DNA of 53,518 nucleotides from Nitrospirota bacterium. GTDB lineage: Bacteria; Nitrospirota; Thermodesulfovibrionia; UBA6902. Positions 1-53,518 of this stretch are shown here, piece after piece. The notes beneath the pieces are model-generated. The model was not told the origin of the DNA. It searched no databases and saw only the letters and a program-made list of their open reading frames with translations. How positions within the stretch are numbered: position 1 is the stretch's first letter; each line of letters begins with the position of its first letter. Location: assembly GCA_016215115.1 (NCBI GenBank), contig JACRLN010000028.1:1-53518 (forward strand). Direction: 5' to 3'. Both the position numbers and the translations under genes were made by a program.

Positions 1-187
1 CTATCCAAGGACATTACCCTTGATCCTTCCCCCCTCTTGTTCCATAAAGATACCCCACCTCCTTAAAAAGAAGAAACCGCCCTGATTCAAAAAATAACAT
101 CTGAGGCGTGTTGCTTCCACCTTTCACTGAAGGGTTACAACAAAGCTCATTTTTAACTTGCATTTTCTACTCTAAATAAGCAGAATA

Positions 188-211
188 TATGTTCTTCACA
201 ATAAGAACATA
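188..211. promoter_or_regulatory. Perfect 9-bp inverted repeat upstream of the M23 peptidase gene
   Basis: TATGTTCTT and AAGAACATA are separated by 6 bases, ending 18 bases before the ATG of the peptidase gene. It could be an operator or a 5' leader hairpin. No flanking T-run makes it a terminator. No regulator is encoded next to it. Confidence 0.35.
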
Positions 212-229
212 ATTAACAGACAAATAATT

Positions 230-1573
230 ATGAACAAGCTTAACTATATAAAATATAAACAAAATGGGTTCAGCCGTATTGGTTTTACCCTCATAATATC
301 TTTTATCATCCTTATAATTAGTTTTTTTGCATATCAATTATTTTTTATACCGACGCCTGTATTAAATGGCGTAGAAGAATTTAAGGTTTTACCTGTTAGC
401 AAGACCATTACGCTAAAAGGGCAACATATAAAGTCTATAGATATTTCTATTATTCAGGGTAGCAAAAAAACTGATTTATTAAATGATATTCCTGAAACCG
501 CGGAGAAAGTATATGTACTTCAGATAAAGCCGAAAGACCTTGCCTTATCTGATGGAGCAGCAAGCGTAGTTATCAGGGCAAAAGCAGGGATGTTCAAGAA
601 ACTCACACAAGATATCAATATCATTATTGATACGGTTCCTCCTTCTCTTGAGGTGCTTAAAACCCCTGAAATTATTAACCAGGGGGGAGCCGGGTTCGCT
701 GTGCTCAGAGCAAAAAATGCTGATTCAGTTTTTCTCAAACTTGAAGACAAAACATTTCCGGCTTTCCGTGCGACTGCTGTAACAAAAACAGAGTCCGGCT
801 CCTTTCCTGAAAGCGGCGCAGTTGATTATTATGTGTTTTTCCCTGTCCCGTTTGGTGTAAAAGAAAGCGCAGTATTTCATGCAGTTGCAAAAGACATAGC
901 TGGCAATCAGAATGTTCAGAGTCTTCACATACCGATTAAAACAGCAGCATATAAATGGTCTTCCATAAACATTGATGACGCATTTATTAATACTGTAGCA
1001 TCGTCGCTTCTGAATGAAACAAGCATATCGGACCATGAGGCCGCCTTTAAAAAGGTAAATGAAGAGTTGCGGGCAAAGGCTCTGGAGAAGCTCGCAGCTA
1101 TTGCAAAAGAAACAGATTCAAAGATTCTTTGGAAAGGGGCTTTCCTGCAGTTAAAGAACAGCAAGGTAATGGCAATTTACGGTGAAAAAAGGACCTATCT
1201 TTACAAAGGAAAAACAATCAGCCACAGCGTTCATCTTGGATATGACCTTGCATCCAACGCACATTCCCCTGTTGAGGCGGCTAACTCCGGTATTGTAAGG
1301 TTTGCCGGTGATCTGAGTATATATGGCAACACTGTAATTATCGACCATGGGATGGGGCTTATGAGCCTTTATGGCCACCTTTCGGTGATAAATATTTCAG
1401 AAGGACAAAAAGTCAGTAAGGGCGATATAATCGGTAAAACAGGTTCTACCGGGCTTGCAGGCGGTGATCATTTACACTTTGGAATACTGATACATGGTTA
1501 CGAGATATCGCCTTTATTTTGGTGGGATCCCCACTGGATTAAGGTTAATGTGCTTGATTATTTGGCAGGCTAA
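230..1573 (+). CDS. Membrane-anchored M23 (LytM-type) zinc metallopeptidase
   Basis: The protein is 447 aa. A single hydrophobic segment at about residues 17-37 should anchor it in the inner membrane with the rest in the periplasm. Residues about 325-435 form an M23/LytM domain in which all key residues are visible: H335, D339 (HLGYD) and H416 (HLHFG) as zinc ligands, H383 (YGHLS) and H414 as catalytic histidines. It is therefore predicted to be an active peptidoglycan endopeptidase, unlike degenerate NlpD/EnvC activators. Residues 40-320 are not assigned to a family. No clear ribosome binding site precedes the ATG. It stands alone, followed by a short hypothetical gene. Confidence 0.88.
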   Translation: MNKLNYIKYKQNGFSRIGFTLIISFIILIISFFAYQLFFIPTPVLNGVEEFKVLPVSKTITLKGQHIKSIDISIIQGSKKTDLLNDIPETAEKVYVLQIKPKDLALSDGAASVVIRAKAGMFKKLTQDINIIIDTVPPSLEVLKTPEIINQGGAGFAVLRAKNADSVFLKLEDKTFPAFRATAVTKTESGSFPESGAVDYYVFFPVPFGVKESAVFHAVAKDIAGNQNVQSLHIPIKTAAYKWSSINIDDAFINTVASSLLNETSISDHEAAFKKVNEELRAKALEKLAAIAKETDSKILWKGAFLQLKNSKVMAIYGEKRTYLYKGKTISHSVHLGYDLASNAHSPVEAANSGIVRFAGDLSIYGNTVIIDHGMGLMSLYGHLSVINISEGQKVSKGDIIGKTGSTGLAGGDHLHFGILIHGYEISPLFWWDPHWIKVNVLDYLAG

Positions 1574-1665
1574 TTCATAAAAAATTCAAACTTATGAATA
1601 TAATAATAGACAAAAGTAAAATCAGAGGTATAATTTAAATATAAAATTACGGAGGAAGAAATACT

Positions 1666-1944
1666 ATGGACCGTCAGGTATCAAAAGAAGAAGTGCCTTC
1701 ATATGAGTTAGTTGAGGAGAAGATTAAAGAGATCGATGCATCTATTATAATCTTAAGGATATTTTATATCTTTATGCATATTGCTTACAAATTCCAGCTG
1801 ATAAAAAATGATAAACTATGTACAGTTGAAATCCCCAGAAAATTGCTTGAAGGCTTAAGAAACAAAAATTTGAACCTTGAAGAGGAATTAAACAGGATCA
1901 TAAACTCATCTCTTGAAGAATCTGAATGCTGGAGCAAGGTTTAA
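1666..1944 (+). CDS. Hypothetical 92-aa protein, possible ribbon-helix-helix-like C-terminus
   Basis: I do not recognise the family. A good ribosome binding site (GGAGG) lies about 10 bases before the ATG, which supports it as a real gene. Residues about 26-43 are hydrophobic and aromatic. The C-terminal part, from VEIPRKLLEGL onward, has a strand-then-helix pattern reminiscent of ribbon-helix-helix DNA-binding proteins; this is inference from pattern only. It ends 5 bases before the 3' end of the convergent GGDEF gene. Confidence 0.6.
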   Translation: MDRQVSKEEVPSYELVEEKIKEIDASIIILRIFYIFMHIAYKFQLIKNDKLCTVEIPRKLLEGLRNKNLNLEEELNRIINSSLEESECWSKV

Positions 1945-1949
1945 AGTCA

Positions 1950-2936
1950 TTATTCGTACCTGATACTTATATTGCCGCCCTTGTTCTTGGCCTGATATAA
2001 AGCTTTATCCGTTTGATTAAGCAGTTCTTCAATGCTGATATGATTAGTTTTATACGGGTAAGTTGCTGTTATGCCAATGCTCAGTGTACGTGAAATATCG
2101 TTTTCGGACCTGCTCCCTTTCTTGTTTGCCAGGAAGTTTTTATTTTCAAAACCTTTCCTTACACGTTCAGCAACGATATACGCAAAGGTTATATCTGTCT
2201 CGGGGAGAACTACTATAAATTCTTCTTCTCCGTACCGGAAGGCACGGTCAAATTTCCTTGTATTTTCATTTATTAACGTACCGACATACGAAAGCAGCAT
2301 ATCTCCGACTACCTGTCCGTAATTATCATTAATGCTCTTAAAATCATCTATATCTATCATCATGATAGCAAGAGGATGGCCATATCTATTACAACGTGCA
2401 ATCTCGTTTTCAAGAACATGAATGAGATGATGCCGGTTGAATAATCCTGTTAATTTGTCGGTTATCATCATTCTTTGAATTTCCCTGCTTTTTACGTCAA
2501 TCTGCTCCAAAGCAAGTATCAGCTCCTTATTAAGATGTTCAATATGCTCTTTATCCTTCAACATCTTTGCATTTTGTTTTGTAAGCAAGAACATCATGTT
2601 ATTAAAATGTTCCCCTATTTCTTCTACTATTGTTGGGCACGAATCTCTGAAGGTCTTACAATCAGAACACTTGCCGTATTTTTCCACAAAACTGCCTTGA
2701 GGCTCTCCTTCACAATAGGTCCCTGCAATTTGCCAGCATCTGACTTCCTCAGATTCATCTCCGTATAAAACACAACTCGTTGTTTTGCAATCCATGGTTT
2801 TCCAGCAGTTAACGATATATGAATTTTTAAAAATAACGCTATTACCATTTGATAAGGCCTTTTCAAGCATTGGGACAATCTCTTCCCGCAGTCTTTTTAA
2901 AATATTACTCATTGTTTCTTTAGTCCTGGTGTTCAA
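1950..2936 (-). CDS. Two-CW domain plus GGDEF domain protein (putative diguanylate cyclase with variant active site)
   Basis: The protein is 328 aa. Residues about 43-100 hold a cysteine-rich block with two CW pairs (NCW at 43-45, RCW at 66-68) and further cysteines at 50, 55, 75, 90, 93 and 100, matching the two-CW domain that often precedes signalling modules; metal or redox sensing is plausible. A coiled-coil linker (about 120-155) leads to a GGDEF domain (157-325) with the DxLTxLxNR start and the DIDDFKSINDNYG substrate motif. The signature reads GEEEF (236-240), not GG[DE]EF, so cyclase activity is uncertain. An RxxD inhibitory-site motif (R227, D230) sits the usual five residues before it. 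The start is TTG with AGGGGG about 8 bases upstream; an ATG eight codons later is the alternative. Confidence 0.85.
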   Translation of the reverse strand: MNTRTKETMSNILKRLREEIVPMLEKALSNGNSVIFKNSYIVNCWKTMDCKTTSCVLYGDESEEVRCWQIAGTYCEGEPQGSFVEKYGKCSDCKTFRDSCPTIVEEIGEHFNNMMFLLTKQNAKMLKDKEHIEHLNKELILALEQIDVKSREIQRMMITDKLTGLFNRHHLIHVLENEIARCNRYGHPLAIMMIDIDDFKSINDNYGQVVGDMLLSYVGTLINENTRKFDRAFRYGEEEFIVVLPETDITFAYIVAERVRKGFENKNFLANKKGSRSENDISRTLSIGITATYPYKTNHISIEELLNQTDKALYQAKNKGGNISIRYE

Positions 2937-3233
2937 TTGCTATTCCCCCTATTTTTCAGAGAAACTTGATCAAATTTGTTGTAAGTTTATTGGCAAAAGA
3001 ATTAAAAACCTTCAGCTTATTTATTTTAGTTAATAATCGGAATATTTATTAAATAAGTTTAGAAGCATATCCTTTCAACTACAGTATTATACATTATATG
3101 TATTCAGGTTAAAATCGAAATTCATTTATACTCTGGCCTATTTTACTATAAGAAAAAAAATTACAACAACTTTTTATTAAAGAATATAAGCTGGCAATAA
3201 AAATGTCTTTCCATCCTTTATTAAGGGGCTCAT
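2937..3233. other. AT-rich intergenic region with no recognisable gene
   Basis: About 300 bases of AT-rich sequence between the GGDEF gene and a repeat element. I see no open frame with a ribosome binding site and no structured RNA signature. It should contain the promoter of the minus-strand GGDEF gene, but no strong -35/-10 pair stands out. Confidence 0.5.
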
Positions 3234-3391
3234 AATAGTTTGTACACTATTATAGGCGTCATTCCCGCAATCTGTTGAGCGGGAATCCAGTGTAGGGGAG
3301 AACGGCCGTTCGCCCCTACAGATGCCCGATTAAGGACCTCGGGCATGACGGACAGAGTCCGACAGTTTGTAAATACTATTTTGAGACTGTT
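3234..3391. repeat. MITE-like element, family A copy 1 (dRS3-like core)
   Basis: About 158 bp, bounded by AATAGT and GAGACTGTT. It contains an ATTCCC...GGGAAT palindrome, a nested GTAGGGG...CCCCTAC hairpin and a GATGCCCG...CGGGCATGAC palindrome. The reverse complement matches the element at 10229-10365 along nearly its whole length, apart from the nested hairpin, showing a dispersed element in two orientations. Confidence 0.75.
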
Positions 3392-3461
3392 AATAACTAT
3401 GACCAATATCATACATGCATGTGTTTTTTTATGTCATAATATCTAAAAAAGAGAGGTACAA

Positions 3462-3710
3462 ATGCTAAAAGAAGGCTGTCCTGGAAGCAAGGACATAAAA
3501 GAGCCAAAACCGGAAGACATTAAATGCCGTCACTGCGGTAAAGATATTGAGATATGGAGTGATGAGACCGAAGTGAAATGCAAATTTTGCGAGAAAATTA
3601 ATTTGCGCTCTATCGGTTCCACCTGCCTTGATTGGTGCGCGTTTGCAAAGGAATGTGTCGGCGAAGAAAAATACAGAAGAATAAAAGCAGGCGCCGGCAG
3701 CAAGAATTAA
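3462..3710 (+). CDS. Small zinc-ribbon protein
   Basis: The protein is 82 aa. Two CxxC knuckles, CRHC (residues about 22-25) and CKFC (about 40-43), form a rubredoxin-like zinc ribbon. They are followed by a conserved-looking tail with CxxxC spacing (CLDWCAFAKECVG) that may bind a second metal or disulfide. Family function is unknown. A GAGAGG ribosome binding site lies upstream. The gene ends 1 base from the 3' end of tatC, which is convergent. Confidence 0.7.
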   Translation: MLKEGCPGSKDIKEPKPEDIKCRHCGKDIEIWSDETEVKCKFCEKINLRSIGSTCLDWCAFAKECVGEEKYRRIKAGAGSKN

Positions 3711-3711
3711 T

Positions 3712-4491
3712 TTAGTTGGATGCAGTCTGAGTTTTCTTCCTGTTAAGAATCCTTGAGGCCAATATCCCTGCTTCATAAAGTATTAATATAGGCACGGCCA
3801 TGAGTATCTGATTAAATGCATCCGGAGTTGGAGTTAATATTCCGGCAGCTACAAATGCAATCAGTATTGCGTATTTTCTGTTTTTAGCTAAGAAGTCAGT
3901 TGTCACAATCCCCATCCTGGTAAGAAAAACCACAAGAACAGGCAGCTCAAAGATAGCGCCAAAGGCAAGGATAAACTTAAGACAGAAATCCATATATTTT
4001 TCTGCCGATATCATCGGCTTAATATTTTGAGTCTTGTAATTAAGTAAAAAGTCTATTGCAAATGGAAGTATAATAAAAAAACAAAAGAGAGCGCCTATTA
4101 GAAAGAGAAATGTTGTGGTAAAAATAAACGGGACGGCGTATTTTTTTTCTTTCGATAACAGACCCGGGGCAATAAATCTCCAGATTTCCCAAAAAATAAC
4201 TGGCGAGCTGATTATACATGCACCGACAAACGATATTTTCATATGCATCCAGAAGGCCTCAGCTGGTGCAAGGAATACAAGATTCAAGTCGGGATTTTGT
4301 GCCGGGATAAAAGAAACATAGGGAATTTTCAGGGAAAAAGCAAGGGTATGGCGCATTGGCGAGATCAATAACTCAAAAATGTATTCAGAGTAGTAAAAGC
4401 ATATGCCGAATATGATGCCGACAGTTATCAGGGAGACTACAATTCTATTTCTTAATTCAAACAAATGTTCTGTAAGGGGCGCTTTATCCAT
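3712..4491 (-). CDS. tatC: Sec-independent protein translocase subunit TatC
   Basis: TatC is the multi-spanning inner-membrane receptor that binds twin-arginine signal peptides. The sequence shows the TatC N-terminus (HLFELRNRIVVSL) and six hydrophobic segments, with the conserved PVIFWEIWRFIAPGL and FELPVLVVFL regions, over 259 aa, a normal length. I chose the ATG at 4491, which overlaps the stop of the upstream tatA/B gene (ATGGATAA) and implies translational coupling. An in-frame TTG at 4527 would give 12 more residues but lies inside the upstream gene. The gene is paired with tatA/B as in most bacteria. Confidence 0.95.
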   Translation of the reverse strand: MDKAPLTEHLFELRNRIVVSLITVGIIFGICFYYSEYIFELLISPMRHTLAFSLKIPYVSFIPAQNPDLNLVFLAPAEAFWMHMKISFVGACIISSPVIFWEIWRFIAPGLLSKEKKYAVPFIFTTTFLFLIGALFCFFIILPFAIDFLLNYKTQNIKPMISAEKYMDFCLKFILAFGAIFELPVLVVFLTRMGIVTTDFLAKNRKYAILIAFVAAGILTPTPDAFNQILMAVPILILYEAGILASRILNRKKTQTASN

Positions 4492-4852
4492 TTTTATCTG
4501 ACTCTGATTTATCTTTTTTCTCTTCAACAGCTTTTGCCTGCAAGTCCGCCCCTGCCTGATTTTCTACCTTTTCTTTATATGGTTCTTTCTTCTCAATTTC
4601 GGGTTTTATGTCAATATCAGGCGTTACCGCCTTTTTAAAGGATTCCTCAATATCAGTCTTTGCTTCTTTTATCTCTTTTGATACGTTTAATTCAGACTCC
4701 TCAAGAGAATCCTTCACATTGCGCATGGCCGCCTTGAGTTCCCTTATTCCTTTGCCAAGGGTCCTGCCAAGTTCAGGCAGTCTTTTTGGACCAAATACAA
4801 GAAATGCTACAATGAAGATTACTATAAGTTCCTGTGCGCCAAGATCAAACAT
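4484..4852 (-). CDS. Twin-arginine translocase subunit TatA/TatB
   Basis: A single N-terminal membrane helix (residues about 7-20) is followed by the hallmark FGPKRLPELGRTLGKGI amphipathic helix, then a long charged tail rich in Glu and Lys (122 aa in total). The MFDLG start resembles TatB (MFDIG in E. coli), while the length fits either TatA or TatB. I chose the ATG at 4852; a TTG four codons earlier is possible. A TTGACA (4885-4890 complement) with an 18-base spacer and TATTGT (4861-4866 complement) would start transcription almost at the ATG, so the mRNA may be leaderless. Only one TatA/B gene is seen, so it may serve both roles. Confidence 0.92.
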   Translation of the reverse strand: MFDLGAQELIVIFIVAFLVFGPKRLPELGRTLGKGIRELKAAMRNVKDSLEESELNVSKEIKEAKTDIEESFKKAVTPDIDIKPEIEKKEPYKEKVENQAGADLQAKAVEEKKDKSESDKNG

Positions 4853-4961
4853 TTCATTGAACAATATCAGAAAAACTTATCGGGTGTCAATTTATGAGCC
4901 TGGTTTAATAAAATAAATTGATTGTATAATCTGTGTAATCAAATTTTAATTAAATTTTGGC

Positions 4962-4990
4962 TTGACCTTAATTGAAATTTTCCATAAACT
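4962..4990 (+). promoter_or_regulatory. Predicted sigma-70 promoter of dapA
   Basis: TTGACC (4962-4967) and TAAACT (4985-4990) are separated by 17 bases, about 35 bases before the dapA start codon. Confidence 0.55.
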
Positions 4991-5026
4991 TTAACTCAGA
5001 CAAGTTTGACATTAACAGGAGGATAT

Positions 5027-5905
5027 ATGTTTAAAGGTTCGATTGTTGCAATAGTAACGCCTTTCAAAAATAACGCGGTGGATGAAAGGGCTTTAACAGA
5101 GCTTATTGAATGGCACATCAAGGAGGGGACTAACGCCATTGTGCCGTGCGGTACAACAGGTGAGTCAGCCACTCTGGATTATGAAGAGCATTACAGGGTA
5201 ATAGAAATCACCATTAAAACTGTTAACAAAAGAATACCTGTTATTGCCGGGACAGGCGCAAATTCAACCGATGAGACAATCATGATTACCCGGAAAGCAA
5301 AGGAGCTGGGAGCAGACGGTGCACTGCTTGTTGCGCCTTATTACAACAAGCCGACTCAGGAAGGGTTATACAGGCATTACAAAACGGTTGCAGAGGCAGT
5401 TGATATCCCAATTGTACTTTATAATGTTCCGGGACGTACTGCGGTAAATATGCTGCCGCAAACGGTTGCAAGGCTTGCAGAGATAAAAAATATTGTAGGA
5501 ATTAAGGAAGCTACGGGTGATATGAGACAGGTGAGTGATGTACTCAGGCTTTGCGGCGATAAACTAACCGTTATTTCAGGGGATGATTTCACTACATTCA
5601 CTCTTCTGGCGCTTGGCGGCAAAGGGGTAATTTCTGTTTCGGCAAATGTTGCACCGCATGATGTCGCTTCTTTGTTTAAGGCGTGGGAGGATGGAAAGAT
5701 AGAAGAAGCAAAGAGATTGCATTACAAACTTGAGCCGCTGAATCAGGCGATGTTTATAGAAACTAACCCTATTCCTGCAAAGACTGCACTAAGCATGATG
5801 GGTAAGATACAGGAGGAGTTCAGGCTGCCCCTCTGTCCGATGAGCAGTGAAAATAAGGATAAATTAAGGAAAGCCCTTGTAAATTACGGCCTTATACCTA
5901 AGTAG
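5027..5905 (+). CDS. dapA: 4-hydroxy-tetrahydrodipicolinate synthase
   Basis: DapA condenses pyruvate with aspartate semialdehyde, the first step of the diaminopimelate/lysine branch that feeds peptidoglycan. Catalytic residues align with the E. coli enzyme: T43-T44 (CGTTGES), Y106, Y132 and R137 (LYNVPGR) and the Schiff-base lysine K160 (GIKEAT). The length of 292 aa is typical. The start is the ATG at 5027, preceded by AGGAGG; a TTG seven codons earlier would place the ribosome binding site inside the coding sequence and is rejected. No other lysine genes are in the window. Confidence 0.97.
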   Translation: MFKGSIVAIVTPFKNNAVDERALTELIEWHIKEGTNAIVPCGTTGESATLDYEEHYRVIEITIKTVNKRIPVIAGTGANSTDETIMITRKAKELGADGALLVAPYYNKPTQEGLYRHYKTVAEAVDIPIVLYNVPGRTAVNMLPQTVARLAEIKNIVGIKEATGDMRQVSDVLRLCGDKLTVISGDDFTTFTLLALGGKGVISVSANVAPHDVASLFKAWEDGKIEEAKRLHYKLEPLNQAMFIETNPIPAKTALSMMGKIQEEFRLPLCPMSSENKDKLRKALVNYGLIPK

Positions 5906-5928
5906 CGCTTTTTGTAAATAAATAACTC

Positions 5929-5958
5929 TTGATAAATAGGTTGTTTTTCTGTTATAAA
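5929..5958 (+). promoter_or_regulatory. Predicted sigma-70 promoter of 6S RNA
   Basis: TTGATA (5929-5934) and TATAAA (5953-5958) with an 18-base spacer. The expected start at about 5965-5966 coincides with the 5' end of the RNA predicted from its closing stem. Confidence 0.65.
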
Positions 5959-5965
5959 AAATAAA

Positions 5966-6154
5966 AAGGAGATTACCTGCCTTGTTTGTGAAGAAGGGAA
6001 AAAACTTGTTCCGACATTTAGACAATTTTGGGAGCCTTTGTATAGCAAGTGTTGCGCGCCCCGTATGTGGGAATATGCCTGATCTTGCTTTCAAGGCACC
6101 CACCTGTAAAACAGGGATCCAAGTTTTTTTCCAACACGGCAAGGTGGGTTCCTT
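5966..6154 (+). ncRNA. ssrS: 6S RNA (RNA polymerase regulator)
   Basis: About 189 nt. 6S RNA imitates an open promoter and binds the housekeeping RNA polymerase holoenzyme. The architecture is visible: a closing stem (5975-5984 ACCTGCCTTG with 6140-6149 CAAGGTGGGT, possibly extended by AAGGA/TCCTT), an apical arm (GGGAGCCTT with AAGGCACCC, then AGCAAG with CTTGCT), and the small hairpin CCTGTAAAACAGG on the 3' side of the central bubble, matching the position of the CCTTGAACCAAGG hairpin in E. coli 6S RNA. It lies just upstream of rarA; the B. subtilis bsrA 6S gene is also near rarA. Any reading frame through it is rejected. Confidence 0.82.
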
Positions 6155-6418
6155 TATTATGCAGTTGCAGTTTGCTATTCAACTCGCAGCTTTGACGGTC
6201 AGGGTTTTGATGGGGATGGATAAATATAAAAATATTGTTCAGATTTCTAAACCTCGTAGAAGGTATTTAAATTTTATATCTTCTTCTGAAATACATTTGA
6301 AATTAGATGAGTTAAACGAGGTTAATAAGATAGATTTAAAATATCCTTTATTTTATCCTTCTGCTTAATAAAATCCTTCTGTCTCAGGACTGCCCTTTTT
6401 ACCGCACACTGCAATAAA
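6155..6418. other. Intergenic region after 6S RNA, no gene seen
   Basis: This is AT-rich sequence between 6S RNA and the repeat in front of rarA. A frame running out of the 6S RNA into this stretch has no ribosome binding site and no recognisable protein family. No strong rho-independent terminator is visible. Confidence 0.45.
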
Positions 6419-6463
6419 GTTGTTAGTTGTTAGCTATTAGCTGTTAGTCTAAAAACTAACAAC
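6419..6463. repeat. Heptamer repeat hairpin (TTGTTAG/CTATTAG units)
   Basis: Four 7-bp units (TTGTTAG, TTGTTAG, CTATTAG, CTGTTAG) are followed by CTAACAAC, which can fold back on the first unit. It ends about 30 bases before the rarA start. Confidence 0.7.
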
Positions 6464-6493
6464 ATAAAACTAAAAACTTTTTCAAACAAAACA

Positions 6494-7759
6494 ATGGGAC
6501 TATTAAAGACAGAAAAAAAGGCTCCACTTGCATGGAGAATGCAGCCTGATAATTTAGGTGAGTTTGTCGGGCAGACACATATTCTCGGAGACGGGAAACC
6601 TCTCCGGGAAGCAATTGAGAGAGATTCTATAGTATCGCTCATATTGTACGGGCCACCCGGCAGCGGCAAGACCGCTCTTGCTCATATTATTGCCAGGAAA
6701 ACACATGCACATTTTATAGCGCTCAATGCCGTTACCTCAGGGATTGCCGACATTAAAGACGCTCTGAAAGAGGCAAGGGAGGCCAGCAGGGCTATACTGT
6801 TCATTGATGAGATCCACAGATTTAATAAGCTGCAGCAGGACGCTTTGCTTCCTGATGTTGAGAGCGGGATTGCAACGCTGATCGGCGCATCTACCCAGAA
6901 CCCTTTCTTTTCAATAATCCCGGCTCTGTCTTCAAGGTCCATGATTTTTCAATTTTTCCCATTAAAAGAATCTGAAATCAGAATATTACTTGAAAAGGCA
7001 TTAACAGACAACGAAAAAGGGCTTGGCGAGCTGAATATAAAACTGGAACCGGACGCAGCGGATTATATTGCGTCAACATCAGAAGGCGACGCAAGAAGGG
7101 CTTTAAATACCCTTGAGATGGGCGTCGTTATTATGAGAAGCAGGAGCCTTTCTGTATATGATATTCAACTGGCTAAAGAAGTCCTGCAGAAAAAATCCCT
7201 CTACTATAGCGAAGACGAGCATTATGATACAATTTCCGCATTTATAAAAAGTATGCGGGGTGGAGAGCCTGATGCGGTGCTCTACTGGCTGGCCAGGATG
7301 TTAGAGGCCGGCGAAAATCCACTTTATATAGCCCGGAGAATGATAATTTGTGCATCCGAAGACGTCGGTAATGCAGACCCCAGAGCTCTTCAGTTGGCTG
7401 TCTCAGCTCTGCATGCGGTGGAATCAATCGGCTTGCCCGAGGGACGCATCCCATTGGCACAGGCAGCAATATATATAGCTATGGCGCCTAAAAGCAATTC
7501 TTCATATAAGGGGATTGAAAATGCACTTTCGAGTGTCAGGGAGGAACGCCTTTCCCCTGTGCCATCACATTTAAAAAGTGCGAATTACAAAGGGGCCGCA
7601 CGTCTCAGTGCAGGGATTGGATACAAATATCCGCATAACTATAAAGGACACTTTGTGGACCAGCAATACATGATTAACAATAAAGTTTTCTTTTTCCCGT
7701 CTGATCAGGGATTTGAGAAAATATTCAAGAAAAGACTAAGCAAAAGGAGGAGCAGATAA
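6494..7759 (+). CDS. rarA: Replication-associated recombination protein A (AAA+ ATPase)
   Basis: RarA/MgsA is a clamp-loader-like AAA+ ATPase acting at stalled replication forks. Visible motifs are Walker A GPPGSGKT (residues 53-60), Walker [13 protein letters not shown] (101-112), sensor 1 IGASTQNP (130-137) and the arginine-finger region SSRS (146-149), followed by the family C-terminal domain ([25 protein letters not shown]). The length of 421 aa is typical. The ribosome binding site is weak, as a heptamer repeat sits just upstream. The stop overlaps the rny start by one base (TAATG), so the two are probably cotranscribed. Confidence 0.95.
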
Positions 7760-9321
7760 TGAATACAGATAATGCTTTTATTTTTCTTGCTGCAGGGCTT
7801 GTAATAGGTTTCGTTCTGTCTTTCCTGTACTTTAAAATAAGCACAAGCAAAAAAACTAAAGAGATAGAGGAAAAGTCAAAGAAATTATTGCAGGATGCAG
7901 AAAAAGAAGCGGGCAATATTAAAAAAGAAGCGCAGCTTGGAGCCGCAGACACAGTTCTGCGTATAAAGACCGAAGCTGAAAAGGAATTAAGAGAGCGGCG
8001 TTCGGAACTTAACCTGCTTGACAAGAGACTGCGGCAGAGAGAAGAAATGTTTGACAGAAAGATGGAGCAGCTCGACAGGAAAGAAAACTTCTTCAACAAA
8101 AAAGACCGGGAATTCAGCAACCGGGAGAAGTCATTACAGGATAAAGAACAGAACTATGAAGCGCTTCTGAAAAAACAGAATGAGGTGCTGGCCCAGATTT
8201 CCAATCTCTCTGTTGAGGAAGCGAGGCAGGAACTCCTGAAACGGGTTGAAGAAGAATCCAGGTTTGAGGCTGCTAAGATTGCAAAACGGATTGAAGATGA
8301 AGCAGCGGAATCTGCAAACAGGAAGTCAAAGGAAATATTGAGCCTGGCAATTCAGCGCTACGCAAGTGAATATGTCAGCGATAATACGATTTCTACGGTA
8401 AGCCTGCCGAATGATGAAATGAAGGGAAGAATAATTGGAAGGGAAGGCAGGAATATAAGGACCCTTGAGGCAAAAACAGGGGTCGAGTTTATTATAGACG
8501 ACACGCCGGGAACTGTCATTTTGTCATGCTTTGACCCTGTAAGGAGAGAGATAGCGCGGGTTTCTCTTGAACGTCTTATTACCGATGGAAGAATACATCC
8601 GACGAGGATTGAAGAGATCGTTGAAAAAGTCACAAAAGAAATTGAAGTTACAATTAAAGAAGAGGGTGAAAAAGCTGTTTTTGACCTGGGTCTCCATGGC
8701 ATACATCCTGAGCTTGTCAGGCTTATTGGCAGACTCAAATACAGGACCTCCTACGGACAAAATGTCCTGAAGCATTCAATAGAGGTTGCATATCTCGCAA
8801 GCGCCATGGCAGGTGAACTCAGGGTTGATTCAAAACTTGCCAAAAGGGCAGGCATCCTTCATGATATCGGGAAGGCCATTGATCACGAAATTGAAGGTTC
8901 ACATCAGTCAATTGGAGCTGATTTCGCCAAAAAACATGGGGAAAACATTAAGGTTGTCAATGCAATTCTGGTTCATCATGGGGAAGGTGATCCCATGACT
9001 GTGGAAGCTTCCCTTGTAGCTGCCGGTGATGCCCTTTCCGCAGCAAGGCCGGGGGCCAGGAAAGAAACATTGACGGATTATCTTAAGCGCGTTGAAAAGC
9101 TTGAACAGATAGCAACATCAGTGGAAGGCGTAAACAAATCTTATGCAATACAGGCCGGCAGGGAAGTCAGGATTATTGTAAAACCAGAAGAAGTAAATGA
9201 TGAATTATGCGCCCGAATATCCCGTGACCTGGCAAAAAAGATCGAAGCGGAACTTACGTACCCGGGACAAATCAAGGTTACTGTAATCAGAGAATCAAGA
9301 TTTGTGGAGTACGCGAAATAA
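7759..9321 (+). CDS. rny: Ribonuclease Y
   Basis: RNase Y is a membrane-tethered endoribonuclease that starts mRNA decay. The 520-aa protein has the full family layout: an N-terminal membrane helix (about 5-25), a long charged coiled coil (about 30-200), a KH domain with [12 protein letters not shown] (about 214-225) and an HD domain with [10 protein letters not shown] (about 369-378). A strong ribosome binding site (AAGGAGG) lies inside the end of rarA. It is followed by ymdB, the usual partner, though a repeat has entered between the two. Confidence 0.97.
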
Positions 9322-9340
9322 GCTGATAGCTGTCAGCTAT
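9321..9340. repeat. Heptamer repeat (AGCTGAT/AGCTGTC units)
   Basis: Short AGCTnnn heptamers begin at the last base of the rny stop codon. The same units recur at 13606, 14061, 21801 and 52260. Confidence 0.6.
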
Positions 9341-9344
9341 TGTC

Positions 9345-9364
9345 ATTCCCACGAAAGCGGGAAT
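9345..9364. repeat. dRS3-like 20-bp palindrome
   Basis: ATTCCC, eight bases, GGGAAT, followed by CCAG. This is the exact spacing of the neisserial dRS3 unit. Confidence 0.7.
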
Positions 9365-9373
9365 CCAGAAAAT

Positions 9374-9430
9374 GTAGGGGCAGGCCTTGAGCCTGCCCTC
9401 ATAAAGGGCAACCTCAAGGGTTGCCCCTAC
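9374..9430. repeat. GTAGGGGC hairpin element
   Basis: GTAGGGGCAGGCCTTGAG and its near-complement at the other end (16 of 18 positions) form a long hairpin. It ends 6 bases before the ymdB start and seems to have replaced that gene's ribosome binding site. Related hairpins occur near 3292, 21833 and 47488. Confidence 0.65.
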
Positions 9431-9436
9431 TAACTT

Positions 9437-10219
9437 ATGAAAATTTTATTTATCGGAGACATTGTCGGGAAGCCTGGAAGACGGGCTGTAAAGGAGGGAC
9501 TTCCTGACCTTGTCAATAAATTAAAGATTGATTTCGTCATTGCCAATGCTGAAAATGCTGCCGGCGGTTTTGGAGTAACACAGTCGGTTGGAGAGGAACT
9601 GCTTTCCCTCGGCATTCATGTACTAACTTCAGGGAATCATATCTGGGATAAAAAAGAAGCGGTTACTTATATTACAAAAGAAAACCGTTTATTGAGACCC
9701 GCCAATTATCCTCCGGACGTTCCCGGATTTGGAAGTATCGTTATGAAAACTTCATCCGGGGATAAAATCGCTGTTCTCAATCTTTCAGGCAGGGTTTTTA
9801 TGTCGCAGATGGATTGCCCTTTCAGAACCGCAAAAAGAGAAATTGAGGCGCTTAAAAAACAGACAGGCCTTATTGTCATTGATTTCCATGCTGAAGCAAC
9901 ATCAGAAAAGTCTGCAATGGGCTGGTTCCTTGACGGAGAGGTAAGCGCTGTTATCGGTACACATACTCATGTTCAGACAGCGGATGAAGTGATACTGCCA
10001 AAGGGCACTGCATTTATTACAGATGTAGGGATGAGCGGGCCCAAAGATTCGATAATAGGAGTAAACAAAGAACAGATAATACATAAATTTCTCACCCAGA
10101 TACCTGCACGTTTTGAAACCGCTAAAGGCGAATCATTGCTTTCATGTGTTGTTCTGGAAATTAATCCCAGAACCGGTTTTTCTACATCGATACAAAGATT
10201 GCAATTGACTTTTTCTTGA
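9437..10219 (+). CDS. ymdB: YmdB-family calcineurin-like metallophosphoesterase
   Basis: YmdB proteins hydrolyse 2',3'-cyclic nucleotides in vitro and affect cell fate and biofilm decisions in Bacillus. The 260-aa protein starts with the family signature MKILFIGDIVGKPGR and carries metal-ligand motifs ANAENAAGGFG, GNHIWDKKE, DFHAEATSEK and GTHTHVQTADE. It follows rny, a widely conserved pairing. No Shine-Dalgarno sequence is visible before the ATG because a hairpin repeat ends 6 bases upstream, so translation may be weak or depend on another mechanism. Confidence 0.93.
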   Translation: MKILFIGDIVGKPGRRAVKEGLPDLVNKLKIDFVIANAENAAGGFGVTQSVGEELLSLGIHVLTSGNHIWDKKEAVTYITKENRLLRPANYPPDVPGFGSIVMKTSSGDKIAVLNLSGRVFMSQMDCPFRTAKREIEALKKQTGLIVIDFHAEATSEKSAMGWFLDGEVSAVIGTHTHVQTADEVILPKGTAFITDVGMSGPKDSIIGVNKEQIIHKFLTQIPARFETAKGESLLSCVVLEINPRTGFSTSIQRLQLTFS

Positions 10220-10228
10220 GGAATTACT

Positions 10229-10365
10229 AATAGTCTCAAAATAGTATTTACAAACTGTCTGCCTTTGTCTGTCATGCCCGACTTTATCGGGCATCCAGAA
10301 TAGGAACTACTGGATTCCCGCTAAAGACATGCGGGAATGACGCTTATAATAATGTACTGACTATT
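10229..10365. repeat. MITE-like element, family A copy 2
   Basis: About 137 bp from AATAGTC to GACTATT. It matches the reverse complement of 3234-3391 across the ends and the two inner palindromes, but lacks the nested GTAGGGG hairpin. Confidence 0.75.
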
Positions 10366-10382
10366 ATGAACTCCTTGGTAAG

Positions 10383-10420
10383 TCTCAAGGAGTCCCGACA
10401 TCCTGTGAAACTCCTTGAGA
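10383..10420. terminator. Inverted repeat between ymdB and the HU gene, possible terminator
   Basis: A perfect 11-bp inverted repeat (TCTCAAGGAGT and ACTCCTTGAGA) with a 16-base loop, followed on the + strand by TTTTAAG. A third copy of the arm lies at about 10369-10377. It lies between convergent genes; the T-run is short. Confidence 0.45.
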
Positions 10421-10430
10421 TTTTAAGATA

Positions 10431-10703
10431 TTATTTTATTGCTTGTTTAAGAGCTTTTCCGGAAGAAAATTTTGGAATTTTTGAAGCAGGAATTTTAATT
10501 TCTTCTCCGGTTCTCGGATTACGGCCTTTTCTGGCTTTTCTCTTGGAAACAGAGAAAGTTCCAAATCCAACAAGAGTTACTTTATTGCCTTTTTTAAGCG
10601 CCTTTGTAACTCCATTAATAAAAGAATCAATGGCTTTTGCAGCGGCTGCTTTTGATATACCGGCTCCGTCTGCAACTGCGTCAATAAGTTCTGCTTTTGT
10701 CAT
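10431..10703 (-). CDS. HU/IHF-family DNA-binding protein
   Basis: The protein is 90 aa, the usual HU length. It shows the N-terminal MTKAELIDAVA helix and the DNA-binding arm signature GFGTFSVSKRKARKGRNPRTGEEIKIPA, the standard HU/IHF beta-arm region. It should bind and bend DNA as a nucleoid protein. A strong ribosome binding site (AGGAGGGAG) and a strong promoter precede it. Confidence 0.95.
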   Translation of the reverse strand: MTKAELIDAVADGAGISKAAAAKAIDSFINGVTKALKKGNKVTLVGFGTFSVSKRKARKGRNPRTGEEIKIPASKIPKFSSGKALKQAIK

Positions 10704-10757
10704 ATACTCCCTCCTTTCTTTTTATATGAAATAATGCTTTATAAAACGTATGGAAGA

Positions 10758-10786
10758 AAGATACCAAAGGGCTTAGGGTTTGTCAA
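10758..10786 (-). promoter_or_regulatory. Predicted sigma-70 promoter of the HU gene
   Basis: TTGACA (complement of 10781-10786) and TATCTT (complement of 10758-10763) with a 17-base spacer, about 55 bases before the start codon. Confidence 0.65.
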
Positions 10787-10817
10787 TACCTTTGTCTTCA
10801 CCTTTCAGTTGATTTTA

Positions 10818-11055
10818 TTAACCCAGAAAATGCAGTTAAATAAAACCACAGAGCACACAGAGAGATTATTAAAATATTAAAAGACTTATATTATTAAACA
10901 ATTCTCTGTCTCCTCTTTTTAATAATGATAAATATAATCAAATAAAACCTTGCATAAAAGAGTGCACAGAGAGAAGCAGTAAAAAACAATATTTTTCTTT
11001 TTGCAACAATATGTTGCTCTGTGTTCTCAGTGGTTAATTGCATTATTCGGGTTAA
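10818..11055. repeat. 238-bp element with 22-bp terminal inverted repeats and inner CACAGAG arms
   Basis: The ends (10818-10839 and 11034-11055, beginning TTAACCC) are inverted copies matching at about 18 of 22 positions. Inside are inverted ACCACAGAG (from about 10845) and CTCTGTG...GTGGTTAA (11018-11037) arms. No coding sequence. It fills most of the 389-base gap between the HU and rodZ-like genes. Confidence 0.65.
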
Positions 11056-11092
11056 TAAGCTCTTTGCTTATTGACTTCAGATAACTTCAGAC

Positions 11093-11911
11093 TTACTCAT
11101 TTACGTTTTTTGGTAAAGTGAGTTCTAAAACTTTCCCCTGTTCTCCGAGTGTCCCGATATCTTCTCCATTAAATATAATTTTTGTGCTTCCGGCATTGCC
11201 TGTTATTATCACGAATCTTTCAGATGCTGACAGCGCTATTTTCTCTCCCTGTTTCAGCAGCCATTCTTTTGGCTCACTGCCGTCAATTCTTACAGATATC
11301 CATGTCGTATCTGCAGCCACAATTGAAAGAGACAACTCTTTTCGTTCCTTAAACGCAGGTGTTTTCTGTTCCTGTATTTTTGTCTCCGGCCCTTTTCCCT
11401 CCTGCGTCTCTTCCTTGACCTCGGGTTCGTTAGTTCCGGCAACTTCCGGTTCTTTTATTCCTTCTTGTGTCCCTTCTTTTATTATTGTGGTTTCTGTTGT
11501 TTCTGAAATCTGCGGCTCTTTTGTTCCTTTCACAGCTTCCATCACAGGCTGCAGCCCCCTGTATTTTATAAGAATAATTATTAAAACAATAAATAATATG
11601 ATAAAGGCAATTTTTATTACAGGTTTATAGAGGAATATAACCTTCTCCTTTGGCGGCACCGGCTTTTGGGCAGGTGGGACCTGCATCTGTTTTTGATATA
11701 AATCTATAATGTGATTGCTGTCAAGGCCGAGCGCCTGAGCATAAAAACGCAGGTATGCCTTTGTATAGATTTCTGCCGGGATTAAATTATATTTATCTTT
11801 CTCGATGGCCCTTAGGTATTCGATATTAAGTTTAAGACTTTGAACGATCTCTTCGAGTGACTTTCCCTGTTTTTCTCTTTCTTTTTTTAAAACGCTTCCT
11901 GCAGTATCCAT
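11093..11911 (-). CDS. rodZ: RodZ-like cytoskeletal helix-turn-helix protein
   Basis: RodZ links MreB to the elongasome. The 272-aa protein has a cytoplasmic N-terminal HTH domain (about 5-80; GKSLEEIVQSLKLNIEYLRAIE), one membrane helix (about 104-125), a Glu/Thr/Pro-rich linker and a C-terminal RodZ (DUF4115-type) domain (about 205-270; TTWISVRIDG). It lies 9 bases after a PilF-like TPR lipoprotein gene. E. coli has the same pilF-rodZ order, which supports both calls. Confidence 0.85.
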   Translation of the reverse strand: MDTAGSVLKKEREKQGKSLEEIVQSLKLNIEYLRAIEKDKYNLIPAEIYTKAYLRFYAQALGLDSNHIIDLYQKQMQVPPAQKPVPPKEKVIFLYKPVIKIAFIILFIVLIIILIKYRGLQPVMEAVKGTKEPQISETTETTIIKEGTQEGIKEPEVAGTNEPEVKEETQEGKGPETKIQEQKTPAFKERKELSLSIVAADTTWISVRIDGSEPKEWLLKQGEKIALSASERFVIITGNAGSTKIIFNGEDIGTLGEQGKVLELTLPKNVNE

Positions 11912-11920
11912 GAGAACACT

Positions 11921-12733
11921 CTACTTAAGCGATTCTATAATTTCCAGCGCTTCCCTGCTTCTCTTGATATCACTGTCCTTCTCAGCAATAATTCTGAAAT
12001 GCTTCAACGCCTTATCTTTTTCACCGGTCCTGAGATAAGCATTTGCAAGTTCCCAATGGGCATCCATATAGTCTGACATGATGCCGATTGCCTTCTTATA
12101 TTCTTCTATAGCGGCTCTATCATCTTTATTCTTGACATAAACAAGACCGAGAGTATAATTGGCCATAGGAAAAACCGGACTTCTTAAAAGGGCTTCTTTA
12201 ATAGAATCTTCTGCTTTGGGATACTCGCCTTTTTTATAATACGCATATCCCATGCTTAAATACGCCTTCTCAGGCGAACGGTATAAGGGATTATTTAAAG
12301 CAGCCCTGAAGTATTTGACAGCCTCGTCCCAGTTTTCAACTTCTAAATATACCACGCCAAGATTATTCATCGCCTCCGAAAAATTTGGATCTGCTGTTAT
12401 TGCACGCTTATAAAAAGATATCGCTTCATTATATTTTCTAAACAGCGCGCTTATATATCCCAGTCGATTAAGCGCTTCAATATTTTTGGGATCAAGTAAT
12501 ATTGCTTTCTGGAATTCAGTATACGCTTCAGTAGGCTTCCCGCTGCTTAAATAAGAATCTCCCATTTTGTTGTAAGCCTCTGCCTGTTTTGTTTTTTCCG
12601 TATCCTTGACAGTAGCACATGCAGAAAAGAATAGAATACAGAATACAACATACAGAACACAAACAAAAAAAGCCCGGTATCGAAGTTTTGAGTTCTTTAT
12701 TCTGATAAAAATCTGGTATCTCTGTTCGTTCAT
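11921..12733 (-). CDS. TPR-repeat lipoprotein, PilF/PilW-like
   Basis: The 270-aa protein has a signal peptide ending in a lipobox (FFSAC, Cys at about 39) followed by about five to six tetratricopeptide repeats (about 50-265; e.g. AEAYNKMGDSYLSSGKPTEAYTE). PilF/PilW lipoproteins assist outer-membrane assembly of the type IV pilus secretin. Pilus motor genes occur elsewhere in the window, and pilF-rodZ order is conserved. The hydrophobic core of the signal peptide is encoded by a tandem 7-bp repeat (12629-12663), so it is probably recent and repeat-derived. Confidence 0.82.
   Translation of the reverse strand: MNEQRYQIFIRIKNSKLRYRAFFVCVLYVVFCILFFSACATVKDTEKTKQAEAYNKMGDSYLSSGKPTEAYTEFQKAILLDPKNIEALNRLGYISALFRKYNEAISFYKRAITADPNFSEAMNNLGVVYLEVENWDEAVKYFRAALNNPLYRSPEKAYLSMGYAYYKKGEYPKAEDSIKEALLRSPVFPMANYTLGLVYVKNKDDRAAIEEYKKAIGIMSDYMDAHWELANAYLRTGEKDKALKHFRIIAEKDSDIKRSREALEIIESLK
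12629..12663. repeat. Coding heptamer repeat within a lipoprotein signal peptide
   Basis: Five 7-bp units on the + strand: GAATAGA, ATACAGA, ATACAAC, ATACAGA, ACACAAA. Read on the minus strand they encode the hydrophobic part of the TPR lipoprotein signal peptide (FVCVLYVVFCILF). Confidence 0.75.
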
Positions 12734-12794
12734 CTTGGTTATGTGTGTCTAAACTTACCAGAAATATATCAAGAATTCAAGGATAAATATAATA

Positions 12795-12974
12795 TTGACC
12801 CAGAAAATGCAGACATTACTCAGAAATATCTTTAACTCGATAAATTTTTTATTAAATTATGCTTATGGCTTTGAATATAAATATGCACCGGCAAATTAAT
12901 TAAAATCACGTTAAGGTATCGAAAAATATATTTCTTCGCAACATCTGCATTTTCTAATTGCATTCTTTTGGTTG
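12795..12974. repeat. 180-bp element with inverted AGAAAATGCAGA arms
   Basis: A perfect 12-bp inverted repeat (12802-12813 and 12944-12955) lies within ends resembling those of the 10818-11055 element (ACCCAGAAAATGCAG and TAATTGCATTCTT). The interior is AT-rich and shows no gene. Confidence 0.55.
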
Positions 12975-12983
12975 AGGCAGCCA

Positions 12984-13514
12984 TTAAACCAACTCTCTTA
13001 CTTTCTTCTCATAAACCTCATGCGCATTTTGACCAAATAATACAAAACGGACAAGTTCAATATCATCACGTTCTCTGAGATAATTAATCGATGTTTTTAA
13101 TGCAATCTCCGCTGCTTCTTTAAGTGGATATCCGTATGCACCGGTGCTTATTGATGGAAATGCAATACTCTTTATACCTTTGGATGAAGCAAGTCCCAGG
13201 CTGTTCTTATAAGCATTCTCAAGGAGCTTCGGTTCATTGTGAAGTCCATCCCTGTAAACTGGACCAACTGTATGTATAACATATCTTGCCTTTAGATTTC
13301 CTCCAGTTGTTATAACGGCCTCGCCTGTCTCGCATTCGCCAATCTTTATGCATTCCTCAAGAATTTTTGGTCCGCCAGCCCTGTGTATCGCTCCGTCAAC
13401 GCCCCCTCCTCCTCGAAGACTTTTATTTGCGGCATTTACAATAGCTTCAGTGTCCTGCTTTGTTATGTCGCCTTCAACGAGGGATAAAATACTTTTGTTT
13501 ATTTTGATTTCCAT
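12984..13514 (-). CDS. Macrodomain protein (ADP-ribose/O-acetyl-ADP-ribose hydrolase family)
   Basis: The 176-aa protein is essentially one MacroD-type macrodomain. It shows GDITKQDTEAIVNAANKSLRGGGGVDGAIHRAGG (binding and catalytic loop), the YVIHTVGP strand and the phosphate loop SISTGAYGYP. Family members remove ADP-ribose from proteins or hydrolyse O-acetyl-ADP-ribose. I chose the ATG at 13514, preceded by GGAAGGAGG; an ATG at 13550 would put that ribosome binding site inside the gene. It is a single gene bounded by repeats. Confidence 0.93.
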   Translation of the reverse strand: MEIKINKSILSLVEGDITKQDTEAIVNAANKSLRGGGGVDGAIHRAGGPKILEECIKIGECETGEAVITTGGNLKARYVIHTVGPVYRDGLHNEPKLLENAYKNSLGLASSKGIKSIAFPSISTGAYGYPLKEAAEIALKTSINYLRERDDIELVRFVLFGQNAHEVYEKKVRELV

Positions 13515-13605
13515 GTATGCCTCCTTCCCGGATGTTTTAAAGTTTATCATACTTTTTCATCTTTATTTGGCTCAATCCGACAATTTAGAGAGTAAAGAGT
13601 TTTAA

Positions 13606-13639
13606 AAGCTGATAGCTGACAGCTTACAGCTATCAGCTT
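13606..13639. repeat. Heptamer repeat (AGCTGAT/AGCTGAC/AGCTTAC/AGCTATC)
   Basis: Period-7 AGCTnnn units forming an inverted repeat in the gap between the macrodomain and zincin genes. Confidence 0.75.
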
Positions 13640-13686
13640 CTCTGAGTCCTCTGCAGTTAATTGTATTATTCATGTAAAATAAACCT

Positions 13687-14070
13687 ATGGCTTTCGGGGT
13701 CAGCAGAGAAAATTTTGAAGCGCTTGCTGAAAAAGCTTTGGAGACATTGCCGGAAGAATATAAAAAATATTTTGTAAATATCACAATAATCATAGAAGAT
13801 TATCCGGGCAATGAGGAAATGAACCGGCTAAACACGAGAAAAGAACTCCTGCTCGGTCTTTTCAGTGGTGTGCCGTATTCCCGGAAAGGTGGTTTTTTTG
13901 ATATACCTTATCCTCTACCCGACAAGATAATTCTCTTTCAAAAGAACATTGAACATATATGTTCGAATGAAAAAGAACTTGTCGAACAGATCCAAAAAAC
14001 CCTTATCCATGAAGTCGGCCATTACTTCGGCCTTTCAGAGAAGGATTTGAGGGGATATGAGAGCTTATAG
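13687..14070 (+). CDS. Minimal zincin-like metallopeptidase
   Basis: The 127-aa protein matches the small zincin-like metallopeptidase family. The zinc-binding HEVGHYFGL motif (HExxHxxG) lies near the C-terminus (about 112-120), and the family region NEEMNRLNTRKELLLGLFSGVPY precedes it. Substrates are unknown. The last codons (Ser-Leu-stop) lie inside a heptamer repeat at 14061-14096, so the C-terminus may have been reset by that insertion. No obvious ribosome binding site. Confidence 0.85.
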   Translation: MAFGVSRENFEALAEKALETLPEEYKKYFVNITIIIEDYPGNEEMNRLNTRKELLLGLFSGVPYSRKGGFFDIPYPLPDKIILFQKNIEHICSNEKELVEQIQKTLIHEVGHYFGLSEKDLRGYESL

Positions 14071-14096
14071 CTATAAGCTGTAAGCTATAAGCTTTT
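14061..14096. repeat. Heptamer repeat at the zincin stop codon
   Basis: Period-7 units of the AGCTTAT/AGCTATA/AGCTGTA type, self-complementary, containing the stop codon of the upstream gene. Confidence 0.7.
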
Positions 14097-14114
14097 AACC
14101 TCATTATTCATTGT

Positions 14115-14268
14115 TAATTAGTGTCTGTGTATAAAATCAAACATTGAACCGTCATTCCCGCAGTCCATTGAGCGGGAATCCAGTTTTTTAACAAGTTCTG
14201 GATGCCCGATTACAGACTTCGGGCATGACGAAATTGAAAACTTGCAATTTATACACAGACTCTAATTA
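14115..14268. repeat. MITE-like element, family B, with 21-bp terminal inverted repeats
   Basis: The ends 14115-14135 and 14248-14268 are inverted copies matching at 20 of 21 positions (core GTCTGTGTATAAA). The interior has ATTCCC...GGGAAT and GATGCCCG...CGGGCATGAC palindromes. It ends 2 bases from the stop of the ABC permease gene. A diverged relative is at 44963-45093. Confidence 0.8.
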
Positions 14269-14270
14269 CT

Positions 14271-15386
14271 CTACAGCGTCCTCTTAAAAGTCACTATCGC
14301 AAGACTCATCATTATAGCTGTAAAAGCAATCAGAAACAGAATATCACTGCTGATAATTCTGAACCCGGCGTCTTTAAACAAAATGGTTTTTAAAGCATGC
14401 ACTGCATATGCCTCCGGATTTATCTTTGCAAAGGCCTTCAGCCAATTTGGAAAACTCTCTATGGGATATACAGCGCCGCTTGGAAAGAAAAATATGACAT
14501 TTAAAAACCCGCTGAATATGCCCACAACTCTCGGGTGATTCGCCCTCCCTAAAAATACAAACATCATGCTGAGGAGCGCCATTGTCGTAAGGACGACAAC
14601 AATGATTATTGATATGCCCTGATCTATACCTCTTGAAAACGGAATGCCCGTTATCAACATGCTTATCCCAAACACTGCAAGTGCAGTAATAGTAGTAATT
14701 GTAAGTCCGCTGATGATGAGTCCAAGAACAATGACGCCGCGTGATACAGGAGCGAGCAGATAACTTTCATTAATTCCGAGAAATTTATCCATAACAAGAT
14801 TGAAGACCCCGGATATCATGGTGCCTAAAAAGATAGCCATTATAACAACTCCCGGGACCAGGGACTGGTAATAATCAACCATGCTGTACAAATCCGTACT
14901 CCTGAGATAAATCTCATCCAGCTTTTCTCTTACCGGCAAGTATTCCTGCCTGATAGCCCTGATACTTCCCCCAATTGCATTCCTTATGGCCTCGGCGGAT
15001 ATGTTGTCTGTATTGTCCAGGAATAAACCGATCTCAGGTTTTCTGCTCAGTACAATCCGCTTTGAAAAGTCCGGCGGAATAACTAATGCCGCCTTGTATA
15101 TGCCGTTTCTTACTCCATTAACAGCTTTATTCCGGTCTTTTAAATATAAAATATTGACTGTCTTTGTACCTGCTTCAAGGGCCCTCAGGTTTTCCATCAC
15201 ACGGATTGCATATGTGCCGGAATCCTGATTTACAACAGCAACCGGCAGGCCTTTGAACTTACCCTGAAAAGAATTGCCGAGAATAACAAGATACAGAAGC
15301 GGCATCATCAGACTCATAAGAATGACTACAGGGTTGCGCATGAATTTCTTCATGTCTCTTTCTATTACTGCTAAAAGTTTTATCAT
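14271..15386 (-). CDS. ABC-2 type transporter permease
   Basis: The 371-aa protein has the ABC-2 exporter layout: one N-terminal membrane helix (about 21-40), a large extracytoplasmic domain (about 45-170), then five membrane helices (from about 175). It should form the pore for drug or polysaccharide-type efflux, like YbhS/YbhR. It overlaps the upstream ATPase gene by 4 bases, so the two form one transporter. Only one permease is present, so it probably acts as a homodimer. Confidence 0.9.
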   Translation of the reverse strand: MIKLLAVIERDMKKFMRNPVVILMSLMMPLLYLVILGNSFQGKFKGLPVAVVNQDSGTYAIRVMENLRALEAGTKTVNILYLKDRNKAVNGVRNGIYKAALVIPPDFSKRIVLSRKPEIGLFLDNTDNISAEAIRNAIGGSIRAIRQEYLPVREKLDEIYLRSTDLYSMVDYYQSLVPGVVIMAIFLGTMISGVFNLVMDKFLGINESYLLAPVSRGVIVLGLIISGLTITTITALAVFGISMLITGIPFSRGIDQGISIIIVVVLTTMALLSMMFVFLGRANHPRVVGIFSGFLNVIFFFPSGAVYPIESFPNWLKAFAKINPEAYAVHALKTILFKDAGFRIISSDILFLIAFTAIMMSLAIVTFKRTL

Positions 15387-16396
15387 CTTCCGAGCGTTCG
15401 GGGTATACCTGCGCCAATAAGAAAGCTTACTTTTTTTGCCTCTTCATCACGGATGGATTTGCCCGTGTAGTGTATAAAAACATCCTCAAGAGACTGCCGG
15501 TGTATAGTTACAGAACTGACAGTTTCTCCGCTTTCTTTTACTTGTTCCATAAGCGAAGGGAGATTCTGTGCACCGTTATCCACATAAACCCTCATGATAT
15601 TATCTTCCATTTGTATTTTATGTACAAAGGGTATTTTTGCAACCGCTGTTTGCACTGCGTCTGCTTTTGACAAATCAGAAAGACTGAGAAAGATGATATC
15701 ATTGCCGGGGATTTGGGCCTTGAGATTTTCCGGAGAATCAAGGGCTATAATTTTACCGGCATCTATAATTGCAACTCTATCGCAAAGACTTTCAGCCTCT
15801 TCCATATAATGTGTGCTGAGAATTATGGTGAGAGAATTTTTAGCTCTGAAGTTTTCAATGAATTCCCAGACAACCCGCCTGCTCTGCGGGTCCAGCCCCA
15901 AGGTCGGTTCATCGAGAAAGAGGACCTCAGGCGTGTGAACAAGTGCGCGTGCGATCTCAAGCCTTCTCCGCATCCCCCCGGAATATGTAGCTACAAGGTC
16001 CTGCGCCCTGTTTGTAAGCCCTACCATATCGAGCAGAGAGGCGATTCTTTCCTTTCTTTCTCTTCCCGGTACGCTGTAGAAACGGCCATAGATGTCCATA
16101 TTCTCATATCCCGTAAGGTCTAAATCACTGGTCATTGCCTGCGGTACAACGCCTATCTTTTGCCGGATACTTTCCGGATCCTCTGATACATCACAGCATG
16201 AAACAACTGCCTTTCCGGTTAAAGGTTTAAGCAGTGTCGTAAGAATCCTTATAAGCGTGGTTTTCCCTGCTCCGTTAGGTCCCAGGAATCCGAAAAATTC
16301 ACCCTCTGAAACGGTGAAACTCACATCATTCACCGCTGTAATTTCACCAAACTTTTTTGTTAATCCGGAAACTTCTATGGAATATGGTTTTTGCAT
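15383..16396 (-). CDS. ABC transporter ATP-binding protein (DrrA/YbhF-like)
   Basis: The 337-aa ATPase has Walker A GPNGAGKT (about 39-46), the signature YSGGMRRRLEIARAL (about 139-153), Walker B EVLFLDEPTLGLDP and H-loop STHYMEE, followed by the C-terminal extension typical of DrrA-type exporters. It powers the ABC-2 permease encoded immediately downstream with a 4-base overlap. No ribosome binding site is evident. A CACAGAG element separates it from the upstream adaptor gene. Confidence 0.93.
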   Translation of the reverse strand: MQKPYSIEVSGLTKKFGEITAVNDVSFTVSEGEFFGFLGPNGAGKTTLIRILTTLLKPLTGKAVVSCCDVSEDPESIRQKIGVVPQAMTSDLDLTGYENMDIYGRFYSVPGRERKERIASLLDMVGLTNRAQDLVATYSGGMRRRLEIARALVHTPEVLFLDEPTLGLDPQSRRVVWEFIENFRAKNSLTIILSTHYMEEAESLCDRVAIIDAGKIIALDSPENLKAQIPGNDIIFLSLSDLSKADAVQTAVAKIPFVHKIQMEDNIMRVYVDNGAQNLPSLMEQVKESGETVSSVTIHRQSLEDVFIHYTGKSIRDEEAKKVSFLIGAGIPRTLGR

Positions 16397-16415
16397 ATAA
16401 TAAAATCACTGCATA

Positions 16416-16542
16416 GGCCACAGAGAGCACAGAGAAATATTTTATTCATTTCAAATTGAAAACTATTAATTAGCATTTCAAATTTTGATTGGTAATTTTG
16501 CTATGATAAATTTGCATTTCCCTCTCTGTGTCCTCTGTGGTA
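16416..16542. repeat. CACAGAG-bounded element
   Basis: GGCCACAGAGAGCACAGAGA at the left and its inverted counterpart (CTCTCTGTGTCCTCTGTGG) at the right enclose about 85 AT-rich bases. It lies between the adaptor and ATPase genes of the ABC-2 exporter. Confidence 0.7.
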
Positions 16543-16547
16543 AATTT

Positions 16548-17588
16548 TCAGTTTTTTAGCGGGATCTCGACATTCACCGTCATTCCCGGTTTTAATATCT
16601 TACCGGGATCTCCAATACGAATTTCTACGTGAAAAGATTTTAGATCCTGCACCCCGTGCCGCACATCTTTCTGGGTAGCAAATTCTGCGTATCTTCCGAT
16701 CCTGGATATTTTGCCCTTGATCTCTTTTCCGGGCATTCCGTCAATAGTGATACGGGCTTCACTGTCAAGACGTATCCGGCCAATCAAACTTTCTTCAACG
16801 TCGATCCTGACCCATAAATTTTCCATATCTATAATAGTGAGAACGGTAACCCCGGGTGATATATATTCACCAGGTTCCATGGTCCTTAATACAACCGTTC
16901 CTGAAACAGGGGTCTTTATTACCGTGTCATCAAATCTTGCGTTTTGAAGAGAAAGCGCAGCCTCGGATTCCCTGACCTTTGCCTTTGCAGAAGCGAGCTG
17001 GCTCTGTGAATAAATCAACTGTGATGCTGCCAATTCAACCCGCGAAAGGGAAGCCTTGTGTTTTGCCTTTGACGCTCCGTATGCTGCCCTTAAAGATTCA
17101 AACGCTGTCACGGCCCTGTCTTCGTCAGCCTTTGACACAAGGTCTTCCTTAATGAGCGAGGTCACCCGATCCATCTGTGACTTTGCCTCTTCCGTCTGAA
17201 CCCTCGCTTTTTCAACTTCTGCCTCTGCGTTTTTGACGTCGGCATCTGCCGTTTTTAATTCTGCCCGTGAACTTTCCACAAGTGCGCCGGCGCTCTTTAT
17301 ATCTGTCATTGCTTTTTCTAATGATGCAGAGGCCTGCTCCACCGACGCTTTAAGATCATCGCTTTCAAGACGTATGACTACAGAGTCTTTCTGAACAGTG
17401 TCTCCTTCCTTACAACAAAGCTCTGATATCCTTCCGGAGATTTTTGATGCGAGATTTACTTCTGTCCCTTCTACAATCCCCGTTGTATCAATCGCCTCCA
17501 ACCTATCCTTTTTTAAATAAGAATAAACAAATATACCGATGATAATTACGAATACTATCACTGACAGAATGGTTATCTTTTTCTTCAT
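16548..17588 (-). CDS. HlyD-family membrane fusion protein for the ABC-2 exporter
   Basis: The 346-aa adaptor has an N-terminal membrane anchor (about 5-25), a lipoyl/biotinyl half-motif (VNLASKISGRISELCCKEGDTVQKDSVVIRLE), a long coiled-coil hairpin (about 75-215) and a beta-barrel domain with TPVSGTVVLRTMEPGEYISPGVTVLTI. It should join the ABC-2 pump to the periplasm, like YbhG. AGAGGA precedes the ATG. It begins 10 bases after the metallophosphoesterase gene, suggesting one transcript. Confidence 0.9.
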   Translation of the reverse strand: MKKKITILSVIVFVIIIGIFVYSYLKKDRLEAIDTTGIVEGTEVNLASKISGRISELCCKEGDTVQKDSVVIRLESDDLKASVEQASASLEKAMTDIKSAGALVESSRAELKTADADVKNAEAEVEKARVQTEEAKSQMDRVTSLIKEDLVSKADEDRAVTAFESLRAAYGASKAKHKASLSRVELAASQLIYSQSQLASAKAKVRESEAALSLQNARFDDTVIKTPVSGTVVLRTMEPGEYISPGVTVLTIIDMENLWVRIDVEESLIGRIRLDSEARITIDGMPGKEIKGKISRIGRYAEFATQKDVRHGVQDLKSFHVEIRIGDPGKILKPGMTVNVEIPLKN

Positions 17589-17598
17589 AGCAATTCCT

Positions 17599-18756
17599 CT
17601 AATTTTGAATTTCCTTTATATTAACAACCTCTATAATAGTTAATTCAGGCGGAGAAAGGAAACGGACCGGAGGTCCCGCAGTGCCTGCCCCGCGGCTTAC
17701 ATAAATGGCAGCGTCTTTCTCAAGTTTTTTGAATCCGGTATGATGCTCGAAAATAAAACACGTCAGGAGATTGATAGGGAAAATCTGTCCTTTATGTGTG
17801 TGCCCGGAAAGCTGCAGGTCAAAAAAACCGAGGCTGTCATTGTTGACGTCTGAACGGTGTTTTAACAGTATAGTAAAAATACCATGAGGAAGGCCTGCAA
17901 GTATTTCTCTTTCCGAACTGCTTTTGATATTTTCACGCAGTCCATTCCCCGTATCACCCAAATCATCCACTCCTGCAACGTTTATTATACCCCCTACATT
18001 TTCTCCGCAATTTCTGAGCAGGATAAAACCCGATTCCCCAATAAATTTTACGGCGTGTTTCAATCCAGAGTAAAACTCATGGTTCCCTATAACGGCGAAT
18101 TTGCCGAGAGGCGCATTAATATCTTTCAGCTTCTCTGACAGGTAATCTATATAATTTACCGAGCTATCAAGAAGATCACCGGTAGAGACTATTAAATCCG
18201 GCTTTGCATTTCCGATTTCTTTAATAACTTTATTCAGTGTGTTATCTCCTGCAATGATACCGAGATGCAGGTCTGCAATCTGTGCTACAGTTATTCTATC
18301 AATACCGGAAGGGAGTTTCGAAGTATTGATTATCAATTTTTCAACCTTTAATCTTTTGGCCTCAAAATAGCCATATATGTTGAACGTTACAGAAAGAAGA
18401 AAAGGAATAAACAAAGTAGAGGGTTGAGAAATGATTATTGAACTAAAATCTTTTCCATATATAAATATGGCTTGTTGAACAATAAAATTATAAGAGTCCA
18501 AAAGGGCTGCAAAAGGGGAAAAAACGACAATAAAAGCCATCCACATATAACCGGAAAATGCAAATATTCTGGATGCTTTTTCAGAGCCCTTCAGACTGTA
18601 TTGATGTATAAATATTGGAGATGAAGCCATTAAGAATATAAACAATCCCCAAAAAATGTCTTCATACATGCCAAGATTAAAGATATTTGACACTTTAAAA
18701 AATAAATACAGATTCCCCAATCCGTATATTACATTGAAAGCCAGGAATATAAGCAT
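17599..18756 (-). CDS. Membrane-associated metallophosphoesterase (YkuE/YaeI-like)
   Basis: The 385-aa protein has about four N-terminal membrane segments (residues 1-145) and a C-terminal calcineurin-like phosphoesterase domain. Metal-ligand motifs are all present: DLHLG, GDLLD, GNHEFY and SGHTHKGQ. YkuE/YaeI-type enzymes are linked to lipid-headgroup phosphoesters. The start lies in hydrophobic sequence with no clear ribosome binding site, and the true start could be upstream or lost. It precedes the hlyD-like gene by 10 bases. Confidence 0.87.
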   Translation of the reverse strand: MLIFLAFNVIYGLGNLYLFFKVSNIFNLGMYEDIFWGLFIFLMASSPIFIHQYSLKGSEKASRIFAFSGYMWMAFIVVFSPFAALLDSYNFIVQQAIFIYGKDFSSIIISQPSTLFIPFLLSVTFNIYGYFEAKRLKVEKLIINTSKLPSGIDRITVAQIADLHLGIIAGDNTLNKVIKEIGNAKPDLIVSTGDLLDSSVNYIDYLSEKLKDINAPLGKFAVIGNHEFYSGLKHAVKFIGESGFILLRNCGENVGGIINVAGVDDLGDTGNGLRENIKSSSEREILAGLPHGIFTILLKHRSDVNNDSLGFFDLQLSGHTHKGQIFPINLLTCFIFEHHTGFKKLEKDAAIYVSRGAGTAGPPVRFLSPPELTIIEVVNIKEIQN

Positions 18757-18789
18757 CTTTCTTATTATCCCTTTTTCTGTAAAAAATTA

Positions 18790-19053
18790 TTATGCATAAT
18801 GGTAACAGGTGGCAGGTATTAAGACGTCATTCCCGCAGTCTGTTGAGTGGGAATCCAGTATCTTCACAGATACTACAATATGAATCATTCCACTCAGGAT
18901 TCCATTTTTCAAATAGATTTTATATCTCTTTGTAAAACCATCTGCCAGGTCGCTCTTATGTTCATAAACACGTTTGATCAAGTCTGATGTAACTCCTATG
19001 TATAATGTGCCATTTCGTTTACTGCAAAGGATATAGACAAAAAATCTTTTCAT
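18790..19053 (-). pseudogene. GIY-YIG endonuclease remnant (internal deletion and frameshift)
   Basis: The N-terminus MKRFFVYILCSKRNGTLYIG...TSDLIKRVYEHK...GFTKRY is a normal single-domain GIY-YIG (UPF0213-like) start. After FTKRYK the usual 30-odd residues (LVYYE to the REKQIKKW helix) are missing. The normal C-terminal motif EKWNPEWNDSY then appears in a different frame, about 18872-18901. The current frame runs out into a dRS3-like repeat (18825-18860). This is best read as a decayed copy. The complete form is about 85-100 aa and of unknown role. Confidence 0.72.
18825..18860. repeat. dRS3-like palindrome at the 3' end of the GIY-YIG remnant
   Basis: CGTCATTCCCGC...GTGGGAATCCAG, one half of the usual paired unit. 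It overlaps the decayed end of the GIY-YIG reading frame. Confidence 0.65.
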
Positions 19054-19065
19054 TTTTTTCCTGTA

Positions 19066-19140
19066 TCATTCCCGAAGTTTTTATCGGGAATCCAGTTTCT
19101 TTGAATTCTGGATTCCCGCTCAACTACCTGCGGGAATGAC
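19066..19140. repeat. Paired dRS3-like element
   Basis: TCATTCCCG...CGGGAATCCAG followed by CTGGATTCCCG...CGGGAATGAC, about 75 bp. It lies between the emrB-like gene and the GIY-YIG remnant. Confidence 0.75.
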
Positions 19141-19172
19141 AGCACTTCACACAATTCCCGGAAGAACCATTA

Positions 19173-20687
19173 TTAATTAACCTTCTTGTTTCTTCTCATT
19201 AGTATAAGTAAAGGTAAGGTGCATGTCATAAGTATGCTCAGAAGATAAAAGGCATCATTAAAAGACAGCATCGAGGCCTGTCTCAATAACTGACCGTAAA
19301 TGCTGCTCAGCCCTGCCTGCTGTGCAGTGACCGGATCAAAACCCTTTTGCTGGAAAATCTGAGATAACTGTGACGAAGTAATTTGATAGCTTCTGTTAAA
19401 AGGCGAAAGATGCTCAACAAGACGTGTCTGATGGAACTGCGCACGCCTCGTTATCATGGTCGTAATAAATGCAACACCGAAACTGCCTCCGAGGTTCCTG
19501 AGGAGATTATATATCCCCGTTGCATTCCCCATTTCTTCTTTTCTTATACCTGACATGGTCATGGTCGTAAGAGGAATAAAGATAAATCCCATACCAACGC
19601 CCAAAACTACTCTCGGCCATATAATGGTATTAAAATCAGCAGCAAGATTAAATTGGGACATCAGGTACGTGGAATATGCAGCTACGATTATGCCAAAACC
19701 AAGCAATCTCCTGGGATTTGTTTTTGTTATAAGCCTTCCTGCGATCGGCATGGCAATAAGCGTCGCAAACCCGCCAGGACCCAGCACCATGCCTGCGAGT
19801 GTTGATGTATATCCCATGAGAGACTGAAGGAATATCGGCAGGAGCACGATGCTGCCGAACAGGTTGAAAAATGCGGAGAACATGATAATATTTCCTGTGG
19901 TGAATGTAAGGTTTTTGAATGTCTTCAGATTCACAATCGGGTGCTCTGCAAATAATTCGATAATTATAAAGAGTGTCAGAGAGACTGCGGAAACTATACT
20001 CAGCCATATTATAAAATTTGATGTGAACCAGGCTTCTCTCTCCCCTTTATCAAGGACTATCTGGAGGCATCCAAGGCCCATTGCAAGAAATGCAAGTCCC
20101 CAGTAGTCGATCTTCATTTTCATCCGTTTCATATAAGGCGGATCAATTATTACGAATATAACGAGCAGTATAGATATAATGCCTATCGGGATATTTATGA
20201 AAAAGATCCAGTGCCACGACCAGTTGTCGGTAATCCAGCCTCCGAGAAGAGGCCCTACTATAGGACCAAACATTATGCCGACGCCGAATATCGCCATCGC
20301 CATGCCGTGCTGGACGGGAGGGAATGTCTCAAGGAGGACTGATTGGGATATGGGCTGCAGGGCCCCGCCCCCGATGCCCTGCAGGACCCTGAAAAAAACA
20401 AGGCTCTGAAGATTCCAGGCCAGACCGCAAAGCAGTGAACTCAATGTAAAGAGTGATATGGAAAATATCAGATAGCGTTTCCTGCCGAAGTACCTGCTCA
20501 GCCATCCCGTCATCGGGATGATGATAGCATTGGATACGAGATATGAAGTTATCGTCCATGTGGATTCGTCAATAGCGGCAGACAAACTTCCCCGAATGTG
20601 GTCGAGAGATACATTAACGACGGATGTGTCGATTATCTCGATGAGGGTGGGAAGCATGACTGTTAATGCGACAAGCCATTTGTTCAT
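19173..20687 (-). CDS. emrB: EmrB/QacA-type (DHA2, 14-TMS) MFS efflux transporter
   Basis: The 504-aa protein has 14 predicted membrane segments. It carries motif A-like GWLSRYFGRKR and the antiporter motif C region GPIVGPLLGGWITDNWSWHWIFFINIPIG, the signature of DHA2 drug:H+ antiporters. It should pump hydrophobic toxic compounds through a tripartite complex with the EmrA-like adaptor upstream (4-base overlap) and a TolC protein. Two TolC-type genes are in the same island. Confidence 0.93.
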   Translation of the reverse strand: MNKWLVALTVMLPTLIEIIDTSVVNVSLDHIRGSLSAAIDESTWTITSYLVSNAIIIPMTGWLSRYFGRKRYLIFSISLFTLSSLLCGLAWNLQSLVFFRVLQGIGGGALQPISQSVLLETFPPVQHGMAMAIFGVGIMFGPIVGPLLGGWITDNWSWHWIFFINIPIGIISILLVIFVIIDPPYMKRMKMKIDYWGLAFLAMGLGCLQIVLDKGEREAWFTSNFIIWLSIVSAVSLTLFIIIELFAEHPIVNLKTFKNLTFTTGNIIMFSAFFNLFGSIVLLPIFLQSLMGYTSTLAGMVLGPGGFATLIAMPIAGRLITKTNPRRLLGFGIIVAAYSTYLMSQFNLAADFNTIIWPRVVLGVGMGFIFIPLTTMTMSGIRKEEMGNATGIYNLLRNLGGSFGVAFITTMITRRAQFHQTRLVEHLSPFNRSYQITSSQLSQIFQQKGFDPVTAQQAGLSSIYGQLLRQASMLSFNDAFYLLSILMTCTLPLLILMRRNKKVN

Positions 20688-21784
20688 TCTTGAATTAAAA
20701 CAGTCGGGACAACAGACATTCCGATTCGCAAAACATGTTCGGAGTCTGTATTTTTATCAAGCACTATCTTTACCGGTATCCTCTGCACAACTTTCACAAA
20801 ATTTCCGGTGGCGTTTTCCGGGGGAAAGAGCGAAAATACCGAACCTGTGCCGGCCATTATGCTTTCCACTTTACCTGTAAATTTTTTACCGGGATAGGAA
20901 TCTATTTCTATCTCAACCTTCTGTCCTGGTTTCACCCTTTCAAGTTGCGTCTCCTTGTAGTTTGCTATAATCCATATATCATAAAGAGATACAACAGCCA
21001 TAAGAGGCTGCCCTGTCTGAATCTGATTTCCTGTTTCAACGGATTTCCTTGTTATATAACCATCAGTGGGGGCAGAAATCTTTGTGTAGCTGAGGTTGAG
21101 TTCAGTTGCTGCCAGTGAAGCCTCTTTTTGTATGATTAATGCTTTTTGCGGTTCTATTGCCGCATAGGCCTGTCTTATGATTGCCTTCTGTGTCTCAAGA
21201 CGCGACTCTGTCTGCTTTACTTCCTCTTTGACAGCCTTGACCTGGGCAAGTACAACATCATACCCCGTCTTTGTCTTCTCAAATCTTTCTTCTGAGATAA
21301 GGTCTCCTTTAAAGAGGTTCTCTGCCCTCTTCATATCTGCCTCTGCCTGTTTCTTGTTTGCATCCTGAAGCTCGAGATTCGCCTTTGCTGCTCCAACTGC
21401 CGATTTAAGCTCTTCAAACTGTTGTCGTGCTGTATCGAGTTTGGATTTCAACTCTATAAGTTTTGACTTTTCTGCTTCAAGACCTGAAGAGGCTTCTTTC
21501 TGTCTTAGTCCAAAATCCGCCTGGTCTATTTCAACAAGAAGCTCTCCCTGCTTAACTGTCTGATTGTCTTTAATATAAATGTTTTTTGCTGTCCCCGAAA
21601 CTTTTGATGCGATGGTATGAATACGCCCTGTGATAAACGCATCGTCCGTTGTGATGTGGGTCTTTTTATACTGGACATAAAAATATCCTGTGAGAGCGCC
21701 TGCTATCAAAACGACTGAAAAGATAGTTATAGCTATTTTCTTTTTCCTGTTATTCCCCGGAATTTCTTTTTTGGTTTCTTCCAT
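20684..21784 (-). CDS. emrA: EmrA-like HlyD-family membrane fusion protein
   Basis: The 366-aa adaptor has an N-terminal cytoplasmic tail and membrane anchor (about 15-36), the KTHITTDDAFITGRIHTIASKVSGTA start typical of EmrA, a lipoyl half-motif, a long alpha-hairpin (about 90-215) and the second half-motif ISAPTDGYITRKSVETGNQIQTGQPLMAVV. It connects the MFS pump to an outer-membrane channel. AGAGGT precedes the ATG; the stop overlaps the emrB start by 4 bases. Confidence 0.93.
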   Translation of the reverse strand: MEETKKEIPGNNRKKKIAITIFSVVLIAGALTGYFYVQYKKTHITTDDAFITGRIHTIASKVSGTAKNIYIKDNQTVKQGELLVEIDQADFGLRQKEASSGLEAEKSKLIELKSKLDTARQQFEELKSAVGAAKANLELQDANKKQAEADMKRAENLFKGDLISEERFEKTKTGYDVVLAQVKAVKEEVKQTESRLETQKAIIRQAYAAIEPQKALIIQKEASLAATELNLSYTKISAPTDGYITRKSVETGNQIQTGQPLMAVVSLYDIWIIANYKETQLERVKPGQKVEIEIDSYPGKKFTGKVESIMAGTGSVFSLFPPENATGNFVKVVQRIPVKIVLDKNTDSEHVLRIGMSVVPTVLIQE

Positions 21785-21800
21785 TTTTACCTCTGATAAA

Positions 21801-21888
21801 AAGCTGTCAGCTATCAGCTATTAGTTTAATACGGGCACGGCACTGCCGTGCCCCTACGTGTTCTGGATTCCCGCCTCCGCGGGAATGA
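21801..21888. repeat. Composite repeat: heptamers, GGGCACGG hairpin and dRS3-like palindrome
   Basis: AGCTGTC/AGCTATC/AGCTATT heptamers (21801-21825), the hairpin GGGCACGGCA...CCGTGCCC (21833-21852) and a 20-bp ATTCCC-N8-GGGAAT unit (21867-21886) lie side by side upstream of emrA. Confidence 0.7.
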
Positions 21889-21893
21889 CCTTA

Positions 21894-21938
21894 ACTCATA
21901 TCTCATAATTCATATCTCATAATTCTTATTACTCATAC
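21894..21938. repeat. Heptamer repeat (CTCATAT/CTCATAA units) at the end of the MacB-like permease gene
   Basis: Period-7 units CTCATAT, CTCATAA, TTCATAT, CTCATAA, TTCTTAT abut and include the stop codon of the permease gene (stop at 21929-21931). Confidence 0.65.
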
Positions 21939-23158
21939 CTCAATGCATCTATAGGATTCAGCAGCGACGCCTTGTACGCAGGATAAAATCCAAAGAATAT
22001 TCCCACTAATCCGGAGAAACTGAACGCAAGGAGTACCGACAGCGGCGAGACTATCGTGGGCCATTCCGCGAGCGAAGAAATTATTTGCGAGCTCGACAGT
22101 CCGATGACGATCCCGGCAGCGCCTCCCGTCAATGACAATGTCAGCGCCTCGATTATAAACTGGAGCCTTATGTCCCAGGTCTTTGCGCCTACAGCCATAC
22201 GTATCCCTATTTCCCTTGTCCTTTCAGTGACCGATACGAGCATGATGTTCATGATGCCGATCCCCCCGACGAGCAGGGATACCGACGCTATCGCGCCAAG
22301 CAGCATCGTCATGACCTTTGAGGACTCCTCTGCGGCCTGCATCATCTGCGTGAGATTCCGGACGGTAAAATCATTGTCCTGCTTCTGGCCGATGTGGTGC
22401 CTCTGCCTGAGCAGTTCGTTAATCTCTCTTTCCGCCGTGTTCAGGGCCTCCGTGCTCTTTGCCTTTACCATCATCATTCTTATCATGCCGGGGAATGCGG
22501 TGCCGAAGAGCTTTTTCTGAGCTGTTGTCACCGGGACATAAATCGCATCGTCCTGGTCCTGTCCTCTGGGGTCCTGGCCTTTGGCCTCAAGGATGCCGAT
22601 GACTGCAAACGGTATCTTTTTTATCCTGACTATTTGTCCCACCGGATCCAATCCTCCAAAGAGCATGTCCACAACCGTTTGTCCCAGCAGACATACCTTT
22701 GTGGCGCTTTTGACATCCTGCTCTGTAAAAGCCCTGCCGGTAGACAGCTTCCAGTCGCGTACGTTTAACATCCCCGGAGTTGTCCCTGTCACGCCTGTCG
22801 ACCAGTTCTGATTGCCGTAAACGACCTGCGCGACACCGCCAAGCACCGGGGCTACATCAGATACCGCGGGGCATTCCTTCAATACTGCATCGGCATCTCC
22901 CAGCGTCAGTGTTGATTGAGTCCCTGCTCCCATCCTTACGCCGCCGGCTGAAGTTGCGCCCGGAACAACCATGAGGAGGTTGCTTCCCAAGCTCGAAATT
23001 TGCTGCTCTATCTGTTTGCTTGCACCTGTACCGACTGCAAGCATCGCGATAACTGCGCCGACACCGATGATGATTCCGAGCATAGTGAGGGCTGAGCGCA
23101 TCTTGTTCACCCTCAAGGCCCTTAATGATATTTTTAATGTCGAAGGTATGTTTATCAT
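21929..23158 (-). CDS. MacB-type ABC transporter permease (FtsX-like)
   Basis: The 409-aa protein has the MacB fold: one N-terminal membrane helix (about 22-45), a MacB periplasmic core domain (about 50-245; SSLGSNLLMVVPG), then three C-terminal helices with the FtsX signature VGGIGIMNIMLVSVTERTREIGIRMAVGA. MacB proteins use mechanotransmission to push substrates through TolC. In E. coli the ATPase is fused to this part; here it is a separate gene upstream. The start codon lies next to repeat sequence and has no strong ribosome binding site. Confidence 0.92.
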   Translation of the reverse strand: MINIPSTLKISLRALRVNKMRSALTMLGIIIGVGAVIAMLAVGTGASKQIEQQISSLGSNLLMVVPGATSAGGVRMGAGTQSTLTLGDADAVLKECPAVSDVAPVLGGVAQVVYGNQNWSTGVTGTTPGMLNVRDWKLSTGRAFTEQDVKSATKVCLLGQTVVDMLFGGLDPVGQIVRIKKIPFAVIGILEAKGQDPRGQDQDDAIYVPVTTAQKKLFGTAFPGMIRMMMVKAKSTEALNTAEREINELLRQRHHIGQKQDNDFTVRNLTQMMQAAEESSKVMTMLLGAIASVSLLVGGIGIMNIMLVSVTERTREIGIRMAVGAKTWDIRLQFIIEALTLSLTGGAAGIVIGLSSSQIISSLAEWPTIVSPLSVLLAFSFSGLVGIFFGFYPAYKASLLNPIDALRYE

Positions 23159-23161
23159 ATG

Positions 23162-23312
23162 TTTACTAAGTGATGAAGAGGGGAAGCGAGGAAGTTATGA
23201 AGCAAGAAAAACATAAATGCGCTTTTCAAATTCTTCACTTCTTCACTCTTTCTCTCCGTCACTTCATCACTTCCTGACTTCATCGCTTCCTGACTCCTTC
23301 ACTTCATCGCTG
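23162..23312. repeat. Octamer repeat cluster (CTTCATCG/CTTCCTGA units), partly coding
   Basis: Units such as CTTCATCA, CTTCCTGA, CTTCATCG, CTTCCTGA, CTCCTTCA, CTTCATCG follow each other with period 8, with inverted GATGAAG/GGAAG copies at the other end. The part from 23267 encodes the C-terminal tail of the MacB-type ATPase. Confidence 0.7.
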
Positions 23313-23977
23313 ACAACCCGGCCGTCAAGGAATTTTATTACCCTCCTGCTGTATCCGGATATATCAGGCTCATGGGTCACGAGTATTATTGTGATATTTG
23401 ATTCTGTATTCAGCTTCACAAAAAGCTCCATTAACTCGGTGCTCGTCTTTGAATCAAGGTTGCCTGTGGGTTCATCAGCAAGTATGATCGGGGCGTTATT
23501 CACCAGCGCCCTCGCTATGGCGACCCTCTGCTGCTGGCCCCCCGAAAGCTGGTTGGGATGATGTCCTTCCCTTCCTTCAAGTCCCACACTCATCAGCGCA
23601 TACATAGCCTTCTGCTTTCTCTCTTTGGAGGACAGTCCGTCATAGAGCATCGGCAGTTCAACATTTTCGAGTGCGGAGGCCCTCGAAAGCAGGTTGAATC
23701 CCTGGAAGACGAAGCCTATTTTTTTGTTCCTTATAGCGGCAAGCTCGTCCCTGTCGAGACCTCCTACGTCAATGCCTTCGAGAAGGTACTTTCCGCCTGT
23801 CGGTTTATCAAGGCATCCCAGGATGTTCATGAAGGTTGATTTTCCTGAACCCGACTGTCCCATAATTGCCACAAATTCGCCCTTATCTATAGTCAGGAAA
23901 ACATCGCATAACGCGCAGAGATCTATGTCCCCTGTCCTGTAAACTTTTTTGATTCCCTTTGCCTCGATAAGCGGCAT
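23267..23977 (-). CDS. MacB-type ABC transporter ATP-binding protein
   Basis: The 236-aa ATPase carries Walker A GQSGSGKS, Q-loop FQGFNLL, signature LSGGQQQRVAIARAL, Walker B ILADEPTGNLD and H-loop VTHEPD, the set typical of the LolD/MacB family. I chose the ATG at 23977, 1 base after the macA-like stop and preceded by AAGGA. An ATG at 24010 would overlap the previous gene. The C-terminal residues (SDEVKESGSDEVRK) are encoded by an octamer repeat and are unlikely to be ancestral. Confidence 0.93.
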   Translation of the reverse strand: MPLIEAKGIKKVYRTGDIDLCALCDVFLTIDKGEFVAIMGQSGSGKSTFMNILGCLDKPTGGKYLLEGIDVGGLDRDELAAIRNKKIGFVFQGFNLLSRASALENVELPMLYDGLSSKERKQKAMYALMSVGLEGREGHHPNQLSGGQQQRVAIARALVNNAPIILADEPTGNLDSKTSTELMELFVKLNTESNITIILVTHEPDISGYSRRVIKFLDGRVVSDEVKESGSDEVRK

Positions 23978-23978
23978 A

Positions 23979-25148
23979 TTAGAACATCCTTGGACCGGCG
24001 GGCCTCGCATTTTCCTTTGGTTTCGCGAGAGATTCTACGATGAGCTCCTGTCCCTCACTTATTCCGCCTGAGACGAGTTCAGTATAATTGCCGTCACTGA
24101 TTCCTGTTTTTACAGGCACGCGTTTGGCTTTACCGTTCTCAAGTACCCAAACGCCGAGCCCCTTTCCCTTTTGCTGCCCCTGCGTCCTGCCTTTGTCTTT
24201 AGCGGCAGGGCTAAACCGTAAGGCCGCATTGGGTATCTTGAGAATGTCCTTTTTCCCTATCAAGACTATAGAGACATTCGCGGTCATGCCGGGTTTCAGT
24301 TTGAGGTCAGGATTACCCACCTTGATAACCACGTCATATGTAACCACATTCTGCACTATGGTGGGAGAATTTCGTAACTGTGACACCATCCCTTTAAAAG
24401 TAACATCAGGATAGGCGTCAACGGTAAATTCTACATCCTGTCCGACTGTTATATTTCCAATGTCCGCTTCATCTACGTTTGTATCAATCTGCATCTTCGT
24501 CAGATCCTGGGCAATAGTGAAAAGTGTGGGTGTCTGAAAGCTCGCGGCAACGGTCTGCCCGATATCCACATTCCTCGATATCACGACGCCGTCAACCGGA
24601 GAAAGTATCTTCGTGTATCCCAGGTTCGTCTCAGCAATCTTAAGCGCTGCCTCCGTTTGCGCGACCTGGGCTTTTGAAACACCCACCTGCGCCTTCGTAG
24701 TTTCATAATTGGTTCCCGCTGTATCAAGGTCGCTCCTGGCGATTAGGTTCTTTGAAAGTAATTCCTTATTCCTGTCCATCGTTCGCTTCGCGTCGACAAG
24801 TGTCGCTTCTGATTTCTCCAGGTTTGCTTTTGCTGAAAGAAGATTGGCCCTTGCCTGCGCCACCTGAGCCTCGAATGTTGCAGGATCTATCAGGGCAATC
24901 ACCTGCCCTTTTTTTACAGGAGAATTAAAATCAACATAGATATTTTTAATTGTGCCTGAAACCTGCGTCCCCACAAGTACTGTTGTTACAGCATTCACAG
25001 TGCCCGTTGCCGTGACGGTTGCAACGATGTCTCCCTTGACAGCTTTTTCAGTCCTGAAGTTAATCTCACTCTCCGTATTCCTGAATAAAAAGAACGCTGC
25101 CAAACCCAGCATTATAACGATCACAATACCTATCAATACCTTTTTCAT
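23979..25148 (-). CDS. MacA-like HlyD-family membrane fusion protein
   Basis: The 389-aa adaptor has an N-terminal anchor (about 4-22) and the MacA-type lipoyl start VTATGTVNAVTTVLVGTQVSGTIKNIYVDFNSPVKKGQVIA. It also has a coiled-coil hairpin (about 90-175), the second lipoyl half SPVDGVVISRNVDIGQTVAASFQTPTLFTIA and a beta-barrel plus membrane-proximal region. It bridges the MacB-type pump and TolC. It overlaps the tolC-like gene upstream by 4 bases and directly precedes the ATPase gene. Confidence 0.93.
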   Translation of the reverse strand: MKKVLIGIVIVIMLGLAAFFLFRNTESEINFRTEKAVKGDIVATVTATGTVNAVTTVLVGTQVSGTIKNIYVDFNSPVKKGQVIALIDPATFEAQVAQARANLLSAKANLEKSEATLVDAKRTMDRNKELLSKNLIARSDLDTAGTNYETTKAQVGVSKAQVAQTEAALKIAETNLGYTKILSPVDGVVISRNVDIGQTVAASFQTPTLFTIAQDLTKMQIDTNVDEADIGNITVGQDVEFTVDAYPDVTFKGMVSQLRNSPTIVQNVVTYDVVIKVGNPDLKLKPGMTANVSIVLIGKKDILKIPNAALRFSPAAKDKGRTQGQQKGKGLGVWVLENGKAKRVPVKTGISDGNYTELVSGGISEGQELIVESLAKPKENARPAGPRMF

Positions 25149-26440
25149 CTTACCCCCAACGCTTTCTGAAGGCTTGCCTCTGCGATCTTATAGTCGTAAA
25201 GCGCCTGGTTGTAAGCCGTCTTTGCATTAATCAATGACACCTCGGCATCTGTAACCTCAATTGGGTTGCCCACACCTGCGGCATACCTGCCGTTTGCTAT
25301 ATCGAGGTTTTCTTCAGCCTGTTTCACATTGAGTCCCGCAGTATAAATCTTCTCCTCTGCCTGCTGCAGGTTCAGATACGATTGCTGGACATCAAGGAGA
25401 ACACCCTGCCTTAATGTCTCTTCATTTGCCCTGATTACGTTCAGGTTTGCCTTTGCCTCTTCCACCTGATATTTGGTAAGGAATCCGCTGAACAGGGGAA
25501 ACGATAAGGTGGCCCCTGCGGTCCATCCGTGATCGAGGGGGAACTTCTCTCCCGACCAGTTATACGATGCATTGCCTGAGAGGGAGGGATAATAATTTTT
25601 TACGGCAAGTTCGATAGAGCTTTCTGTCGCCTGTCTTTTTAAAATGAGAGACTTGAGGTCTGGTCTGTTTGCGTATGCCGTCTCGAGGGCTTTATCGAAT
25701 GTAACTTCATATTTTAAAAAATTAAGATTGTCTTCGATTTCGTATTCAGGCGCATCAGGCACGCCCATTGCGTTATTCAGTACCACCCTGGATATCTTCA
25801 AAGAATTTTCGGCAGTGATCAGATTCAGCTTTGCATTGCCGAGGTCCACTTGCGCCTTCGTGACATCGAACCTGGGTTTTGTTCCTGCTTCAAAAAATCC
25901 TTTAGCCTGCTCCAGGTGCAGTTGGAACTGTTTTACAGACTCGGCGGCAACGGCCACGTTCCTGTTTGCCGCCAATGCTCCGTAGTATGCCTGCTTAACA
26001 TTAAAGATAGTTAGTTCCGACACATTCTCCAGGTCCGAGCGGGAAGAATCAAGATTGAAGTTCTGGATCTTCACCTGTGTCGCTGTCCTGCCGAAGTCAT
26101 AGATGTTCTGGCTCAGCGAGGCACTGCTTGAGTATTGATCAAAATTGCCGGAAGAAGTTCTTGTGGAGCTGTTGCTCGCAGTACCTGACAGCGGAGATAT
26201 TCTGCTGTACCCTGCTGACAGGTTTATCTGGGGATAATAATTTGCCTGTGACTGGCCCACCCTGCTCCGGCTTGCATCAACGGTGCTTGTTGCAGCAAGA
26301 ATGTTCGGCTGCCGTATCAGGCTGATTTCAATGCACCGCTGCAGGCTAAGCGTCTCACCCTTCTTTATGATTTCATCTGCACCAACATCGGATATGGATA
26401 TAAATATTAATAATAAAATGAGGGCCGCGACCCTTTGCAT
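25145..26440 (-). CDS. TolC-family outer-membrane efflux protein (second copy)
   Basis: The 431-aa protein has a signal peptide (MQRVAALILLLIFISISDVGA) and two OEP repeats of about 190 aa each with coiled-coil helices, as in TolC. The start is the ATG at 26440, preceded by AGGAGG about 7 bases upstream; an upstream frame into the RND gene has no such signal. It sits between the RND pump and the macA-like gene, with which it overlaps by 4 bases, so it could serve either pump. Confidence 0.92.
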   Translation of the reverse strand: MQRVAALILLLIFISISDVGADEIIKKGETLSLQRCIEISLIRQPNILAATSTVDASRSRVGQSQANYYPQINLSAGYSRISPLSGTASNSSTRTSSGNFDQYSSSASLSQNIYDFGRTATQVKIQNFNLDSSRSDLENVSELTIFNVKQAYYGALAANRNVAVAAESVKQFQLHLEQAKGFFEAGTKPRFDVTKAQVDLGNAKLNLITAENSLKISRVVLNNAMGVPDAPEYEIEDNLNFLKYEVTFDKALETAYANRPDLKSLILKRQATESSIELAVKNYYPSLSGNASYNWSGEKFPLDHGWTAGATLSFPLFSGFLTKYQVEEAKANLNVIRANEETLRQGVLLDVQQSYLNLQQAEEKIYTAGLNVKQAEENLDIANGRYAAGVGNPIEVTDAEVSLINAKTAYNQALYDYKIAEASLQKALGVR

Positions 26441-26477
26441 AATAAACCTCCTGAAGAAAGTATTTCTATCTGAAAAT

Positions 26478-29400
26478 CTAAACCTCTGCATGTCCTTCTC
26501 TGCGTCTCTCCCTGCGCGCCTTCAGGCGTTGAGTGATTTTCTCCTGGAACTTGTCCATGTAGTAATAAACCACCGGGGTAATGTAAAGCGTCAGAAGCTG
26601 GGAGACGATAAGACCTCCGACAACCGCCAGGCCGAGAGAACGGCGTGAATCCGCTCCTGCGCCAAACCCTATGGCTATCGGCAGGGTGCCCATAAGGGCC
26701 GCCATGGTGGTCATCATGATCGGCCTGAAACGGACGATCGCCCCTTCGTAGATCGCGTCAAGGGGGCTCTTGTGTCCCTGCCTCTCCGCTTCAAGGGCAA
26801 AGTCTATCATCATGATGGCATTCTTCTTCACAATACCGACCAGCATGATGATCCCGACAAAGGAGTACAGGTTCAGGTCTTTGCCGAAGATGAGCAGTGT
26901 TATGAGGGCCCCGAATCCCGCGGCCGGCAGACCCGAAAGGATGGTCAGCGGATGGATATAGCTTTCATAAAGGATGCCGAGTACGATATATATCACAACA
27001 ATTGCGAGAATCAGGAGCATGGCCAGCCCTTTGGTGGAAGCCTGATAGACCTGCGCAGTCCCCTGAAATCCCGTAGTAATTGATGCCGGCATGGACTTGG
27101 CCTCTTTCTCTATTGCCTTGACTGCATCACCCAGCGGTGTGCCTGGCTTGAGATTGAAGGAAATAGTGACAGCGGTGATCTGCCCCAGGTGGTTTACTGA
27201 CAGCGGACCCAGCCCCCTGGTGATCTTTGCCAGAGAAGATAGCGGCACAAGCTGTCCGGTATTGGCGCGGACATAGAGCATTCCCAGCGCCGATGGGTCC
27301 ATCTGGAACTGCGGCTCCAGCTCCATTACAACTCTGTACTGGTTCGCCGGGGAATAAATGGTAGAGACCTGCCGGGAGCCATAGGCAGAGTAAAGCGAGT
27401 CCTCGATCTGCTGGGCGGTGATTCCCAGTGCAGAGGCCCGGTCACGGTCAATGTCCAGGTTCACCTGCGGGTTCTTCATCTGCAGGTCGCTGGTCACGTC
27501 CTGGATCATGGACAGCCCGCGCAGTTTTGCCTCGAAGGCAGCGGCATTGGCATACAGTTCGTCGGTTTCCGGGCTCTGCAGGACAAACTGGTACTGGGCC
27601 TTGGAAAGTGTCGCCTCCAGTCGAATTGGCGGCGGGTTCTGCATAAACATCACAATGCCGGGGACTCCCATGACCTTCGGCCTGAGTTCCTGTATGATCT
27701 GATCGGCATTGAGCTTGCGCTCCTTGCGGGGTTTGAGCTTTAAAAACATAAAGCCGCCGTTTGATGCCACCCGCGAGCCTCCCGCGCCGACGAAGGACAT
27801 GAAGGATTCTATGTTGGGGTCCTGAAATACGATATCTACAAGCTGCTGCTGGTGCCTCTTCATTTCTTCAAATGATATCCCCTGCGCTCCTTCGGTAATA
27901 GCGAAGATCCCTCCGATGTCATCCGACGGGAGCAGGCCCGTAGGCATTACGGTAAAGAGCCAGACCGTCGCAACCGTCATAACAAAGGTAACCGTCATGG
28001 TTGTGCGGCGGTAGCGGAGAACCACCTTAAGCGTCCGCTCATAGATGTTTCGCATTCCGTCAAAGAACTTCTCCATCAGGTTGTAAAGCCGACCGTGTTT
28101 GACTTCGGCGTAAGGCCTCAGGAAACGGCTGCTGAGCATGGGCGTCAGCGTCAGTGAAACTGCCCCTGAGATAAGGATCGCAAACGTTATTGTCACGGCG
28201 AACTCATGGAGCATCCTGCCGAGCATTCCCGCCATAAAGAGGACGGGGATAAAAACCGCCACGAGGGACGTAGTCATGGAGATGATAGTGAACCCGATCT
28301 CCTTTGAGCCCCTGAACGCCGCGTCCATAGGCTTCTCGCCCTGCTCCATATGGCGGACGATGTTTTCAAGCATCACGATGGCGTCATCAACCACAAAGCC
28401 TACCGACAGGGTGAGCGCCATAAGTGTGATATTATTGACCGAGAACCCAAGGACATACATTGCCGCAAATGTACCGATAATGGAAAGCGGCAGTGCAAGG
28501 CTTGGGATGACCGTTGCCGAGACGTTGCGCAGAAAAAGGAATATCACCAGTATAACGAGCGCTATCGTGAGCAACAGGGTGAACTTCACATCCGTAACTG
28601 ACGCCCGGATCGAATCCGAACGGTCAAAAAGCAGGTTAAGCTGAACAGACGAAGGTATCTGACTGCGGAAGACGGGGATCTGCTTCCTTATGTTGTCCAC
28701 GACCTCGATAGTGTTCGTCCCCGGCTGACGCTGGATCGCCAGGACTACAGCGCGCTGCGATCTGCCCCCGGCATTGTACCAGGCAGCGATCTTGTCATTC
28801 TCCACGCTGTCCGTCACATTTGCAAGGTCCTGCAGACGCACCGGCGAACCGTTCCGGTAAGCTACGATCATCGACCTGAACGCCTCTGCGTTGTAGAGTT
28901 GACCGCTCGCCTGAATGGTGAAAGCCTGTCTGTCTCCCTGAAGCCCTCCTGTCGGCAGATTCACGTTGGATAGTGCCAGTGCTGCCGCAACTTCATCGAT
29001 GCCGATCTTCCGGCTCGCCAGGGCCCGCGGGTCGAGCTGCACCCGCACTGCATATTTCTGTGCTCCGTAGACCAGCACCTGCGCCACGCCTTTGATCATG
29101 GAGATGCGCGGAGAAATAATAGTGTCAGCGTACTCGTTTACCTGCGAAAGAGGCATTGTCGTCGAGCTCAGCGACAGGTAAAAGATCGGCGAGTCTGCGG
29201 GGTTGACCTTCTGATATGACGGAGGATTCGGCATGTCCTGTGGGAGCTGGCGGGCCGCCTTCGAGATGGCTGCCTGCACGTCCTGGGCAGCGGCATCGAT
29301 GCTGCGCTCCAGAGAGAACTGCAGGGTAATGATCGATATCCCCTGCCCGTTGGTAGAGGTCATGGAATCAACGCCTGCTATAGTGGAGAACTGGCGCTCA

Positions 29401-29600
29401 AGCGGAGTCGCCACTGCGCTCGCCATCGTTTCCGGGCTTGCGCCGGGTAGGTTGGCGGTCACCTGAATAGTCGGGAAATCGATGTTCGGAAGGTCGTTGA
29501 CTGGAAGTATCTGATAAGCAAAGACCCCGAAGATCATCACAGCGAGCATGACGAGACTGGTCATGATCGGACGTTTTATGAAGATATCCGAAATATTCAT
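26478..29600 (-). CDS. RND multidrug efflux permease (MdtB/MdtC-like)
   Basis: The 1040-aa inner-membrane pump has the RND layout of 12 membrane helices and two large periplasmic loops. The N-terminal third is close to MdtC (e.g. NLPGASPETMASAVATPLERQF, RDVQAAI-type motif, KVNPADSPIFYL). The proton-relay aspartates are present in helix 4 (GFVVDDAIVMLEN). It should form a trimer that exports drugs, bile salts or metal-linked compounds. Its adaptor gene lies 108 bases upstream and a tolC-like gene 37 bases downstream. Confidence 0.96.
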   Translation of the reverse strand: MNISDIFIKRPIMTSLVMLAVMIFGVFAYQILPVNDLPNIDFPTIQVTANLPGASPETMASAVATPLERQFSTIAGVDSMTSTNGQGISIITLQFSLERSIDAAAQDVQAAISKAARQLPQDMPNPPSYQKVNPADSPIFYLSLSSTTMPLSQVNEYADTIISPRISMIKGVAQVLVYGAQKYAVRVQLDPRALASRKIGIDEVAAALALSNVNLPTGGLQGDRQAFTIQASGQLYNAEAFRSMIVAYRNGSPVRLQDLANVTDSVENDKIAAWYNAGGRSQRAVVLAIQRQPGTNTIEVVDNIRKQIPVFRSQIPSSVQLNLLFDRSDSIRASVTDVKFTLLLTIALVILVIFLFLRNVSATVIPSLALPLSIIGTFAAMYVLGFSVNNITLMALTLSVGFVVDDAIVMLENIVRHMEQGEKPMDAAFRGSKEIGFTIISMTTSLVAVFIPVLFMAGMLGRMLHEFAVTITFAILISGAVSLTLTPMLSSRFLRPYAEVKHGRLYNLMEKFFDGMRNIYERTLKVVLRYRRTTMTVTFVMTVATVWLFTVMPTGLLPSDDIGGIFAITEGAQGISFEEMKRHQQQLVDIVFQDPNIESFMSFVGAGGSRVASNGGFMFLKLKPRKERKLNADQIIQELRPKVMGVPGIVMFMQNPPPIRLEATLSKAQYQFVLQSPETDELYANAAAFEAKLRGLSMIQDVTSDLQMKNPQVNLDIDRDRASALGITAQQIEDSLYSAYGSRQVSTIYSPANQYRVVMELEPQFQMDPSALGMLYVRANTGQLVPLSSLAKITRGLGPLSVNHLGQITAVTISFNLKPGTPLGDAVKAIEKEAKSMPASITTGFQGTAQVYQASTKGLAMLLILAIVVIYIVLGILYESYIHPLTILSGLPAAGFGALITLLIFGKDLNLYSFVGIIMLVGIVKKNAIMMIDFALEAERQGHKSPLDAIYEGAIVRFRPIMMTTMAALMGTLPIAIGFGAGADSRRSLGLAVVGGLIVSQLLTLYITPVVYYYMDKFQEKITQRLKARRERRREGHAEV

Positions 29601-29654
29601 TATTATTTATCCAAAAACGTATTTACAATTAATAAACGTAATACGTAAACCACA

Positions 29655-29735
29655 AACTTTAAAGGATTATGGATTAGGGGTTAAGGATCGGTGTTTTCCT
29701 GATCTCTACTACTTAATCCCTACCCCCTGATCCAT
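29655..29735. repeat. Tandem repeat of GGATTA/GATCC words across the end of the RND adaptor gene
   Basis: Words of the type GGATTATGGATTAGGGGTTAAGGATC and an inverted set (TTAATCCCTACCCCCTGATCC) flank a short gap. The right part encodes the last residues of the adaptor (MDQGVGIK, then stop). Confidence 0.55.
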
Positions 29736-30857
29736 ATTTTTTATCTCCACCTTCGCCCCAGGCATAAGCCGTATCTGGCCGTCGGTTACTACCTGCTCTC
29801 CAGAAATCAGTCCACTTTCGATAACAATCATATCTTCGTATGTGATGCCGACGTTAACCGGACGAAGCTCTGCTGAGCCTTCCTTCACAACAAAAACGAA
29901 CTGCCCCTTCTGTCCTGTCTGCACAGCCTGGGAAGGCACTACAATAGCATCGGGCTGTGTTTTTAGGGTCATTATTACATTTACAAATTGTCCCGGCCAC
30001 AGTCTTTTATTTTTATTTGTAAAAGATGCCTTCAGCTTGATGGTCCCTGTTGCAATATCCACTGCGTTGTCTATAAAAGTTAGCACGCCTTCTTCCGGAT
30101 CTTTCTCAGCATTTGATAAGATTGCTTCGACCTTGAGTTTCCCTCCTGATACATATTTTCTTATTTCTGAAAGATCCTGTCCCGGGACAGAGAAGTTCAC
30201 ATACACAGGTTGAATCTGGTTTATAACCACCATCGACAAGTCATTCGCCTTGATCAGATTACCTTCATTAGTGATGAGATTCCCTGTCCGGCCAGTGAGG
30301 GGAGAATAAATATAGCAGTATTTGAGCTGCAGCTGCGCATTTTCAACAGCAGCCTTGGACGCGTTTACTACAGCTTCCAGGGCAGCGGCGGTGGTGCGGA
30401 TCTGATCATACTGCTCCTGGGCTACATAGCCTTTTTTCACAAGCTCCGCGTAGCGGTTAACTTCCACACGGGCATTTTCGAGCTGTGCATGGTCCTTAGC
30501 AAGGTTTGCTTCCATTTGCTTCAGAGCAGCATCGTACGGGCGGGGATCAATAGTGAAAAGGAGATCTCCTTTGTTCACGTCCTGACCTTCCTTAAAATGG
30601 ACGCGCATAAGCACTCCCCCTACCTGGGATTTAATCCCCACCGTTGAATAGGTTTCCACATTGCCTATGGCGCGGATCTGCACAGGTACGGATTTACCGG
30701 CTACGGTAGCGACCGTTACCGGCACAGGGGGTGCCTTTACAGGCTGCTTTGACTTATTATCCGAACATGCCGGGAGAAACAGAAAACAGTAAACAGTAAG
30801 CAGTAAGCAGTAAGCAGTAAGCAGTAAGCGTTTAGAAATTAATGTATTATTCCGCAT
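29709..30857 (-). CDS. RND efflux membrane fusion lipoprotein (MdtA/AcrA-like)
   Basis: The 382-aa adaptor has a lipoprotein signal peptide (lipobox LPAC, Cys at about 31). Lipoyl motifs (GVLMRVHFKEGQDVNKGDLLFTIDPRPYDAAL), an alpha-hairpin (about 100-165) and the YIYSPLTGRTGNLITNEGNLIKAND half-motif follow. It partners the MdtC-like pump. The hydrophobic core of its signal peptide (LLLTAYCLLLTVYC) is encoded by a tandem CAGTAAG heptamer repeat, and its C-terminal tail also comes from repeat sequence. Confidence 0.93.
   Translation of the reverse strand: MRNNTLISKRLLLTAYCLLLTVYCFLFLPACSDNKSKQPVKAPPVPVTVATVAGKSVPVQIRAIGNVETYSTVGIKSQVGGVLMRVHFKEGQDVNKGDLLFTIDPRPYDAALKQMEANLAKDHAQLENARVEVNRYAELVKKGYVAQEQYDQIRTTAAALEAVVNASKAAVENAQLQLKYCYIYSPLTGRTGNLITNEGNLIKANDLSMVVINQIQPVYVNFSVPGQDLSEIRKYVSGGKLKVEAILSNAEKDPEEGVLTFIDNAVDIATGTIKLKASFTNKNKRLWPGQFVNVIMTLKTQPDAIVVPSQAVQTGQKGQFVFVVKEGSAELRPVNVGITYEDMIVIESGLISGEQVVTDGQIRLMPGAKVEIKNMDQGVGIK
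30784..30829. repeat. Coding heptamer repeat (CAGTAAG units) in the adaptor signal peptide
   Basis: Six or so CAGTAAG/CAGTAAA units. On the minus strand three heptamers equal seven codons, so the peptide itself repeats with period 7 residues (LLLTAYC, LLLTVYC). Confidence 0.85.
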
Positions 30858-30940
30858 TTTTGTGAATATCTCCTTTTTCCCTGCGTCATTCTGAAATTAA
30901 TACAAAAACATTAAGTAAGTTGGCATAGTCATTTATTGTT

Positions 30941-31032
30941 GTCATTCCCGCGAAGGCGGGAATCTAATTCCCTTATCTGGTTCCCTGCGTTCGCGAGGGC
31001 GATGTCTGGATTCCTGCTTTCGCAGGAATGAC
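30941..31032. repeat. Paired dRS3-like element
   Basis: Left unit ATTCCC-N8-GGGAAT at 30944-30963; right unit GGATTCCTGC...GCAGGAATGAC. It separates the first tolC-like gene from the RND adaptor gene. Confidence 0.75.
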
Positions 31033-31060
31033 GGTAGTCGAGGCGCTGCCTTGACCCTGC

Positions 31061-32371
31061 TTACCGCCTCCTGACTACTGTTTTTAATAACGTTCCCGTT
31101 GCGCGTTTTAATTGTAAAATCGCAAACTGATAATCATATTCTGCATTGGCAAGTTGTCGTTCTGAAGTAACAAGCAGGGTATTTGCATCCATGACATCCA
31201 GGCTGTTTGCAAGGCCGAATTCAAATTGCTTTGACACGGCATTGTAATTATCGGCGGCATACGTTGCCTCTGCCTGGAGTTTTTCAAGAATTCCCGAAAT
31301 CGTTATCAGATTCAGATAAGCATTTTCAACCTCAACATTGATTGATTTATATAAATCCGCCAATCTGTAGTCTGCCTGCCTGAACCTTGCTCCCGCCTCC
31401 CTTACCTCCGCCTTCCTTAAGCCTCCCTCAAAAAAAGGGAAATTAAGTTTTATGCCACCGTAAATACTTTCGTTATTTGTAAAAGCCGCAGAGGGATGGT
31501 CTTCATTTCTGACGTAAACACCCTCCACAGAAACGTCCGGCCAATATGAGCCTTTTGTATATTTAATCTGTTCTCCCGCAATCTTTCTCTGGATCTCGAC
31601 TGATTTTATCTCGCTCCTTTCCGACAAAGCTGTTTGCTTGAGACCATCGAGTGTCGTTGTTGATATTGCTGACTGCTGACTGCTGACTGCTGATGGCTGA
31701 TCTTCTTTTAAATCGTAATCACCGCGGATGCCGACAGTGCGTGCAAGAACTGTCTTTGCAAGCTTAAGATTGTTTTCAGCCTTTAACAAATCCGACTGAG
31801 CGCCTGAAAGCTCCGCCTCTGCCCTCAAAAGCACCGTCTTTGTTATTTCTCCCACTTTAAGTCTGATTTTTGCTGCATCTCTGTATTTTGTCAGTCTCTC
31901 AACATTTGCATTTGCTATTTCCAGAGCCTTTTTTGCTTTTAATACATCAAAATATGCAGAAGCAACATTCAGGAGATACCCTTCTTTCACACTGTCGAGG
32001 TCAACCTTGCTTTTTACAATGGACTCTTTTGCGATTCCGAGCGCAGTCAATTCCTTGCCACTCGTGGATAAAGACTGGTTTAGGCTCAACCCCCAGGACG
32101 TGCTGTTGTCCGGCTGTATTACAAGAAGGTCCGCTGTCTTTTCCCTGCTGTAGTCCCTGTAACTTCCAAAAGCTGAGAGTTTCGGGAAAAGCACCGCCAT
32201 GGCCCTGTCTTTTTCACGTTCAGATATATATATGTCTTCTTCCGCTATCTTGATTGTCTCGCTTCTTGCAAGGGCAATTTTATAAAGGTCGTCGAGGGAA
32301 TATTCTTCCGCAAACGCAGTAAATGGGATAAGGTTCAGAAAAAAGGATAAAATTAATATTACTCTTTTCAT
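31061..32371 (-). CDS. TolC-family outer-membrane efflux protein (first copy)
   Basis: The 436-aa protein has a signal peptide (MKRVILILSFFLNLIPFTAFA) and two OEP domains of TolC type. I chose the ATG at 32371, preceded by AAGGATG; nine further codons upstream lack a ribosome binding site. A 12-residue Ser/Gln/Ala-rich segment (PSAVSSQQSAIS) in the loop between the two halves is encoded by a GACTGCT heptamer repeat. It is first after tetR and probably forms the outer-membrane channel of the RND pump downstream. Confidence 0.92.
   Translation of the reverse strand: MKRVILILSFFLNLIPFTAFAEEYSLDDLYKIALARSETIKIAEEDIYISEREKDRAMAVLFPKLSAFGSYRDYSREKTADLLVIQPDNSTSWGLSLNQSLSTSGKELTALGIAKESIVKSKVDLDSVKEGYLLNVASAYFDVLKAKKALEIANANVERLTKYRDAAKIRLKVGEITKTVLLRAEAELSGAQSDLLKAENNLKLAKTVLARTVGIRGDYDLKEDQPSAVSSQQSAISTTTLDGLKQTALSERSEIKSVEIQRKIAGEQIKYTKGSYWPDVSVEGVYVRNEDHPSAAFTNNESIYGGIKLNFPFFEGGLRKAEVREAGARFRQADYRLADLYKSINVEVENAYLNLITISGILEKLQAEATYAADNYNAVSKQFEFGLANSLDVMDANTLLVTSERQLANAEYDYQFAILQLKRATGTLLKTVVRRR
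31666..31700. repeat. Coding heptamer repeat (GACTGCT units) inside the tolC-like gene
   Basis: Four GACTGCT-like units plus a degenerate GATGGCT. They are translated as PSAVSSQQSAIS on the minus strand without disturbing the frame. Confidence 0.8.
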
Positions 32372-32417
32372 CTTGCATCCTTTCTGATATAAATTCAATT
32401 ATATCTGATGGCATCCT

Positions 32418-32999
32418 TTATTCAGGATGCTTTCTTATTCCATTAGTGATTAGTTGAAAAAGGGAATCACTCATTTTTTTTACTTCACCGATTCCAAATA
32501 TTAATTTTAATAATACAGCGCCCCTGATACTTGCAAAAATCATAGCCGCCGTATCCTTGATGTTCATGGGTCTGAAAATCCCTCTTTTAGTACCTGCAAT
32601 AAGTATATCAGCTATTATCTTGTGCTGTGCCTTAAAAAAATTTCTCCTGAGCGGCTGAAGGAACGGGAGGTTGAATTCTTTAAAAAACATGGAAATCATC
32701 TGTCTCTTCTGAAAAGAATACTCAAGATTCAATGTAATATACTTCTTCAAAGCTTCAGCAGGGTCTTCATCAGGCAAGTTTTTGATCTGTTCATCAAAAT
32801 CTTTTGTCTGGTCCTTGATAAGTTCCAGACATAGATCTTCCTTGCTTTTGAATCTCAGGTAAAGCGCTCCGACGCTTAAGCCGGAATCCCGGGCAATCTC
32901 CGACATTTTTGTCTCCGAGTAGCCTTTGGAGGAAAACAGATCAAGGGCGGATTGCAGCACCTTTGATTTTGAAACTTTATTGAATGAACGATGGTTCAT
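32418..32999 (-). CDS. TetR-family transcriptional regulator
   Basis: The 193-aa protein has an N-terminal TetR helix-turn-helix (about 8-55; ALDLFSSKGYSETKMSEIARDSGLSVGALYLRFKSKEDL) and an all-helical ligand-binding C-terminal domain. It precedes the tolC-like gene by 46 bases in the same direction and probably represses the efflux operon and itself: a palindrome overlaps its start codon and a promoter sits just upstream. The inducer is unknown. No ribosome binding site is seen before the ATG. Confidence 0.92.
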   Translation of the reverse strand: MNHRSFNKVSKSKVLQSALDLFSSKGYSETKMSEIARDSGLSVGALYLRFKSKEDLCLELIKDQTKDFDEQIKNLPDEDPAEALKKYITLNLEYSFQKRQMISMFFKEFNLPFLQPLRRNFFKAQHKIIADILIAGTKRGIFRPMNIKDTAAMIFASIRGAVLLKLIFGIGEVKKMSDSLFQLITNGIRKHPE

Positions 33000-33016
33000 A
33001 TGAATTACCGTTCATT
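32983..33016. promoter_or_regulatory. Probable TetR operator overlapping the tetR start codon
   Basis: AATGAACG (32983-32990) and CGTTCATT (33009-33016) are perfect inverted half-sites. Between them GGTTCAT pairs with the left half to give ATGAACG-AT-GGTTCAT, the usual TetR operator shape. The site covers the start codon and reaches the -10 element. Confidence 0.6.
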
Positions 33017-33042
33017 TTATAATTACATGATGGAATTGTCAA
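33014..33042 (-). promoter_or_regulatory. Predicted promoter of tetR and the efflux operon
   Basis: TTGACA (complement of 33037-33042) and TAAAAT (complement of 33014-33019) with a 17-base spacer. The -10 overlaps the operator half-site, so binding would block transcription. Confidence 0.6.
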
Positions 33043-33062
33043 GGGAGCGGGTTAAATTCTAT

Positions 33063-33968
33063 TTAATCAAACAACGCGTCAACAAACTCTGCCGGATCGA
33101 AATCCTGAAGGTCCTCAACTGCTTCACCAACGCCTATTAGTTTCACGGGGATATTGAGCTCTTTATTTATTGCTAAAATAATACCGCCCTTTGCAGTGCC
33201 GTCGAGTTTTGTGAGGGCAATTCCTGTCACGCCCACTGCTTCATTAAATATCCTGGCCTGATTAATGGCATTCTGCCCGGATATCGCATCAATCACCAGC
33301 AGGACTTCATGCGGAGCTGAAGGAATCTCTTTGCTGACAGCACGTTTTATTTTTTTAAGTTCATCCATAAGATTTGTTTTTGTATGGAGTCTTCCGGCAG
33401 TATCAATTATTACGACATCAACTTTTTTGGCTTTGGCGGATGCTACTGCATCGAATGCCACTGCAGCAGGGTCTGCGCCGCTTCTGTGCTTGACAATCTG
33501 TGCGCCGGCCCTGTGCGCCCATATTTCAAGCTGCTCAATAGCTGCGGCCCTAAACGTATCACCGGCAGCAAGCGTCACGGAAAATCCATGATCAGTAAAA
33601 CGCCGCGCGAGTTTGCCGATTGTCGTAGTTTTCCCAACTCCGTTAACGCCAACCGTGAGAACAACATATGGTTTTTCGCCCGCACACATTATTTTCTGGC
33701 CCTTTTTAAGCATTTTTTTAATCTCGTCTTTCAGGGCAGCTTTGAGATCGCCGGAATTAAGCGCTTTCCCCTGCCTGATCTTTTCTCTCATGGCGCTTGT
33801 TATGGAAGTTGCTGCCTGGGGGCCCACATCAGCCATGATTAAAGTTTCCTCAAGTTCTTCAAGAAGACCTTCATCAACAACCCTCCCGCGGAAAAGGGCT
33901 TCTGTATTCTCTATAAGGGCTTTTCTTGTCTTGGCAAGCCCCTGCTTTAATTTGTCAAAAAATCCCAC
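33063..33968 (-). CDS. ftsY: Signal recognition particle receptor FtsY
   Basis: FtsY is the SRP receptor GTPase that delivers ribosomes to the membrane. The 301-aa protein has the NG domain: N-terminal four-helix bundle (about 1-90), G1 GVNGVGKTTTIGKLA, DTAGR and TKLDGTAKGG. The long acidic A domain of E. coli is absent, as in many bacteria. The start is GTG at 33968, preceded by AAAGGAGA. Confidence 0.96.
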   Translation of the reverse strand: MGFFDKLKQGLAKTRKALIENTEALFRGRVVDEGLLEELEETLIMADVGPQAATSITSAMREKIRQGKALNSGDLKAALKDEIKKMLKKGQKIMCAGEKPYVVLTVGVNGVGKTTTIGKLARRFTDHGFSVTLAAGDTFRAAAIEQLEIWAHRAGAQIVKHRSGADPAAVAFDAVASAKAKKVDVVIIDTAGRLHTKTNLMDELKKIKRAVSKEIPSAPHEVLLVIDAISGQNAINQARIFNEAVGVTGIALTKLDGTAKGGIILAINKELNIPVKLIGVGEAVEDLQDFDPAEFVDALFD

Positions 33969-33992
33969 AACGCTTCTCCTTTAATTAACGTA

Positions 33993-34120
33993 ATTAACCA
34001 CAGAGTACACGGAGAGATACCCTTCTTTCTCAAAGAAGGATTCCCGACAGGCGGGAATGACATAATGGCTGTCATTTCGGCTTGTCCGAAATCTTCCCTT
34101 TATGGGAACTCTGTGGTTTA
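33993..34120. repeat. CACAGAG-bounded element containing a dRS3-like palindrome
   Basis: TTAACCACAGAGTACACGGAG at the left and ACTCTGTGGTTTA at the right enclose an ATTCCC-N7-GGGAAT unit (34040-34058) and a TCATTTCGGC segment. One repeat family is nested in another. Confidence 0.65.
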
Positions 34121-34178
34121 TTGATATGAAGAAATTTTAACAGTTTTCAAAAAAATTGTGTGTTCCCGGTCGCGCACA

Positions 34179-34210
34179 TAAAAAAAGAAGGCAGGATTTC
34201 CTGCCTTCTT
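34179..34210 (-). terminator. Rho-independent terminator after atpE
   Basis: On the minus strand, GAAGGCAGGA and TCCTGCCTTC form a perfect 10-bp stem with a 2-base loop (longer with the flanking A/T pairs), followed by a run of T residues. Confidence 0.9.
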
Positions 34211-34244
34211 TCAGTTGTTATTTAACTTCTCAATAAATCTGCGC

Positions 34245-34598
34245 TTAGAAACCGAACGGTTTTGCAAAGAGGACAATCAAAACCACAACAAGGGCATAGA
34301 TACAGAGAGATTCGATCATTGCAAGCCCGATAATGAGTGTTGTAGTGATCTTTCCAGAGGCGCCTGGATTTCTTGCAACGCCCTCGGCAGCCTTGCTGAG
34401 ACCAATACCCTGACCAATACCGGTTCCAAATGCTGCGAGTCCAATTGCCAATCCGGATCCAAGAACTGCCCATCCAAAATATCCCATTTTAGCATCACTT
34501 ACTGCGCCTGCTGCAGCAGCTTCTTCGGCAAATGCAATCGGAGCCATCATGCATATCAGGGCGAGAGACAATAAAATTACTGACAGTGTTCTCTTCAT
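34245..34598 (-). CDS. atpE: ATP synthase F0 subunit c with a sodium-type ion site
   Basis: The 117-aa proteolipid has an N-terminal signal-like extension (MKRTLSVILLSLALICMMAPIAFA) and then two membrane helices forming the c-ring hairpin. The ion-binding residues are Q63, E96, S97 and Y101. The Q-to-E spacing of 33 and the ES...Y pattern equal the Q32/E65/S66/Y70 set of the Na+-binding Ilyobacter ring, so Na+ coupling is possible; this is inference. The start is the ATG at 34598, preceded by AAAGGAGGAG. It follows atpB, with no other ATP synthase genes nearby. Confidence 0.94.
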   Translation of the reverse strand: MKRTLSVILLSLALICMMAPIAFAEEAAAAGAVSDAKMGYFGWAVLGSGLAIGLAAFGTGIGQGIGLSKAAEGVARNPGASGKITTTLIIGLAMIESLCIYALVVVLIVLFAKPFGF

Positions 34599-34641
34599 TT
34601 CTCCTCCTTTCATATGAGTCTGTTATTGTAAGTAAATTTAG

Positions 34642-35328
34642 TTAATGCGCTTCTTCAACTGCACCGGCAAGATACAATGTAGTCAGCAATACAAAAACAA
34701 ATGCCTGAATTACCGATACGAGTACGCCAAGACCCAGAATAGCTGAGGGCACAATTGCCGGGGCCAGCAGTCCAAGGATCAAGATAATTTTATGCTTGGC
34801 GATCATATTGCCAAATAACCTGACAGATAATGTTAAAGGTCTTGCAAGGTGACCAATCAATTCTATAACAAACATAAGGATCATTAACGGCAACGCCGGA
34901 AGGGACCGTATTGGTCCGACAAAATGTTTTATATAACTAAGCTTGTGCTCTTTTATACCATAATAATGCGTTGTGAAAAATACCGGCAAAGCCAGCGCTA
35001 CTGTTGTGTTCAAATTGCTGGTAGGGGCTTCACAGCCGGGTATAAGCCCGAGAAAATTGCATACAAGAATATAAATGCCGAGAGTTGCAATTAATGGGAC
35101 AAAGGTTCTTCCCATATGTCCAATAGTTGTGTCAGCAAGATTCAGAAAGAATTCAAATATTACTTCTACAAAGTTTTGGACCCCTGAAGGGATCATTTTA
35201 ACAGAAGACCTTACCATGATTGCTACAACGAGAATGATTGCGGTCGCAACCCATGAGAAAGCTACATAGGGTGGGATGCCCATTGCTATAATAATATTTA
35301 CAGGAAAAATTATTGGCGCTTCGTGCAT
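34642..35328 (-). CDS. atpB: ATP synthase F0 subunit a
   Basis: The 228-aa membrane protein has about five to six helices. The ion-channel region HLARPLTLSVRLFGNMIAKH contains the essential arginine next to the c-ring. It has a strong ribosome binding site (AAAGGAAA). It forms an a-c pair with atpE; the b, delta and F1 subunits must lie elsewhere, a split arrangement known in several lineages. No atpI is seen upstream, where a repeat element occurs instead. Confidence 0.95.
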   Translation of the reverse strand: MHEAPIIFPVNIIIAMGIPPYVAFSWVATAIILVVAIMVRSSVKMIPSGVQNFVEVIFEFFLNLADTTIGHMGRTFVPLIATLGIYILVCNFLGLIPGCEAPTSNLNTTVALALPVFFTTHYYGIKEHKLSYIKHFVGPIRSLPALPLMILMFVIELIGHLARPLTLSVRLFGNMIAKHKIILILGLLAPAIVPSAILGLGVLVSVIQAFVFVLLTTLYLAGAVEEAH

Positions 35329-35431
35329 GGATTTCCTTTTAAAAAAATGAAAATAAAAAGTGAAAGTAATAATAATCGAGCATGTTATATCATGTCAAGC
35401 GGTAAATTTGTAAATTTAAATTTCTTATAGT

Positions 35432-35605
35432 CTGAGCCTCTTGCAAAAGTATCGAGTAAATCGCTTTTGCCGTCATACCCGCGAAGGCGGGTATCCAGAA
35501 GCCTGCCCACAAAGGTCTTAATCGGGGGTCTTTGGCTTTAAAGAATACTGGATTCCCGATAAAGACCTCGGGAATGACGAATAAAGACTTTTGCAAGAGT
35601 CTCGG
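35432..35605. repeat. MITE-like element, family C copy 1
   Basis: 174 bp with about 19-bp terminal inverted repeats (core CTCTTGCAAAAGT, 17 of 19 positions). The interior has an ATACCCGC...GCGGGTAT palindrome and a GATTCCCG...CGGGAATGAC palindrome. The same ends recur at 41616-41758. It lies in the gap between atpB and the 5S rRNA gene. Confidence 0.8.
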
Positions 35606-35682
35606 TCTGTTGCCCATTTTAAATAGAGGCAAGCCTCTCGTCTCGGTGAGTCGCCTGAGATGACTGTACCCTGCATTTGAAA

Positions 35683-35711
35683 CAAAAAAAGACCTGGTTA
35701 AACACCAGGCC
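35683..35711 (-). terminator. Rho-independent terminator after 5S rRNA
   Basis: On the minus strand, GCCTGGTGTTTAACCAGGTC forms a hairpin followed by seven T residues, about 17 bases after the 5S gene. Confidence 0.88.
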
Positions 35712-35727
35712 TTCTTCTATAATTTAA

Positions 35728-35843
<116 letters not shown>

Positions 35844-35866
35844 AATTTTTCAAACTGAACGAAAAG

Positions 35867-35896
35867 ATAATAACATCAAACAACAAAAAATTGCAA
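35867..35896 (-). promoter_or_regulatory. Possible promoter of the orphan 5S rRNA gene
   Basis: TTGCAA (35891-35896) and TATTAT (complement of 35867-35872) with an 18-base spacer on the minus strand. The expected start is about 17 bases before the mature 5S end. Confidence 0.4.
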
Positions 35897-35902
35897 GATA
35901 TC

Positions 35903-37282
35903 CTAATTTTCGGTAATAGTTTTCTTTTCTATTCCGTATTTTTTCAGTTTATGCCTGAATGATCTGAAGGTGAGGTTAAGGAGTTTTGCCGCCTCTGTCT
36001 TGACGCCGTTTGTCTGTTCAAGCGCCTTCAGCAGGTAAGCCTTTTCCATTTCCTCCATGATATTTTCGACATCAATGCCTCCTCGCGGGACCGTGACCTC
36101 TTTTGCTGAAGTTGAATCTGATTTAATTTCTTCCGGAAGCTGTTCTACGCCTATAACATCCCTGTCACACAGCAAGATCACTCTTTCAATAATGTTTTCA
36201 AGTTCCCGTACATTCCCCTTCCACTGATAGTTTTTAAGCATTTCAATAGCATCCTGAGAAAACTTCCTTTTATCACCGGCAAACTTTTTCATGAAATGGT
36301 CTACCAGAAGGGGAATATCATCCCCGCGTTCTCTTAAAGGAGGAATTTTTACTGACAGGACATTGAGCCTGAAATACAGATCTTCCCTGAACTGCCCTTT
36401 CTCTGCAAGCGACTTAATGTCTCTGTTTGAAGCCGATATTATTCGAACATCGACCTTTATATCTGATACACCTCCAACACGCCGGAAGGTCCTGTCTTCA
36501 ATAATACGCAAAAGCTTTGCCTGTAAACTCAAAGGCATTTCGCCTATCTCATCCAGGAAAAGCGTCCCGTCATTTGCAAGTTCAAACAGTCCCTGCTTGT
36601 TTGCCGCGGCTCCTGTAAAAGCGCCTTTCATATAACCAAAAAGTTCACTCTCAAGAAGTCCTTCAGGGATTGCAGCACAATTAATGGCAACGAAGTGCTG
36701 GTCTTTTCTCGGACTGAGACTATGAATAGCTTTTGCAACAAGTTCTTTCCCCGTACCACTTTCGCCGGTGATCAGGACATTTGCATTGCTTTCAGCGGTC
36801 TTGGATATTATGGTGAAAAGCTCCTTCATTGCAGGACCTTGACCTATAATATTCTCCAGAGAAGGGGTTTTTAACTGCTCTTTCAGGATAGAGACATCCT
36901 TCTGAAGCTTCTGTTTCTCAAGGGCGTTTTTTACAACGAGCCTGATATCATCCATCTGGAACGGCTTTGTAATGTAGTCATAGGCCCCGAGCTTCATGGC
37001 CTCTACAGCAGATTCGGTTGTGCCAAAGGCAGTAATTATTACTACAACGGTATCAGGAGAGATTTCCTTAACATTCCTGAGTAATTCCAGGCCACCGACT
37101 TTCGGCATTTTCATGTCCGTAATAATGAGGTCAAAAAAGTCATTTTTCATGACTTCCAGCGCCGATTTGCCGTTATCGGCGACTGATACGCTGTAGCCTT
37201 CGCTTTTAAGGAAGATTTCAAGTATCTCCCTCATGCTCCTTTCATCGTCAACGACTAAAATCTTGCCTTTTGTCTTTTTCAT
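35903..37282 (-). CDS. pilR: Sigma-54-dependent response regulator, PilR/NtrC type
   Basis: The 459-aa protein has a receiver domain (acidic D12/D13, phosphorylation site D56, T84, K106) and an AAA+ sigma-54 activator domain with Walker A GESGTGKE (173-180), the sigma-54 contact loop GAFTGA (220-225) and Walker B LFLDEIGEM. A Fis-type helix-turn-helix (about 420-455) completes it. It follows a PilS-like kinase gene and adjoins pilus motor genes, so control of sigma-54-dependent pilus genes is likely. Confidence 0.92.
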   Translation of the reverse strand: MKKTKGKILVVDDERSMREILEIFLKSEGYSVSVADNGKSALEVMKNDFFDLIITDMKMPKVGGLELLRNVKEISPDTVVVIITAFGTTESAVEAMKLGAYDYITKPFQMDDIRLVVKNALEKQKLQKDVSILKEQLKTPSLENIIGQGPAMKELFTIISKTAESNANVLITGESGTGKELVAKAIHSLSPRKDQHFVAINCAAIPEGLLESELFGYMKGAFTGAAANKQGLFELANDGTLFLDEIGEMPLSLQAKLLRIIEDRTFRRVGGVSDIKVDVRIISASNRDIKSLAEKGQFREDLYFRLNVLSVKIPPLRERGDDIPLLVDHFMKKFAGDKRKFSQDAIEMLKNYQWKGNVRELENIIERVILLCDRDVIGVEQLPEEIKSDSTSAKEVTVPRGGIDVENIMEEMEKAYLLKALEQTNGVKTEAAKLLNLTFRSFRHKLKKYGIEKKTITEN

Positions 37283-37297
37283 AAGTTATAAATTTTT

Positions 37298-37433
37298 ACC
37301 CACTGAGTCACAGAGAAATAAACTCAGAAGCAGGAACTGAGAACTAAGAAGTAAAAGATATCCTTCTTAGTTCTTAGTTTTAAGTTCTCAGTTCTTAGTT
37401 CTCAGTTTTCCTCTCCGTGTCCTCTGTGGTAAA
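37298..37433. repeat. CACAGAG-bounded element containing a heptamer hairpin
   Basis: Left arm ACCCACTGAGTCACAGAG, right arm CTCTCCGTGTCCTCTGTGG. Between them (about 37329-37407) lie period-7 words of the TTAGTTC/TCAGTTC type in inverted orientation. It separates pilS from pilR. Confidence 0.7.
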
Positions 37434-37440
37434 ACATCTT

Positions 37441-39084
37441 TCAAGTTACCGGCAATATTACTCTGAAAATTGTGCCGGTCCCGGCGCCCCTGGACTCTAC
37501 CTCTATCTTCCCGCCGTGTTCTTCTGTAATCTTCTGGGCAATGGAAAGCCCCAGTCCCGTTCCCTTTTCTTTTGTTGTGTAAAACGGATAAAAAATTTTA
37601 TCCACATCGCCTGAACTTATTCCCATTCCTGTATCTTTGAAGACAATCTCTATTTTATTGTATTTTTTGACTGTGTAGATATCAACTTTCCCGCCATCAG
37701 AAACAGCGTCTAAGGCATTTATTCCAAGGTTCCAGAATACCTGCTGCATCTGTTTTGAGTCTCCGGTAATGAACAGGCTGCCGTCCAGTTTTGCAGATAT
37801 TGTAACATTTTTACTGTTTGTTTCCGAACCTTGCAAAAGAGTGATTACGTCCCTCAAAGACAGATGGATATCAAATTGTTTTTTATTAAGTGCCTGAGGT
37901 CTTGCATAAAGCAGAAAGTCTGTAATGATACCGTTGAGCCGGTCCATCTCGGACAGCGCTATTTTCATAAGCCGGTCTGCGTATTCTTCTGAAACTTTTT
38001 TTTCGCTCAGCATTTCAATAGACCCCTTTAAAGAAGCGAGAGGATTTCTGAGTTCATGTGCAATTGAAGCGGAAAGCTCGCCGATAAACGCCCATTTCTC
38101 CTTTCTTTTAACCTCTGCCTCCATTGCCTTTAATTCGGTCAGGTCCTGAAAGACTCCGATAACGCCGATGGGGTTCCCTGAACCGTCTTTTAGTGTTGAA
38201 AGCCTCATTCCAACAGGGAAAAATTCATCGTTTCGTTGTATTTCTCCTTCCATTCTATCCGGTATATCTTTGGAGTCTCTGAGGAAGGTGAATATGTCTT
38301 CAGGGGTCTTACCTATGACTTCTTCACGGGTAAGTTTTGTTATTTCCTGTGCAGAACTGTTAAATGTGACTATCCTTCTGTTTAAATCTGTTGTAAATAC
38401 GCCGCTCGGCATGCTCTCGATAATATACCTGCTGAAGGCCTTCAGGTCGCTTAAAACCGTGTCTTTTTCTTTAAGACCCTGCGTGGCCCTATGGAGTTTA
38501 TCAGAGAGGTGTCCGCTTAAAAAGGCGACAAGATAAAAAGCGATGAAATGAGCAAAAATATTGTAGAAGAAATCCTTCTCGGAAAATAAGCTGACCTTAG
38601 AAATTATTATCCTGTAATACTGTAGATCTAAAAGAATTCCATAAAGGATACTGCTTAATGTGGCAACAATGTAGCATGCACTCCGGTTTAACAATATACC
38701 CGCGGAAAGTATGCTTAACGGGAACATAAATGAAAATATGCTTCCAATGCCGCCGGTTATATAAATAAGCAGGGTTTCGGCAAATACGTCTATCACAATC
38801 TGCGTATACACAAAAACTTTAAACTGAAAGTCATCCTTTATCCAGCGCAGTAAAAAGGCATAGCTTATTGTCAATAGATAGAGAGAAATTATAAAAAGGG
38901 AAAAAACTGCCGGACTGTATAGCCTGTCATATCCAATCCTGAAGATATAAAAAGAGCCAAGCAGGAGGGTAACTACTATAACCCTTATAACTATTAAAAC
39001 AATTGTATTTTTTGTCAATTCGCTGCGCATGCTATCGTAGTGCGTCTTAAATCCCTTTACATTGAAGCTCTTGAAAAAAGTCAA
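37441..39084 (-). CDS. pilS: Sensor histidine kinase, PilS-like
   Basis: The 547-aa kinase has about six membrane segments (25-190), a PAS domain (about 215-320; ESMPSGVFTTDLNRRIVTFN), HisKA with the phospho-acceptor H343 (SIAHELRNPL) and a HATPase domain with N, G1 (DTGMGIS) and G2 (GTGLGLSI) boxes. This is the PilS layout. The reading frame starts at a TTG beside a dRS3-like repeat; an ATG at 39030 (codon 19) is an equally plausible start. It pairs with the pilR gene downstream. Confidence 0.9.
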   Translation of the reverse strand: MTFFKSFNVKGFKTHYDSMRSELTKNTIVLIVIRVIVVTLLLGSFYIFRIGYDRLYSPAVFSLFIISLYLLTISYAFLLRWIKDDFQFKVFVYTQIVIDVFAETLLIYITGGIGSIFSFMFPLSILSAGILLNRSACYIVATLSSILYGILLDLQYYRIIISKVSLFSEKDFFYNIFAHFIAFYLVAFLSGHLSDKLHRATQGLKEKDTVLSDLKAFSRYIIESMPSGVFTTDLNRRIVTFNSSAQEITKLTREEVIGKTPEDIFTFLRDSKDIPDRMEGEIQRNDEFFPVGMRLSTLKDGSGNPIGVIGVFQDLTELKAMEAEVKRKEKWAFIGELSASIAHELRNPLASLKGSIEMLSEKKVSEEYADRLMKIALSEMDRLNGIITDFLLYARPQALNKKQFDIHLSLRDVITLLQGSETNSKNVTISAKLDGSLFITGDSKQMQQVFWNLGINALDAVSDGGKVDIYTVKKYNKIEIVFKDTGMGISSGDVDKIFYPFYTTKEKGTGLGLSIAQKITEEHGGKIEVESRGAGTGTIFRVILPVT

Positions 39085-39088
39085 TTAT

Positions 39089-39174
39089 TGTCATTCCCGA
39101 GGTAGTAATCGGGAATCCAGTGTCTTTAAGAAACAAAGAACTCTGGATTCCCGCCTAAGGACTGCGGGAATGAC
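39089..39174. repeat. Paired dRS3-like element
   Basis: TGTCATTCCCGAG...CGGGAATCCAG and CTGGATTCCCGC...GCGGGAATGACG, between pilC and pilS. Confidence 0.75.
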
Positions 39175-39227
39175 GGCCCGCACTACACTATAACTGTAAC
39201 GTCAGAAGTCAAAAGGGCCTTCATTAT

Positions 39228-40433
39228 TTATTTTACGAGTGTTATAAGCTTGAATATAGGCAAATACATGGCAACGACTATAAAACCGACAGTACCTCCA
39301 AGAAAAACCATCAGTAACGGCTCTATCATAGAAGTAAGATTGGCAACTGCATTGTCAACTTCATCGTCATAAAAATCTGCAATCTTGCCGAGCATACTGT
39401 CTAAAGCGCCGGTTGATTCGCCAACTGCTATCATTTGTGTAACCATTGGGGGGAAAACCTTTGATGCGGATAACGGTTCAGCAATTGTTTTTCCTTCTGA
39501 GACACCCTGTCTGACTTCCAATACTGCTTTCTCTATAACTTTATTGCCGGCTGTCTTTGCTGTTATATTCAGACCGTCAAGTATAGGGACGCCGCTGCTT
39601 ACCAGAGTCCCGAGAGTCCGGGTAAATTTCGCAACGGCAACTTTTTTGAAAAGTATCCCAAAGACAGGAAGTTTTAAAAATATTTTATCAGTAACTACCT
39701 GGCCGGTCTCGGTTCGTCTGAATTGAATTATAAAGACAATCGCACCGATAATGCAGGCAAGAATTATCACCCCCCCTATCCCGCTGAGAAAATTACTTAT
39801 TTTAATAATAAGCTGTGTGGGCAACGGCAGGGTCCCGCCAAGCTGGGTAAACATCTTACCAAATGTGGGAACGACAAAAACCATAATAATAGCGATAACC
39901 ATAATAGCAATAGTTACAACAACGGTCGGGTAGACCATAGCGCCTTTTACTTTTCTCTTGAGCTTCTGAGCCTTTTCTATATATGTGGCAAGACGCACCA
40001 GAATAGTGTCAAGAATTCCGCCCGTTTCTCCGGCTGCTACCATATTGCTATAAAGATCAGAAAATATTCTCGGGAATTTTTTCAGGGCGTCTGCAAAGGT
40101 GGACCCGCCTTCAACATCATTTTTTATATCACCGATACTTTTAGCAAAGAACTTGTTCTCAGTCTGTTTTGAAAGAATTTCCAGGGCCTGAACAAGCGGC
40201 AGCCCTGCACCAATCATGGTTGCAAACTGCCTTGTGAAAATAACGAGATCTTTATCCTTTACATTGCCGCCAAAAGAGCCTAAAAGTGGTTTTGTCTTCT
40301 GTGATATATCTGTCGGCACAATCCGCTGTCTCCTCAGGTAAGTCTGAACTTCTTCTCTGGAACCCGCTGTCAGCTCGCCTTTCAGGACAGCGCCTTGTGG
40401 AGATTTTCCTGTCCATTTAAATACTGTGGCCAT
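39228..40433 (-). CDS. pilC: Type IV pilus inner-membrane platform protein PilC
   Basis: PilC (GspF family) anchors the pilus motor ATPases in the inner membrane. The 401-aa protein has the family N-terminus MATVFKWTGKSPQGAVLKGEL and two homologous GspF domains (about 70-195 and 270-395), each with FTRQFATMIGAGLPL-like and GE(T/S)TG motifs, plus three membrane helices. AAAGGATA precedes the ATG and it starts 3 bases after pilT, so it is in the same operon. Confidence 0.95.
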   Translation of the reverse strand: MATVFKWTGKSPQGAVLKGELTAGSREEVQTYLRRQRIVPTDISQKTKPLLGSFGGNVKDKDLVIFTRQFATMIGAGLPLVQALEILSKQTENKFFAKSIGDIKNDVEGGSTFADALKKFPRIFSDLYSNMVAAGETGGILDTILVRLATYIEKAQKLKRKVKGAMVYPTVVVTIAIMVIAIIMVFVVPTFGKMFTQLGGTLPLPTQLIIKISNFLSGIGGVIILACIIGAIVFIIQFRRTETGQVVTDKIFLKLPVFGILFKKVAVAKFTRTLGTLVSSGVPILDGLNITAKTAGNKVIEKAVLEVRQGVSEGKTIAEPLSASKVFPPMVTQMIAVGESTGALDSMLGKIADFYDDEVDNAVANLTSMIEPLLMVFLGGTVGFIVVAMYLPIFKLITLVK

Positions 40434-40436
40434 ATA

Positions 40437-41516
40437 TTATCCTTTCCCTATCGAAGCCCTTTGCATCATATTGATCAGCTCCTCCGGTATAGTAGACTTT
40501 GAAAGGGCATCATCATATGATATTAAACCTTTTTTGAACAATTCAAAAAGTGACTGGTTCATTGTTTGCATCCCGAATTTTGTCTGTCCTGTCTGCATCA
40601 TGGAGTATATCTGGTGTGACTTGTCTTCTCTGATAAGATTTCTGATAGCAGGAGTGGGAATAAAAATTTCAACAGCAAGTACCCTTCCGCCACCATTTTT
40701 TCTGGGAATAAGCTGCTGCGAAATGATTCCCTCAAGAACAAAAGAGAGCTGCACCCTGATCTGTTCCTGCTGATGTGCAGGGAATACGTCTATTATACGG
40801 TTTAACGTCTGAATGGCGGTATTCGTATGAAGGGTTGCAAATGTCAGATGCCCTGTTTCTGAAACAGTAAGAGCGGCTTCAATAGTCTCCAGATCTCTCA
40901 TTTCGCCAATAAGAACAATATCGGGGTCCTGTCTCAGAACATACCGGAGGGCATCTTTAAAAGAAGTGGTATCCGAGTTTACCTCTCTCTGGTTAATTAA
41001 ACAGTTCTTATGGGCGTGAATGAATTCAATAGGGTCTTCTATTGTCATAATATGTTCCTGACGCTCTTTGTTAATCTTATCGATTATAGCTGCCAGGGTT
41101 GAAGATTTACCACAGCCCGTAGGCCCTGTGACTAAAATAAGTCCTCTCGGTTTTTTTGAAAGTTCGTTAATAATGGGAGGGAGCCCCAGTTCGTTGAAAG
41201 TTTTTATGTTGAAAGGGATCATTCTGAAAGCCCCTGTTACGGCACCTCTTTGCAGGAATATGTTAGCCCTGAACCTGCTTAAGCCCTTCATTCCAAAAGA
41301 GAGGTCAAGCTCATTGTTTTCTTCAAATTTATGTTTCTGGGTATCAGTAAGTATACTGTAGCAAAGGGCTTTTGTTTCTGCCGGATTTAGCGGAGGACGA
41401 TCAAGAGGCGCAAGTTTTCCATCAACTCTTAACCGGGGAGGCGTGCCTGTGCTTATATGAAGGTCGGAGGCGCCTTTGTCAATCATTATTTTAAGCAAGT
41501 CATATAAAGTTTCCAT
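40437..41516 (-). CDS. pilT: Type IV pilus retraction ATPase PilT
   Basis: PilT powers pilus depolymerisation and twitching. The 359-aa ATPase has Walker A GPTGCGKSS, the Asp and His boxes (TIEDPIEFIH; GHLTFATLHT) and the PilT-specific C-terminal AIRNLIRE motif needed for retraction. The N-terminal PAS-like domain (GASDLHIS...PRLRVDGKL) is present. It lies upstream of pilC in the same direction, with a family C repeat between it and pilB. Confidence 0.95.
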   Translation of the reverse strand: METLYDLLKIMIDKGASDLHISTGTPPRLRVDGKLAPLDRPPLNPAETKALCYSILTDTQKHKFEENNELDLSFGMKGLSRFRANIFLQRGAVTGAFRMIPFNIKTFNELGLPPIINELSKKPRGLILVTGPTGCGKSSTLAAIIDKINKERQEHIMTIEDPIEFIHAHKNCLINQREVNSDTTSFKDALRYVLRQDPDIVLIGEMRDLETIEAALTVSETGHLTFATLHTNTAIQTLNRIIDVFPAHQQEQIRVQLSFVLEGIISQQLIPRKNGGGRVLAVEIFIPTPAIRNLIREDKSHQIYSMMQTGQTKFGMQTMNQSLFELFKKGLISYDDALSKSTIPEELINMMQRASIGKG

Positions 41517-41615
41517 AACCTAACTATAAATAAATTATACCTCCAATACGGTTTTATCACTACATTTTTTATTAATAAGTTGTTAATCGGCATAATCTGA
41601 AAAATACTTTACTTT

Positions 41616-41758
41616 GATCCTCTCGTAAAAGTCCCTGCAAAATGACTTGGGGCGTCATACCCGTGAAAACGGGTATCCAGAAGCCGTTGTTTTTCAAAAA
41701 AACTGGATTCCCGATTACTACCTCGGGAATGACAAAACAAGACTTTTGCAAGAGTCTC
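41616..41758. repeat. MITE-like element, family C copy 2
   Basis: Terminal arms CTCGTAAAAGTC and GACTTTTGCAAGAGTCTC match those of 35432-35605. The interior has ATACCCGT...CGGGTAT and GATTCCCG...CGGGAATGAC palindromes. It fills the gap between pilB and pilT. Confidence 0.75.
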
Positions 41759-41810
41759 CTTTGTTAAAATTATATACCCCGGATAAGAGCAAAGAAAATT
41801 TAAAACATGA

Positions 41811-43517
41811 TTAATCTCCAAAGGTCACCCGCAAAACTTCCTCTATGGAAGTGAGGCCTTCTTTTATCTTTGTCAAACCGCTCATCCTCAAGGTCTTCAT
41901 TCCCAGTCTTACCGCTGTCCTCTTTATTTCAGAGGTTGACGCCCCCTTGAGAATAAGTTCCTTAACTTCCTCCTTTACAGGCATCACTTCATATAGCGCA
42001 ATCCTTCCCTTATAGCCGGTCCCGCTGCATGCCTGACACCCCTTGCCTTTGAAACATTTAAATGTATTAATCTCATCTTTTGAAAAACCTAAATCTAAAA
42101 GGACCGATTCGGGAATATCTTCTTCAACTTTGCACTGCTGGCAAACCTTTCTGCTGAGTCTCTGAGCGAGAATTAACAGAACTGATGCAGAGACTAAAAA
42201 AGGTTCAATTCCCATGTTCAGCAGTCTTGATATTGTGCTGGGTGCATCATTGGTATGAATGGTGCTCAACACCAGATGTCCAGTCAAAGCGGACTTTACA
42301 GCGATCTCTGCGGTCTCGAAATCCCTGATTTCACCTACCATAATGATGTCCGGGTCCTGCCTGAGAAACGATCTGAGAGCGGCTGCAAATGTTAATCCTA
42401 TTTCTTCCCTTACATGCACCTGATTTATCCCAAGAAGATTATATTCCACAGGGTCTTCTGCAGTCATGATATTTACGTCTATCTTATTGACTGTACTGAG
42501 GGCTGAATAAAGCGTTGTTGTTTTTCCACTTCCCGTGGGGCCTGTTACAAGAACCATACCATAAGGAGAACTAATTGAATCATTAAAATCCCTTAGCGAC
42601 TGCTCCTCAAATCCGAGTTTTGTAAGCTCAAGTGTAAGACTGCTTTTGTCGAGTATTCTCATAACAATTTTTTCGCCAAAAAGTGTCGGCAGGGTCGAAA
42701 CACGGAGATCAACGGATTTGTCTTTTATTTTCAGTTTGATCCTGCCATCCTGTGGGAGCCTTCTTTCAGAGATATCGAGCTCAGACATTATTTTAATACG
42801 CGATGAAAGAGCTGCCTTCAATTTCACAGGCGGCTGCATTACGTCATAGAGGACACCGTCGATTCTATAGCGTACTCTCAAGGATTTTTCATATGGTTCG
42901 AAATGAATATCGCTCGCTCCCCTCATTATGGCCTCACCAAGTATAAGATTAACGAGTTTTACAACTGGCGCCTCTTCTACAGCGGTTTTTAATTCTGATA
43001 CATCAACGTCTTCTTCTCTTTCCTGTATTAAATCCAGACCTTCATCTTTAAAATCAGTTATGCTGTCCATTACATTCTGGAGGGCATCCGATTGTTGTTC
43101 ATAATATCTGGATATCGCTTCTTTTATTGCTGACTCGGAAGCCACAACAGGTTTTACATTGTAGCCGGTCATGAATTTAATATCGTCAATGGCAAAAACG
43201 TTGGATGGATCAGCCATAGCGAGTGTAAGAGAAGCCCCGTTTTTTGAGACAGGGAATATATGATACTTAGATGCAACTTCATGTGGAATGAATTTAACAA
43301 TGGACGGATCAATCTGTTCGGAAGAGAGGTTGACGGCCGGAACTCCGTATTGTTTGCTTAGAAACTGTACAAATCTCTCGTCATTTATGAAGCCCAGCTT
43401 AACAAGGTTTGAACCAATACGGCCGCCTTCTTTTTTCTGTAATTCTATTGCGTTAACCAACTGTTCTTCTGTGATAATTTTATTAGTTACAAGCAATTGC
43501 CCTATTTTAGGAGCCAT
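41811..43517 (-). CDS. pilB: Type IV pilus extension ATPase PilB
   Basis: The 568-aa GspE-type ATPase has an N-terminal MshEN/T2SSE_N domain (about 1-150; GQLLVTNKIITEEQLVNAI), Walker A GPTGSGKTTT, the Asp box MTAEDPVEYN and the His box GHLVLSTIHT. A tetracysteine zinc module (CQQC...CQAC) follows. This set is typical of PilB, which drives pilin polymerisation. GAGGC precedes the ATG. It is the first gene of the pilB-pilT-pilC-pilS-pilR series; no pilin or secretin gene is in the window. Confidence 0.95.
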   Translation of the reverse strand: MAPKIGQLLVTNKIITEEQLVNAIELQKKEGGRIGSNLVKLGFINDERFVQFLSKQYGVPAVNLSSEQIDPSIVKFIPHEVASKYHIFPVSKNGASLTLAMADPSNVFAIDDIKFMTGYNVKPVVASESAIKEAISRYYEQQSDALQNVMDSITDFKDEGLDLIQEREEDVDVSELKTAVEEAPVVKLVNLILGEAIMRGASDIHFEPYEKSLRVRYRIDGVLYDVMQPPVKLKAALSSRIKIMSELDISERRLPQDGRIKLKIKDKSVDLRVSTLPTLFGEKIVMRILDKSSLTLELTKLGFEEQSLRDFNDSISSPYGMVLVTGPTGSGKTTTLYSALSTVNKIDVNIMTAEDPVEYNLLGINQVHVREEIGLTFAAALRSFLRQDPDIIMVGEIRDFETAEIAVKSALTGHLVLSTIHTNDAPSTISRLLNMGIEPFLVSASVLLILAQRLSRKVCQQCKVEEDIPESVLLDLGFSKDEINTFKCFKGKGCQACSGTGYKGRIALYEVMPVKEEVKELILKGASTSEIKRTAVRLGMKTLRMSGLTKIKEGLTSIEEVLRVTFGD

Positions 43518-43675
43518 ATTAATTTAGCCTCAAATTCTGTATTTTATGGATTACTTACGCAATAATGCGCAAATATGCCTTATACTATATCCACTATATT
43601 CGGCAAATTTCCTTTGAAACTAAAGGGATTAATTGCAGTATTACCAAGGAGTTCATAAATAAAGCCAGATTGTTT

Positions 43676-43753
43676 GTCATTCCCGCAGTCAGTAAGCGGG
43701 AATCCAGACAGTTAAGAGGAACTGGATGCCCGATTAAGAACTTCGGGCATGAC
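43676..43753. repeat. Paired dRS3-like element
   Basis: GTCATTCCCGCAGTC...GCGGGAATCCAG and CTGGATGCCCGA...CGGGCATGACG. It occupies much of the 284-base gap between the DUF4380-like gene and pilB, which otherwise shows nothing. Confidence 0.75.
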
Positions 43754-43801
43754 GGATGAAGTTATACGTGGCTTTACTGATGAACTCATTAGTGTGTGCG
43801 A

Positions 43802-44710
43802 TTACAAGCTCACCCGGCCTGTCAATATCTTTTCAATCTCGCTCTCATTATTTGACGGCATCGGCACATTATCAAAAAGCTCCCACTTCTCTATGTGCTC
43901 AACATATGAATTCGGCTCAAGCACGATGAGAGGCGAAAGAGTCTCCATCTCCAGCATAAAATCATTAACATATGTTTCATATGACACCCCAAAATCAGGG
44001 TATCGGGCCTTCATATAATGGGTAAAACATTTTACAAAGAGATGGGCGTGATTGAAATAAACAGCCCAGCCATTTTCATTAGATATGCCGATTTTCAAGG
44101 GGTGTTCCATACCGGGATCTTGCTGCAGGATAATATACTTCTTTCCAAAGAATATTCGATGATCGTCCAGTTCTGTATAGGGCCATAATGACATGAGCCG
44201 GTTTGGAAGCAAGCCGGTATCTCTTTGTGAGAAAGGGACTATTTCTTTTCCTCCTGTTGCCATCGCAGAAATGCTCCATACAGACAGTTCCACAGGTCCT
44301 GTCCCCTTATTAGTCAAACTATGAAGGATTGTAACTGATGTGTTGTCATAAGAAAGTGATATCTCCATTTCCTTCCGGATCCTGTTCCGTGGTTCTATAT
44401 TTTGTTTAGTCCTGATTCCGTTTGCGATTTCTTCCCATGCTACCGGCTCGTTGTCAGGTTCATAGGTCCTTCTTTTATCTTCAGGACTATGCCATAGACG
44501 ATGACCTCCGTAAATCTTCCATTCATCTCCCCCTCTTGACCCCATAGTAGATTCAACTTCACACAGTTCATTTTCCCGGCCCACAAAACCGTATCGAATA
44601 ATTCTCGGACCCACATCAACAGTTACTATCAAATCAACAATATCATTTTTTATCTGTACGCAGTTTTCCCATCCGCCGTAGGATATTCTTTGTACACTTA
44701 CTTCTGCCAT
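43802..44710 (-). CDS. DUF4380-like protein, probable mutarotase-type beta-sandwich fold
   Basis: The 302-aa protein has no signal peptide. The N-terminal pattern VDLIVTVDVGPRIIRYGFVGRENELCEVE and the GGHRLWHSPED segment resemble DUF4380/aldose-epimerase-like proteins of the galactose mutarotase superfamily. I rate the family moderate and the reaction unknown. I chose the ATG at 44710, with CCGGAG upstream; an ATG at 44746 would include that site. The gene is divergent from nrdJ and has no metabolic neighbours that would name a sugar. Confidence 0.6.
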   Translation of the reverse strand: MAEVSVQRISYGGWENCVQIKNDIVDLIVTVDVGPRIIRYGFVGRENELCEVESTMGSRGGDEWKIYGGHRLWHSPEDKRRTYEPDNEPVAWEEIANGIRTKQNIEPRNRIRKEMEISLSYDNTSVTILHSLTNKGTGPVELSVWSISAMATGGKEIVPFSQRDTGLLPNRLMSLWPYTELDDHRIFFGKKYIILQQDPGMEHPLKIGISNENGWAVYFNHAHLFVKCFTHYMKARYPDFGVSYETYVNDFMLEMETLSPLIVLEPNSYVEHIEKWELFDNVPMPSNNESEIEKILTGRVSL

Positions 44711-44831
44711 ACATTCTCCGGATATGTAATGGTAATTATTATACATATTTTTTTAATCCACATTTAATCAACGTAATTTTCACAGCAAAATCTCATTAAA
44801 ATCAAAGGGTTTAAAAATATTCACTTTTTGC

Positions 44832-44860
44832 TTGACATATACAACATATTGTGGTTTAAT
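44832..44860 (+). promoter_or_regulatory. Predicted nrdJ promoter with an NrdR-box-like palindrome
   Basis: TTGACA (44832-44837) and TTTAAT (44855-44860) have a 17-base spacer that contains ACAACATATTGTGG (44841-44854), reverse complement CCACAATATGTTGT. This resembles NrdR boxes in ribonucleotide reductase promoters, and its position between the hexamers suits repression. A possible leader hairpin (CCTCTA-AA-TAGAGG, 44866-44888) follows. The start codon is about 270 bases away, with repeats in between. Confidence 0.5.
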
Positions 44861-44895
44861 TTCCCAATACCTCTAAATAGAGGATATTGAAGGAC

Positions 44896-44931
44896 AATGA
44901 ATAATTATAAATGAATAATGAACAATGAAAG
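44896..44931. repeat. Heptamer repeat (ATGAATA/ATGAACA/ATGAAAG units)
   Basis: Period-7 units in the nrdJ leader region; they contain ATG triplets but no open frame of interest. Confidence 0.6.
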
Positions 44932-44962
44932 TATAGGGATGTTAAAGGACAATACTCATTAC

Positions 44963-45093
44963 TAAATAGTTTCTGTTTATATACTACTGTCATCTGTCAT
45001 TCCCGCAAGCGAAGCGCGTCGGGAATCCTTCTGAAAAAAGATTCCGGACAAGCCGGAATGACAGAAAAAGGCACTTTATAAACAGACTCTTAT
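44963..45093. repeat. MITE-like element, family B copy 2, in the nrdJ leader
   Basis: Ends TAAATAGTTTCTGTTTATA and the inverted TTTATAAACAGACTCTTATT resemble the termini of 14115-14268. The interior has ATTCCCGC...GGGAAT and GATTCCGG...CCGGAATGAC palindromes. It sits between the predicted promoter and the nrdJ ribosome binding site. Confidence 0.65.
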
Positions 45094-45131
45094 TACAAAT
45101 TACTAATTATTAATTTATAGAGGGAGGGCGT

Positions 45132-47456
45132 ATGGCGGAACTGGTATCAACACAACTTGATCTAACACCGAGTGCATTAAAGGTTCTGGAGAAACGATAT
45201 TTAAAAAAAGATGAAGAGGGCAGTATTGTAGAAACTCCTGAAGAACTTTTCAGGAGAGTGGCAAAGACTGTTGCCACCGTGGAGCTGAATTATGCCAAAT
45301 CCGAAGCGGAAGTAAAGCACGTAGAAGATGAATTTTACAATCTGATGACATCATTCAGGTTTCTCCCTAATAGTCCAACACTCATGAACGCAGGAAGAAG
45401 GCTCGGGCAGCTTTCTGCATGTTTTGTTCTTCCTGTCGAAGACTCAATGGAATCTATTTTTGAGGCAGTAAAAAATGCTGCACTGATACATAAATCAGGC
45501 GGGGGCACCGGTTTTTCATTCTCCAATCTCAGACCCAAGGGTGATATTGTAGGCTCAACAAAAGGGATCTCATCAGGCCCGATTTCATTCATGACGGTTT
45601 TTGACTCGGCAACCGAGGCCATAAAACAGGGAGGCACAAGAAGGGGTGCAAATATGGGTATCTTGCGTGTCGACCACCCTGATATCCTTGAATTTATCTC
45701 TGCAAAAGAAAGCAACGCAAAACTGAACAACTTCAATCTGTCAGTAGGAATAACTGATGCATTTATGAAGGCGCTTGAGAAAAATGGAGAATACGACTTA
45801 ATAAATCCTCACTCAAAGAAACCTGTGCGCAGCCTGAAAGCCAGAGAGGTATTCAACCTGATAGTGCACCATGCATGGAAAAATGGGGAGCCGGGCATTG
45901 TATTTCTTGACAGAATGAATCAGTATAATCCAACGCCGTCGGTGGGGGATATTGAAAGCACAAATCCGTGCGGTGAACAGCCGCTTCTGCCCTATGAGTC
46001 CTGTAATTTAGGCTCTATTAACCTTGCCAAATTTGTAAATACAAATAGTGCGGAAGCACGGAAGCGTGGAAGAATAGAAGGAACTTCCGAACTTCCGAAC
46101 TTCCAGGCTTCCGAACTAATAGACTGGGACTCTCTCAGGAAGACCGTTCACAGATCGGTCCATTTCCTTGATAACGTTATTGTAATCAATAAATATCCGC
46201 TGAAGAAAATAGAAGAGGCAACAAAAGCAAACAGGAAAATAGGGCTCGGAGTTATGGGCTGGGCAGATATGCTGATACAGCTTGGCATACCCTATAATTC
46301 CGAGGAGGCCTCAAAACTTGCAACTGAAGTGATGAAATTCATCCAGACAGAAAGCAAAAAGCAATCATCCTTTTTAGCAGATGAAAGGGGCACCTTCCCG
46401 AATTTCGAGCAGAGCATTTATAGAGACAAAATGCCTCTGAGAAATGCTACCGCTACAACCATTGCCCCTACAGGGACGCTTTCGATAATCGCAGGATGTT
46501 CAAGCGGCATAGAACCGTTGTTTGCAGTTGCTTTTGTCCGTAATGTCCTTGAAGGCACAAAACTCTACGAGATCAATCCCCATTTTGAGAGCATTGCAAA
46601 AGAAAGAGGCTTCTGGGACAGGGAACTTATAGACAAAATTGCCGAAAAAGGCAGCCTGCGGGATATCAGTGAAATCCCCGATGATGTGAAAAAGGTCTTT
46701 ATTACCGCACACGATATATCTCCTCTTGATCACATAAGGATGCAGGCGGCTTTTCAGAAACATGTTGACAACGCTGTTTCCAAGACAGTTAATTTCTCGC
46801 ATAATGCCGCTCCGAAAGAGGTGGAGGATGCATATTTCCTGGCATATGGTCTTGGCTGTAAAGGCGTCACAGTTTACAGAGACGGTTCAAGGGAAGATCA
46901 GGTGCTCTCCACAGGAAAGACAAAGACAGAAGACAAAATACAGATTCCGGAACCCGGACAAAAGATAATGCCGAGGAAAAGACCTGAGGTAATCAAGGGC
47001 ACAACAAGGCTTATGAAGACAGGCTGCGGCAATTTATATGTCACCATAAATGAAGATGAGGACGGCAATCTTTTCGAGCTTTTCACACAGATGGGAAAGG
47101 CAGGAGGCTGTGCCTCAAGCCAGGCAGAGGCCATCGGAAGGCTTGTAAGCCTTGCCTTGAGGAGCAACATTGAATCTGAAGAGCTTGCTAAACAACTTAA
47201 AGGCATCAGTTGCCACAGCCCGGCATGGGCTAACGGCGGAAAGATTTCATCCTGCTCAGACGCCATATCAAAGGCTATTGAAAGATACACGGAACGCGGC
47301 GCCAAGGGGAACGGCAATGGCTCACATCCCAAAGAAGAAAAAGAGACCAGGGAAAAAATAATGCTCTGCGGAGCGTGCCCGGATTGCGGCGGAGCTGTCG
47401 AGCACGAAGGCGGATGCGCGGTCTGCAGAGATTGCGGATTTACGAAATGCAGTTAA
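45132..47456 (+). CDS. nrdJ: Vitamin B12-dependent (class II) ribonucleotide reductase
   Basis: NrdJ makes deoxyribonucleotides with adenosylcobalamin and works with or without oxygen. The 774-aa protein has RRMYL-like N-terminal segments, C97 ([12 protein letters not shown]), the glycine-rich [16 protein letters not shown], the NPCGE active-site loop (278-282; [20 protein letters not shown]), [17 protein letters not shown] and a C-terminal cysteine-rich tail (CGACPDCGG...CRDCG) for redox or zinc. Residues about 305-328 ([20 protein letters not shown]) are encoded by a GAACTTCC/GGAAG repeat and look like an insertion. GGGAGGG precedes the ATG. Confidence 0.96.
46051..46117. repeat. Coding octamer repeat hairpin inside nrdJ
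   Basis: CGGAAGCACGGAAG...GGAAG units are followed by inverted GAACTTCC GAACTTCC GAACTTCC AGGCTTCC units with period 8. The stretch is in frame and adds roughly 22-24 residues to NrdJ. Confidence 0.8.
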
Positions 47457-47460
47457 ATGC

Positions 47461-47512
47461 TTAACCACAGAGGGCACGGAGAGACATGTAGGGGCGAGGC
47501 GGTGCCTCGCCC
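47461..47512. repeat. CACAGAG half-element plus GTAGGGGC hairpin
   Basis: TTAACCACAGAGGGCACGGAG follows the nrdJ stop directly, then GTAGGGGCGAGGCGGTGCCTCGCCC, a hairpin. No right-hand CACAGAG arm is visible. Confidence 0.6.
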
Positions 47513-47578
47513 AATTATCGTGATGTTAATGTCAGTGAAAATATGTAACAAGTTATTAATACAGAAACAGGAAGTCAG

Positions 47579-47612
47579 CAGGGATATGGGTCATCATATC
47601 CCTGTTTTCGTT
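47579..47612 (+). terminator. Rho-independent terminator after nrdJ
   Basis: CAGGGATATG and CATATCCCTG form a perfect 10-bp stem with a 6-base loop, followed by TTTTCGTTT. Confidence 0.85.
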
Positions 47613-47632
47613 TCAGGATAAGACAGGGTGAT

Positions 47633-47803
47633 ATGAAGATTACAGATTCGAGAGAACAACAAAACATAAAGAAGGCTGAAAAGATTTACAAGGTGATTGC
47701 AGAAGTCGATAAGCATCTCGCAGAAGATTTTTTGAGCATATGTGCGGTGCGGGCTATAAAATATAAAGCTGCCGGGAAAGCAAATAAAATATTTTATAGA
47801 TGA
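47633..47803 (+). CDS. Small hypothetical protein, 56 aa
   Basis: ATG preceded by AGGGTG, 20 bases after the nrdJ terminator. The predicted peptide is basic and helical (KKAEKIYKVIAEVDKHLAED) and has no family I recognise. It could be a leader gene of the restriction-modification island or chance. Codon use looks ordinary. Confidence 0.4.
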   Translation: MKITDSREQQNIKKAEKIYKVIAEVDKHLAEDFLSICAVRAIKYKAAGKANKIFYR

Positions 47804-47925
47804 GCAGACAAGGAGCCTTTAAAAGGAGTGAGGAAGTTATTACAATAATTGGAGAAGTGAAAGAATAGAGAGGTATTTGATAAGGGGAAAGCAAAACCTT
47901 AAATATAATTGAATACTGATAGATT

Positions 47926-48048
47926 ATGAAAAAAATAAATACAAAAATAATTTTAGGCGATTGTAAAGAAGTTTTAAAAAACCTTGATGATAATTCAATA
48001 GACTTGATTGTTACATCACCGCCATATGCGGATAGCAGGGGAATATAA
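47926..48048 (+). pseudogene. Truncated DNA methyltransferase (N-terminal fragment with SPPY motif)
   Basis: The frame reads MKKINTKIILGDCKEVL...SIDLIVTSPPYADSRG and then stops after 40 residues. This is the start of an N4-cytosine/N6-adenine methyltransferase with catalytic motif IV (SPPY). The usual 200 or more residues that follow, including the S-adenosylmethionine motif FxGxG, are absent; another frame continues only EYNDIKIDLH before a stop. The gene was deleted between here and the HNH endonuclease gene 51 bases downstream. Confidence 0.78.
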
Positions 48049-48099
48049 CGACATAAAGATTGATTTACATTGAAAGCAAAAGCTATATAAAGGATAACG

Positions 48100-49029
48100 A
48101 TGAGTTACGAAAGCACAATGCTTGAACAGTTGGCTATGCCAACACGGAAACAAGTTGAGCAAGTTTTACTGCGAGCTTTACTGAAACATGGTGGAGTCAT
48201 TAAAGAGTTTGGTTCTGGACAGGAAATCGTCGATGAGATAGCGGATGACTTTGGACTAAATGAGCATCAACGCTCTGCCTTCTTGCAGACTGTATATCGT
48301 AAAGAGAATCGTGTTAAGAAAGCGCTTCTCTGGCATAGATTGCTCTTTCGAGCAGCAGATTGTCTGGCAAAAGAAAAATTGGTTTCACGTCCAACGCAGA
48401 CGATCCAACTAACGAAGAAAAAAGAATGGATGTTAACGGAGAAAGGCTTCGATGAGGCGCTTAAGCTTTCAAATATACCTGCGGCGAGAAAGGACTTTTT
48501 GCCAATCAAGTCTTACGAAGTTCAGAAGATTGTAAAGAAGCTTAGTGAATCTCCGAGACCTGAAAACTATAATCCATTTGATAGGGAAAAGAAAGTTAAC
48601 AGAGTAACGAGAGAATCTGCCATACGAACGAGAGGATTTCGTCAAGCCGTCATTGAAGCGTACAGTTGCAAGTGTTCAGTTTGCGGAATGATAATCAATT
48701 CCCCGGATTCTTTATCTTGGGAGGTTGAAGCCGCCCATATTGTTCCACATAGTTCCATGGGGCGAGATGATATTTGGAATGGATTAGCTCTGTGTCACCT
48801 TCATCATTGGGCTTTTGACGTTGGTTGGTTCACATTACTGGATGACTATACGATTAATGTGTCATCACAAGTTTATTCTTTGCCATCAGATTTTGGAAAA
48901 CTGGGAGATTATGAATTCATTAGAGTATTGTCGAGGAAAAGCACGAGAATACATTTACCGGGTAAAAGTGAAATTCACCCGCATCACAATGCAGTTCGAT
49001 GGCATCGTCAGAACATTTTTCACAAATAA
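48100..49029 (+). CDS. HNH restriction endonuclease with N-terminal Mrr-like winged helix
   Basis: The 309-aa protein has an N-terminal segment (about 10-125) that resembles the winged-helix N-domain of Mrr-type restriction enzymes. The C-terminal HNH nuclease (about 188-245) has zinc knuckle cysteines C192/C195 and C232, catalytic-site H213 (AAHIVPH), N227 (NGLAL) and H235/H236. AAGGATAA precedes the ATG. Its natural partner methyltransferase appears to be the broken fragment just upstream, so protection may come from the methyltransferase at 49253 or the enzyme may be inactive or modification-dependent. Confidence 0.82.
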   Translation: MSYESTMLEQLAMPTRKQVEQVLLRALLKHGGVIKEFGSGQEIVDEIADDFGLNEHQRSAFLQTVYRKENRVKKALLWHRLLFRAADCLAKEKLVSRPTQTIQLTKKKEWMLTEKGFDEALKLSNIPAARKDFLPIKSYEVQKIVKKLSESPRPENYNPFDREKKVNRVTRESAIRTRGFRQAVIEAYSCKCSVCGMIINSPDSLSWEVEAAHIVPHSSMGRDDIWNGLALCHLHHWAFDVGWFTLLDDYTINVSSQVYSLPSDFGKLGDYEFIRVLSRKSTRIHLPGKSEIHPHHNAVRWHRQNIFHK

Positions 49030-49056
49030 ATATGAATTTATTTTTCAGGAGAATAA

Positions 49057-49248
49057 ATGATGAAAAATAATCGCAATGATAGAATTGTATACTCGATAAA
49101 CGTTAGTGATATTCAAGAAGTCGCTAACCAAGTTCTTGAACGTACCCTTACCAAGAAAGAGGTTGCTTTAGTTGAAGACTCAGTTGGTGATTACTTAGAT
49201 TGGTTTCAAGCAATTGAGAATTCAATTCGTAAACATGTAAAGGAATAG
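49057..49248 (+). CDS. Small protein of the restriction-modification island, 63 aa
   Basis: AGGAGA lies 8-10 bases before the ATG, and the gene ends 4 bases before the methyltransferase start, so it is likely translated in the same operon. The sequence is acidic and helical (DIQEVANQVLERTLTKKEVALVEDSVGDYLDWFQAIENSI) and has no helix-turn-helix that would mark it as a C-protein controller. Function unknown; candidates are a regulator or a small partner of the nuclease or methyltransferase. Confidence 0.68.
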   Translation: MMKNNRNDRIVYSINVSDIQEVANQVLERTLTKKEVALVEDSVGDYLDWFQAIENSIRKHVKE

Positions 49249-49252
49249 ACCG

Positions 49253-50533
49253 TTGCAAAAATCCAAACCCTCCATAATTATCGGCGATAGCCGGAACATG
49301 AACGAACTGAAAGACGATTCAGTTCATCTCGTCATCACTTCTCCGCCGTACTGGCAGTTGAAGGATTACGGCAATGGAAGCCAGATCGGGTTTAATCATT
49401 CCTATGAGGAATATATCAATAACCTCAATCTTGTCTGGAAGGAGTGTTACAGGGTTCTTCATGAAGGGTGCCGTTTGTGCATCAACATCGGGGATCAGTT
49501 TGCCCGATCTGTTTATTACGGCAGATACAAAATCATCCCTATAAGAGAAGAAATTATCAGATTCTGCGAGACAATCGGGTTTGATTACATGGGCGCGATT
49601 ATCTGGCAGAAGGTTACTACGTGTAATACAACCGGCGGTGCAACAATCATGGGTTCTTTCCCCTATCCCCGGAATGGAATTATCAAGCTTGACTATGAAT
49701 TTATTTTGATCTTCAAGAAACTTGGTGACCCGCCTAAGGTGAGCAGGGAGATAAAAGAAAAATCCAAACTTACCACGGAAGAGTGGAACGAATATTTTCA
49801 TGGGCACTGGAATTTTTCCGGAGAAAAACAGGATAAACACCTTGCAATGTTTCCGGAGGAATTGCCAAGAAGGTTGATTAAAATGTTCAGTTTTGTCGGT
49901 GATACAGTCCTTGATCCATTTTTAGGAAGCGGGACGACCTGCCTTGCCGCAAAGAGATTAGGAAGACACTCCATGGGTTATGAAATCAATAAAGATTTTT
50001 TACCTGTTATCAGAGAAAAACTAAATATCAGCAAGCAACAGCAGGACATTGAAGCAATTATCCAGAGAAAGAGGGATGTTGATTTCAAGAAAGAAATTCT
50101 TAAGCTGCCATATGTGTTTAAGGACCCTGTCAGGTTTGATAAGAAAGTTGATCCAAGGAAATTGAAATTCGGTTCAAAGATTGATAACGGCTCAGACCAT
50201 CATAGAGAAACATACTATTCGGTTAAAGAAGTAGTCAGCCCTGAAATTGTAGTTCTGAATAACGATTTAAAAGTCAGGTTGCTTGGGGTTAAAGAGAAAA
50301 AGGAAATAAACGGGAAAGCGCTTCAGTTCTTAGAAGAAAAACTAAAGGGTGAAAAGATATTTCTTAAATTCGATACAACAAAATACGACGATAAAGGTAA
50401 TCTATTGTGTTATCTATATCTCAAAAATAAAACCTTTATAAATGCTCATCTGATTAAAAATAAATTGGCAGGAGTAGATATAGCTATGAATTTCAAGTAC
50501 AGAGATAAATTTCTTGAAATGCAGAGGCAATAA
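49253..50533 (+). CDS. Site-specific DNA methyltransferase fused to a degenerate staphylococcal-nuclease-like domain
   Basis: Residues about 5-260 are a beta-class amino-methyltransferase: motif IV SPPY (30-33, typical of N4-cytosine enzymes), a target-recognition region, then motif I DPFLGSGTT (221-229). Residues about 325-425 resemble a thermonuclease OB-fold (VVLNNDLKVRLLGV, ALQFLEEKLKGEKIFLKFD, GNLLCYLYLKNKTFINAHLIKNKLAGV). The nuclease equivalents of E43 and R87 appear lost, so this part probably binds DNA. The start is TTG at 49253, as the next ATG would cut into the N-terminal fold. It protects against the MjaI-like endonuclease 8 bases downstream. Confidence 0.88.
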   Translation: MQKSKPSIIIGDSRNMNELKDDSVHLVITSPPYWQLKDYGNGSQIGFNHSYEEYINNLNLVWKECYRVLHEGCRLCINIGDQFARSVYYGRYKIIPIREEIIRFCETIGFDYMGAIIWQKVTTCNTTGGATIMGSFPYPRNGIIKLDYEFILIFKKLGDPPKVSREIKEKSKLTTEEWNEYFHGHWNFSGEKQDKHLAMFPEELPRRLIKMFSFVGDTVLDPFLGSGTTCLAAKRLGRHSMGYEINKDFLPVIREKLNISKQQQDIEAIIQRKRDVDFKKEILKLPYVFKDPVRFDKKVDPRKLKFGSKIDNGSDHHRETYYSVKEVVSPEIVVLNNDLKVRLLGVKEKKEINGKALQFLEEKLKGEKIFLKFDTTKYDDKGNLLCYLYLKNKTFINAHLIKNKLAGVDIAMNFKYRDKFLEMQRQ

Positions 50534-50541
50534 TATCCGGA

Positions 50542-51126
50542 ATGAAAATAAAATTAACGAATGAAGCAATTAGAAAGTCTCTGGAAATTCCAAAGCCGGA
50601 GTTTCCCAAATATGTAACTCAGATAATCAATCTTGCAAATCAGAATGCTCAGGGGACTCGGCCAAAAGTTGTAGGTCAGCTTACAGATTTGATACAGGAA
50701 TTTACCGGCAGAACTCTGGAGGAGTGGGAGCAATGGTATCTGCAAAGACACCCTGATTCCATAGAAAAAGCAAAAGAGAAAATATTGGCGATGCTTGATA
50801 ATCTGAAGGCCTCAATGAACCAAATCGATGCGAATATGGTTGACGTATGGGCGCATGACCTTGTAATTGTTCAGACATTTCTCGGGCTTAAATTTCAGGA
50901 GGCTATCTTAAAGAAAGCTGCCGAGATTAAAGGCGTTGAATACAGATTATCTGAAAAAACCGATGAATCAAGAGGTATAGATGCATATCTTGGAGATATG
51001 CCGGTTTCAATTAAACCTGAGACATATAAGATTAAAAAGACTTTAAGCGAAAGCATAAACGTAAAGATGATCTATTACAGAAAAATTAAAAACGGTATCG
51101 AAGTTGATTATAACGAGATACTATGA
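50542..51126 (+). CDS. MjaI-like type II restriction endonuclease
   Basis: The 194-aa protein carries the block YVTQIINLANQNAQGTRPKVVGQLTDLIQEF, which I recognise as characteristic of MjaI-family restriction enzymes. A PD-(D/E)xK-like site is suggested by GIDAYLGDMPVSIKPE (D..., xIK). MjaI cuts CTAG, but the specificity here is inference. It lies 8 bases after its cognate methyltransferase and overlaps rlpA by 4 bases (ATGA), so rlpA expression may be tied to this operon. Confidence 0.82.
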   Translation: MKIKLTNEAIRKSLEIPKPEFPKYVTQIINLANQNAQGTRPKVVGQLTDLIQEFTGRTLEEWEQWYLQRHPDSIEKAKEKILAMLDNLKASMNQIDANMVDVWAHDLVIVQTFLGLKFQEAILKKAAEIKGVEYRLSEKTDESRGIDAYLGDMPVSIKPETYKIKKTLSESINVKMIYYRKIKNGIEVDYNEIL

Positions 51127-51797
51127 CCACTCGAAATACATCAATAAAACACCTCGCAATCGTCTTATCGGCAATCCTCCTCGCCTCCTGCGCCTCTCTT
51201 CCCCCGCCAGAGTACAGGATGCCGCCAGGGGAAGGTTACATCACTGCCTCTTGGTATGGCGCTGACTTTCACGGAAGGCCGACTTCTTCAGGCGAGAGAT
51301 ACGATATGTACGGGCTTACTGCTGCGCATAAGGAAATGGACTTTGGAACAAGACTGCGCGTCACTAATCCCGACAACGGCAAATCGGTTATTGTGACAGT
51401 GAACGACAGGGGGCCGTTCATACCCGGCAGGGACCTGGACCTCTCTTACGGCGCAGCGCGGGAAATTGATCACATCGGAAAAGGCGTAGGGCTTGTAAAG
51501 ATCGAGTATCTCGGACGGGACATGAGATATGTGAAGAGAGTAGAGTTTTCACCATCACTTTCCGCAGGCATGATATCGATTCAGGTAGGCTCGTTTATTG
51601 AAAAATCCAATGCCGACCGTCTAAAACAGGGGCTTGATTTAAAATACAGTGATGTTTATATTACGACATTCCTTAAGGACAATCAGAAATTTTACAGAGT
51701 TAGAATCGGAAGATACGACAGCCGCGACAGCGCTTATACTGTAGCATCTAAGCTTGCTAATGAAGGATATACAACCTTAATAACATCAAAGGAGTAA
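51123..51797 (+). CDS. rlpA: RlpA-like septal lipoprotein (lytic transglycosylase) with SPOR domain
   Basis: The 224-aa protein has a lipoprotein signal peptide (lipobox LLASC, Cys at about 23), a double-psi beta-barrel domain (about 38-130; TASWYGADFHGRPTSSGERYD, NDRGPF) and a C-terminal SPOR domain (about 150-222) that binds denuded septal glycan. RlpA cleaves naked glycan strands at division sites. The ATG overlaps the stop of the restriction endonuclease gene. It is followed 4 bases later by the dCMP deaminase gene. Confidence 0.93.
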   Translation: MTTRNTSIKHLAIVLSAILLASCASLPPPEYRMPPGEGYITASWYGADFHGRPTSSGERYDMYGLTAAHKEMDFGTRLRVTNPDNGKSVIVTVNDRGPFIPGRDLDLSYGAAREIDHIGKGVGLVKIEYLGRDMRYVKRVEFSPSLSAGMISIQVGSFIEKSNADRLKQGLDLKYSDVYITTFLKDNQKFYRVRIGRYDSRDSAYTVASKLANEGYTTLITSKE

Positions 51798-51801
51798 TAC
51801 A

Positions 51802-52236
51802 GTGCGTCCTGACTGGGATAATTATTTTATAGAAATAGCAAAAGTGGTTTCATCGCGCTCCACCTGCCTGCGCAGGAAATATGGCGCCGTTATTGTCAAA
51901 GACCGTGTAATAATAAGCACAGGCTACAATGGCTCTCCTCGTGGAATTGCTAATTGCATAGATACGGGGAAATGCACCAGGCAGGAGCTTAATATCCCAT
52001 CAGGTGAAAGGTATGAATTATGCGAAGCCGTACACGCCGAGCAAAACGCAATAATCAATGCCCCTCCTGAAAGAATGAAAGGAGCGATCATTTATATTGC
52101 CGGCTTTGAAGAGGACAAAAGTTTCGCTAACGGTAAACCATGCAAATTATGCGACCGCATGATCAGAAATGCACAGATTGCAGAGGTGGTGCATATGAAC
52201 AATAACGGCACGCTGGAGAAGCAGAGGTTTTCGTGA
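51802..52236 (+). CDS. comEB: dCMP deaminase (ComEB-like)
   Basis: The enzyme converts dCMP to dUMP, the substrate of thymidylate synthase. The 144-aa protein starts with the family motif RPDWDNYFIEIA, the active-site HAEQNAI (zinc histidine and proton-shuttle glutamate) and the zinc pair PCKLC. GTG start at 51802, with AAAGGAGTAAT upstream. It pairs functionally with nrdJ in pyrimidine deoxynucleotide supply. Confidence 0.93.
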   Translation: MRPDWDNYFIEIAKVVSSRSTCLRRKYGAVIVKDRVIISTGYNGSPRGIANCIDTGKCTRQELNIPSGERYELCEAVHAEQNAIINAPPERMKGAIIYIAGFEEDKSFANGKPCKLCDRMIRNAQIAEVVHMNNNGTLEKQRFS

Positions 52237-52238
52237 TC

Positions 52239-52320
52239 TTAACCATAGAGGTCACAAAGAAGCTGATAGCTGTTAGCTATTAGCTATCAGCTTATTAAAC
52301 TCTGTGTTCTCTGTGGTTAA
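52239..52320. repeat. CACAGAG-bounded element enclosing heptamer repeats
   Basis: TTAACCATAGAGGTCACAAAG at the left and CTCTGTGTTCTCTGTGGTTAA at the right frame AGCTGAT/AGCTGTT/AGCTATT/AGCTATC heptamers (52260-52292). It is 82 bp and starts 2 bases after a stop codon. Confidence 0.75.
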
Positions 52321-52327
52321 TTGTGAA

Positions 52328-53296
52328 ATGGAATTAGACATAACCATTCATAAGGGCAGGGCAGACAGACCTGTTGTAATATTCATCCACGGGCTCGCAG
52401 TAGATAAAGGTATCTGGCTTAATCCCCTGGACACCAGGATATTCGCCAAAAATGTCCCGATTAAAATCTTTGCCGCGCGACGCCCCAGGCCATGTTTGAT
52501 ACAAAACAAAAAAAAGATCACTATTGGCGATTTCCCTGAAAAAGTTGACAGTTTGTGGGCTGCACTCCAGATTAAAGGATATAACCTTGTGTGCTGGAAT
52601 CAGAAGAGACCTGTGGGTCCAATCAGTGTTGCAGTTGAGGAGCTCAAACAAGTAATGGAAATTACAAGAAAGTTCTTTCCCGGAAAAGCTGTTGCACTAA
52701 TTGGGCACAGCCGCGGAGGGCTTATCGCAAGAAAATTAATGGAAAGAAAGGTCCCTGAAGTCAAAGCACTGATAACCATCTCCACCCCTCATCATGGGAG
52801 TTCACTTGCGCTTATCGGGAAATATCTCAAACCTTTATCGTCTGTTCTCAAAATTGTTCTGCCGAAAAACACTCTCGGCCCTGTTTCTGAAGTTCTGAAA
52901 AGGTTCAATGAACTGATTGAGTGCCATGCCCCAAAAGAACTTTTGCCTGATTCAGATTTTTTCAAAAACCTGAAAGATGCTCCTGACGATGGAATAAGAT
53001 ATTTATCATTTGGGGGAACAAAGACCCGTCTGCTGACTGTATATAAATGGGAAGCACGGGACAAGGATATTTATCCAAGGCCCTTTCTGGCAATACCCGA
53101 TTCATTAATTAAAGCTTTTCCGGCTGCTTTGCTTCCGGATGAAATAACCCCGGAAAAAGGAGATATAATGGTTTCTGCAAAAAGTTCTATACTTCCATGG
53201 GCGGAAAGACATTACAATGTTCCCGCAAATCACGTCTCGATTCTCTGGCACAAGAAAACAATTGCTAATACTGTAGAATTTTTAGAAACAATATAA
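52328..53296 (+). CDS. Alpha/beta hydrolase (lipase-like)
   Basis: The 322-aa protein has the alpha/beta-hydrolase fold: oxyanion strand VVIFIHGLAV, nucleophile elbow GHSRGG (serine), and a late histidine candidate (PANHVSILWH). It has no signal peptide. The general type resembles lipase/PGAP1-like esterases; the substrate is unknown. I chose the ATG at 52328; a GTG at 52304 lies inside a repeat. No ribosome binding site is evident, as the repeat ends 7 bases before the ATG. Confidence 0.82.
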   Translation: MELDITIHKGRADRPVVIFIHGLAVDKGIWLNPLDTRIFAKNVPIKIFAARRPRPCLIQNKKKITIGDFPEKVDSLWAALQIKGYNLVCWNQKRPVGPISVAVEELKQVMEITRKFFPGKAVALIGHSRGGLIARKLMERKVPEVKALITISTPHHGSSLALIGKYLKPLSSVLKIVLPKNTLGPVSEVLKRFNELIECHAPKELLPDSDFFKNLKDAPDDGIRYLSFGGTKTRLLTVYKWEARDKDIYPRPFLAIPDSLIKAFPAALLPDEITPEKGDIMVSAKSSILPWAERHYNVPANHVSILWHKKTIANTVEFLETI

Positions 53297-53387
53297 AACA
53301 TTTTATATCTTTAAATCAGGTATGGGGTTCAACCAACCCCTTGTAACTGAACGCTTACTAACTTATTAAAATATTTTGTGTAATCCA

Positions 53388-53426
53388 GAAATAGAAATGT
53401 CCGCTTTTACCGAAATAGAAATGTCC
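53388..53426. repeat. Terminal repeats of an insertion sequence (GAAATAGAAATGTCC twice)
   Basis: Two 15-bp direct copies (53388-53402 and 53412-53426) lie just before a transposase-like start. This is the usual layout of insertion sequence ends. Confidence 0.65.
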
Positions 53427-53472
53427 TATTCCAAGTGATGCTATACTGCCTCTTTTTAAAAAAGGAGGCGGG

Positions 53473-53518
53473 ATGGCAGGAAAGGACATTATCATGTTGC
53501 ATCAAAGAGAACTAAGGA
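53473..53518 (+). CDS. Transposase, N-terminal fragment at the window edge
   Basis: The frame reads MAGKDIIMLHQRELR with AAGGAGG 7 bases before the ATG. This N-terminus resembles ISNCY/IS481-like transposases (MxGKDxIxxxQxELxRL, followed by a helix-turn-helix in complete proteins). Only 15 residues are present. Confidence 0.6.
   Translation, partial: MAGKDIIMLHQRELR

Follow-up and report, generated by a model that had tools for sequence, protein, structure and literature searches.

The 53,518-nucleotide stretch of Nitrospirota DNA analysed here (the window) very probably comes from a genome with a dispersed family of heptamer repeats that comprises many words, is filtered by polarity inside genes and rewrites ancestral signal peptides. 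Orthologue comparison shows that predicted signal peptides were an ancestral feature of the tested genes, and that sister species differ in the words found in one and the same signal peptide. The family consists of short tandem heptanucleotide arrays of many related words, lying both within and between genes. An array inside a gene would be kept by selection solely if the encoded heptapeptide suits its site. T-rich stop-free arrays persist almost only in signal-peptide h-regions, and A-rich arrays in surface loops, in the n-regions of signal peptides and in extensions at the N-terminus; the n- and h-regions would be the most permissive coding sites for each polarity. Signal peptides evolve quickly and tolerate many sequences. 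The arrays would overwrite or lengthen the n- and h-regions of ancestral signal peptides while the cleavage site or lipobox stays, and candidate routes for their origin and spread are slippage, template switching, conversion or other mobility.

Heptamer arrays in the window

A gene on the reverse strand at 11921–12733, upstream of the adjoining rodZ, encodes a PilF/PilW/Tgl-like TPR lipoprotein of 270 aa (Pfam TPR_2, 2.9e-37). Its ATG ORF has the N-terminus MNEQRYQIFIRIKNSKLRYRAFFVCVLYVVFCILFFSAC, the lipobox FSAC (Cys39) and TPRs. The predicted signal peptide spans codons 1–38 (12620–12733, reverse strand), and the predicted lipidated Cys39 is encoded at 12617–12619 on the same strand, the lipobox Cys being conserved among orthologues. 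An earlier note on this DNA had described the gene as a PilF-like lipoprotein with a signal peptide made of heptamers. The ORF, lipobox, TPRs and period-7 DNA under the h-region bear this description out, but the matches to the NCBIfam models for Tgl (2.9e-39) and PilW (5.8e-33) stay below their cut-offs, with 134.9 against 225 bits and 114.4 against 154 bits. Identity as a PilF/PilW/Tgl pilotin was therefore rejected as unproven and the name stays ‘PilF-like’, with which the adjacency of rodZ fits.

The array under this h-region is degenerate, with four coding-strand units of TATTCTG at 12633–12661 (reverse strand), as judged from Tandem Repeats Finder (TRF), codon shuffles and the register in G005, the closest relative. 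TRF gives about four imperfect units (4.1 copies, 77% match, score 37), not the exact five heptamers claimed earlier. In the 54 nt before the Cys codon, lag-7 identity is 0.55 (p = 0.011 against synonymous-codon redraws, p = 0.013 against codon-order shuffles), and lag 5 gives equally 0.55. Taken by itself the TPR array is weak evidence, at p of about 0.01. It is credible despite this because G005 has an identical four-unit TATTCTG array in the same register and because mean lag identity across 29 other TPR orthologues peaks at lag 7 (0.393) and lag 14 (0.380), with other lags at 0.27–0.35. With G005 sharing the register, a chance origin for this one array is unlikely.

The earlier note also pointed to the same arrangement at 30784, and here the evidence is much plainer. 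The gene at 29709–30857 (reverse strand) encodes an RND efflux periplasmic adaptor (membrane fusion protein) that scores 272 bits against TIGR01730 RND_mfp, exceeding the cut-off of 94.9, and is a predicted lipoprotein with lipobox LPAC (Cys31). At 30777–30829 on the same strand, about six units of coding-strand CTTACTG encode RLLLTAYCLLLTVYC in the h-region, which precedes the lipobox. TRF reports 6.1 copies with 97% match and a score of 79, and the periodicity was matched by 0/20,000 shuffles. By eye, both the TPR protein (FSAC-39) and the adaptor (LPAC-31) have the layout of an SPII signal, with a positively charged n-region, an h-region and a lipobox with invariant Cys.

Beside the adaptor, a TolC-like gene (31061–32371) carries a heptamer insert in the hydrophilic orientation, located in a loop (SAVSSQQSAIS, 31656–31708, reverse strand). 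Two orthologues (L197 and L203) lack exactly 7 residues, that is 21 bp or three units, a difference that would fit in-frame expansion by 21 bp.

Such a three-unit indel is one of the observations that could point to contingency loci, in which gain or loss of one 7-bp unit would shift the frame of the mature protein and turn export off as a phase-variable switch. A one-unit change does spare the array peptide while shifting everything downstream, and slippage is conceivable in a pure array like the six CTTACTG units of the adaptor. We nevertheless regard such a switch as unlikely: most arrays are short and imperfect, which lowers slippage, arrays also occur in the essential genes atpF, purF and argS, and among the orthologues we found none inactivated at an array. 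Two candidate phase-off genes were rejected. The apparent truncation of the G015 adaptor is a run of N, and in the FlgI gene of G031 (L286), whose signal peptide contains TTCACTG, the break lies far downstream of the array.

TRF found further arrays in the window. Degenerate AAGACAG heptamers occupy 46917–46958 (forward strand) of the ORF at 45132–47456, in the hydrophilic orientation, and an AGCTATA array lies at a gene end (14069–14093, no strand assigned). Intergenic arrays, likewise without strand, are AGCTGAC (13607–13631), AGCTATC together with CTCATAT (21802–21929), TTCTTAG (37364–37407, 6.3 copies), AATGAAT (44894–44929) and AGCTGTT/TAGCTAT (52261–52297). A period-8 array, TTCTTCAC, is found at 23231–23305, inside or beside the gene at 23267.

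Period 7 across the genome and polarity of the encoded peptides

The organism, an uncultured member of Nitrospirota, has Thermodesulfovibrionia and other Nitrospirae MAGs as its closest named relatives. We counted arrays (threshold of at least 20/28) in 810 kb, or 29%, of the 2.82-Mb genome, a sample that is not strictly random, part of it having been placed around earlier hits. Within it, period 7 yields 114 arrays, compared with 35 for period 8 and 1–7 for unrelated periods. Period 8, likewise coprime to 3, is the sole other strongly enriched period besides multiples of 7. Sixty of the 114 period-7 arrays were classed as intergenic, a count that includes at least one truly coding array (in ApbE, L057), and 54 as coding; density is highest in intergenic DNA. 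The genome thus shows what is expected of dispersed heptanucleotide repeats, an over-represented 7-bp unit at many unrelated and mainly intergenic loci, though nearly half of the arrays are coding. The coding arrays sit in intact, confidently named genes (PurL, PurF, IspE, HisC, ProC, ArgS and KdsB, and also CzcA, AtpF, FlgA, FlgH and FliP, among others). A flank-to-flank search for a larger mobile element returned no common flank among the matches listed, which appear to be overlapping or neighbouring heptamer arrays. One 669-aa TPR protein (L060, 14317–16323) has six separate heptamer arrays with different words.

T-rich, low-complexity h-regions might yield period-7 matches by chance composition, and the TPR gene, with lag 5 as high as lag 7, is the kind of case this would produce. 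For the phenomenon overall we consider chance extremely improbable, and it was ruled out by the control periods, by the transmembrane and coding controls and by reversed patterns. Period 7 was seen in 3/13 lipoprotein h-regions, as listed by a strict signal-peptide finder that missed the adaptor and FlgH, but in only 1/168 transmembrane segments of like composition and 0/451 random coding segments. There are also clean arrays of 3–6 identical units, with reversed-pattern controls near zero (the reversed control of TTCACTG is GTCACTT, itself a heptamer word, and hence not empty), and lag 7 tops all lags across the orthologues.

A unit of 7 bp shares no factor with the codon length of 3. A pure array is consequently read as the same cyclic heptapeptide in all three frames, with stops in each of them or in none, and the polarity of the peptide and its stops are set by strand orientation and word alone. 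The T-rich orientation gives hydrophobic heptapeptides (LLLTAYC, LFTVHCS) and the A-rich orientation hydrophilic, basic ones; the two strands are opposite in polarity, since T-rich codons specify hydrophobic residues and the complementary codons hydrophilic ones. Peptides of the LLLTAYC type are about as hydrophobic as natural h-regions. The earlier statement that any frame of these words encodes Leu/Tyr/Val/Phe/Cys is therefore right in essence for one strand, while the other strand is hydrophilic or has stops.

The position of arrays in genes follows this polarity. In the genome sample, internal coding arrays are hydrophilic in 31/33 cases and h-region arrays hydrophobic in 7/7 (Fisher 2e-6), a sorting that among all words is forced in part by stop codons. 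Words open in both orientations are the cleaner test, and with these the h-region arrays are hydrophobic in 6/6 cases and the others hydrophilic in 13/14 (Fisher 2e-4). For example, CTTCTGC and TTTGCCC encode AFCLLPS when in a NosD-like signal peptide but RRQKAEG or KGKGQRA in ValRS-like, ThiL-like, GuaA-like and DapF-like genes, the names of the last four being assigned from sequence by eye and not by model hits. A-rich arrays were found in soluble loops, N-terminal extensions and signal-peptide n-regions.

We also followed single hydrophobic words through other genomes, calling signal peptides by eye and with simple hydropathy rules. Across 296 Nitrospirota genomes, (CTTACTG)3 forms 12 distinct arrays, five outside long ORFs and seven in ORFs, and all seven of the latter are in signal peptides. 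Of the 14 arrays of (TTCACTG)3 in the family, 11 lie in signal peptides; the remaining three are in a prepilin leader (L280), internal to a gene (L291) and, antisense, at a gene end. Pooled, 18/20 sense ORF arrays of the two words are in signal peptides, with the proviso for this and similar counts that members are partly orthologues and not all independent. N-terminal arrays occur in 7/74 genes with a signal-peptide-like N-terminus against 6/556 others (p = 2e-4), by a looser finder whose list leaves out AtpF. The claim that heptamers form signal-peptide cores in unrelated genes, recurrently and independently of frame, thus holds for the TPR gene, the adaptor and further genes. The leader of the prepilin-like protein (L280, 1369–1550, Pfam N_methyl) is unusually long, and consists before GFTLVELM of two heptamer arrays, SAISYQL and then LFTVHCS.

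Signal peptides among relatives

A signal peptide and lipobox Cys are present in 29/29 TPR orthologues read, most of them without heptamers. At the same site, G003 has CCCTTTG and G045 a CTTACTG-like array. Every adaptor orthologue with a readable N-terminus likewise has a lipobox signal; this contains CTTACTG, TTTGCCC, TTCACTG-like or CTGTCTG-like heptamers in some and no heptamer in others.

These comparisons bear on the mechanism first put forward in the earlier note, whereby a mobile heptamer inserted at a 5' end would endow a protein de novo with a signal for secretion or for becoming a lipoprotein. Heptapeptides such as LLLTAYC are hydrophobic enough for this, and arrays are indeed present in signal peptides of both the lipoprotein and the Sec type. 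However, heptamer-free orthologues of the TPR gene, the adaptor and AtpF already have signal peptides, which contradicts creation for these three genes, and the other nameable hosts belong to families that are normally exported (ApbE, FlgH, FlgA, FlgI, TolC-like OMF and NosD). The note had proposed that distant orthologues with the same signal-peptide residues but no heptamer periodicity would speak against it; distant orthologues do keep the signal peptide without the periodicity, with residues similar in kind and not identical. Since a lipoprotein signal is present in every readable orthologue of the TPR protein and of the adaptor regardless of heptamers, and since words differ between sister species, the creation of lipoproteins by repeats is unsupported and the rewriting of existing signal peptides is supported. 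Creation de novo now seems very unlikely to us.

AtpF is the strongest case of rewriting. Among 30 orthologues, T-rich h-region arrays are present in 10/30, with six words, and A-rich n-region arrays in 19/30, with 13 words (RSQKSEV, KFQISNF, SKFKVQN and others). The AtpF tree requires at least nine changes for the h-region words and at least 18 for the n-region words, and the words cluster on it hardly more than shuffled words do. Orthologues with a signal peptide but without such arrays include L244, L249, L256 and L257. Sister species also bear different words in the signal peptides of the adaptor, M16, ApbE and FlgA. In FlgH, FlgA, the TolC-like OMF of L056 and the AtpF of several relatives, heptamers make up the n-region as well as the h-region, with opposite polarity in the two. 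Overall, n- and h-regions appear to have been rewritten by repeats several times in one genus.

Within single genomes, words recur in unrelated genes. CTTACTG is common to the adaptor, AtpF, ApbE, M16, FlgH and OMF signal peptides of G000, and TTCACTG is in three signal peptides of G008. That unrelated genes share words within a genome while the same gene differs between genomes suggests within-genome spread. It also counts against a more local model of how rewriting proceeds, under which each gene holds a single old array that changes by slippage, word drift and re-homogenisation in each lineage, with no movement between genes. Sister species often have related words at a given locus (CTGCTTA and CTGTTCA), as that model would have it, and the observed rewriting could be gradual drift in an old array instead of new insertions; no clean empty-site pair was found in very close strains. 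On balance, purely local drift strikes us as rather doubtful, and a stronger version of the rewriting hypothesis seems a little better placed, though still short of an even chance. In this version, which we put forward tentatively, an active process would spread genome-specific words, paired A-rich n-region and T-rich core arrays would repeatedly rebuild whole Sec signal peptides, and turnover would proceed by copying of DNA words and not by point mutation.

Relation to known repeats

The closest counterpart is the TAACTGA heptamer direct repeats of marine Beggiatoaceae, Cyanobacteria and Bacteroidetes (MacGregor 2015, PMC4679880). These too are dispersed 7-bp tandem direct repeats, mostly intergenic and with no known mobility mechanism; one strand is stop-ridden and the other encodes a cyclic heptapeptide (LSVISYQ), with intragenic copies at protein edges. 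They differ in having one dominant word, placed within a few nt upstream of start codons, and the term ‘signal peptide’ is absent from the text of that paper. The Nitrospirota arrays, in contrast, have many words, are about half within genes and occupy signal peptides or loops according to their polarity, and TAACTGA is absent among the words listed in the 810-kb sample. The G-rich heptamers of Xanthomonas and Nostoc (PMC4692102) and the cyanobacterial STRR are similar in forming genome-wide tandem arrays of few heptamer units. The G-rich heptamers, however, are under-represented in coding regions and are discussed as G-quadruplexes, whereas the Nitrospirota words are not rich in G and often lie in coding sequence. 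Enterobacterial RU elements are mobile repeats that contribute to a signal peptide, with related proteins keeping unrelated ones (Delihas 2007, PMC2759123), but they are MITE-like elements of 103–168 bp known from one or a few cases, unlike 7-bp words in a recurrent, lineage-wide pattern.

Precedents therefore exist both for dispersed heptamers and for a contribution of mobile repeats to signal peptides. Rickettsia palindromic elements are selfish small repeats that lie in frame in conserved housekeeping genes and are tolerated there. They resemble the Nitrospirota arrays as small selfish repeats tolerated in ORFs, and differ in being palindromic rather than tandem heptamers, about 100–150 bp long and without a tie to signal peptides. 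Searching the literature on heptamers, for occurrences either in signal peptides or in Nitrospirae, we found no relevant papers apart from MacGregor 2015, PMC4692102 and Delihas 2007, and the combination of orientation sorting with recurrent rewriting appears to be undescribed in the literature searched.

The arrays offer a concrete, testable route by which repeats, selfish or mutational, may become functional protein parts, as a 7-bp word is proof against frame and the strand sets the polarity of its peptide. They are also a warning to annotators, for whom LLLTAYCLLLTAYC, KSEVRSQKSEVRSQ or SAVSGQQSAV in proteins signify heptamer DNA and not homology. An outer-membrane factor (L056, 15210–15348) has NPPVSPFEKEGLRGI between its RSQKSEV and LLLTAYC arrays, which looks like another dispersed repeat read as protein. 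PurF has a heptamer-derived N-terminal extension, SSLVTRHSSL, in the genus (L075 10584–10660, orthologues L258–L276), which is shorter or absent among order-level relatives.
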